A program made the position numbers and the translations under genes. Shown in pieces: positions 1-38,820 of a DNA stretch of 38,820 nt. Within the stretch, counting starts at the first letter, position 1, and the number at the start of each line of letters is the position of its first letter. The notes beneath the pieces are model-generated. The model worked only from the letters and a program-made list of their open reading frames with translations, made no database searches and had not been told where the DNA came from. This DNA comes from Bacteroidota bacterium (GTDB lineage Bacteria > Bacteroidota > Ignavibacteria > UBA10030 > UBA6906): assembly GCA_017860635.1 (NCBI GenBank), contig JAGDMK010000039.1, positions 1 to 38,820 of the forward strand, given 5' to 3'.

Positions 1-1
1 T

Positions 2-637
2 TTCGTCCTCTCCATCTCCCATGATGAAGTCACGCACGGCAAGGGCTCACTGGCCGGCAAGATGCCCGGAGATGAATGGCAGAAGAACGCCAACCTGCGT
101 CTGCTCTATGGCTACATGTTCGGCCATCCGGGCAAGAAACTGCTCTTCATGGGATGCGAGCTGGGGCAATGGCGGGAGTGGAGTCACGAGGAGAGTGTGG
201 AGTGGCATGTTCTGGAGTATCCGTCGCACCGGGGGATCCAGAGATGGGTCCGGGACCTGAACACGCTCTACCGGTCTGCTCCGGAGCTGCATGACCTCGA
301 CTTCTCGCAGGATGGTTTTTCGTGGGTGGATTTTCACGACTGGGAGAACAGCATCATCAGCTTCTTGCGCAAGGACAGGAACGGGCGTCCGATGCTCGTC
401 GTGTGTAACTTCACCCCGGCTGTCCGGGATCAGTATCGCCTGGGCGTTCCGGTGGCGGGATTCTGGAAGGAGATGCTGAACAGCGACAGTGAGGTCTACG
501 GCGGGTCAAACGTCGGGAATTTCGGCGGCGTATGGACCGAGCCATGGCCGTCTCACGGGCACGGACAGTCGTTGCGGCTGGTGATTCCCCCGCTCGGTGC
601 GATCTTCCTGTCTCCTCAGTCGTCAGGGGGTGAGTAG
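2..637 (+). CDS. glgB: 1,4-alpha-glucan branching enzyme, C-terminal part (5' truncated by window edge)
   Basis: Glycogen branching enzyme, which cuts an alpha-1,4 glucan chain and re-joins it through an alpha-1,6 bond in the cytoplasm. The reading frame is open from the first bases of the window and begins within the GH13 catalytic barrel: the stretch SHDEVTHGKGSL followed by KMPGDEWQKNANLR is typical of GlgB, as is FMGCELGQWREWSHEESVEW. The last 100 residues or so form the C-terminal beta domain (MLVVCNFTPAVRDQYRLGVP, YGGSNVGNFGG). About 211 residues are present, so roughly two thirds of a usual 620-730 residue enzyme lies upstream. Nothing seen suggests damage. The stop is followed by a 7-bp stem (661-667 with 676-682) lacking a T run, and then by a short repeat. 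Confidence 0.95.
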   Translation, partial: FVLSISHDEVTHGKGSLAGKMPGDEWQKNANLRLLYGYMFGHPGKKLLFMGCELGQWREWSHEESVEWHVLEYPSHRGIQRWVRDLNTLYRSAPELHDLDFSQDGFSWVDFHDWENSIISFLRKDRNGRPMLVVCNFTPAVRDQYRLGVPVAGFWKEMLNSDSEVYGGSNVGNFGGVWTEPWPSHGHGQSLRLVIPPLGAIFLSPQSSGGE

Positions 638-720
638 CACTGTGCGGCGGGGATCACGGTCCGTTCATTCTCAGGTGAACGGCATCCTTGGTGGTCTCAA
701 AGGTGACATTGTTCCTCTCC

Positions 721-783
721 GGTCTCACGAAGGACTGCCTTGGTCTCACGAAGGGCTGCGCTGGTTTCACGAAGGAGTGCATG
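721..783. repeat. three tandem copies of a 21-bp unit
   Basis: Copies lie at 721-741, 742-762 and 763-783. Each starts GGT[C/T]TCACGAAGG and ends with a variable CTGC/GTGC part. A more decayed related stretch (GGTCTCAAAGGTGAC) starts near 693. The array sits between the convergent 3' ends of glgB and the minus-strand carboxypeptidase gene. As 21 is a multiple of three, every frame reads as a 7-residue repeat (for example GLTKDC/GLTKGC), but no ribosome site or longer frame supports a gene. The rest of 638-845 holds only the weak stem-loop at 661-682. Confidence 0.8.
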
Positions 784-845
784 TCCGTGATACCAGAGAT
801 GAGAATATTTCTGCGAATCTGTTTGTTTGGTACGGGTGTGCGGAC

Positions 846-2306
846 CTATTCCAGTTTGCTGGATCCCGCCAGGAGCGCCCCGATCCGGTCCTGCACCGCG
901 CGGTAGGCGCGCGAGCTTCCCGGATAGCTCTGCATCAGAATCGAGAACGCGAGCCACTCCCCGTCGAGCGTCTGCACGTATCCTGAGAGCGCCGTCACAC
1001 CGCTCAACGTTCCGGTCTTTGCGTGCAGGTTTCCCTCCGCACGTGTCCCCTTCATCCTGCTCCCGATCGTTCCATCCACCCCGGCGATAGGCAGTGTCTT
1101 GTAGAAAACCGGGAAGAGCGCTGAGTCCGCGTACATTCGCTCGAGCAGACGGATGATTGTTCCGGTGGACGTGAGATTGTATCGCGACAGGCCGGAGCCG
1201 TCCGCGATGGCAATGGCATTGGTATCGATTCCGGTCTGTGCGAGGAATTCATACAGGAGACTGGCTCCCAAACGTGCCGATCCCGGAACACCGTGGCGGC
1301 GCGCAGCGATGGTTTTCAGGGCGGCTTCTGCGGAAAGGTTATCGCTGACCTTGTTCAGGAATGTCAGGACGGTATCGATGCGGTGTTCATATGTGCAGAC
1401 GACAGGGGAGGCTGCGGAGGAGGAATCAATAGCGACCCGGTTCACCTGCAGGCCGTGGTACTTCAGCCGTTCGGCGAACACTGTTCCGGCATAGAGTTCA
1501 GGGCGCCAGACGCTCAACTGATCCCTGCGGGTCCGCCACTGCAGACCCATCTGTCCCCGGACGGTAATGGTATTGGACCGTTCCTGCCACCTGCGGGTGA
1601 CCTGGAGGGGGACAGTGACGGAATCCGCAATGGTCACTGCGGTGTTTTCCACTGGAGTGTACGAAGTCGGGGGATCAACCATGACCAGGGGAGGAGCGCC
1701 CGGGGTGGACGACGGGATGACGTCGACCGTGACGGTGTTGTTGTTCAGCATGAGGGGGGAGAGAAACATGCCGTATGCTTCGGGCTCCTCGTCCCACGTC
1801 CACCCTGCGCCCCAGTACAGGCTGTCGAAAAAGCGGACATCCACCCCGACATCCCATGTCCGCCCCTGCGGAAGGGCTGCAACGCAGAGGCGTGCTATGG
1901 AATCCATGTCGGCAGTCGAGAGAATCGGATCGCCATATCCGGTGATCACGATCCGGTTGTTCCCCGTGTCGGCGGTGACGACGGTCGGAAAAACCGCGTC
2001 CTTGCCAAGATAGTGCAGTGCCGCGGCGGACGTGAAGAGCTTCTGGTTGGACGCCGGATTGAACAGCATGCGCTCATTGAGCGAGTACAGCTCCCTCTTG
2101 CGCGTCAGCGAGACGATCTTGACGCTGACATTCGACGGCGGAAAGAGGGAGTCAGCGAGCAGGGCGTCGATCTGGCTCTTCAGCGCAGGCGAGGATGCTA
2201 CGCTCAGGGTCGCCATCGGCGGGGGAGGATTCAGCGTGGCCAGTTGTGTGCCCGCACATCCCAGGACGGTCAACGCGACGATTGCAACGGACAGGAAACG
2301 CAGCAT
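846..2306 (-). CDS. dacB: D-alanyl-D-alanine carboxypeptidase/endopeptidase (PBP4, peptidase S13), lipoprotein
   Basis: Serine-type penicillin-binding protein that trims or opens peptidoglycan cross-links in the periplasm. The 486-residue product has all three active-site motifs: SNQK with nucleophile Ser86 and Lys89, SDN around residue 321, and KTG around residue 430 (LHAKTGTLSG). This order and the large insert between the first two motifs fit family S13 rather than the smaller DacA/DacC proteins. The N-terminus (MLRFLSVAIVALTVLGCAGT) ends in a lipobox with Cys17, so the protein is probably anchored as a lipoprotein, which is unusual compared with E. coli DacB but common in Bacteroidota. 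The gene stands alone and converges on glgB. It diverges from secA across about 136 bp. Confidence 0.92.
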   Translation of the reverse strand: MLRFLSVAIVALTVLGCAGTQLATLNPPPPMATLSVASSPALKSQIDALLADSLFPPSNVSVKIVSLTRKRELYSLNERMLFNPASNQKLFTSAAALHYLGKDAVFPTVVTADTGNNRIVITGYGDPILSTADMDSIARLCVAALPQGRTWDVGVDVRFFDSLYWGAGWTWDEEPEAYGMFLSPLMLNNNTVTVDVIPSSTPGAPPLVMVDPPTSYTPVENTAVTIADSVTVPLQVTRRWQERSNTITVRGQMGLQWRTRRDQLSVWRPELYAGTVFAERLKYHGLQVNRVAIDSSSAASPVVCTYEHRIDTVLTFLNKVSDNLSAEAALKTIAARRHGVPGSARLGASLLYEFLAQTGIDTNAIAIADGSGLSRYNLTSTGTIIRLLERMYADSALFPVFYKTLPIAGVDGTIGSRMKGTRAEGNLHAKTGTLSGVTALSGYVQTLDGEWLAFSILMQSYPGSSRAYRAVQDRIGALLAGSSKLE

Positions 2307-2380
2307 GAGGTTCTCTCCGGGGGGGTGTAAACATGACGTTGGTGCTCAAATTCATGAAGTTTTACCGAAAATGCAACTGA

Positions 2381-2409
2381 TTGCTTGCCATTCGGAATGT
2401 CGCTATATT
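2381..2409 (+). promoter_or_regulatory. predicted secA promoter (TTGCTT-N17-TATATT)
   Basis: A -35 like element TTGCTT at 2381-2386 and a -10 element TATATT at 2404-2409 are exactly 17 bases apart. Transcription would start near 2416, about 27 bases before the secA ATG at 2443. The same spacing and closely related hexamers occur before the tRNA-Val, glmS and DUF4783 genes in this window, which strengthens the call. No good Shine-Dalgarno sequence is seen in the secA leader. Confidence 0.65.
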
Positions 2410-2442
2410 TACAAACTACAATCATAACGCTGGTGACTGACG

Positions 2443-5400
2443 ATGCTGGGAATTCTCCGGAAATTCTTCGGTAGCAAACACGAAAAGGACGTCAAGGGTC
2501 TTCTGCCGGTCGTTGTCCAAATCAACGATCACGCGAAGGCATACGCGGAACTCTCCGACGAACAGCTCCGTGGCAAGACAGAGGAATTCCGCGGCCGCAT
2601 CCGTGAAGCAATCCACGAAACGGAAGAGCAGATTGCAGGACTCCGGAAGCAGCTTCCTGACGCGCTTGAAGGGGCGGAGCGTGAACGCATCCTGGACCAG
2701 ATCGCTGATCTGGAGAAAGAACGGGATGAAGTCACGGCTGAAGTCCTGGACGAGCTGCTCCCGGAGGCATTTGCAGCAGTGAAGGATGCCTGCCAGCGCA
2801 TGAAGGACCGGGGATGGACATTTGATCTGCTCGGTCATCCTTCGGTGTGGGACATGGTACCATTCGACGTTCAGCTTGTCGGCGGCATGGTGCTGCACCA
2901 GGGGAGGATCGCCGAAATGGCGACCGGCGAAGGGAAGACCCTCGTGGCGACAATGCCGATCTACCTCAACGCGCTCCCGGCACGCGGCGTCCACCTGGTC
3001 ACGGTCAACGATTACCTGGCCAAGCGCGACAGCGTCTGGATGGGACAGGTCTATTCCTTCCTGGGTCTTACCATCGGGTGTATCCAGAACACCATGGATT
3101 CCGCCCAGCGGCGCCGGGAGTATGCCTGTGATATTACGTACGGAACCAACAACGAGTTCGGGTTCGACTACCTTCGCGACAACATGGTGGTGGACAAGAT
3201 CGACCTGGTCCAGCGCGAGCACTACTATGCCATTGTGGACGAGGTCGATTCGGTCCTGATTGATGAAGCCAGAACCCCGCTCATCATCAGCGGTCCGACC
3301 AAGAGCGAAGACCACAAGTTCAATGAAATGAAGCCCGCGGTTGAGCGGATCGTCAACGCCCAGAAGACCTTCATTGCCAAGATCGTGGCCGAGGCGGAGC
3401 GGCTGCTGGAGGAAGGGAAGACCGAGGAAGCCGGCGTGCATCTGCTCCGGGCTTCGCGCGGCCTGCCCAAGCACCCGCGCCTGATGAAGGTGTTCAGCGA
3501 CCCTGCGCACAAAAAGCTGGTGCAGCAGACAGAGAGTGAGTACCTGCGTGATCAGTCACGGCGCATGCACGAGATCGACGATGAGTTGTACTATGCAATC
3601 GACGAGAAGAACCACCAGATCAGTCTGACCGAGAAAGGGCGTGCCTATGTCATGCCGATCGTCGGTGACAAGGATTTCTTCGTGCTGCCTGATCTGGGCA
3701 CGGAATTCAGCATCCTCGAGCATGACAGCGAGCTCACAGCGGACCAGAAGCGGCAGAAGAAGGACGAGCTGAACCTTCTGTATTCGGAGCGGAGCGATCG
3801 CATTCATACCGTCACGCAGCTGTTGCGCGCCTACTCGTTGTACGAAAAAGACGACGAGTATGTCGTCAGCGACGATGGCAAGGTCATGATTGTGGATGAG
3901 TTCACCGGCCGACTGCTGCCCGGACGGCGCTATTCCGACGGCCTGCATCAGGCAATCGAGGCCAAGGAAGGCGTGAAGGTCGAGCGGGATATGCAGACGC
4001 TGGCCACCATCACGCTGCAGAACTACTTCCGCCTGTACAAGAAACTTGCGGGCATGACGGGTACCGCCGAGACCGAGGCGGGTGAGTTTTTCGATATCTA
4101 CAAACTGGATGTGGTGGTCGTACCGACCAACCGGCCCATGGTCCGGACGGACATTGACGATTTCATCTACAAGACCAAGCGTGAGAAGTACAATGCGCTG
4201 ACGGAAGAGATCGAACGCATGCGTGCGCTAAGCCGCCCGGTGCTGGTCGGAACCACGAGCGTGGAAGTCTCCGAGACGATCAGCAGAATGTTGAAGCGCA
4301 AGAACATCGCGCACAACGTGTTGAATGCCAAGCAGCACCAGCGCGAAGCGGAAATCGTGGCCCACGCGGGCCTCCCGGGCGCCATCACCATTGCCACGAA
4401 CATGGCCGGGCGCGGTACAGACATCAAGCTTGGACCGGGCGTGCGGGAAGCCGGCGGGCTGCACATCATCGGCACCGAACGGCACGAGGCGCGACGTATC
4501 GACCGTCAGCTGCGCGGCCGTTCCGGACGGCAGGGCGATCCGGGGTCCTCGCAATTCTTCCTTTCCCTTGAAGATGATCTGATGCGGCTCTTCGGAAGCG
4601 ACCGGATTGCCGGGATCATGGAGCGGATGGGTCTGAAGGACGGGGAGGTTATCCAGCACCGGATGATCACCCGCTCCGTCGAGCGCGCGCAGAAAAAAGT
4701 CGAAGAGAACAACTTCGGCATCCGTAAACGCCTGCTGGAATATGACAACGTGATGAACCAGCAGCGGGAGGTTATTTATACCCGCCGCCGCAAGGCCCTC
4801 GTGTCCGACCGGATCAGAGAAGATATCCTCGACCTCGTCGACGATTTTGCGACCAAGCTGACGGACAAGTACTACGAGAATGGCGACATCCAGGCGCTCC
4901 AGGACGAACTCCGGGTGGGGCTCCTCGTGGATTTCCCCATCACGCCGGAGCGTTGGCAGGAGCTTGGAAAGGCCGGCGTCACCCAGGAAATCATCAAGGC
5001 AGCCGCGGAGTTCTACCGCAGGAAAGAGGAACGGCTCGGCCCCGAGATGATGGGGCAAATCGAAAAAATGGTGGTCCTGCAGGTCATCGATGAGAAATGG
5101 AAAGACCACCTGCGGGAGATGGACGATCTCAAGGAGGGGATCCACCTCCGGGCCTACGGCCAGAAAGACCCGCTGGTTGAGTACAAGACCGAAGCCTTCG
5201 GGATGTTCATGGTGCTGCTGGATCTGATCAACGCCGAGGCCGTCACGTCGGTGTTCCGGCTCTATCCGGCGCAGGCTCAGCAGCTGCCGCTACGCGGACC
5301 CCAGCGGCCCCAACAGATGCGCATCTCTCATGATGCCACCGAAGGCATGGGATACCGTCCGAACCGTGAACCAGCACCCGGAGCCGCAGCAGGTATGCCT

Positions 5401-5526
5401 GGGGGTCCGGACCAGCCGCCGCGCGCGGGGAAACCCACGCCGATCCATGTGGGCGAGAAAATCGGTCGCAATGACCCCTGTCCGTGCGGCAGCGGCAAGA
5501 AGTACAAACAGTGTCATGGACGATGA
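2443..5526 (+). CDS. secA: preprotein translocase ATPase SecA
   Basis: Motor ATPase that pushes preproteins through SecYEG. The 1027-residue protein has the Walker A motif (ATGEGKT, Thr161-Thr166 region), the DEVD box in YAIVDEVDSVLIDEARTP, the GTGRGTDI-like second-motor motif (NMAGRGTDIKLGPG) and the helical wing and scaffold regions. It ends with the zinc-binding C-terminal peptide CPCGSGKKYKQCHGR that contacts SecB and ribosomes. It is longer than E. coli SecA (901). The extra length comes mainly from a charged coiled-coil insert at about residues 51-100 and a second insert after the PLIISG motif at about residues 285-380; inserts of this kind are usual in Bacteroidota SecA. It is the first gene of a likely secA-glnB-era group; the gap to glnB is 34 bp. 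Confidence 0.98.
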   Translation: MLGILRKFFGSKHEKDVKGLLPVVVQINDHAKAYAELSDEQLRGKTEEFRGRIREAIHETEEQIAGLRKQLPDALEGAERERILDQIADLEKERDEVTAEVLDELLPEAFAAVKDACQRMKDRGWTFDLLGHPSVWDMVPFDVQLVGGMVLHQGRIAEMATGEGKTLVATMPIYLNALPARGVHLVTVNDYLAKRDSVWMGQVYSFLGLTIGCIQNTMDSAQRRREYACDITYGTNNEFGFDYLRDNMVVDKIDLVQREHYYAIVDEVDSVLIDEARTPLIISGPTKSEDHKFNEMKPAVERIVNAQKTFIAKIVAEAERLLEEGKTEEAGVHLLRASRGLPKHPRLMKVFSDPAHKKLVQQTESEYLRDQSRRMHEIDDELYYAIDEKNHQISLTEKGRAYVMPIVGDKDFFVLPDLGTEFSILEHDSELTADQKRQKKDELNLLYSERSDRIHTVTQLLRAYSLYEKDDEYVVSDDGKVMIVDEFTGRLLPGRRYSDGLHQAIEAKEGVKVERDMQTLATITLQNYFRLYKKLAGMTGTAETEAGEFFDIYKLDVVVVPTNRPMVRTDIDDFIYKTKREKYNALTEEIERMRALSRPVLVGTTSVEVSETISRMLKRKNIAHNVLNAKQHQREAEIVAHAGLPGAITIATNMAGRGTDIKLGPGVREAGGLHIIGTERHEARRIDRQLRGRSGRQGDPGSSQFFLSLEDDLMRLFGSDRIAGIMERMGLKDGEVIQHRMITRSVERAQKKVEENNFGIRKRLLEYDNVMNQQREVIYTRRRKALVSDRIREDILDLVDDFATKLTDKYYENGDIQALQDELRVGLLVDFPITPERWQELGKAGVTQEIIKAAAEFYRRKEERLGPEMMGQIEKMVVLQVIDEKWKDHLREMDDLKEGIHLRAYGQKDPLVEYKTEAFGMFMVLLDLINAEAVTSVFRLYPAQAQQLPLRGPQRPQQMRISHDATEGMGYRPNREPAPGAAAGMPGGPDQPPRAGKPTPIHVGEKIGRNDPCPCGSGKKYKQCHGR

Positions 5527-5539
5527 ACGATCTCGTTGA

Positions 5540-5899
<360 letters not shown>

Positions 5900-5985
5900 A
5901 ACAGGAGTCTGAAACGTGTGTCTAGAAAATCAAGGATTCTCTTTGGTGATGGAATGGATGAAGGAGGGGCGCGATCGACTCCGTA

Positions 5986-6927
5986 GTGCATGAAGAACCG
6001 GCTGGACCGTTCGGAGGACCCTCGTTCCGGGCGGGATACGTGACCATCATGGGTGAGCCGAATGTCGGCAAATCGACACTCCTCAACCGGATCCTCAAAC
6101 AGAAGATTTCCATTGTCAGCAGCAAACCACAAACCACCCGGCACCGGATCCTCGGCATCCTGACCGAGGAAACTCACCAGATCATCTTCCTCGATACTCC
6201 CGGCATCATCAAGCCGCGCTATCTTCTCCAGGAGGCGATGATGCAGTTTGCCGGCCGGGCCATTGCTGACGCTGATGTGCTGCTGTTCATGATCGACGCA
6301 CTCGACCCCAAGACCGGATCCGACCTTGCACATGCCGAAGCGTTCCGGCGGCTGCAGGAACTCCGGAAGCCGGTCATCCTGGTCATCAACAAGATCGACC
6401 TTGTGGAAAAGTCGATGCTCCTGCCGGTCATTGAATTCTATTCACACGCTTTTCCCTTCCGCGAGATCTTCCCGATTTCCGCACTGACCGGCGAAGGAAC
6501 GCAGGATCTGCAGAAGACGCTCATCCCTCTGCTTCCCGTGCATCCTCCTCTCTACCCTCCGGATATCGTCAGCGAGCAGAGCGAACGGTTCTTTGTCTCG
6601 GAGATCATCCGTGAGAAGGTCTTCCGCGCATGCCATGAAGAAGTGCCCTACGCCACCACCGTGGAGGTGCTGGAGTTCAAGGAGCGCGCCCATGGGAAGT
6701 GGTTCATTGCGGCGGACATCTACGTGGAACGGGATTCCCAGAAGGGGATCCTGATCGGGAAAAAGGGGGCAATGCTCAAGGAGCTCGGCGGTCAGGCCCG
6801 CAAGGATATCGAGGGGTTCCTGGGGCACCCGGTCTTCCTCGAGCTGCACGTCAAAGTGCGCGAGAAGTGGCGTGAGAAACCGGAATGGCTTCAGCGTCTG
6901 GGTTACGGCGGCGGGGAGACGCCCTGA
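5986..6927 (+). CDS. era: GTPase Era
   Basis: Ribosome assembly GTPase that binds the 3' end of 16S rRNA. The 313-residue protein has G1 GEPNVGKST (residues 23-31), G3 DTPG, G4 NKID and a C-terminal KH domain (GKKGAMLKELGGQARKDIE). I choose the GTG at 5986 as start: there are in-frame stops at 5947 and 5959 upstream, and the next candidate would cut into the G1 loop. A purine-rich GAAGGAGGGG stretch lies at 5960-5969, rather far (16 bases) from this start. The gene converges on the minus-strand outer-membrane barrel gene; the 137-bp gap has a small stem GGGCG/CGCCC at 6962-6975 without a T run. Confidence 0.96.
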   Translation: MHEEPAGPFGGPSFRAGYVTIMGEPNVGKSTLLNRILKQKISIVSSKPQTTRHRILGILTEETHQIIFLDTPGIIKPRYLLQEAMMQFAGRAIADADVLLFMIDALDPKTGSDLAHAEAFRRLQELRKPVILVINKIDLVEKSMLLPVIEFYSHAFPFREIFPISALTGEGTQDLQKTLIPLLPVHPPLYPPDIVSEQSERFFVSEIIREKVFRACHEEVPYATTVEVLEFKERAHGKWFIAADIYVERDSQKGILIGKKGAMLKELGGQARKDIEGFLGHPVFLELHVKVREKWREKPEWLQRLGYGGGETP

Positions 6928-7064
6928 GGCGCCGGGCCCGGAGGAGGCTCAACCGCAGAGTGGGCGAACGCGCCCGTCAGCTGCGCTGAATTCGTAAGAG
7001 GTCCGATACCGAGCGGCGCAACTCTCGATTGCCACGGGGCTCCCCTGAAGAATGCGCAGTTCCC

Positions 7065-8582
7065 CTACCAACCCAGCCGGGCCTGAAGGAAGTATGAGCG
7101 GGCGTTTACGTAGCTGTCGTGTGCGTATGCCGCATCGACCTGCAGCACGCGAAACACGTTGAATCCGAGTCCGAGTGTCCACTGCCTGTCCGCCATCCCG
7201 ATCCTCCCTGTAATCCCCAGCACTTGTTCCATTGCCTCGAGGCGGTATTCAGTACCGCACCGGAGCCGGTCGAAGTAGTTCTCGTACCGGATGTCCTGCC
7301 GTGCAAGGTCGGTCACATCGATTGCGACATTCCATTCGGGTGTGATGGCATAACTGGCTCCTATATTGACGATCACAGGGAGCTGGAGTTCGAAGGGGTG
7401 GTCGAAGCGGAGCCTCTGCTCCGTATGGACCAGCGCTGTATCCCCCGCCGCATCCGTGATGATCTGCCCGTCCAGATCGCGGTCATAGGAGATCGTCGAT
7501 TGGGCGAACTCGGCGTTCATGGATGAGGTGATGGTCTTGAACGGAAGGATGTTCTGCACCGAGAGGCCCACCTCTATGCCGGGTTTGGAGAAACGGTACA
7601 AGCCTCCCACATCAAACGTGATCCCCGTGATGTTCGCCGCAAAGTCCTTGCGCACCTCGGTGAGGATTTCGTCGAACGTGTCTGCTGCCATCCGCTTCGT
7701 GGAGAACCGCCGGTTGATCACCTTCAGTGCGGCGCCAACGCTGAGATCGGGTGTGACCGGCTGCCCGTATCCCACAGTGCCGACGATATCCAGATACGAC
7801 ACCGCAAAGGCCTTTGGCAGGGCCTCATCGAGGGAGAACGACCCATCATTGTTGGTGATTGTCTGAAGCACAGCGGCGAGCTGTGTCAGAGCGCGTGCAA
7901 TTGCCGCGCGGTCATCCAGCGTGGTCGGGATCTGGATCGCGGAAAGAGCCTCGAACGTGCTGCTCTGTATCACCTGGAAGCCGGACTGCAGGTTGGCATG
8001 CAGGGCGACGCCCCAGTGCCCGAACTGCGCGGTGATTGAAGGAATGACGAGAACGCCGTGTGTTTTCGGGCTCGTGCTCGGGCCGATGACGTTGTCGAGG
8101 AGCCCGCGCGGAAACTGAAGGCCCTGCTGGATACGATACAGTGCGTTCAGCCGGTCCTGATTTGTCGCCGCCCCGTTGAACTGGTTGATGCCATCGCGGA
8201 CGTCGGTCAGGAAGAACGCTTGTTTGAACTCCTCGATGTTGTCCTGAAGGAACAGCACGGCGTCATAGGTCTCCGCAGGAAGACTGGCTTGAAGGCTCGG
8301 AACCTCGAGTGCGAAACGGTCGCGTGCGAGCAGCGCGGGGTTATAGGTGAGGGCAGTGAAGGACGTGCCGAGTGCGACCTGTGCTCTTCCCATGCCGATT
8401 GCTTTGACGTCCTCACGGTTCACGGCAACGGGCATCGCGCTTGACGGGGTGAACACCAGGCGCACCGGGAGCGTGACGTGGCGGCTGATGTAATATCTTC
8501 CCTGCGCGAACAGCATCCCGGGCATCACGATACACAACATCACGATAGACATCAACGCGGCCACCAACCCCGCACGCGCCAT
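7065..8582 (-). CDS. outer-membrane beta-barrel protein, PorV/TraF-like
   Basis: Probable exported outer-membrane barrel of unknown substrate. From the ATG at 8582 the product has 505 residues with a signal peptide (ARAGLVAALMSIVMLCIVMPG, then MLFAQ). I prefer this start to one 36 bases upstream because GAGGAGG lies directly before it and the signal peptide then starts at the N-terminus. After the signal comes GMGRAQVALGTSFTALTYNP, the glycine-rich first strand with an N-P-A-L-L motif that typifies the TraF-like/PorV-like barrels of Bacteroidota and spirochaetes. The C-terminus ends ARSYFLQARLGW, a final aromatic-rich strand. Family assignment is by pattern only; it could equally be annotated as conjugal transfer TraF-type protein or hypothetical. 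Confidence 0.6.
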   Translation of the reverse strand: MARAGLVAALMSIVMLCIVMPGMLFAQGRYYISRHVTLPVRLVFTPSSAMPVAVNREDVKAIGMGRAQVALGTSFTALTYNPALLARDRFALEVPSLQASLPAETYDAVLFLQDNIEEFKQAFFLTDVRDGINQFNGAATNQDRLNALYRIQQGLQFPRGLLDNVIGPSTSPKTHGVLVIPSITAQFGHWGVALHANLQSGFQVIQSSTFEALSAIQIPTTLDDRAAIARALTQLAAVLQTITNNDGSFSLDEALPKAFAVSYLDIVGTVGYGQPVTPDLSVGAALKVINRRFSTKRMAADTFDEILTEVRKDFAANITGITFDVGGLYRFSKPGIEVGLSVQNILPFKTITSSMNAEFAQSTISYDRDLDGQIITDAAGDTALVHTEQRLRFDHPFELQLPVIVNIGASYAITPEWNVAIDVTDLARQDIRYENYFDRLRCGTEYRLEAMEQVLGITGRIGMADRQWTLGLGFNVFRVLQVDAAYAHDSYVNARSYFLQARLGW

Positions 8583-8722
8583 AGCCTCCTCCTCGTATCT
8601 CCGACAATGTGGATACATTCCGGGAAAAGGTCAACGTGCCGAAGTCCTGGATAGCTGGTCAAGGGTGCCGGCGTCTGTCTGTTGCCGGCATCCATCCCCT
8701 GCCTTCTTTCTCAGGAATTCGG

Positions 8723-8728
8723 TATATT
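8723..8728 (+). promoter_or_regulatory. -10 like element close to the EamA start codon
   Basis: TATATT at 8723-8728 lies only 6 bases before the ATG at 8735, so a transcript started from it would be leaderless or nearly so. No convincing -35 hexamer is found 16-18 bases upstream (TGCCTT at 8700-8705 is the best). The same hexamer is the -10 box of the secA and tRNA promoters. Confidence 0.35.
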
Positions 8729-8734
8729 TTTCCC

Positions 8735-9637
8735 ATGGCAAAATCTGAACGGACAATGATATGGATAGCCTTCGCCATCATTTCGACAGTGTGGGGGACC
8801 ACATGGCTGGCCATCCGGATTGGTCTTGAGACCATCCCGCCGTTCCTCTCCGCCGGAATCCGCTGCAGTCTCGCGGCTGTGATCCTGTACGGGATCGTCC
8901 GGATCCGTCACATCCCTGTGCCGCGGACAAAAGATGCCCGGAACGTTTACCTTTCGCTGGGGGTCCTCACCGTCGGCATTCCCTTTGCGCTGGTGTACTG
9001 GGGGCAGCAATACATCCCGACCGGATTGAGCAGCATTTTGTTCGGATCCTACCCGCTCTGGGTCGCCCTCCTGTCGCATCTGATGCTGCGCGACGAGCCC
9101 CTCACAGTGTTCAAGATCATTGCCGTGCTTCTTGGATTTGCCGGTGTGGTGATCATATTTTCTGCAGAGACATCCATCTCCGATCCCCGGGCGTTTCTCG
9201 GCATGGCTGCCATGATCGTCAGCACGTTTCTTCAGGCTCTGGCGCTGATCATCATCAAGAAAGTCGGCGATCCGGTGAGTCCCATCGCGATGAACTTCGT
9301 CGGCATGGCCATGGGCAGTGTGATGCTTCTGGCGCTCAGTGCAGTCGTGGAGAGTGATCTGAGCGCAACCTGGACGAGCGCAGCGGTTGTATCGCTGTTG
9401 TATCTGACGGTGATTGGTTCAGTCGTGACATTTGTCGCAAACTACTGGCTGCTCAAGCGGATCGATGCGGTCTACCTGTCGCTCTCGAGCTTTATCAATC
9501 CCATCGTCGCCGTCCTCCTCGGCTTCCTGGTGCTCAAGGAGCGGATGCCTTCGGGCGTCTTCGCTGGCGCGGCGATGGTCTTCACGGGACTTCTTGTGGC
9601 AAATGGGAAAGCCCTGTATGCCCGATTTTCTCGTTGA
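8735..9637 (+). CDS. EamA-family (DMT superfamily) transporter
   Basis: Inner-membrane metabolite exporter of the drug/metabolite transporter superfamily. From the ATG at 8735 the product has 300 residues with about ten hydrophobic segments in two EamA repeats. The first repeat starts IAFAIISTVWGTTWLAIRIG, with the W-G-x-x-[FW] motif usual for EamA proteins; the second covers FLGMAAMIVSTFLQALALII onward and ends with the conserved helix near PIVAVLLGFLVLKERM. An in-frame start at 8609 would add a hydrophilic extension that covers the promoter-like region and looks non-coding, so I reject it. The substrate cannot be told. The 3' end overlaps the start of the next gene by 20 bp, which suggests co-transcription. 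Confidence 0.88.
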   Translation: MAKSERTMIWIAFAIISTVWGTTWLAIRIGLETIPPFLSAGIRCSLAAVILYGIVRIRHIPVPRTKDARNVYLSLGVLTVGIPFALVYWGQQYIPTGLSSILFGSYPLWVALLSHLMLRDEPLTVFKIIAVLLGFAGVVIIFSAETSISDPRAFLGMAAMIVSTFLQALALIIIKKVGDPVSPIAMNFVGMAMGSVMLLALSAVVESDLSATWTSAAVVSLLYLTVIGSVVTFVANYWLLKRIDAVYLSLSSFINPIVAVLLGFLVLKERMPSGVFAGAAMVFTGLLVANGKALYARFSR

Positions 9638-11666
9638 CTCTGTGCGCCCGTTCGTCCGGTGGCACGCGTTGCTGAAGCGTGTGTCCGTGCTGACGGTGTT
9701 GGTCGTGATGTCCGGCATCTGCGGATGGGGAAATGGGCAGACTGGCTTCAGCAAGCAGACCCTGTCCGATCGCAAATCTTCCAGCCCGTTCTCCACACCA
9801 GCAGACAGTGGCATTGATGTGTTGCACTACGATCTTGCCATCACGCTTGGCATGACAGACGGATTTCTCGGGGGGAGGATGACGATGCAGGTACGGATCC
9901 CGCCGGCTGCGGGAGGGGGAACAGACCGGATACCTGTTCATTCCGCACAGCTCGACATCGATTCGGCGTTTGTGAACGGCACACGGTGCACGGTTGAGAG
10001 AGATTCTGTACATGAGAAGGTGGCCATCGTCCATCCGGCGGGGCGCCTCTTCATGCCCGGCGAGAGTCTGACAGTGCGGATTGACTATCGGCGCTTGCCC
10101 GGCGTCAGCCGTCCCGGATCCCGGTGGGGGTACTACTTCTTTCTTGACACGCTGGGGATTCCGTCCAACCTCGGCTATACCATGTCAGAGCCTTCAGACG
10201 CACGGTACTGGATGCCGTGCCACGACGAGCCCTGGGACAAGGCCACGGCGGAGCTGAGGATTACGGTCCCCTCAGGATACGTCGCTGCCTCAAACGGGAA
10301 GCTTGTGTCCGTCACGCCTGGCCCTGCTGGGAACGTGACGTGGCACTGGCACGAATCCCATCCAATTGCGCCGTATCTGATGAGTGTCACGGCGTCCCGT
10401 TTCACCGTAGCGACGCTCCCCTTTGTCCGTGCCCCCGGTGACACGATCCCGCTCCAGTACTACGTCTGGCCACCTGATTCACTGGAAACCGCACAGTACC
10501 TCCCGACTGTCCGGTCCATGGTCGAAGCATTGTCCTCACTATTGGGTCCGTACCCGTTCGACAAATACGGCATGACGGCAGTTGTCCCGTTCGGGTACGG
10601 CGGCATGGAGCACCAGACAATAACAACATTGAACCGATATCTGAAAACGGATGAGCAGGTGGTGGTGCATGAGCTGGCCCATCAGTGGTGGGGAGACCTC
10701 GTGACGTGTGCGACCTGGCCGGATATCTGGCTCAATGAAAGCTTCGCCTCCTACAGCGAGGCGCTGTGGGCAGAGCACAAAGGAGGGAGGCCCGCACTCA
10801 AATCGTACATGGAGGAGGCACATCTGCACTTTATGTACAGCTCGTGGGAGGGGGCGGTGTACGATCCGGTGACTCAGGGATTCAATCTCTTCGACGATGT
10901 CGTCTACGGCAAAGGTTCGTGGGTGCTCCACACACTCCGGGGTGTCGTGGGAGACTCGCTGTTTTTCCGCATACTCCGGGAATACCGGGCGAAGCATAGC
11001 GGGGGGAATGCCACAACGGCGGACTTCCAGGCAGCCGTCGATTCGGTCACGGGTGTTGCCATGGACTGGTTCTTCCAGCAGTGGATCTATGGGAAGGGCT
11101 GGCCGATCTATGGTGTCAGGCAGCTGTGGACAGGAGACAGCCTCATCGTGACGCTCACGCAGGAGCAATCACTGGACTGGTCCCTCTTTACGATGCCGCT
11201 GACGCTGAAGATACACGGTCCGGGTCGTGATACCACGGTGGCTGTGCAGAACAGCAGCCAGAGCCAGTCCTACACGTTCGCTCCCTCGTTTGTTCCCGAC
11301 AGCGTCACGCTCGATCCCGACGGATGGGTCTTGAAGCAGATCGACCGGACTGTTACCGCCGTCCTCAAAACCGCCTCTCCGGGATCGTTTGTTCTGGAAC
11401 AGAACTATCCCAACCCGTTCAATGCATCCACAACGATTCGCTATACGGTTCCCGCAGGCACGGAAAGTTCTCACACCGGAGTGGATGTGACGCTCGTGGT
11501 GTTTGATCTTCTCGGCAGGGAGGTATACCGTGCCGTTGCCGGCAGGCAGCCGCCGGGTGTGTCGTCTTTTGAGTTCGAAGCGAGAGCACTGTCCAGCGGT
11601 GTCTATTACTACCGGCTGGACATCGGGACGTGGCGCGGGACCAGGGCCATGGTCCTACTGAGATGA
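9618..11666 (+). CDS. secreted M1-family metallopeptidase with type IX secretion C-terminal tail
   Basis: Zinc aminopeptidase of the M1 (gluzincin) family. The 682-residue product has the zinc site HELAHQWW at residues 351-358 and the third ligand Glu374 in WLNESFASYSEALW, the exact H-E-x-x-H-x18-E spacing. The exopeptidase motif is GGMEH instead of the usual GAMEN. A hydrophobic signal (LLKRVSVLTVLVVMSG) follows a short N-terminal stretch; a GTG at 9642, just after the EamA stop, is an alternative start. After about residue 587 comes LEQNYPNPFNASTTIRY and ends with YYRLDIGTWRGTRAMVLLR, a Por_Secre_tail/type A sorting domain. It is therefore probably exported across the outer membrane by type IX secretion and either released or surface bound. 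Confidence 0.93.
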   Translation: MPDFLVDSVRPFVRWHALLKRVSVLTVLVVMSGICGWGNGQTGFSKQTLSDRKSSSPFSTPADSGIDVLHYDLAITLGMTDGFLGGRMTMQVRIPPAAGGGTDRIPVHSAQLDIDSAFVNGTRCTVERDSVHEKVAIVHPAGRLFMPGESLTVRIDYRRLPGVSRPGSRWGYYFFLDTLGIPSNLGYTMSEPSDARYWMPCHDEPWDKATAELRITVPSGYVAASNGKLVSVTPGPAGNVTWHWHESHPIAPYLMSVTASRFTVATLPFVRAPGDTIPLQYYVWPPDSLETAQYLPTVRSMVEALSSLLGPYPFDKYGMTAVVPFGYGGMEHQTITTLNRYLKTDEQVVVHELAHQWWGDLVTCATWPDIWLNESFASYSEALWAEHKGGRPALKSYMEEAHLHFMYSSWEGAVYDPVTQGFNLFDDVVYGKGSWVLHTLRGVVGDSLFFRILREYRAKHSGGNATTADFQAAVDSVTGVAMDWFFQQWIYGKGWPIYGVRQLWTGDSLIVTLTQEQSLDWSLFTMPLTLKIHGPGRDTTVAVQNSSQSQSYTFAPSFVPDSVTLDPDGWVLKQIDRTVTAVLKTASPGSFVLEQNYPNPFNASTTIRYTVPAGTESSHTGVDVTLVVFDLLGREVYRAVAGRQPPGVSSFEFEARALSSGVYYYRLDIGTWRGTRAMVLLR

Positions 11667-11676
11667 CGTTGGGAGC

Positions 11677-11929
11677 ACAGCACGCGTGTCCGCGCAGCAC
11701 ACGTGTCCGTGCAGCAGACGTGTCCGCGCAGCACGCGTGTCCGTGCAGCAGACGTGTCCGCGCAGCACACGTGTCCGTGCAGCAGACGTGTCCGCGCAGC
11801 ACACGTGTCCGCGCAGCAGACGTGCCCGCGCAGCACACGTGTCTGGACAGCACGCGTGTCCGCACAGCACGCGTGTCCGTGCAGCAGACGTGCCCGCGCA
11901 GGACACCTGCCCGGGCAGCGCGCCAGGGG
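11677..11929. repeat. tandem array of about 15 copies of a 17-bp unit
   Basis: From 11677 each 17 bases repeat the unit GCAGCA[C/G][A/G]CGTGTCCG[C/T]. The second to ninth copies largely alternate between a CACACGTGT-type and a CAGACGTGT-type core, giving a 34-bp higher-order period. The last two copies (from 11898) are decayed. The array starts 10 bases after the M1 peptidase stop and ends 50 bases before uvrC. There are no stop codons in several frames on both strands, so long spurious reading frames cross it; 17 is not a multiple of three and no start or ribosome site supports them. Units follow each other without spacers, so this is not a CRISPR array. Confidence 0.93.
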
Positions 11930-11979
11930 AGTAACACCGGTTCGTTGATTGTCCATGATATTGTAACGACTGCTGGCTT

Positions 11980-13857
11980 ATGACTACACCCACACTGACG
12001 ATCCGCATCGCGGCCGAAGACATCTCTCTTCAGGAGAAACTCGAGTCGTTGCCCGCAGGCCCGGGTGTCTATCAGCACAAAGATGCGCAGGGGAAGGTGC
12101 TGTATGTGGGGAAGGCCAAGAGTCTTCGCAGCCGCGTGAGAAGCTACTTCCAGAAATCCCGTTCTCTTGATCCACGGATCGAGCAGATGCTCTCCAAAGC
12201 CACAGACCTGGAGATCATCGTCACAGATTCGGAAGTCGAGGCGCTGATCCTCGAAGCGAATCTGATCAAAAAGCTCAAGCCCCGGTACAACGTCAATCTG
12301 AAGGACGACAAGAGCTATCCGTACATTGTTGTCACGAACGAACCGTTCCCTCGAGTCTTCGTCACAAGGCAGATCCGGCGCGACGGCTCCCGGTACTTCG
12401 GTCCCTACACCGACGTCAAGAATGTCCGTGCTGCACTGAAAGCTGTCCGTGATCTTTTCATGATCCGGAGCTGCAACTTCGTGCTGGATGCGGACACCAT
12501 TGCCCGGCGGAAAGTGAAGCTCTGCCTGGACTACCATATCAAGAAGTGCGAAGGTCCGTGCGAAGGATTGGTGACAGAAGAGCGGTACAACGCGATGATC
12601 GAACAGGTGGTCACCCTGCTGAAGGGGAAGACCGAGGCGCTGATTGCCGCGCTGCGCAGGGACATGGAAGCATACGCGGACCAGCGGAAGTTTGAAGAAG
12701 CCGCCCTCGTGCGTGATCGCATCAAGGGCCTGCAGGCGTATGCAGAGAGACAGAAGGCCGTAGATCTGGATGCATCAGACCGGGATATCATCGCGTTTGC
12801 GGCGGAAGGGGACGATGCGTGCGGGGCGATATTCAAGGTCCGTGACGGGAAACTCATCGGGAGACACCACTACTACATGAGCGGTGTGGAGGACAAACCA
12901 TCTGCAGAAATCCTCGAGACGCTGGTCCAGCAGCAGTACCTGGAATCCGATGATGTGCCCCAGGAGATACTCCTGCCTTCCGAAGCCGAGGACACAGAGG
13001 CATTACAGGAGTGGTTGTCGCGCCGCCGCGGCGCCTCAGTGTCGCTCCGCGTTCCCGTCGAAGGGGAAGAAGCGAAGCTGGTCGCGCTGACACGGAACAA
13101 CGCGCGTTTTCTCCTGGACGAGTTAAAGATCCAGCGGATGAAGAGGGCAGAGAGCCTGCCTCACCGCGTCACCGCACTCCAGCAGGACCTCCGCCTGCCG
13201 GCACCGCCGCGCCGGATCGAGTGTATAGACATCTCCAATACACAGGGGACCGATGCGGTAGCATCGCTGGTGGTGTTTGTGGACGGGAAGCCCCGGAAGA
13301 GCGAGTATCGCAAGTTCAGGATCCGTGCAGTGGCCGGGCCCGATGATTTCGCGAGCATGCGCGAGGTGGTCGAGAGGCGATTTACGCGCATTCTCCGTGA
13401 ACAGACGACCCCGCCGGATCTGCTCATGGTGGACGGCGGGAAAGGACAGCTCTCAAGTGCGGTTGAGGTCCTGACGCGGCTGGGCCTGTCATCCCAGCCG
13501 GTAATCGGTCTCGCAAAACGCCTTGAAGAAGTGTTTCTGCCGGGGGTGAGTGAGCCGGTACTTATCGCCAAGGCCTCGGGTGGACTCCGTCTGCTTCAGC
13601 AGATCCGGGATGAGGCGCACCGCTTTGCCATCACATACCACCGATCCCTTCGCGAGAAGCGGACGCTGCAGACAGAGCTGGACCTGATTGCGGGGATCGG
13701 GAAAAAGCGGGCAAAGGAGCTCCTGGAGGCCTTCGGCTCGGTCCAGGGAGTGAAGTTCGCTTCACCTGAACAGCTCGCGGAAGTCGTTGGCCAGAAGACC
13801 TCTGAGAGGATCCGGGAGTACTTTACCATGGATCAGGATGATGAAACACGTGGCTAA
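11980..13857 (+). CDS. uvrC: excinuclease ABC subunit C
   Basis: Dual-incision nuclease of nucleotide excision repair. The 625-residue protein has, in order, the GIY-YIG domain (GPGVYQHKDAQGKVLYVGKA, residues about 27-46), a UVR helical hairpin that binds UvrB (YADQRKFEEAALVRDRIKGL, about 227-246), the RNase H-like nuclease domain that makes the 5' cut (IECIDISNTQGTDAVAS and LLMVDGGKGQLSSA) and the tandem helix-hairpin-helix (IAGIGKKRAKELLEAFGSV). Length is usual for the family. It starts 50 bp after the 17-bp repeat array, so its promoter must lie within or just after the array; no -35/-10 pair that I trust is seen there. Confidence 0.97.
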   Translation: MTTPTLTIRIAAEDISLQEKLESLPAGPGVYQHKDAQGKVLYVGKAKSLRSRVRSYFQKSRSLDPRIEQMLSKATDLEIIVTDSEVEALILEANLIKKLKPRYNVNLKDDKSYPYIVVTNEPFPRVFVTRQIRRDGSRYFGPYTDVKNVRAALKAVRDLFMIRSCNFVLDADTIARRKVKLCLDYHIKKCEGPCEGLVTEERYNAMIEQVVTLLKGKTEALIAALRRDMEAYADQRKFEEAALVRDRIKGLQAYAERQKAVDLDASDRDIIAFAAEGDDACGAIFKVRDGKLIGRHHYYMSGVEDKPSAEILETLVQQQYLESDDVPQEILLPSEAEDTEALQEWLSRRRGASVSLRVPVEGEEAKLVALTRNNARFLLDELKIQRMKRAESLPHRVTALQQDLRLPAPPRRIECIDISNTQGTDAVASLVVFVDGKPRKSEYRKFRIRAVAGPDDFASMREVVERRFTRILREQTTPPDLLMVDGGKGQLSSAVEVLTRLGLSSQPVIGLAKRLEEVFLPGVSEPVLIAKASGGLRLLQQIRDEAHRFAITYHRSLREKRTLQTELDLIAGIGKKRAKELLEAFGSVQGVKFASPEQLAEVVGQKTSERIREYFTMDQDDETRG

Positions 13858-14013
13858 TATTGGTCTTTCGCGCGCGATACCCCCTCCTCCCGCCACTTCC
13901 TGACCTGATTTTGCCAGTATTTCGTGATGGTACACAACTTGCAGCGTTGGTTGACGCGGGAGGGGACTGACCCGATCAGGCTGCTTCCGCGGAGAGCAGA
14001 GAAAGGATGCAGG

Positions 14014-14715
14014 ATGGTACTTTCCCGAGCGCGCACACCGGGGATCTGGATGACCGAGCAGCAGTTTCTGAATGTGCTGGATGATCTGCACGTTGTGAGG
14101 GTACGGCGGCCCGAGGGCGGGAAAATCACGCTGACCGTCGCAGGCGAAACAGGGGAGGAGACGCTCACTGTTTCTGATCTGAAGTCGAAAACCGCGGCCA
14201 CGCTGGCCGAGCTGGAAGATCTGAAAAGGGAGATTGAGGAGAATCAGTTTGCCTCTCCGCTGGAGAGCGAGATTACCACACGGGATCAGCAAAGGATGCG
14301 TGTGCGCTATGCAAAACGGGATGAGCAGCTGACCAGCGAAGAAGGTGCAGAGAAGCTGCGCCTGCTCAGGGAAGTTGATGCCGGCATCTCGCGTTACCGG
14401 CGGATCATCGGCGGAATGAACTACCTGCAGATTCACTACAGAGAGCTGCAGCCCACGCTGACCCGCCGGGACATGCCCCTGGGCGCGTTGCTTGGTGTCC
14501 GGGAAGAGGGGCGGCAGGTGTGGACGAAGGGGATCAAGTCGGCTGCAAACTACTGCATCAAGGAGGCGGCCAAGCCCGCCAACGTCGGCCGGTCCGCGAT
14601 GGAAATCTGCCGGGAGTTCCTCCAGCACTACGTGCTTCAGGGTGAAGAAGAGTACTCTGCTGAACAACTCCATCGCAACATCCAACAGATTCTTCGGCTT
14701 GACCGTACAGACTGA
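14014..14715 (+). CDS. unrecognised protein with central coiled coil
   Basis: I do not recognise this 233-residue protein. The start is chosen at ATG 14014 because GAAAGGA lies about 7 bases upstream; a GTG/ATG pair at 13924-13927 would add 30 residues rich in Arg, and ATG 14050 would remove 12. It is soluble and charged: a small beta-like N-terminal part (LDDLHVVRVRRPEGGKITLT), then a Glu/Lys/Leu-rich coiled coil at about residues 55-125, then a more globular C-terminal part (LGVREEGRQVWTKGIKSAAN). There is no signal peptide, membrane helix or metal-binding motif. It lies 156 bp after uvrC and 23 bp before the small DUF4177-like gene, so it may share transcription with either. Confidence 0.7.
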   Translation: MVLSRARTPGIWMTEQQFLNVLDDLHVVRVRRPEGGKITLTVAGETGEETLTVSDLKSKTAATLAELEDLKREIEENQFASPLESEITTRDQQRMRVRYAKRDEQLTSEEGAEKLRLLREVDAGISRYRRIIGGMNYLQIHYRELQPTLTRRDMPLGALLGVREEGRQVWTKGIKSAANYCIKEAAKPANVGRSAMEICREFLQHYVLQGEEEYSAEQLHRNIQQILRLDRTD

Positions 14716-14738
14716 CATCTGAATTCATGGAGAATCCT

Positions 14739-14984
14739 ATGAAGCGTGTACGAATGGCATTGCTCATTGTCCTCAGCGTCGTTGCCGCATTTGTGCTTGT
14801 TCGGGCGGCGGACGCCCAGCAGGATAAACGTCCCAAGCAGCAGCACGTCGTCTGGGAGTACCGCGATGCGGCGAACCTCAACATTGCGCAGCTGAACACC
14901 ATCGGTGCCGAGGGATGGGAGCTTGCGGTGGTGACGCCGTATGGCAAGGACTACTACTACATCTTCAAGCGTCCGAAACTATAG
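14739..14984 (+). CDS. small exported DUF4177-like protein
   Basis: Short exported protein of unknown function, 81 residues from the ATG at 14739. This start has GGAG 6 bases upstream; the ATG at 14727 has none. The N-terminus is a clean signal peptide (MKRVRMALLIVLSVVAAF, ending RAADAQ). The mature part, about 55 residues, has the DUF4177 pattern: WEYRDAANLNIAQLNTIGAE with GWELAVVTPYGKDYYYIFKR, i.e. an aromatic strand, 'N.lga.GWEl' and a final 'yyifKR' strand. DUF4177 proteins are usually cytoplasmic or membrane tethered; the role is unknown. It ends 48 bases before the tRNA-Val promoter. Confidence 0.75.
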   Translation: MKRVRMALLIVLSVVAAFVLVRAADAQQDKRPKQQHVVWEYRDAANLNIAQLNTIGAEGWELAVVTPYGKDYYYIFKRPKL

Positions 14985-15031
14985 TGCCGGTAATTCGTCG
15001 CCTCACGGAAAAATCGAGCCGAACAGTCCGC

Positions 15032-15060
15032 TTGCATGAACGGGGCCAAATGCGTATATT
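15032..15060 (+). promoter_or_regulatory. predicted tRNA-Val / pyr operon promoter (TTGCAT-N17-TATATT)
   Basis: TTGCAT at 15032-15037 and TATATT at 15055-15060 are 17 bases apart. Transcription would start near 15067, a few bases before the mature tRNA 5' end at 15074. I see no other comparable promoter between the tRNA and the pyrR leader hairpin, so this promoter may also serve pyrRBC. Confidence 0.7.
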
Positions 15061-15073
15061 GGGACCAATCGAT

Positions 15074-15147
15074 GGGCGATTAGCTCAGTTGGTCAGAGCG
15101 CACGGTTCACATCCGTGAGGTCATAGGTTCAAGTCCTATATCGCCCA
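15074..15147 (+). tRNA. tRNA-Val (anticodon CAC)
   Basis: A complete 74-nt cloverleaf: acceptor stem GGGCGAT/ATCGCCC, D arm GCTC/GAGC, anticodon stem CACGG/CCGTG around loop TTCACAT (anticodon CAC, reading GUG), variable region AGGTC, T arm ATAGG/CCTAT with loop TTCAAGT, discriminator A. The next bases are CCC rather than CCA, so the 3' CCA must be added by nucleotidyltransferase. Confidence 0.95.
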
Positions 15148-15148
15148 C

Positions 15149-15184
15149 CCCTTTAAATCCTGCCCGAGGAGAGGCAGGGAAGGG
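15149..15184 (+). promoter_or_regulatory. candidate PyrR-binding stem-loop in the pyr leader
   Basis: A two-part hairpin starts one base after the tRNA: outer stem CCCTT (15149-15153) with AAGGG (15180-15184), an internal loop TTAAAT on the 5' side, inner stem CCTGCC (15159-15164) with GGCAGG (15173-15178), and a purine-rich end loop CGAGGAGA. PyrR binding RNAs in Bacillus have this layout (lower stem, internal bulge, upper stem) and a core with GAGAGG; here GAGAGGC is present at 15171-15175 and adjacent. A following stem GGGAA-GGGC-TTCCC could compete with the outer stem. The match is by eye and PyrR is encoded directly downstream, but binding is inferred. Confidence 0.55.
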
Positions 15185-15219
15185 CTTCCCCAATGTGCTT
15201 CCTGACCGACGACTTCGAC

Positions 15220-15260
15220 AACCTCCGTGTGCAACGGCCATGCGGAGGTTTTTCCTTTTT
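15220..15260 (+). terminator. intrinsic terminator / pyr attenuator between tRNA-Val and pyrR
   Basis: An 8-bp stem AACCTCCG (15220-15227) with CGGAGGTT (15243-15250) and a 15-base loop is followed by TTTCCTTTTT. This is a good rho-independent terminator. Because it sits after the candidate PyrR hairpin and 43 bases before the pyrR ATG, it could be the regulated terminator of an attenuation system; alternatively it simply ends the tRNA transcript. Only 4-5 base pairs of antiterminator complementarity (GGAG/GAGG of the upstream loop with CTCC/CCTC) were found. Confidence 0.75.
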
Positions 15261-15302
15261 CTCCCCCCGGTGTCTTCTCTCTCCTCATATAGGAACACAC
15301 GC

Positions 15303-15848
15303 ATGAGACGATTAAAAGCGCAGATCATTGATCAGGACGGTTTCGACCGTACCACGATCCGGCTTGCCCATGAGATCCTGGAAAAAAACAGAGGTGCAGG
15401 CAACATCGTCATTGTGGGCATACGCACGCGCGGGGAGTTCATCGCGCGCCGCATCGCCCGGATCATCGAGGAGGTGGAACACACGACGCTGCAGATCGGG
15501 TCGCTGGACATCACGCTCTACCGTGACGATCTGCTGGGCAAGCTCGAACAGCCGCAGCTCAAGGGGACAGACATCCTGTTCGACATCTCCGGGAAGGACG
15601 TCATCCTGATCGATGATGTGTTGTTCACCGGACGGACCATCCGTGCCGCGCTGGATGAACTGATCGACCTTGGTCGTCCGCGGACGATCCAGCTGGCGGT
15701 GTTAATTGACCGTGGGCACCGGCAACTTCCGATCCGTGCCGATTATGTGGGAAAGAACATTCCCACCGCCGCACAGGAATCCATCCGCGTTCATGTCAAG
15801 GAAGTTGACGGGGAAGACGCAGTGCTCTTGATGCATCCAGAAGAATAA
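15303..15848 (+). CDS. pyrR: bifunctional pyr operon regulator / uracil phosphoribosyltransferase PyrR
   Basis: UMP/UTP-responsive RNA-binding regulator of pyrimidine genes with a side activity as uracil phosphoribosyltransferase. The 181-residue product (start ATG 15303, with AGGA at 15291-15294) has the PRPP-binding loop VILIDDVLFTGRTIRAAL, the IVGIRTRGEFIARRIA loop and the basic IDRGHRQLPIRADYVGK stretch that forms the RNA-binding face in PyrR but not in plain UPRTs. It heads pyrR-pyrB-pyrC, with gaps of 27 and 29 bp. A leader with a PyrR-type hairpin and a terminator lies directly upstream, so self-regulation is likely. A longer in-frame start at 15195 would run across the terminator and is rejected. 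Confidence 0.95.
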   Translation: MRRLKAQIIDQDGFDRTTIRLAHEILEKNRGAGNIVIVGIRTRGEFIARRIARIIEEVEHTTLQIGSLDITLYRDDLLGKLEQPQLKGTDILFDISGKDVILIDDVLFTGRTIRAALDELIDLGRPRTIQLAVLIDRGHRQLPIRADYVGKNIPTAAQESIRVHVKEVDGEDAVLLMHPEE

Positions 15849-15875
15849 GATACTGACCACTCAGGAAGAACACCT

Positions 15876-16796
15876 ATGCCGTTGCAGAGCAGACACCTCC
15901 TTGGACTTGACGGGATGCGGCGTGAGGATATTCAGCTCATCCTTGATACCGCAGTGAGTTTCCGTGAGGTCCTGGATCGACCGATCAAAAAAGTTCCTCC
16001 CCTGACGGGGAAGACCGTAGCCAACATGTTTTTCGAGAATTCCACGCGGACCCGGTTGTCGTTCGAACTCGCCGAGCGCAGGCTGTCGGCTGACGTGCTG
16101 GGGTTTGCCGCCACGGGCAGCAGCGTGAGCAAGGGAGAGACGCTGAAGGACACCGCCCGGAATATCGAAGCCATGAAAGTGGACATGGTTGTCATGCGGC
16201 ATTCCGCCGCGGGCGCGCCCCACTACCTCTCCCGCGTCATCGAGGCAAATGTGATCAATGCGGGCGACGGTTCTCATGAGCACCCGACGCAGGCCCTTCT
16301 CGACATGTACACGATCCGGGAGAAACTCGGGCGCCTGCAGGACCTCCATGTGTGCATCCTGGGAGATATCTCACACAGCCGTGTCGCCCGTTCAAACATC
16401 TTCGGCCTGAAAACCATGGGAGCGCGGGTCACGGTGTGCGGACCGGCCACCATGATACCGCGCGAGATAACACGGCTGGGCGTGGAAGTCTGTCATCACA
16501 TCGACGACGTGCTCCCATCGGTGGATGTCCTGAATGTGCTGCGAATCCAGCTCGAACGCGATGCGGGCCGGCTGTTCCCGTCGCTCCGCGAGTACCACAA
16601 TTTCTATGGCATCACGCGCAAGCGGCTGGAAAAAGCCGGACGGACGATCACCATCATGCATCCGGGACCCATCAACAGGGACGTGGAAATCTCGGCGGAT
16701 GTGGCGGACAGCGAGCACTCGGTGATTCTGCAGCAGGTGCTCAACGGCGTCGCCATCCGCATGGCTGTGCTCTATCTGCTTTCTTCACGAACGTAA
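15876..16796 (+). CDS. pyrB: aspartate carbamoyltransferase catalytic subunit
   Basis: Transfers carbamoyl from carbamoyl phosphate to aspartate, the committed step of UMP synthesis. The 306-residue length is standard. The carbamoyl-phosphate loop is FFENSTRTRLSFELAERRL (Ser56-Thr-Arg-Thr-Arg60), and the mobile loop SSVSKGETLKDTARN, HPTQALLDMYTIRE and the aspartate-site MHPGPINRDVEI are all present. No regulatory pyrI gene is nearby, consistent with unregulated trimers and control through PyrR. It is second in pyrRBC. Confidence 0.97.
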   Translation: MPLQSRHLLGLDGMRREDIQLILDTAVSFREVLDRPIKKVPPLTGKTVANMFFENSTRTRLSFELAERRLSADVLGFAATGSSVSKGETLKDTARNIEAMKVDMVVMRHSAAGAPHYLSRVIEANVINAGDGSHEHPTQALLDMYTIREKLGRLQDLHVCILGDISHSRVARSNIFGLKTMGARVTVCGPATMIPREITRLGVEVCHHIDDVLPSVDVLNVLRIQLERDAGRLFPSLREYHNFYGITRKRLEKAGRTITIMHPGPINRDVEISADVADSEHSVILQQVLNGVAIRMAVLYLLSSRT

Positions 16797-16825
16797 CCGA
16801 CCATCGATCCTATGAGGTGTTGATC

Positions 16826-17758
16826 ATGCAACTCCTTTTGAAGAACGGCCGCCTCGTTGACCCCCTGACCGGGCGTGATGAAGCGCTTGATCTGCTGATC
16901 ACGGACGGCCGCATTGACCGCATTGGACACAGCCTCACGTCTGCCAGCGCCCAGGTCATCGAGCTCCGGGGGAAAGTGATTGCGCCCGGGTTCATCGACA
17001 TGCACGTCCATCTCCGGGAACCGGGCTTCGAATACAAAGAAACCATCGCGAGCGGCTGTGCCGCGGCTGCAGCCGGAGGCTTCACGGCCGTCTGCTGTAT
17101 GCCCAATACAAACCCTCCTATCGATGATGAATCGGTGATACGGTTCATCCAGGCCAGGGCGAAGGTTGCCCTGGGCGGGCTCGTGGATGTCTATCCCGTT
17201 GCCGCGGTCACCATGGCACGCAAGGGAGAACACCTTGCACCCCTTGCAGAGCTCGCCACTGCGGGCGCCGTGGCATTCTCTGATGATGGTGATCCGGTCG
17301 CCGACACCGAACTCATGCGGCGGGCGCTGGAATACAGCGCGATGTTCGGGAAACCCGTCATCCAGCATGCACAGGATCCCGCACTGAGCAAAGGGGGTGT
17401 GGCCAATGAGGGGTTTGTGGCAACGTCCCTTGGCCTACCGGTGATCCCCCGGCTCGCCGAGGAGATCATGGTGGCGCGCGACATCCGCCTTGCTGCTTAC
17501 ACGGGCGGATTGTATCACGTCGCGCACGTCAGCACGGCCGAAACGCTTGCCACAATCCGCAAGGGAAAGGCAGACGGTGTGCACGTTACATGCGAAGTGA
17601 CGCCGCATCACTTTGTCCTCACGGACGAATCCCTGCGCTCGTTCGACACGAACTTCAAGATGAATCCCCCGCTCCGGACACAGGACGATGTGGAGGCAAT
17701 GAAGGGATGGAACGATCGATGCCATTGCGACCGATCATGCGCCCCACTCGTTCGATGA
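16826..17758 (+). pseudogene. pyrC: dihydroorotase, 5' part of a frameshifted gene
   Basis: Class I dihydroorotase that closes carbamoyl aspartate to dihydroorotate. The start at ATG 16826 has GAGGTG 6 bases upstream. The zinc site FIDMHVHLREPGFEYKE (His60, His62) and FTAVCCMPNTNPPIDD are intact, as are NPPLRTQDDVEAMK. After this point (17703-17707, AAGGGAT) the frame is lost and the product ends in unrelated residues at 17758. Removing one G from the GGG run restores K-D-G-T-I-D-A-I-A-T-D-H-A-P-H, the normal continuation, and gives 419 residues, the expected length. As read, the product lacks the catalytic Asp (position 303 after repair) and should be inactive. The gene is usually essential without uridine, so an assembly error is a serious alternative. 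Confidence 0.9.
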
Positions 17759-18086
17759 GAAAGAAGTCGAGTTCCAGGTCGCGCCTTTCGGCATCATCGG
17801 CGGACTCGCTTTGACCGAGCTGCTGGGCAAAAACGTGCTGTCACTGTACCAGCTCGTGGAAAAGTTCTCCCTGAATCCGCGGCGCATCCTCCATCTCCCG
17901 GACATCAAGATCGAAGAGGGGGAAATGGCCAATCTCTCCCTCCTCGATCCCGTCACAGAGTGGGTCGTCGATCCGCCGTCATTCCGCTCGCATTCCCGCA
18001 ATACCCCGTTCGGCGGCTATCACCTTACCGGCCGGCCGATCGGAGTCCTGAACAACGGACAGGTGCACTGGTCCACGCCGTCCTGA
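17703..18086 (+). pseudogene. pyrC: dihydroorotase, 3' part of the frameshifted gene
   Basis: This is the C-terminal 128 residues or so of PyrC in the +1-shifted frame. It holds the catalytic Asp and its context (TIDAIATDHAPHSFDEKEVE), the FQVAPFGIIGG motif, NPRRILHLPDIKIEEGEMAN and ends with a family-typical TGRPIGVLNNGQVHW. No start codon with a ribosome site fits an independent gene; a TTG at 17811 is the first formal start and would skip the active site. The sequence shows no other damage, so the lesion is a single base and either recent or an artefact. Confidence 0.88.
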
Positions 18087-18127
18087 AAATTGGACGCTTG
18101 AGCAGTACCGAGGACAATACTGTCGAG

Positions 18128-18170
18128 AACGCGCCGGATTTGGTCAGTTTTGAAGGATCGCCGGCGCGTT
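18128..18170 (+). terminator. 10-bp inverted repeat after the pyr operon, possible terminator
   Basis: AACGCGCCGG (18128-18137) and CCGGCGCGTT (18161-18170) form a perfect 10-bp GC-rich stem with a 23-base loop, 42 bases after the pyrC stop. Only GTTTCC follows, so the T run is weak; it may also be an RNA-stability element. Confidence 0.4.
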
Positions 18171-18181
18171 TCCATATGGCA

Positions 18182-18212
18182 TGTGATTTGACCTTCATGA
18201 AGGTGAGTCACA
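18182..18212. promoter_or_regulatory. operator-like palindrome upstream of the FnIII lipoprotein gene
   Basis: A perfect 14-bp palindrome ACCTTCATGAAGGT lies at 18191-18204. It is flanked by TGTGA (18182-18186) and TCACA (18208-18212), with 4 and 3 bases between, so the dyad spans 31 bp. It lies 33 bp before the ATG at 18246 and overlaps a -35 like TTGACC at 18188-18193. This is the layout of a repressor or activator site, though no matching regulator gene is near; an RNA hairpin is an alternative. Confidence 0.45.
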
Positions 18213-18245
18213 GAAGCACAAGTGGAACGACAGTACGAGGCACCC

Positions 18246-19064
18246 ATGAAAACGTCACTCTTAACACTCTCGCTGATCCTGCTGGTCGCGGTCACACCCG
18301 GCTGCCATGACTGGCTGCACCATCCTGACATGGATCCGCCGTCAGCGCCGACCGGGTTGAGGACTGCCACCGGGGACGACTTCATCGAGTTATTCTGGGA
18401 TGACAACCGGGAACCTGACCTTGACGGGTACAACGTCTACGTCAGTTCCAGCTATGACGGCGACTATGAATTCATCGCATCCACCAGCGGGCCGTATTTC
18501 CTGGATGACGGGGCACGGAACGGCAATCTGTACTACTATGCCGTAACGGCCTATGACTATGACGGGAACGAGAGCGAATTGAGCAACGACGTCGCGTATG
18601 ATATTCCGCGGCCTGAGGGGTACGACGTTCTGCTGTACAATGCCACGGCATCGCCGGCGCAGAGCGCCTATGATTTCTCCCGGTACTCTGTGGTCTCCAT
18701 CGACGAAACGTATGCGGATATGTACTATGTCGCGGGGAACGGCAGCACCGTGATGCGCGTGGATACGGACACGGACATTCAGGACATGGGTCCGACCTCC
18801 TCAATTCTGAACATTGGCACAGCTCCCCTCAACGGGTGGTCGGCAGACCATGAGGTCGAACTCTATGCCGGACACACCTATGTCGTCTGGACGTGGGATG
18901 ATCACTACGCGAAATTCCGGGTGTCGGCTCTGTCTCCCGGGCGGGTAGTGTTTGACTGGGCATACCAGCTGATTCCGTCGAACCGGCTCCTCAAGAGGGC
19001 TCCTGCGGCTGACAGGAAGTCGGTTGCAGAACATCGTAGTGCCAGCATCGAAAGAACGCAATAA
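18246..19064 (+). CDS. fibronectin type III domain lipoprotein
   Basis: Putative cell-envelope lipoprotein, 272 residues, function unknown. The N-terminus MKTSLLTLSLILLVAVTPGC has a lipobox ending in Cys20. Residues about 28-115 form an FnIII domain: PSAPTGLRTATGDDFIELFW, PDLDGYNVYVS and LYYYAVTAYDYDGNESELS. The remaining part (DVLLYNATASPAQSAYDFSR onward) is Asp/Tyr rich and has no family I recognise; it ends with a short basic tail. The ATG at 18246 is chosen because the signal then starts directly. The gene lies 33 bp after an operator-like dyad and is followed by a separate promoter, so it may be a single-gene unit. Confidence 0.85.
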   Translation: MKTSLLTLSLILLVAVTPGCHDWLHHPDMDPPSAPTGLRTATGDDFIELFWDDNREPDLDGYNVYVSSSYDGDYEFIASTSGPYFLDDGARNGNLYYYAVTAYDYDGNESELSNDVAYDIPRPEGYDVLLYNATASPAQSAYDFSRYSVVSIDETYADMYYVAGNGSTVMRVDTDTDIQDMGPTSSILNIGTAPLNGWSADHEVELYAGHTYVVWTWDDHYAKFRVSALSPGRVVFDWAYQLIPSNRLLKRAPAADRKSVAEHRSASIERTQ

Positions 19065-19157
19065 CGACAGCTGTACAGATGAGCCGCATCCGGGAGAGGC
19101 GGTACGGGAGAGCAGATTGAGTGGCAGCCGAGGACAAAAGTTGAGAGTACCGATGAG

Positions 19158-19186
19158 TTGACTTTCAGTCCGGCAAGGCGTACTTT
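19158..19186 (+). promoter_or_regulatory. predicted promoter (TTGACT-N17-TACTTT) of the DUF4783/kinase/pgeF unit
   Basis: TTGACT at 19158-19163 and TACTTT at 19181-19186 are 17 bases apart. Transcription would start near 19193, 7 bases before the ATG at 19200, so the message has almost no leader and no Shine-Dalgarno site. This also rules out a formal TTG start at 19158, which is the -35 box itself. Confidence 0.65.
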
Positions 19187-19199
19187 TTCCCACCACCTA

Positions 19200-19727
19200 A
19201 TGAGAGGCTGGACTGTGGGTGTGGCGGTTATCGTGATGCTACTATTGAGTGCGGGCAGCTCCTGGTTGGAACCCCAGATGGTCTTACCGGAGGAGTTGCC
19301 CGCGTTTGTTGATGGGGGCTGGCAACTGCGCAGCCCCGTTCAGCATCAGCGCCTGATTCCTTCACAGGGAAGAGAGGCAATCCCTGTGCCCGCCATGCGC
19401 CTCTTCACGCTTGTGGAGCAGAACCTCCCGGAGGGAAGCGTCGAATCGTTTTCAGAGCACTTTGCGCCCAGTGTCTCCATGCAGCTTCGCGGAGGTGAAC
19501 CGGGATACTACAGTGCCAGACAGGCCTACTACATTCTTACGTCCTTCCTGAAAGTGCGGAAGCCGGTTTCCGTGCTCTTCAGCACGTATGGTTCAACCGA
19601 TGGAGCGCCGTATGCCACGGGCGCTGCGACGTTTGCACTGAAAGGAATGCGTGAGAACCTTCAGGTCTACATCGCCCTGCACAAATCAGGCGAGCGGTGG
19701 CAGATTTCCCACCTGAACATCTACTAA
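19200..19727 (+). CDS. DUF4783-like exported protein
   Basis: Small envelope protein with an NTF2-like domain of the DUF4783 type, found mainly in Bacteroidota; function unknown. From ATG 19200 it has 175 residues. A hydrophobic N-terminal helix (WTVGVAVIVMLLLSAGSSW) is a signal or anchor. After a linker the domain runs from about residue 78: FSEHFAPSVSMQLRGGEPGY, YSARQAYYILTSFLKVRKP, ATGAATFALKGMRENLQVYI and ends with ERWQISHLNIY, which is the usual last strand. It starts the unit with the sensor kinase (gap 6 bp) and pgeF; its position next to a membrane kinase suggests, but does not show, a periplasmic partner role. Confidence 0.75.
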   Translation: MRGWTVGVAVIVMLLLSAGSSWLEPQMVLPEELPAFVDGGWQLRSPVQHQRLIPSQGREAIPVPAMRLFTLVEQNLPEGSVESFSEHFAPSVSMQLRGGEPGYYSARQAYYILTSFLKVRKPVSVLFSTYGSTDGAPYATGAATFALKGMRENLQVYIALHKSGERWQISHLNIY

Positions 19728-19733
19728 CAACCA

Positions 19734-21716
19734 ATGGCTACGCGCATCTTGTCCGGGCTGCTTCACGCGCGACGCTCGCGTACATTCATGCTGATATTCG
19801 GTGCGTGCGTCATTCTTCTCCTGCTCGCTCACCTGATCGAATGGATACACACGAGCCGGCTTGACAGCGACTGGCCTGCCGTGCAGGACAAAACCGGACA
19901 GGAGCAGCTGTCGGCGGCAGTCCGGGCCTTCGGCGATGAACAGCGTCTGGCGCGGCGGCTTGCGGTTGAGGTAGGTCAGCAGGGCGAAGTCCAGCACTAT
20001 CTGGACGGAAGCACCACGGACCGCCGTCCACTTTTTGCGGCGACAACACATGCGGCACGGACGGCCGGCGTCGGGATTGAGCTCTATGATCATCAGGGAG
20101 AACTCGTCGCGTGGGCGGGGCAGGGCGGAAGCAGCGGCCGGCGCGAGGTCCTCATTGCTCTCGCGGGCCAGATGACATCGTTCGTTTCCCGGTCCGCCGT
20201 TTCATCCCAGCTCTTTCTGGCTATTCCGGTCCGTCATGACACACGTATCGTCGGTGCGGTGGTCGTGCGGCAGACGATCGAAATGGCTTCTCCTCTCAGA
20301 AACAGATTCCTCGGTCGTTCGGGAATTGCCGAAGAGTTGACAGAGAATCTCGGAGTCCCGGTACGCTTCGTCTTCCCCCCCGACACGGCGCTCGCTGCGG
20401 ATACGCTCTGGAATACGGCGCCACTGTATGGAATCGACAGCTCACGTGTCGGCACCGTTCAGGTGGGCCGGACATCACGCGCGGATGTTGCCGAGCGGCT
20501 GGCGGCACGCTATGATGAGCTCTATCGCGGCCTTGAGGCGCTCCTGATCATTCTGGTCGCGCTGGGAATGCTGGGAGTTCTTCACCAGGCTCCGACCCGA
20601 TTGAGCCGCGCGTTGGCAATCACGGTGATGCTCTGGCTTCTCCGGTACGGACTCCTCTGGCTGGATGTTCCCGGCCGGTTTTTCGCCGGGGGGATCTTCG
20701 ACCCAATGCTGTATGCCTCCACATTCGGAGGCGGACTTGCCAGGTCCATCGGTGACCTGACGCTTTCTGTTGCGACCGTTGCCGCGAATTTCTTCCTCAT
20801 TGTGCGTCCGGCGGAGTTGCTGACGGTCCGGTCTGCTGCACAGCCGTGGCCGCGGTGGATCCGCGTGAGCACGTCGGTGGTCCTTGCCGTTCTTCCATTT
20901 CTTCTCCTGCGCGGGTTTGCCGCCGTGGTGCGCAGCATGCTCTATGATTCCAGCCTGACGATCGGAGATCCTGCCGTGCTCTGGCCTCCCCTGCCGATGG
21001 GGCTGCTTCTTCTGGATGCCGTGATTCTCGCAGCCGTGCTGGCTGCTCTCACCGCGGAGATCGTCGGCCGGATCGTGCGCATCCTGGGATGGTGGGTTGC
21101 AGCAGCGTTGCTGTTTCTGGCGGCAGTGGGGATGGGCCTGCAGCCCGAACCGCTGGTCTCGCTGGTGTTCCGTATGCTCTTTGGTGCCGGCGCCCTTCTC
21201 CTCTGGTGGATGAGCACAAGTGCTCCCGGTTCTGCCCGGCTGGCGGCACCGGCATCCAGACAGCTCGGTGTTGCCGTCTTCTCTGCAATCATTCTGCTTC
21301 CTCTCTTCGACGGACAGATCCGGGAACGCGACCGCAGCAAGGTCGAGACCTTCGCGGAAGAAGTCCTCCGTCCGGTGGATGGATGGTTGAAGTTCATCGT
21401 GGAGGAAGGGATGCAGCAGATCATCAACGCATCGGGGGAAGTGAATGGACAGCGAGACCGCGAGTCCATTGCGCTCCGTGCATGGACGCAGAGTGCTGCA
21501 TGCCGGGAAGGGTATTCATCATTGTTCGAGCTCCTGGATGAAGAAGGAAACGAGGTAAGCAGGTTCGCGATCGGGGGCCAGATGCATCCGGGTCATTCCG
21601 TGGACATGTACGGGTCACCGTTGCGGCCGGTGAGGAACAGTTGTTCCGCGGCGACAATCCCTCGGTCCTGCGCGGCTCGTCACGTGAGACGCTCGAGTCC
21701 TTCTACCGCCCGATAA
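19734..21716 (+). pseudogene. large polytopic sensor histidine kinase, 5' part of a frameshifted gene
   Basis: N-terminal sensor half of a membrane histidine kinase. Residues 17-36 are a first membrane helix (FMLIFGACVILLLLAHLIEW), followed by a periplasmic region to about 263 (GVGIELYDHQGELVAWAGQG looks like a Cache/PAS-like fold), then some eight hydrophobic helices between about 265 and 540, and the start of a second periplasmic region (EEVLRPVDGWLKFIVEEGMQ). The coding frame is good to about 21609 (residue 625, ...HSVDMY) and the last 35 residues are out of frame. Adding one base near 21609-21611 joins it to the next frame and gives about 1250 residues. It begins 6 bp after the DUF4783 gene. 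Confidence 0.8.
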
Positions 21717-23491
21717 CCATCACCGAGTACCGCGACGGACTCTACCTGCGGTCTACCGACGAAGGGTTCCCGTTCACTCACGTCCTGGCAGCCGATTTGC
21801 TGGAGACACTTCCCACGCTGAAACCTCCGATGATGTGGAAGGAAGAGGAAATCGGCGGTGTTTCGTACGAGACCTTCTACGCGGTACGGGGAGAGGGAGG
21901 GCGGGGTACGATCGGGCTGAGCCTCGAGCGGCTCGGACCTCTCCTCCGTCTCGTGGGACTCGTCAAGGTTGGCGCGGTGTATGTTCTTCTCCTGCTCCTC
22001 TGGGGGACTGCGGTTCTCTTCCGTGCATGGATGAAGGAGCGCCGCTGGCGGTTCAGTTTCAGAGACAGGCTCCTGGGGACCATGCTGCTTGCAGTCCTTC
22101 TGCCGCTCGCCGTCCTGCTGGTCTACAGTCAGCTGGATGTGCGCGACCGCATGATGGAGAGCATGGCACTCCGCCTGGAGGACCAGACAGCCGGGATTGC
22201 TCAGGATATCGCGGGCATTGGTGAACACGCAGACGCCTCGTCTGAACTGGAGGTCCGTCCCGATCGCGTGGAACTCATCGCGTCAAATGCCGGCACCGAT
22301 TTCAATCTGTTCGTGGGGAACATGCTGCGCATCAGCAGCCGGCCGGAACTGTATACTGCGGGGCTACTGGACTCCCGCATCAGCGGAAGCGCATATGCCG
22401 AAGTGGTGCTCGGCGGGAGGTGGTTCCATGTGGAAACAGAACATATCGGCCTGTTCCGCTATGCAGTCGGCTACAGACCGGTGCTGGACGCGGCCGGAGG
22501 GATTATCGGCGTCGTGTCTGTCCCGACACTGTTCCGTCAGGATGAGCTGGAACGGAAGCTTGTCGAGCGCCATGCCGTGCTCTTTGGTGTGTATGCGGCC
22601 GTGCTTCTCGCGATGCTGGTCATCATGCCGGTCCTGGCGCACAGGTTCGCGTCGCCGGTTCTCCAGCTCACTGCCATTGCCCGGGACGTCGGAAAGGGAG
22701 ATTTGCACATCAGTCAACGTCTCCCGCGCGCAGACGGCGAGATCGGCGAGCTGGTTCAGTCGTTTGATACCATGACGCGCGAGCTGGAACGGAACCGTGA
22801 CACGCTGGTGAAGGTGGAACGGGAACTTGCATGGAAGGAGATGGCGAGGCAGGTTGCCCATGAGATCAAGAACCCGTTGACGCCCATGAAGCTCTCGATC
22901 CAGCACCTCCGGCGGGCATACCTGGATGGGGCGCAGAATTTCGGAGAGATACTGGAGCAGGTAACGCAGACCGTTATCGGACAGATCGAAGCGCTCAGCC
23001 GGATTGCGTCGGAGTTTTCAGCGTTTGCCCGGATGCCCCGCCGCACCCTCGCACCATGTCCGCCTGGAGAAGTTGTGGCAGAGGCCGTGCAGCTGTTCAG
23101 TCAGGATTTCCGCGTAGAGTTCAACCTGAGCGCAGCACCGGACCTGCCGGAGATCATGGCCGACCGCGAAGAATTCCGGCGGGCGTGCATCAACATCCTC
23201 AGGAACGGCGTCCAGGCGATGGGCGAGAACGGACGGATGGAGATCACCGTGTCCCGCTCCGCGCAGGGCGTGCGGATCGCGTTCCGGGATTTCGGCCACG
23301 GGATTCCCGACGACGTCAAGGAAAAGCTCTTCCAGCCGAATTTCTCGACGAAGACCGATGGCATGGGCCTCGGACTGGCCATCGTGAAGAAGACTGTCAC
23401 CGACATGGGCGGAACGGTGTCCATTGAGAGTACCGTCGGGGAGGGGACAACGGTAACGCTGGACATCCCCGTGGAGCAGGGGCAGGCATGA
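21641..23491 (+). pseudogene. sensor histidine kinase (NtrY-like), 3' part with HAMP, HisKA and ATPase
   Basis: Kinase half of the same protein. The frame is readable from about 21611 (RVTVAAGEEQLFRGDNPS). It has a membrane helix (GAVYVLLLLLWGTAVLFRAW), another (LLGTMLLAVLLPLAVLLVY), a Cache-like periplasmic domain, a third helix before HAMP (RFASPVLQLTAIARDVGKGD), and the H box VAHEIKNPLTPMKLSIQHLR with phospho-acceptor His about residue 407 of this part. N box NILRNGVQAM, G1 DFGHGIPDD, F box LFQPNFSTK and G2 GMGLGLAIVKK are intact, so the enzyme core looks alive. The H-box is closest in style to NtrY/nitrogen sensor kinases. It overlaps pgeF by 4 bp (ATGA). No response regulator gene is in the window. 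Confidence 0.85.
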
Positions 23492-24234
23492 TCATCCGTC
23501 CTGCCTTTGCGGAGGCCTACCCGTTTCTCCTCTGTGCGCTCAGCACCCGGCAGGGTGGCGTCAGCGACGGCGGGTTCGGTATGAACCTCTCCTATGCCGT
23601 CGGGGATGATCCCTCGGCTGTGACCGAAAACCGGAAGCGTTTCTTCGGAGCGCTGGGGATCGCACTGGATGAGCTGGCCTTGCAGAAGCAGGTTCACGGA
23701 GACACGATCAGGTGTATCGACGGACCGGGGACATGGGATGATACTGATGGATTGTGCACATCTGCCGCCGGCGTGTATCTGTGCGTGACCATCGCAGACT
23801 GCGTGCCTGTATTTCTCGTGGATCCGACCGTGCCTGCTGTCGGTGTGGTGCATGCGGGATGGCGGGGAAGTGTAGCTGGGATTGCGGCAAAGGGGGTCCA
23901 GTTCATGGCTGAGAGGCTTGGGGCGAATGTATCCGGCATGATTGCCTGCATCGGTCCCTCCGCCGGTGTCTGCTGCTATGCTGTTGGGCATAAAGTCGCA
24001 TCGCACTTCCCTGAATCGTGCGTGGTCCGGCGCGACGGACAACACTACGTCAATCTCAAAGAAGTCAATCGTACGCAGCTGCTGGAAGCCGGACTGCGAA
24101 GTGAATCGATTTTGGTGGATCCTGCCTGCACCATCTGTGGTGCTGACCTGTATCATTCGCACCGCCGGGATGGAGCGCGATCGGGGCGGATGATGGGTGT
24201 ATTGGGCATACGGAGAGGCCCCGGGCCTGGTTGA
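23488..24234 (+). CDS. pgeF: peptidoglycan editing factor PgeF (YfiH/laccase-domain protein)
   Basis: Cytoplasmic zinc hydrolase that removes wrongly incorporated L-Ser in place of L-Ala from muropeptide precursors; older annotations call it a multicopper polyphenol oxidase. The 248-residue protein has STRQGGVSDGGFGMNLSYAV near the N-terminus, then the metal-site motifs QKQVHGDTI, ADCVPVFLVDP, VGVVHAGWRGSVAGI and IGPSAGVCCYAVG, and the C-terminal DLYHSHRRDGARSGRMMGVL. All three metal ligands (one His in each of two motifs and the Cys of ADC) are present. It starts within the kinase stop codon (ATGA), so both are probably translated together. Confidence 0.93.
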   Translation: MIIRPAFAEAYPFLLCALSTRQGGVSDGGFGMNLSYAVGDDPSAVTENRKRFFGALGIALDELALQKQVHGDTIRCIDGPGTWDDTDGLCTSAAGVYLCVTIADCVPVFLVDPTVPAVGVVHAGWRGSVAGIAAKGVQFMAERLGANVSGMIACIGPSAGVCCYAVGHKVASHFPESCVVRRDGQHYVNLKEVNRTQLLEAGLRSESILVDPACTICGADLYHSHRRDGARSGRMMGVLGIRRGPGPG

Positions 24235-24259
24235 TTTCCTACCGCGATTTTCCTATGTT
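24231..24259 (+). promoter_or_regulatory. predicted glmS promoter (TTGATT-N17-TATGTT)
   Basis: TTGATT at 24231-24236 overlaps the pgeF stop codon, and TATGTT at 24254-24259 lies 17 bases on. Start of transcription would be near 24266, giving a leader of about 27 bases to ATG 24293 with a GGGGG ribosome site at 24282-24286. There is no room for a glmS ribozyme. Confidence 0.65.
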
Positions 24260-24292
24260 ATTCCTTACTCACAACCACATCGGGGGTACACT

Positions 24293-26131
24293 ATGTGCGG
24301 CATTGTCGGATATATCGGATCCAAGAATTGCGTTCCGATAATTCTCGAAGGCCTGCGCCGTCTGGAATACAGGGGGTACGATTCAGCCGGCATTGCGGTC
24401 ATCCGGGACGATAAGTTCTTCATACAGAAGAACGCCGGCAAAGTGGCCGATCTGGCGGCGGCACTGGGGAAAGCTGACGGCTCGCTGTTCAGCCATGTGG
24501 GTATGGGGCACACTCGCTGGGCGACACATGGAGAGCCCAACGACGTCAACGCGCACCCCCACTGGGACCAGAAGAAACAGATCGCACTGGTCCACAACGG
24601 GATCATCGAGAACTACCTTGCGATAAAGACAAAACTTCTCAGGGATGGGCATGTTTTTCTTGGAGCGACGGACACAGAGGTGCTTGCCCATCTCATCGGG
24701 GTCATGTTCGACGAATGCGGCGATCTCGCGACTGCCGTCCGACTTGCCCTCTCAGAGGTCCAGGGAACATACGGAATTGTGGTCATCTCACCACGAGACC
24801 CGCAACGCATCGTTGCGGCGCGGAGGGGGAGTCCACTGCTCATCGGCGTGGGCGACGGCGAGAACTTCGTGGCATCCGATGCATCCGCCATCGTCTCGCA
24901 CACCAGGCAGGTGCTCTATCTGGACGACGGTGAAATCGCAGACGTGACATGTGATCATGTCCGCACCATGACCATCGAGGATGTGGACACGCAGAAGACC
25001 GTGCACGAGGTCACCCTCGAGCTCTCGCAGATCGAGCGGGGCGGCTTCGATCATTTCATGCTGAAGGAGATCCACGAACAGCCGCAGACGATTCATGATG
25101 CCATGCGGGGACGCCTGCTGGTGGACGAGGGGGATGTAAAGCTCGGCGGCCTGCAAAACACGCTGGGACGCCTCCTCAGTGCCCGGCGGCTGATCCTCAC
25201 AGCCTGCGGGACGTCGTGGCACGCGGCACTGGTCGGTGAATACATGCTGGAACAGATCGCACGGATCCCCACCGAAGTGGAATATGCGTCGGAATTCCGG
25301 TATCGGGACCCGGTCATCAATGTCGACGATGTCGTGTTGCTGATCAGCCAGAGCGGAGAGACTGCTGACACGCTTTCTGCCCTGCGCGATGCAAAGTCCA
25401 AGGGCGCGACGGTTCTCGGAATCGTGAATGTCGTGGGAAGCAGCATCGCCAGGGAATCGCACGGCGGTGTGTACGTTCATGCCGGACCCGAGATCGGGGT
25501 CGCATCCACGAAGGCCTTCACCTCGCAATTGACGGTGCTTGCGCTCATCACCATTTTGCTCGCGCGTGCCCGGGGAATGGCGAGGGAACGGGGCCAGGTG
25601 CTGGCGCGTGAGCTCGCATCACTGCCTGAAAAGGTCGACGCTGTCCTGAGCGATACATCCACCATCCAGCAGATTGCGCGTGAATTCAAGGACGCACGGA
25701 ATTTCCTCTACCTCGGCCGGGGGTCGAATTTCCCCGTGGCCCTGGAAGGGGCGCTGAAGCTCAAGGAAATCTCCTATATCCATGCAGAAGGGTATCCCGC
25801 CGCGGAGATGAAGCACGGCCCGATCGCGCTGATCGACCGGAACATGCCGGTGGTGTTCATCGTGCCGCGGGACGGAATCTATGAGAAAGTGATCAGCAAC
25901 ATACAGGAAGTCCGTGCGCGGAAGGGACGCATCATCGCGGTGGCGAATGAGGATGACAGTGAGATCGACAAGATGGCCGAGTTCGTCATCCGCGTGCCGC
26001 ACACGTACGGCTTCTTCGGTCCGATTCTGAATATCATCCCGCTCCAGCTGCTCGCCTACTATATGGCCGTCGAACGCGGAACGAATGTGGATCAGCCGCG
26101 CAACCTGGCAAAGAGTGTCACAGTCGAATAG
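24293..26131 (+). CDS. glmS: glutamine--fructose-6-phosphate aminotransferase (isomerizing)
   Basis: Makes glucosamine-6-phosphate from fructose-6-phosphate and glutamine, the first step to UDP-GlcNAc. The 612-residue product starts MCGIVGYIG, with Cys2 the glutaminase nucleophile after Met removal. The N-terminal nucleophile domain includes HTRWATHGEPNDVNAHPHWD. Two SIS isomerase domains follow (LISQSGETADTLSALRDAK and LGRGSNFPVALEGALKLKEI) and the end is NVDQPRNLAKSVTVE, the conserved C-tail. I chose ATG 24293; the frame is open further upstream, but any earlier start would block the required N-terminal Cys. A short gap of 15 bp leads to the FabL-like gene. Confidence 0.98.
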   Translation: MCGIVGYIGSKNCVPIILEGLRRLEYRGYDSAGIAVIRDDKFFIQKNAGKVADLAAALGKADGSLFSHVGMGHTRWATHGEPNDVNAHPHWDQKKQIALVHNGIIENYLAIKTKLLRDGHVFLGATDTEVLAHLIGVMFDECGDLATAVRLALSEVQGTYGIVVISPRDPQRIVAARRGSPLLIGVGDGENFVASDASAIVSHTRQVLYLDDGEIADVTCDHVRTMTIEDVDTQKTVHEVTLELSQIERGGFDHFMLKEIHEQPQTIHDAMRGRLLVDEGDVKLGGLQNTLGRLLSARRLILTACGTSWHAALVGEYMLEQIARIPTEVEYASEFRYRDPVINVDDVVLLISQSGETADTLSALRDAKSKGATVLGIVNVVGSSIARESHGGVYVHAGPEIGVASTKAFTSQLTVLALITILLARARGMARERGQVLARELASLPEKVDAVLSDTSTIQQIAREFKDARNFLYLGRGSNFPVALEGALKLKEISYIHAEGYPAAEMKHGPIALIDRNMPVVFIVPRDGIYEKVISNIQEVRARKGRIIAVANEDDSEIDKMAEFVIRVPHTYGFFGPILNIIPLQLLAYYMAVERGTNVDQPRNLAKSVTVE

Positions 26132-26146
26132 ACGAAAGGACCCTGC

Positions 26147-26980
26147 ATGAAACAGGACCCCCGCTTCAAGCCCCACGAGTGGGCTCTCATCCTGGGAGCG
26201 TCGAGCGGATTCGGCGGCGCCGCTGCTGTGGAATTTGCCCGGCACGGGATGAACATTTTCGGCGTGCACCTGGACCGTCAGGCCACGATGCCGGCTGTGC
26301 AGCATATCATCAAAGAGATCAGGCATTTCGGGCGGGAAGCGGTCTTTTATAATATCAACGCGGCTGATACCATCAAGCAGGCGGAAACGCTGGACGACAT
26401 CCAGGAACGCTTCTCCGCGAGCCCGGGGGGCACAGTAAAAGTCCTGATGCATTCGCTGGCGTTCGGCACGCTCAAGCCGTTCATTGCAAAAAAAGTGGAT
26501 GAAGCGGTCTCCCAGGCGCAGATGGAAATGACACTGGACGTGATGGCACACAGCCTTGTGTACTGGATGCAGGGACTGATGATCCGCGGGCTGATGAAGC
26601 GCGGGGGACGGGTGTTCGCGATGACCAGTTCCGGCGGACACAGCGTGCTGCCGAGCTATGGTGCCGTGTCTGCCGCGAAGGCGGCCCTGGAGTCACATGT
26701 GCGCCAGCTGGCAATGGAGCTTGGCCCGTTCGGGATTACGGCAAATGCCATGATGGCCGGCGTGACGGACACGCCCGCGCTGCGGAAGATCCCCGGCGCA
26801 GTGCGGATGCTCGAGGTGGCGCGCGCAAAAAATCCGGGCAGGCGTCTGACAACTCCGGAAGATGTGGCCCATGCGATGGTGCTGCTCTGCGAGGATGGCG
26901 CACTCTGGGTCTCCGGAAACGTTATTGGAGTGGACGGCGGTGAAGATGTCGTCAGTTATGTCGGCCAGAAAGGTGAATGA
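26147..26980 (+). CDS. FabL-type enoyl-ACP reductase-like SDR
   Basis: Short-chain dehydrogenase/reductase that probably reduces enoyl thioesters (last step of the fatty-acid elongation cycle) with NAD(P)H. The 277-residue protein has the cofactor loop [10 protein letters not shown] (residues 16-25). The active site is Tyr171 followed by Lys178 ([11 protein letters not shown]), i.e. a Y-x6-K spacing, whereas ordinary SDRs have Y-x3-K. Y-x6-K is typical of FabI/Fab[20 protein letters not shown]-like context ([15 protein letters not shown]) and FGITANAM also resemble FabL of Bacillus. The stop overlaps the next gene, an acyl-CoA dehydrogenase, by 4 bp. Whether it is the main enoyl reductase or serves a special pathway is unknown. 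Confidence 0.78.
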
Positions 26981-28125
26981 GTATGCCCCTGTTTCAGTTC
27001 TCTGAGGAACAACTGATGCTCCGCACCATGGTGCGGGAATTTGTGAATGCTGAGATCAAACCGATCGCCCATCAGATCGACGAAGAAGAGAAGATTCCGC
27101 GTGAACTGATCGACAAGATGCGGGATCTCGGCCTCATGGGCACGGCATTTCCTCCGGAATACGGCGGCGGCGGATTCGGGGAGCTGGGGTATTGCCTGAT
27201 GCAGGAGGAGATCGCACGCGGATGCATGTCGACCGCCACGTTCATGGGCGCACACCAGTCCATCGGGGCAAATGCGATCTATCTCGGCGGATCCGAAGAG
27301 CTCAAGAAGAAGTATCTCGTGCCGATGGCAGAGGGACGCATGATTGGTGCGTTCGGGTTGACGGAGGTGCTGGCGGGATCCGATTCGTTCAATCTGCGGA
27401 CGCGCGCCCATCGCGAAGGCGATGAATGGGTGATCAACGGCGAGAAGATGTGGATCACCAACGGCGGCATTGCCGACGTCATCTCGGTCTTCGCGCGCAC
27501 CGACCGGGGTATCACGGGTTTTGTCGTGGAGACGAAGACGCCGGGGTACCATGCCGGGCCGCCAGAGAAGAAGATGGGCATCAGGGGAAGCACAACAAAT
27601 GCGATCACCCTGGACAATGTGCGCGTGCCCCATGCGAACATGATCGGCGATGACGGACGCGGGTTCCTGGTGGCGATGAAGACACTTGATGCCGGACGCC
27701 TGGGCCTCGGCGCGGCCTGCATGGGCGCGGCCAAGGAGCTGCTCGAGCAGTCGACGCGGTATGCGAAGGAACGGAAACAGTTCGATGTCCCTATCGCCCA
27801 GTTCGAGGCGATCCAGTTCATGCTGGCGGATATGTCCGTGATGGTCTACGCAATGGAGTCCATGGTCTACCGGACTGCCATGGCGTATGACGAAGGGAAG
27901 CCTGTGTCCAGGGAATCGGCGACGGTGAAACTCTATTGCTCTGAATCCCTCGACCGGGTGGCTGACATGGCAGTGCAGATTCACGGCGGGATGGGGTATT
28001 CACGGGAGCTCCCGATTGAGCGATACTACAGGGATTCCAGAATCAACAGGATTTTTGAGGGGACGAACGAAATCCAGCGGATGGTGATCTCCCGCGAGAT
28101 ATTGAAGAGGAACGGCAGGGTCTGA
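26977..28125 (+). CDS. acyl-CoA dehydrogenase
   Basis: FAD enzyme that makes trans-2-enoyl-CoA from a saturated acyl-CoA, passing electrons to ETF. The 382-residue length is standard for short/medium-chain enzymes. The N-terminal helices ([20 protein letters not shown]), the FAD/substrate signature [30 protein letters not shown], and the C-terminal [19 protein letters not shown] with the usual catalytic Glu are all present. In the FAD motif the common 'TEP.AGSD' reads TEVLAGSD, a mild change. It starts by ATGA overlap with the FabL-like gene, which pairs two enzymes acting on opposite directions of the same 2,3 bond. The gntR remnant directly follows. Confidence 0.94.
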
Positions 28126-28576
28126 ACCTGCTGCGGCAGGTGATTGAACCGGAAGTTTCCCGCTGGGCGGCACGTAACCGGACGCCGGAGGATCTCGCGC
28201 TCCTGCGCAAGAACCTCGAGCGGATGGGGAATGTGATCCTGAGGACCGGGATCTGGAGAGCACTCTGGACCAGGAATTCCATTCGACCATTACCGCAGCC
28301 AGCAGGAATCCCATCGCGCCCGTCGTGCTTGATTCCATCTTCACGCTCATGCCGAAGATTCGTGCGATGGTGTACAGCAACATTGCCGACCGCAAGAGCA
28401 CCGCTCTCGATTTTCACAGGGAGATCTTTGACGCCATCGAACGGCAGGATGAAGACTCTGCAAGTGCGCTGATGCGGGATCACATCACCCGTGCTGCCCG
28501 TCAGGCAAATGAGGCCATCGACCGGATCAACAGTCTTGAGCCCGCAGCCGGGTTGCAGGAACAGATGCCGGTCTAG
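28122..28576 (+). pseudogene. GntR/FadR-type regulator remnant (FCD effector domain only, frameshifted)
   Basis: Only the C-terminal FCD ligand-binding domain of a GntR-family repressor is present. The first part (LLRQVIEPEVSRWAARNRTP, LALLRKNLERMGN) follows the acyl-CoA dehydrogenase stop at once. Near 28238-28241 (ATCCTGAGG) the frame changes; adding one C gives VIPEDRDLESTLDQEFHSTI and AASRNPIAPVVLD, and the rest (ADRKSTALDFHREIFDAIER, ALMRDHITRAARQ) ends at 28576. These are the D-x3-H and later His positions of the FCD metal/ligand site. The 70-75 residue winged helix that binds DNA is absent, and no start codon with a ribosome site exists. FCD regulators such as UxuR/ExuR control hexuronate genes, which fits the cluster downstream, but FadR-type control of the upstream gene is also possible. 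Confidence 0.75.
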
Positions 28577-28654
28577 AATCTTATGCAGCAGATATCCCGG
28601 GAGTCGTCCCCGGGGATTTCAGGAACCCTACCTCATCCAGATACAGGACACGTT

Positions 28655-29965
28655 ATGGAAACTCCTGCCTCGAACTCCAGCGGCCGTCTGTTCGACGGAA
28701 ACTACCGCTGGGTCATCTGTGCCTTGCTGTTTTTTGCAACGACGGTCAATTACATCGATCGTCAGATCCTGTCGCTACTCAAGCCGATTCTTGATGAAGA
28801 GTTGGGCTGGACCAACGAGCAGTTCGGGCTCATCAACTCCGCGTTCCAGGGGGCGTACGGCATCGGCCTGCTTGTCTTCGGGTGGTTCATCGACCGTTTC
28901 GGCACCAAGATAGGATATGCCGTGTCGATCGCGGCGTGGAGCGTCGCTGCGATCGCGCATGCCTTTGTCGGCAGTGTCGGCGGATTTCTTGGTGCGCGGA
29001 TCGCGCTGGGACTCGGAGAGGGCGGCAACTTTCCGTCTGCCATCAAGGCGGTGGCGCTCTGGTTCCCCAAGAAGGAGCGCGCATTTGCCACGAGCATCTT
29101 CAATGCCGGCACGAACGTCGGTGCGATCATTGCCCCCGCCATCGTCCCGTGGCTGGCGTTTACGTGGGGGTGGCAGTCGGCGTTTATCGCTGCAGGTATC
29201 GCCGGCTTCCTCTGGCTGTTGCTCTGGATACCCTTCTACGATATCCCCGAGAAGATCAAGCGGCTCAACAAAAACGAACTGGCATTCATCCACAGCGATG
29301 CGGATGAACAGGGGGTCCAGAACAAGGTTTCCTGGGGCAGCCTCCTCCGCTACCGGCAAACCTGGGCATTTCTCGTCGCCAAGGGACTCACCGATCCGAT
29401 CTGGTGGTTCTTCCTGATCTGGCTTCCTGACTACTTCAAGCAGACGCGGGGGCTGGACATCAAATCCAGCTGGATCCATCTCGTCACGATCTACGCGATC
29501 GTCACCGTGCTCAGTATCATGGGCGGATGGGTGACCGGGTATATGGCAAAGCGGGGGTGGACGGTCACGCGTGCGCGAAAGACCGGTATGTTCTTCTTCG
29601 CCCTGTGCGTCATTCCGATCTATTTTGTGACGACTGTGGGTGACTGGACCGCGGTGCTGCTGATCGGTCTCGCCGGCGCCGCGCACCAGGCCTGGTCGGC
29701 AAATCTGTTCACGACCGTGTCCGACATGTTCCCGAAGCATGCCATCGCATCGGTCACCGGCATTGGCGGGATGGCCGGGGCCGGTGTGGGAATGCTCTTT
29801 CCGTTCCTCACGGGCAAACTCCTCGATGCATTCAAAGCGTCCGGTGACATCACGGGCGGTTATGCGATTCTGTTTGCCATCTGCGCATTTGCCTATGTCT
29901 TCACCTTTGTCATACACCACTTGCTGGCCCCCAAGTTCGAGTTGTTCGAGTTGAAAAAGGGATAG
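28655..29965 (+). CDS. exuT: MFS hexuronate transporter (ExuT-like, ACS family)
   Basis: Proton-coupled uptake of glucuronate/galacturonate across the inner membrane is the likely job. The 436-residue product (ATG 28655, AGGA 6 bases upstream) has twelve hydrophobic segments. The first is YRWVICALLFFATTVNYIDR followed by QILSLLKPIL; loop 2-3 has the MFS motif GWFIDRFGTK; GLGEGGNFPSAIKAVALWFP is the signature of the anion:cation symporter family that includes ExuT. A formal start at 28583 adds 24 residues crossing a GC-rich palindrome (28594-28616) and is not used. It heads exuT-uxaC-SDR-gnd with gaps of 6 bp and -4 bp and 22 bp, so these are probably one operon. Substrate is inferred from the next gene. 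Confidence 0.88.
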   Translation: METPASNSSGRLFDGNYRWVICALLFFATTVNYIDRQILSLLKPILDEELGWTNEQFGLINSAFQGAYGIGLLVFGWFIDRFGTKIGYAVSIAAWSVAAIAHAFVGSVGGFLGARIALGLGEGGNFPSAIKAVALWFPKKERAFATSIFNAGTNVGAIIAPAIVPWLAFTWGWQSAFIAAGIAGFLWLLLWIPFYDIPEKIKRLNKNELAFIHSDADEQGVQNKVSWGSLLRYRQTWAFLVAKGLTDPIWWFFLIWLPDYFKQTRGLDIKSSWIHLVTIYAIVTVLSIMGGWVTGYMAKRGWTVTRARKTGMFFFALCVIPIYFVTTVGDWTAVLLIGLAGAAHQAWSANLFTTVSDMFPKHAIASVTGIGGMAGAGVGMLFPFLTGKLLDAFKASGDITGGYAILFAICAFAYVFTFVIHHLLAPKFELFELKKG

Positions 29966-29971
29966 ACGACC

Positions 29972-31414
29972 ATGAACAGACGCCCGTTCATACACGAACG
30001 TTTCCTCCTGCAGAATGAGATCGCGGTGGAGTTGTACGAGCGATATGCGCGCGACCTTCCCATCATCGACTATCACTCTCACCTGCCGCCGGCCGACGTC
30101 GCGCGGAACCGGGTGTTCGCGAACCTGACCCGCATCTGGCTCGAAGGGGATCACTACAAATGGCGGGCGATGCGGTCCAACGGCGTCGACGAGCGCTACT
30201 GCACAGGTGACGCCAGTGATTGGGAGAAATTCGAGGCATGGGCAGCCACGGTTCCCAAGACCCTTCGCAACCCTCTCTATCACTGGTCGCATATGGAGCT
30301 GAAACGGCCGTTCGGCATCGATGATGTGCTGCTGAGCAAGGAGACAGCCAGGGGTGTATGGGATCGCTGCAATGAACTTCTCGGAAAGCCGGAGTTCTCG
30401 GCACGCGGGCTTCTTCGCCAGTTCAAGGTGCACGTCATCTGTACAACGGACGATCCCACGGATTCGCTCGAACACCACCGGGCAGTTGCCGCGGATCCGA
30501 CGTTCGAGGCGATCATGGTTCCCGCCTTCCGCCCCGACAAAGCCCATCGCATAGACGATCCGGCGTTCTTCAGAGGGTGGGTGGAGAAACTGGCTGCCGT
30601 TGCCGACATGACGATCGTATCGTATATGGACTTTCTGGATGCGCTGCGCAAACGGCACGGCGTGTTCCACGAACTCGGATGCCGCGTCTCGGATCATGGC
30701 CTTGAGACCATCGTGGCGGAGGAAGTGACGGCTTCCGAAACTGCCGCGATTTTCAGACGGGCAATGGACGGACAACAGGTCGGTGCTGATGATGCACGGA
30801 AGTGGGGCTCGGCACTCCTGTTCGAATTTGGCGTCATGGATTACGAGCGCGGCTGGACGCAGCAATACCATCTGGGTGCATTGCGGAATACCAATCCCCG
30901 CATGTTCAACACCCTTGGCCCGGACACCGGCTTCGACACCATCGGTGATTTCGAAATCGCGAAGCCGCTGGCACGGTTGCTCGGCCGGCTCGATGAAGCC
31001 CGTGCACTTCCGAAGACCATTCTCTACAACCTGAACCCGCGGGACAACGAGCTCATGGCGACCATGACCGGCAATTTCCAGGATGGCTCCGTGCCCGGGA
31101 AGATGCAGTACGGGAGCGCATGGTGGTTCCTGGACCAGAAGGACGGTATCGAGCGTCAGCTCAACGCGCTCTCCACTCTGGGACTCCTCAGCCGGTTTGT
31201 CGGAATGCTCACCGATTCGCGAAGCTTCCTCTCGTTCCCGCGGCATGACTACTTCCGCCGGGTCCTGTGCAACGTTCTGGGCGAAGAGATGGCGAAGGGG
31301 TTGCTCCCGAACGATGTTTCCCTGGTCGGACCTATGGTGTCCGACATCAGCTACTACAATGCAAAATCCTATTTCGGCTTTCAGATCAAGTCATCGAAGG
31401 GACCAGTCTCATGA
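29972..31414 (+). CDS. uxaC: glucuronate isomerase
   Basis: Converts D-glucuronate to D-fructuronate (and galacturonate to tagaturonate), the first intracellular step of hexuronate use. The 480-residue product is an amidohydrolase-fold enzyme typical of UxaC: metal motif IIDYHSHLPP with His35 and His37, CTTDDPTDSLEHHR in the middle, FGVMDYERGWTQQYHLGALR, and SPRHDYFRRVLCN-type end (LSFPRHDYFRRVLC). Length matches the family (about 470). It lies 6 bp after exuT, and the stop overlaps the next start (ATGA). Confidence 0.96.
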   Translation: MNRRPFIHERFLLQNEIAVELYERYARDLPIIDYHSHLPPADVARNRVFANLTRIWLEGDHYKWRAMRSNGVDERYCTGDASDWEKFEAWAATVPKTLRNPLYHWSHMELKRPFGIDDVLLSKETARGVWDRCNELLGKPEFSARGLLRQFKVHVICTTDDPTDSLEHHRAVAADPTFEAIMVPAFRPDKAHRIDDPAFFRGWVEKLAAVADMTIVSYMDFLDALRKRHGVFHELGCRVSDHGLETIVAEEVTASETAAIFRRAMDGQQVGADDARKWGSALLFEFGVMDYERGWTQQYHLGALRNTNPRMFNTLGPDTGFDTIGDFEIAKPLARLLGRLDEARALPKTILYNLNPRDNELMATMTGNFQDGSVPGKMQYGSAWWFLDQKDGIERQLNALSTLGLLSRFVGMLTDSRSFLSFPRHDYFRRVLCNVLGEEMAKGLLPNDVSLVGPMVSDISYYNAKSYFGFQIKSSKGPVS

Positions 31415-32244
31415 CTTCCGAAATGATCAGCAAATTCTATGACTTCTCCGGGCGGTCCATGGTGATCACCGGAGGCGGCGGCGTGCTGTGCAGCGAGATG
31501 GCCGTTGCCATTGCCGCATGCGGGGCCAGGATAGCCATCCTCGATCGTGACCTCTCGCTCGCACAGAAGGTCTCCGATCGCATCACGAAGAGCGGGGGAA
31601 CAGCCATTGCGGTGCAGGCCGATGTCCTGAACCTTGACCGGCTGGCAGAGGCGAAGGAGCAGGTCACGAAGACATTCGGCGATGTGGATACGCTGATCAA
31701 CGGCGCAGGGGGGAACAACCCGAAGGCCACCACCGGAGCCGCGCAGCCATTCTTCAACCTCCCCCCGGAGGCGCTCCGGTTTGTCTTCGATCTGAACATT
31801 GTGGGCGCGATCCTGCCATCGCAGGTCTTCGGACGGTCCATGGCAGAACGCAAACGCGGCAACATTCTGAATGTCTCTTCCATGAATGCCTTCCGTCCGC
31901 TTACACGGATCCCCGCATACTCCGCGGCCAAGGCCGGCGTGAGCAATTTCACACAGTGGCTGGCCGTCCATATGGCGCAGGAATACTCACCGGAGATCCG
32001 GGTGAATGCCATTGCGCCGGGATTCTTCCTGACCGAACAGAATCGTTTTCTCCTTACCGATCAGGCAACAGGAGCGTTGACGGAGCGCGGGAAGAAGATT
32101 ATGGACCACACCCCGATGGCGCGGTTTGGCACCCCGCACGACCTGCTGGGAACAGTGCTCTGGCTCCTGTCGCCGGCATCGGCATTTGTCACCGGCACGA
32201 TCGTTCCGGTGGATGGCGGTTTTTCCGCATACTCAGGCGTGTGA
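31411..32244 (+). CDS. SDR-type D-mannonate oxidoreductase (fructuronate reductase-like)
   Basis: Classical SDR that probably reduces D-fructuronate to D-mannonate with NAD(P)H. The 277-residue product starts at ATG 31411 inside the uxaC stop. The cofactor loop is VITGGGGVLCSEMA (T-G-G-G-G-V-L), a form common in SDR mannonate oxidoreductases such as Bacillus UxuB/YjmF; the inner GGNNP loop (NGAGGNNPKATTG) and the active site Tyr170-Lys174 (AYSAAKAG) are present. LNVSSMNAFRPL supplies the active Ser. The acidic Asp after the second strand (IAILDRDLS) points to NAD(H). The close coupling to uxaC is the main reason for this substrate; other sugar acid ketones cannot be excluded. Confidence 0.82.
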   Translation: MTSEMISKFYDFSGRSMVITGGGGVLCSEMAVAIAACGARIAILDRDLSLAQKVSDRITKSGGTAIAVQADVLNLDRLAEAKEQVTKTFGDVDTLINGAGGNNPKATTGAAQPFFNLPPEALRFVFDLNIVGAILPSQVFGRSMAERKRGNILNVSSMNAFRPLTRIPAYSAAKAGVSNFTQWLAVHMAQEYSPEIRVNAIAPGFFLTEQNRFLLTDQATGALTERGKKIMDHTPMARFGTPHDLLGTVLWLLSPASAFVTGTIVPVDGGFSAYSGV

Positions 32245-32266
32245 CATTCTCTTTCAGGAGATGCAT

Positions 32267-33673
32267 ATGAAGACGCAGCAGTTTGGTGTTGTCGGGCTGG
32301 GGGTGATGGGGCAGAACCTGGCGTTGAACATCGCCCGCAACGGGTACAGCGTGGCCGGCCTGGATCTGGATCCCGCGAAAGTGAAAGAGGCACAGGTGAA
32401 ATTCGCCGGAAGCGACATCGTGGCGACAGACACGAACGAGGATTTTGTCCGTCTCCTTGCAGCCCCGCGCATGGTGCTGATGATGGTCCCCGCCGGGAAG
32501 GCTGTGGATGCCGTCATCACGTATCTCCGTCCGCACCTCGCCGCCGGCGATATCCTGATCGACGGGGGGAACTCGTACTTTGAAGATACGCGCCGTCGTC
32601 TGAAGCAGCTGGAGGGGAGCGGTATCCTGTACATCGGCACGGGTGTGAGCGGAGGAGAGGAAGGGGCGTTGAATGGTCCGGCCATCATGCCCGGCGGCGA
32701 TCCTGCAGCATGGCCCCACGTCAAGCCGATTTTCCAGAAGATCAGCGCCAAAGCCCCCGACGGAATCCCGTGCTGTGAATGGATCGGCACGGACGGCGCC
32801 GGCCATTTTGTGAAAATGGTCCATAACGGGATCGAGTACGGCGACATGCAGATGATCTGCGAGGCCTATTTCCTCATGGAGCGTGTGCTCGGACTGACGC
32901 CGGATGATATGCATCGCGTCTTTGCCGAATGGAATGCAGGCGAGCTGAACAGCTATCTGATTGAGATCACCAGCAAGATCATGGCAACGAAGGATCCCGA
33001 TACGGGGAAAGCCCTGGTGCATGTCATTCTGGACACAGCGGAGCAGAAGGGAACGGGGAAGTGGACGAGCACAGTGTCGCTGGATCTGGGGATCCCGGCG
33101 CAGACCATCGCGGAAGCGGTCTTTGCCCGCATGATGAGCGCGCTGAAGAAGGAACGTGTCGCGGCGTCTGCGGTGCTCACCGGCCCTCAGCAAACGTTCA
33201 CCGGTGACCGGACGGCGTTCATAGAAATGATACGGAAGGCCCTGTATGCTTCCAAAATCTGTTCCTATGCGCAAGGGTTCCAGTTGTTGCGGGCGGCGAA
33301 TCAGGAGTACAAGTGGGATCTGAATTTCGGATCCATCGCTTCGCTCTGGCGCGCCGGCTGCATCATCCGAGCACAATTCCTGGGCCGTATCAAGGAGGCG
33401 TATGACAGGAATCCTGCGCTGGCGAACCTTCTGCTTGATCCGTACTTTTCCGGGGCGATCAAGGATGCGTCGGCGTCCTGGCGGACTGTGATCGCCACGG
33501 CCGTGCATCTGGGTGTGCCCGTGCCTGCCTTCAGCAGCGCGCTGTCCTACTATGACGGATACCGGACGGCGGTACTGCCCGCGAATCTGCTCCAGGCACA
33601 GCGGGATTTCTTCGGAGCCCACACATACAGGCGGATCGACAAGGAGGGTGTGTTCCACACGAAGTGGGAGTGA
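32267..33673 (+). CDS. gnd: 6-phosphogluconate dehydrogenase, decarboxylating
   Basis: Oxidises 6-phosphogluconate to ribulose-5-phosphate and CO2. The 468-residue product (ATG 32267; GGAG 6 bases upstream) has the nucleotide loop VVGLGVMGQNLALN, the substrate motif DGGNSYFEDTRRR, GTGVSGGEEGAL, and the catalytic GAGHFVKMVHNGIEYGDMQ with Lys183 and Glu190. The C-terminal swap segment (SALSYYDGYRTAVLPANLLQ) is intact. At the end of the second strand the sequence GLDLDP replaces the N-R-[ST] of NADP enzymes: Asp33 takes the Asn place and Leu34 the Arg that holds the 2'-phosphate. I infer a preference for NAD. It sits 22 bp after the mannonate oxidoreductase, an unexpected place for a pentose phosphate enzyme unless gluconate is an intermediate. 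Confidence 0.95.
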   Translation: MKTQQFGVVGLGVMGQNLALNIARNGYSVAGLDLDPAKVKEAQVKFAGSDIVATDTNEDFVRLLAAPRMVLMMVPAGKAVDAVITYLRPHLAAGDILIDGGNSYFEDTRRRLKQLEGSGILYIGTGVSGGEEGALNGPAIMPGGDPAAWPHVKPIFQKISAKAPDGIPCCEWIGTDGAGHFVKMVHNGIEYGDMQMICEAYFLMERVLGLTPDDMHRVFAEWNAGELNSYLIEITSKIMATKDPDTGKALVHVILDTAEQKGTGKWTSTVSLDLGIPAQTIAEAVFARMMSALKKERVAASAVLTGPQQTFTGDRTAFIEMIRKALYASKICSYAQGFQLLRAANQEYKWDLNFGSIASLWRAGCIIRAQFLGRIKEAYDRNPALANLLLDPYFSGAIKDASASWRTVIATAVHLGVPVPAFSSALSYYDGYRTAVLPANLLQAQRDFFGAHTYRRIDKEGVFHTKWE

Positions 33674-33730
33674 GAGAGCACGACAGGAGTGTCTGCCGGT
33701 AATTCCGGCGACGCTGGAGTGTAATGAGTC

Positions 33731-34897
33731 ATGATCGTCGTCGTTGATGCAAAGAATCCGTTTCTGTCTGAGGCACTTGCGCCGTGCTGTACCGTGCGCA
33801 CGCTGCCGACCGCAGAGATCACCCATGCGGCGCTGAAGGATGCTGATGCCGTGGTGGTCCGCTCGGAAACGCATGTGGATGCCGGGCTTCTGGACGGCAC
33901 GCGGGTCCGGTTTGTCGGAACCGCAACGATAGGGACCGACCATGTGGATACGGGCTACCTCGCCAGGCACGGGATAGGATTTGCCAGTGCACCGGGGAGC
34001 AATGCAAATTCCGTCGCGGAATACCTGGTGACGGCGTTGCTGGTGATTGCCGGGCGGTTGGGCCTGACGCTCCGTGGGCTCACGCTCGGCGTGGTGGGTG
34101 TGGGGAATGTCGGAAGCCGTGTCGTGCGGGTGGGAGAGACCCTGGGCATGCGTGTGCTGCTCAATGATCCTCCTCTCGCACGGAAGACCGGCGACCCTCG
34201 GTATCTCCCCGTCGAGGCATTGATGGATGCCGATGTCATCACCCTTCATGTCCCGCTGACGACGGAGGGGATGGATGCCACATATCATCTCTGGGATGTG
34301 CACCGGATCGACAGGATGAAGACCGGGAGTGTGCTGGTGAACACATCGCGGGGAGGCGTTGTGGACTCGGGAGCGTTGCTGAACTCGCTGGTGCGCAAGC
34401 ATCTCCGTGCGGCTGTGCTGGATGTCTGGGAACATGAACCGGGGATTGATCCCGATCTGCTCGAGAGGGCCCTGCTCGGCACACCGCATATTGCGGGCTA
34501 CTCGTTTGACGGAAAGGTCAATGCTGCCCGGATGATGTTTGAGGCATTGAGTGCGCACTTCGGGCTCGGCCTGTCCTGGCCCCCGCCGGCTTCGCTCCCG
34601 CCGCCGCGATGCAGCGAAATCACCGTCCAGCTTGCCGGGAGCGAGGAAGATACGCTGCGCGGCATCCTCACACGCTGTTACGACATTGAAGACGATGATG
34701 CCCGTCTGCGTGCCACCGCGGCGATGAATGCGGCTGAGAGGGCAAAGGAATTCCGCAGGCTGCGGTCCCAGTATCCTGTGCGCCGGGAATTCGCCGCTAC
34801 ACTCGTCCGGTGCGACGCTGTACCGCAATCACTCCGCGCAATCCTGGCAGCTCTGGGCTATACCTGTCACCCCACTTCAACGGAGGGAAGTGTATGA
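33731..34897 (+). CDS. pdxB: PdxB-type D-2-hydroxyacid dehydrogenase (4-phosphoerythronate dehydrogenase-like)
   Basis: NAD-linked 2-hydroxyacid dehydrogenase; in PdxB the substrate is 4-phospho-D-erythronate on the way to pyridoxal phosphate. The 388-residue protein has the PdxB block ATIGTDHVDTGYLARHGIGF followed by SAPGSNANSVAEY, the NAD loop GVGNVG (123-128), catalytic Arg207 (NTSRGGVVD), Glu236 (DVWEHEP) and His253 (TPHIAGYS). The end (YDIEDDDARLRA, LRSQYPVRREF) matches the C-terminal dimerisation domain DUF3410, which separates PdxB from other relatives. It is 57 bp after gnd (a small GCCGG/CCGGC stem at 33695-33709 lies between) and overlaps the LarA-like gene by 4 bp. That link makes a sugar-acid substrate worth considering. 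Confidence 0.85.
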   Translation: MIVVVDAKNPFLSEALAPCCTVRTLPTAEITHAALKDADAVVVRSETHVDAGLLDGTRVRFVGTATIGTDHVDTGYLARHGIGFASAPGSNANSVAEYLVTALLVIAGRLGLTLRGLTLGVVGVGNVGSRVVRVGETLGMRVLLNDPPLARKTGDPRYLPVEALMDADVITLHVPLTTEGMDATYHLWDVHRIDRMKTGSVLVNTSRGGVVDSGALLNSLVRKHLRAAVLDVWEHEPGIDPDLLERALLGTPHIAGYSFDGKVNAARMMFEALSAHFGLGLSWPPPASLPPPRCSEITVQLAGSEEDTLRGILTRCYDIEDDDARLRATAAMNAAERAKEFRRLRSQYPVRREFAATLVRCDAVPQSLRAILAALGYTCHPTSTEGSV

Positions 34898-36168
34898 TCG
34901 GCAAAGGATCACCCGACCGGTTCCTGACCGAAGATGAGGTGCGTTCCGTTCTTTCGGACGCATTTGCGCAGCAGCGTTTCTCCGGAAAACGCGTGCTCGC
35001 CATCATTCCTGATGGCACGCGCAGTGCACCCATGGACATCATGTTCCGTCAGGTGACGCAACTCCTGACGCCGCAGGTTCGCAAGCTGGACTATCTGATC
35101 GCGCTCGGCACACACCCGCCCATGAGCGAGGAGGCTATTGACCAGCGCCTCGGGCTTGCCCCGGGCGAGCGCGCCGAAACGTACTCTCACGTCAGGATTT
35201 TCAACCACCACTGGAAGGATCCACGCCAGCTCCGCGAGATCGGCACGATCGGAGAGGATGAAGTGGCAAAGCTGTCGGGCGGACTGATGCGCGAGACCGT
35301 ACGGGTCACGGTCAATGCTCTGGTCTTCGACTACGATGTGCTTATGATCATCGGACCAACATTCCCGCATGAAGTTGTCGGATTCTCCGGCGGGAACAAG
35401 TATCTCTTTCCGGGCATCTCCGGGCAGGAAATCATTGACATGTTTCACTGGCTTGGCGCGATGATCACGAGCCCGGTGATTATCGGGACGAAGTACACGC
35501 CAGTCCGGAAGGTCGTGGATGCGGCGGCCGCACTGCTCCCTATGGAACGGTACTGTGTGAGCCTGGTGGTGAAAGGGCATGACCTCGCAGGGCTGTATTG
35601 CGGAACGCCTGAAGAGGCATGGGCAGGGGCAGCCGGTCTGTCAGACAAGATCCATATCGTCTACAAGGACCATCCGTACACGCGCGTGCTCTCGTGCGCG
35701 CCTCCCATGTACGACGATCTCTGGGTGGGGGCCAAGTGCACGTACAAGCTGGAGCCGGTCGTTGCGCCGGGAGGAGAGGTGGTTATCCACGCCCCGCACA
35801 TCACCGAGATCTCTGTCACCCATGGGAAGCTCATTGAGGAGATCGGGTACCACGTGCGGGATTACTTCGTGAAGCAGATGGACCGGTTCCGTCACGTTCC
35901 GCGGGGTGTCGTCGCGCACTCAACGCACGTCAAGGGTGTTGGCACGTTTGAGAATGGGGTCGAGACACCGCGGATCACGGTCACATTGGCCACCGGCATA
36001 CCGGAGTCAGTATGCCGGAAAGTGAACCTCGGATACTGCGATCCGCGCAGCATTCGCCCCGAAGAGTGGCAGGGGCGGGAACATGAGGGGGTGCTCTACG
36101 TGCCCCAGGCCGGAGAAATCCTCTACCGGTTGAAGGACGATCCCTTCGCGTCCGCGGCATCCCGGTAA
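34894..36168 (+). CDS. LarA-superfamily (DUF2088) nickel-pincer-type racemase/epimerase
   Basis: Homologue of lactate racemase LarA, whose superfamily inverts C2 of alpha-hydroxy acids with a nickel-pincer nucleotide bound to a lysine. The 424-residue product aligns by eye with LarA: IIPDGTRSAP (Asp40, Arg43), IALGTHPP (His74), PTFPHEVVGFSGGNKYLFPG (His159 and the cofactor-linking Lys169), IIDMFHWLG (His185) and LWVGAKCTYK (Lys281). So all main active-site positions remain, while substrate-side residues differ (for example THPP in place of FHRP). The start at ATG 34894 has GGAGGG upstream and overlaps pdxB (ATGA). LarB, LarC and LarE, needed to make the cofactor, are not in the window. In this sugar-acid cluster a C2 epimerase of an aldonate is more likely than lactate racemase. 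Confidence 0.82.
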   Translation: MIGKGSPDRFLTEDEVRSVLSDAFAQQRFSGKRVLAIIPDGTRSAPMDIMFRQVTQLLTPQVRKLDYLIALGTHPPMSEEAIDQRLGLAPGERAETYSHVRIFNHHWKDPRQLREIGTIGEDEVAKLSGGLMRETVRVTVNALVFDYDVLMIIGPTFPHEVVGFSGGNKYLFPGISGQEIIDMFHWLGAMITSPVIIGTKYTPVRKVVDAAAALLPMERYCVSLVVKGHDLAGLYCGTPEEAWAGAAGLSDKIHIVYKDHPYTRVLSCAPPMYDDLWVGAKCTYKLEPVVAPGGEVVIHAPHITEISVTHGKLIEEIGYHVRDYFVKQMDRFRHVPRGVVAHSTHVKGVGTFENGVETPRITVTLATGIPESVCRKVNLGYCDPRSIRPEEWQGREHEGVLYVPQAGEILYRLKDDPFASAASR

Positions 36169-36363
36169 TCGCCGGATCGAACTTCGGCGAAGTATGTATC
36201 GCGTTGTTCTGGCGTCACACGATCGGCCATCAGTTCGTTTCTGGGAACTTCTGATGACCGCACGCTGGCTGTTCTGCGGCGTGTGCCTTGAAAGCTCTGG
36301 CCGTCAACCGGAAGACGGGTCGTGAGTTCCCATCACCTCGCGATCCGGCTTAGCCCAACTTCT

Positions 36364-37506
36364 CTACTTCACCTCCAGGTAGTCCTTGTCCGGAAGTTTC
36401 GGGAAGGATGCGTGGGGTTCCTTCTGATACCAGAAGGACACCGATGCGATGTCGTCCTGAAGCGGAAGGTACCGTCCGCCCGACCTCCAGCCCAGCGCCT
36501 GAATCGTCACCCTGAGGTCTTTTTCGAACCGGATGGGATCCATCACATGCCAGCGGTAGAGGCCGAACCGCTGTTGTGACTGATACACGCCGTCCGGCCG
36601 GATGACCTGCGGAAGGCCCGAGTACGGTGTCGTGAATTCCTGGTATTGCTTCGTCTTCTGGTTTTCGAAGTTATACGATCCGCAGAAGTAGTCTTCAGTG
36701 CCCGTGCCGCAGATCGTGGGGTAGTCCGTGTCACCGTCCATGTAGAATTTGATCTCGCCTTCGCCCCACCATCCCGTGCTATTGACGCCCCAGGCCATAT
36801 AGGTGCCGACGTAGTGTCCCCATCCTTTCACGCCATCGAGCAGTGTGTACACCGACTTGTCGGGGGTAGGATTTGTACGCCGGAACTGCGCATGGAAGTA
36901 TGCGGCATCCTCGGGGACATCCGTTAGCGTGTAGTCTACCTGATAGAAGAGGGTCATCTCGTCATCGGCGATATTCTCCACCGTAATCCGGGCGCTCTTG
37001 CGGAAGGGCATCTCCCAGTAGCAGTTGAAAGCGCTGCCCGGATTGACGCATATCGCGAGGGACGAAATCTGGGCATACTGGCCCCAGCCGCATGCAAAGA
37101 AATCTCCGACTGGTACTTCCACAGAGGGTGTCGTCTCGTCGTCCCAGTAGATGCGGAGGATCGTGAACCGCCATTGTCCGGTCGGTGTCATCCAGATGTG
37201 CTGGATTGCGCCCTCGCCGCGGATCTCGGCAACGGTAAAGATCTCCTTGGGTTTGATTCTCACTGCCGGTGAGATCTTCCATCCCTGTCCGAGGTCGCGC
37301 GCGGCCTGTGCTCCCAGCCCCTCGGTGGCCATCCCGCCCTTCCCCTTTTCGCCTTTGAAATTTTCTGCGCTGATGGAGCGCGACTTTGCATGTGAGAGCC
37401 GGGAGAGGGTGCCCATATTCATCCCGAGGCCATTGAACGATTGTTGTGCGTTCATACTGTCTCCTGTGAAAATCAGGATCACGAGAACCACGACGAAACG
37501 AAGCAT
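36364..37506 (-). CDS. exported GH172-family (DUF2961) glycosidase
   Basis: Glycoside hydrolase of family GH172 (formerly DUF2961), members of which act on alpha-D-fructofuranose or D-arabinofuranose linkages. The 380-residue product has a signal peptide (LRFVVVLVILIFTG, cleavage near MNAQ/Q). The family core is clear: GEGAIQHIWMTPTGQWRF, VPVGDFFACGWG, STGWWGEGEIKFYMDGDTDY and CGTGTEDYFCGSYNF. By family analogy Glu249 or Glu251 and Glu271 are the catalytic pair. The ribosome site AGGGAGA precedes ATG 37506. It lies 11 bp after the sugar-binding protein gene on the same strand, so both form an operon, and converges on the LarA-like gene; 36169-36363 between them shows no gene or clear terminator. 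Confidence 0.88.
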   Translation of the reverse strand: MLRFVVVLVILIFTGDSMNAQQSFNGLGMNMGTLSRLSHAKSRSISAENFKGEKGKGGMATEGLGAQAARDLGQGWKISPAVRIKPKEIFTVAEIRGEGAIQHIWMTPTGQWRFTILRIYWDDETTPSVEVPVGDFFACGWGQYAQISSLAICVNPGSAFNCYWEMPFRKSARITVENIADDEMTLFYQVDYTLTDVPEDAAYFHAQFRRTNPTPDKSVYTLLDGVKGWGHYVGTYMAWGVNSTGWWGEGEIKFYMDGDTDYPTICGTGTEDYFCGSYNFENQKTKQYQEFTTPYSGLPQVIRPDGVYQSQQRFGLYRWHVMDPIRFEKDLRVTIQALGWRSGGRYLPLQDDIASVSFWYQKEPHASFPKLPDKDYLEVK

Positions 37507-37517
37507 ATGGATCTCCC

Positions 37518-38471
37518 TTAGTTAGACAGCCATTCACCGCCTTTGTCGATGTTCTCGCGCGTGAACACGCGGGAGGAAAGCGTGATTTCTTTGGGAACCT
37601 TTTTCCCAGCAAGGATGGAGAGTGCAGCCTCGATTGCTTCTTTCCCGCCGGTGGGATACTCGAACGATGCGGCCAGGACACCCTGTTTCACGTACATCTG
37701 TCCTTCGTGTGGAAGGGCATCGATGCCGACGAAGATTGTGTTCTTCTCGCGTCCGGCCGCCTTGGCGGCAAGATAGGCGCCGTGTGCGCCGGGATCGTTG
37801 TGGGCGTACACCAGATCGATTTTCGGGAAGCGTGCGAGGGCGGACTCCATCTCCTTGCGCGCATTCGGTTCGAGCCACTTCATGTCTGCCTCGAAGATCA
37901 CTTCGAGCGACGATCCTTTGATCCCCTCCCGGAACCCTGCGTTCCTATCCTGCCCCGGAGTCGACGTCATCAGACCTTTCAGCTCCACGATTTTGCCCTT
38001 GCCACCCAGAGTCTTTACGATCCATTTCCCGGCCGCTTTGCCGATACGCCGGTTGTCGGCTCCAACGAAGCACGTATAGTCGTTGCCGAGGATGCGGCGG
38101 TCGAGCACGATCACAGGGATTCCTTTCTTGAATGCCGCGCTCACGGGCTTGGTCAGCGGCGCGGCCTCCTTGGGGGAGATCAGGATGACGTTCACGCCGG
38201 CGCGCACAAACTCCTCGATGTGAGCAACCTGGCGGAGGTTATCGTTCTGTGCATCCTTGAAGACGACGCGGATTTCCGGGTGGCTCTCGGCTGCTTTGCG
38301 GATGTCTGCATTCATCTGCACGCGCCAGGGTTCACCCAGATTGCACTGGCTCATCCCAATGGTCCAGCGCGGGTTTTGTGCTGCGGCCGGACTGAGAATG
38401 CCAGCCACAACAAAGAGGATACAGACGGCCGGGAATATGCCGTGGAGGAAGCGATGGATAGGCTGACTCAT
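37518..38471 (-). CDS. sugar ABC transporter substrate-binding protein (RbsB-like)
   Basis: Periplasmic sugar-binding protein of the ribose/galactose type (Peripla_BP_4). From ATG 38471 (GGAG about 9 bases upstream) it has 317 residues with a signal peptide (FPAVCILFVVAGILSPAAAQ). An upstream in-frame start at 38498 would add nine residues before the signal and lacks a ribosome site. Typical motifs follow: IGMSQCNLGEPWRVQMNADI, VILISPKEAAPLTKPVSAAF, KGIPVIVLDRRI, FVGADNRRIGKAAGKWIV, LKGLMTSTPGQDRNAGFREG and YAHNDPGAHGAYLAAKAAG. No permease or ATPase gene is inside the window; the operon holds only this gene and the GH172 gene. The sugar is not known, but the neighbour suggests a furanoside product. 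The 49-bp repeat array begins 75 bp upstream. Confidence 0.92.
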   Translation of the reverse strand: MSQPIHRFLHGIFPAVCILFVVAGILSPAAAQNPRWTIGMSQCNLGEPWRVQMNADIRKAAESHPEIRVVFKDAQNDNLRQVAHIEEFVRAGVNVILISPKEAAPLTKPVSAAFKKGIPVIVLDRRILGNDYTCFVGADNRRIGKAAGKWIVKTLGGKGKIVELKGLMTSTPGQDRNAGFREGIKGSSLEVIFEADMKWLEPNARKEMESALARFPKIDLVYAHNDPGAHGAYLAAKAAGREKNTIFVGIDALPHEGQMYVKQGVLAASFEYPTGGKEAIEAALSILAGKKVPKEITLSSRVFTRENIDKGGEWLSN

Positions 38472-38546
38472 ATGATGCTCCGTGTACTGATCGCACATGG
38501 TGTATCTTCACTCTGCAATATCACCGACACGTGCACGTTAGTGCGT

Positions 38547-38820
38547 GACTGCATCGGACAGATCGAAAGTCACGCGCACGTGCAAGTCACCGCCGGACTG
38601 CATCGGACAGATCGAAAGTCACGCGCACGTGCAAGTCACCGCTGGACTGCATCGGACAGATCGAAAGTCACGCGCACGTGCAAGTCACCGCCGGACTGCA
38701 TCGGACAGATCGAAAGTCACCCGCACGTGCAAGTCACCGCCGGACTGCATCGGACAGATCGAAAGTCACGCGCACGTGCAAGTCACCGCCGGACTGCATC
38801 GGACAGATCGAAAGTCACCC
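38547..38820. repeat. 49-bp tandem repeat array, continuing past the window end
   Basis: Units begin with GACTGCATCGGACAG at 38547, 38596, 38645, 38694, 38743 and 38792, all exactly 49 bp apart; the sixth is cut by the window end after 29 bases. Each contains GCACGTGC (an 8-bp palindrome) and CAAGTCACCGCCG. Differences are single bases: GCTG for GCCG at 38641-38644 and ACCCG for ACGCG in the fourth and sixth copies. A shortened, decayed copy (GTGCACGTTAGTGCGT) precedes the array. There is no conserved-repeat/variable-spacer pattern, so this is a minisatellite and not CRISPR. It lies upstream of the minus-strand sugar-binding protein gene; 38499-38546 holds no other feature. Confidence 0.95.

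Follow-up and report, generated by a model that had tools for sequence, protein, structure and literature searches.

A PyrR-type leader directly behind a tRNA-Val gene in Ignavibacteria and its probable transcription from the tRNA promoter

In a 38,820-nucleotide stretch of DNA (the window) from a 3.9 Mb MAG that is 88% complete, a gene for tRNA-Val(CAC) directly adjoins a two-part hairpin, which is followed by a terminator and the genes pyrR-pyrB-pyrC. This arrangement raises the question of which promoter feeds the pyr genes, and whether a PyrR-type attenuator can belong to a transcript that is headed by a tRNA. An initial annotation of the sequence had proposed that both share the promoter of the tRNA. 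The features of the locus are the following:

15032-15060, + strand: predicted promoter TTGCAT-N17-TATATT (lineage pattern search)
15074-15147, + strand: tRNA-Val(CAC), CCA not encoded (Rfam, 72.4 bits; ARAGORN, 15073-15150)
15146-15257, + strand: full-length RF00515-type leader, i.e., hairpin and terminator (32.3 bits, E 0.0096)
15148-15185, + strand: PyrR-site-like hairpin (RF00515 alignment, folding, covariation)
15220 to about 15250-15255, + strand: intrinsic terminator, the predicted attenuator (terminator scan)
15303-15848, + strand: pyrR (NCBIfam NF003549, 235.4 bits versus a cut-off of 138; PyrR matches in the PDB)
15876-16796, + strand: pyrB, aspartate carbamoyltransferase (NF002032)
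16826-18086, + strand: pyrC, dihydroorotase, frameshifted near 17706 (open reading frame and family match)

The Rfam model RF00515, which describes the PyrR attenuator family, could be aligned with the leader from end to end (model positions 1-115; 421 nt searched), and in the 3.9 Mb genome the leader was the sole match at E values up to 10. It is located just upstream of pyr genes, in a genome that encodes PyrR; the PyrR of the window is 88-92% identical to that of fen MAGs labelled Ignavibacteriae. The score of 32.3 bits is lower than the curated gathering score of 54. Matches at E<=1 were found in 276 of the 391 genomes of the class and only 11 of the 391 passed the gathering score, showing that the Rfam model is a poor fit to this lineage. 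Two structural traits of RF00515 are present in the window, namely a bipartite stem with a purine-rich internal bulge and an intrinsic terminator downstream of the hairpin. The lower stem is formed by 15149-15154 and 15179-15184, the bulge is AAAU (15155-15158), and the upper stem is formed by 15159-15164 and 15173-15178. From the first base past the tRNA the sequence reads CCCCUUUAAAUCCUGCC-CGAGGAGA-GGCAGGGAAGGG, and the hairpin folded in isolation has a free energy of -17.8 kcal/mol (z -2.5). It had been annotated to begin two bases behind the mature tRNA; it indeed follows the tRNA directly, and its lower stem begins 0-1 base past the discriminator.

A single template parsed 100 of 104 leaders of the order and the class, and all of these had a CNGNGA loop. 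Covariation was analyzed with 47 distinct hairpins of the order. The upper stem contained 26 two-sided changes (UA to GC, AU to GC) versus 7.8 in shuffled alignments, none of 500 of which reached this value, and 95.7% of the cells were paired, compared with less than 48% for every slid version. The initial annotation had made its proposal dependent on conservation of the hairpin, and the hairpin is conserved and covarying across the order. A chance hairpin was ruled out by the covariation of the stem and by the absence of a second RF00515 match from the genome. The full-length, unique match upstream of pyrR, the shared template, and the covariation make the homology to the PyrR attenuator family and the structure secure, while binding of PyrR to the window copy is a prediction.

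The GAGAGG core had also been recognized as PyrR-like; this agrees with the homology, but the loop itself deviates from the consensus, which had gone unnoticed. The hexaloop CNGNGA of RF00515 (within ARUCCNGNGAGGYU) is replaced in the window by the 8-nt loop CGAGGAGA (15165-15172). The length of 8 nt results from a duplication of GAG, which is absent from two relatives of the same genus. In addition, an alignment with two genomes of the same genus that have an open pyrC revealed an 11-base gap near 17706, causing the frameshift, and a 15-base gap near 17803, which reflect genuine decay or else an error of the assembly. One explanation is that the leader of this genome is decaying, with damage to both the recognition loop and pyrC and a loss of functional PyrR control over the pyr operon; alternatively, small assembly errors could be present here, to which the incompleteness of the MAG would fit. 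This is regarded as improbable, as the stems, the bulge, the terminator, and the genes pyrR and pyrB are all intact, with good conservation of the two genes. Furthermore, the two relatives of the same genus also lack a hexaloop (5-nt loops in the predicted fold), indicating that the drift of the loop predates the GAG insertion.

The terminator that had been annotated between the hairpin and pyrR was found at 15220-15250, in a scan with a background of 0.5 terminators expected per shuffled region, and 15 of the 16 f1 leaders likewise have a terminator at their 3' side. With its end at about 15255, it is the only terminator that was seen downstream of the tRNA. An antiterminator made of the 3' side of the hairpin and the 5' side of the terminator was not evident in the window, where the duplex was no better than in shuffled sequences (p 0.45), and the same was true for f1; duplexes of 7-9 bp are visible in several leaders of families f2 and f3. 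In leaders of f3, f14, f16, and f24 (e.g., L120, L041, L045) a few bases separate the pyrR start codon from the upstream end of the terminator, formed by its 3' arm (GGAGG/GAGG) and the T-run. Because of this proximity, the terminator hairpin in these four families may have a second role in masking the ribosome-binding site.

The discriminator of tRNA-Val(CAC) is A15147. CCA was encoded in only 7 of 74 distinct tRNAs of the window's family, so its absence is usual there. The gene is the sole CAC tRNA-Val found in the assembly, in which the other tRNA-Val found has the anticodon TAC; where checked in f1, the CAC tRNA is present in a single copy, and the other valine tRNAs of the relatives are GAC and TAC. 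A search of the genome for RNase Z yielded one split match only, which was below the cut-off.

The linkage of tRNA and leader is not confined to the window. A tRNA-Val(CAC) on the same strand, at most about 150 nt upstream of the leader, was found at 38 of 77 loci and in four of the five families of the order (f1 10/16, f2 18/31, f3 0/15, f4 5/10, f5 5/5), versus none of 27 loci outside the order. The pyr leader directly behind tRNA-Val, as initially annotated, was confirmed for the window, and the linkage recurs in four families. A distance of only 0-4 nt between tRNA and leader was found in nine genomes from two families, namely G000, G014, G015, G004, G007, and G016 of f1 and G157, G169, and G181 of f5. 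Two further f1 loci are not included in the count, one in which an assembly gap interrupts the tRNA (L006) and one with the tRNA at a distance of 703 nt (L007), and the f4 contig of G236 starts inside the tRNA. In the PyrR tree nearly every family forms a single clade, and the presence of the tRNA requires at least 12 changes, indicating that the linkage is old but was often lost, or that it was gained several times.

Parts of tRNA-Val are also found between the tRNA and the pyr leader. Duplicated 3' parts are present in this position in L262 (G005, 2568-3346) and in L013, L127, L156, L167, L179, and L261, and in G005 a fragment of a Phage_int_SAM_5 integrase lies there as well. Integrative elements that target tRNA genes seem to insert here and to part the tRNA from the pyr operon. 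For genus g6, loss of the tRNA with retention of the promoter was considered and then discarded. Contigs of this genus break off within 5' halves of the tRNA, and 3' halves are repeatedly found, so that the gene may still be intact and only set apart by inserts.

The position of the promoter was analyzed with the pattern TTGNNN-N(16-18)-TA[TCA]N[TA]T, which other promoter types would escape. In the window, TTGCAT (15032-15037) and TATATT (15055-15060) are separated by 17 bases and end 13 bases upstream of the tRNA; the spacer was exactly 17 in every match to the pattern. A canonical promoter scan had no match here, because it demands four of six matches in the -35 element and this promoter has only three. 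Across the order, the pattern was present upstream of the tRNA at 25 of the 38 tRNA-bearing loci (3.7% in shuffled sequences) and missing within 75 nt at the other 13. It occurred at only 2 of the 38 loci within the gap between tRNA and leader, versus directly upstream of the leader at 26 of the 39 loci without a close tRNA. From these matches, the predicted promoter is at the head of the unit, be that the tRNA or the leader, and it is mainly this movement of the promoter with the arrangement that argues for co-transcription. In the window no second promoter of the lineage pattern was found within 15073-15303, so that the pattern search placed a single promoter ahead of the tRNA and detected no other between it and pyrR, as expected for co-transcription. 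The initial annotation had regarded the promoter of the tRNA as the only good one before pyrR, which is in accord with this result and with the conserved promoter position, and the region in which a separate start had been considered (15260-15303) contains no promoter of the lineage type.

The neighborhood could also be due to ancestry only. The hairpin and terminator would then mainly end the tRNA transcript, and the pyrR mRNA would come from a non-canonical promoter of its own, located downstream of the terminator and upstream of pyrR, or from read-through of an upstream small gene at 14727-14984. Such read-through is possible, because the scan showed no terminator from 14984 up to the tRNA. 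In G005, in which the tRNA has been displaced by the remnant of an integrase, a TTGACA-17-TATCTT promoter is found near the leader. Nevertheless, this explanation is regarded as quite unlikely: where leader and tRNA abut, a leader promoter would have no space, and both the distribution of the lineage pattern (gap versus leader) and its absence from 15073-15303 speak against it.

Co-transcription is thus the preferred reading. No promoter of the lineage type was found for the switch behind the tRNA, and the arrangement recurs in four related families; therefore, the pyr genes are probably transcribed from the tRNA promoter. It is likely that tRNA-Val(CAC) and pyrR-pyrB-pyrC form one transcription unit with PyrR-controlled read-through. 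RNA polymerase starting at the tRNA promoter would transcribe the tRNA first and the PyrR-responsive leader next. When UMP/UTP are plentiful, PyrR would bind the hairpin and transcription would stop at 15250-15255; when pyrimidines are scarce, read-through into pyrR would occur. The tRNA would be produced in either state, and, since no other terminator follows it, the attenuator would double as the tRNA terminator. The leader starts at the base after the discriminator, and thus 3' processing of the tRNA would generate the 5' end of the leader.

In Bacillus subtilis, UMP-bound PyrR stabilizes the anti-antiterminator ARUCCAGAGAGGYU, so that the terminator forms, and the pyr operon, with three attenuators, is transcribed from a single constitutive promoter of its own (PMC7430163). 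By analogy, the terminator in the window should close under plentiful pyrimidines. The two systems share the bipartite hairpin, the purine-rich bulge, the GAGAGG-type loop and 3' stem, the terminator, and pyrR downstream. In contrast to B. subtilis, the window has one leader behind a tRNA gene, no detected promoter belonging to that leader, an off-consensus loop, and no evident antiterminator.

Co-transcription of tRNA genes with protein genes occurs in Escherichia coli, e.g., in thrU-tyrU-glyT-thrT-tufB, metY-nusA, and tyrT-tpr. There, as proposed here, an mRNA is additionally transcribed from a stable-RNA promoter and is separated from the tRNA by tRNA processing. To our knowledge, none of these units has a metabolite-responsive attenuator between tRNA and gene, whereas in the window the tRNA is immediately followed by a PyrR-type attenuator. 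In the open-access literature, no report was found of a PyrR leader downstream of a tRNA gene, or of PyrR leaders in Ignavibacteria. The initial annotation was correct on the anatomy, and its interpretation, a PyrR-type attenuator on a transcript predicted to be headed by a tRNA, is well supported. If true, a metabolite-responsive attenuator without a promoter of its own would be fed by a tRNA promoter, and nucleotide synthesis would track stable-RNA transcription yet stay switchable by its end product. The lineages that gained or lost the tRNA offer a natural comparison.

In the sister family f2 an additional element was observed. The motif GTTC[TA]TTNA, written GTTCTTTGA, is present 2-4 nt upstream of the leader at 22 of 31 f2 loci (0.2% in shuffled sequences; e.g., L149, L143, L169), with or without the tRNA, and it precedes the leader at no locus of f1, f4, or f5; the window's family is devoid of it. 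The same TGTTCTTTGAAAA is located about 100-150 nt upstream of the 16S rRNA at 11 of 12 loci of the order, with a core identical to GTTCTTTGA, which identifies the f2 motif as a boxA. This suggests that Nus-factor antitermination is combined with PyrR attenuation in f2, and that Nus-factor control extends to the pyr operon. As a rival reading, the motif could act as an alternative 5' strand that competes for pairing with the AAAGGA arm. A boxA outside of rRNA operons has precedent, e.g., suhB (PMC5725501). The f2 motif resembles the boxA elements of rRNA and suhB leaders and differs in that it adjoins a PyrR leader, for which no description was found in the open-access literature.

It is conceivable, but rather doubtful, that selection has kept the whole arrangement as a design across the order. 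The stable-RNA promoter would then set pyr transcription by growth rate, with the attenuator as tRNA terminator; tRNA 3' maturation beside the PyrR stem would compete with, or depend on, folding or PyrR binding and thereby link tRNA maturation to the pyrimidine level, and the boxA of f2 would add Nus-factor control.

Elsewhere in the window, a run of near-identical repeats at 11600-11980, just upstream of uvrC, leads to low-complexity open reading frames on both strands (RVRAADVSAQH / ARTRVLRGHVCC).
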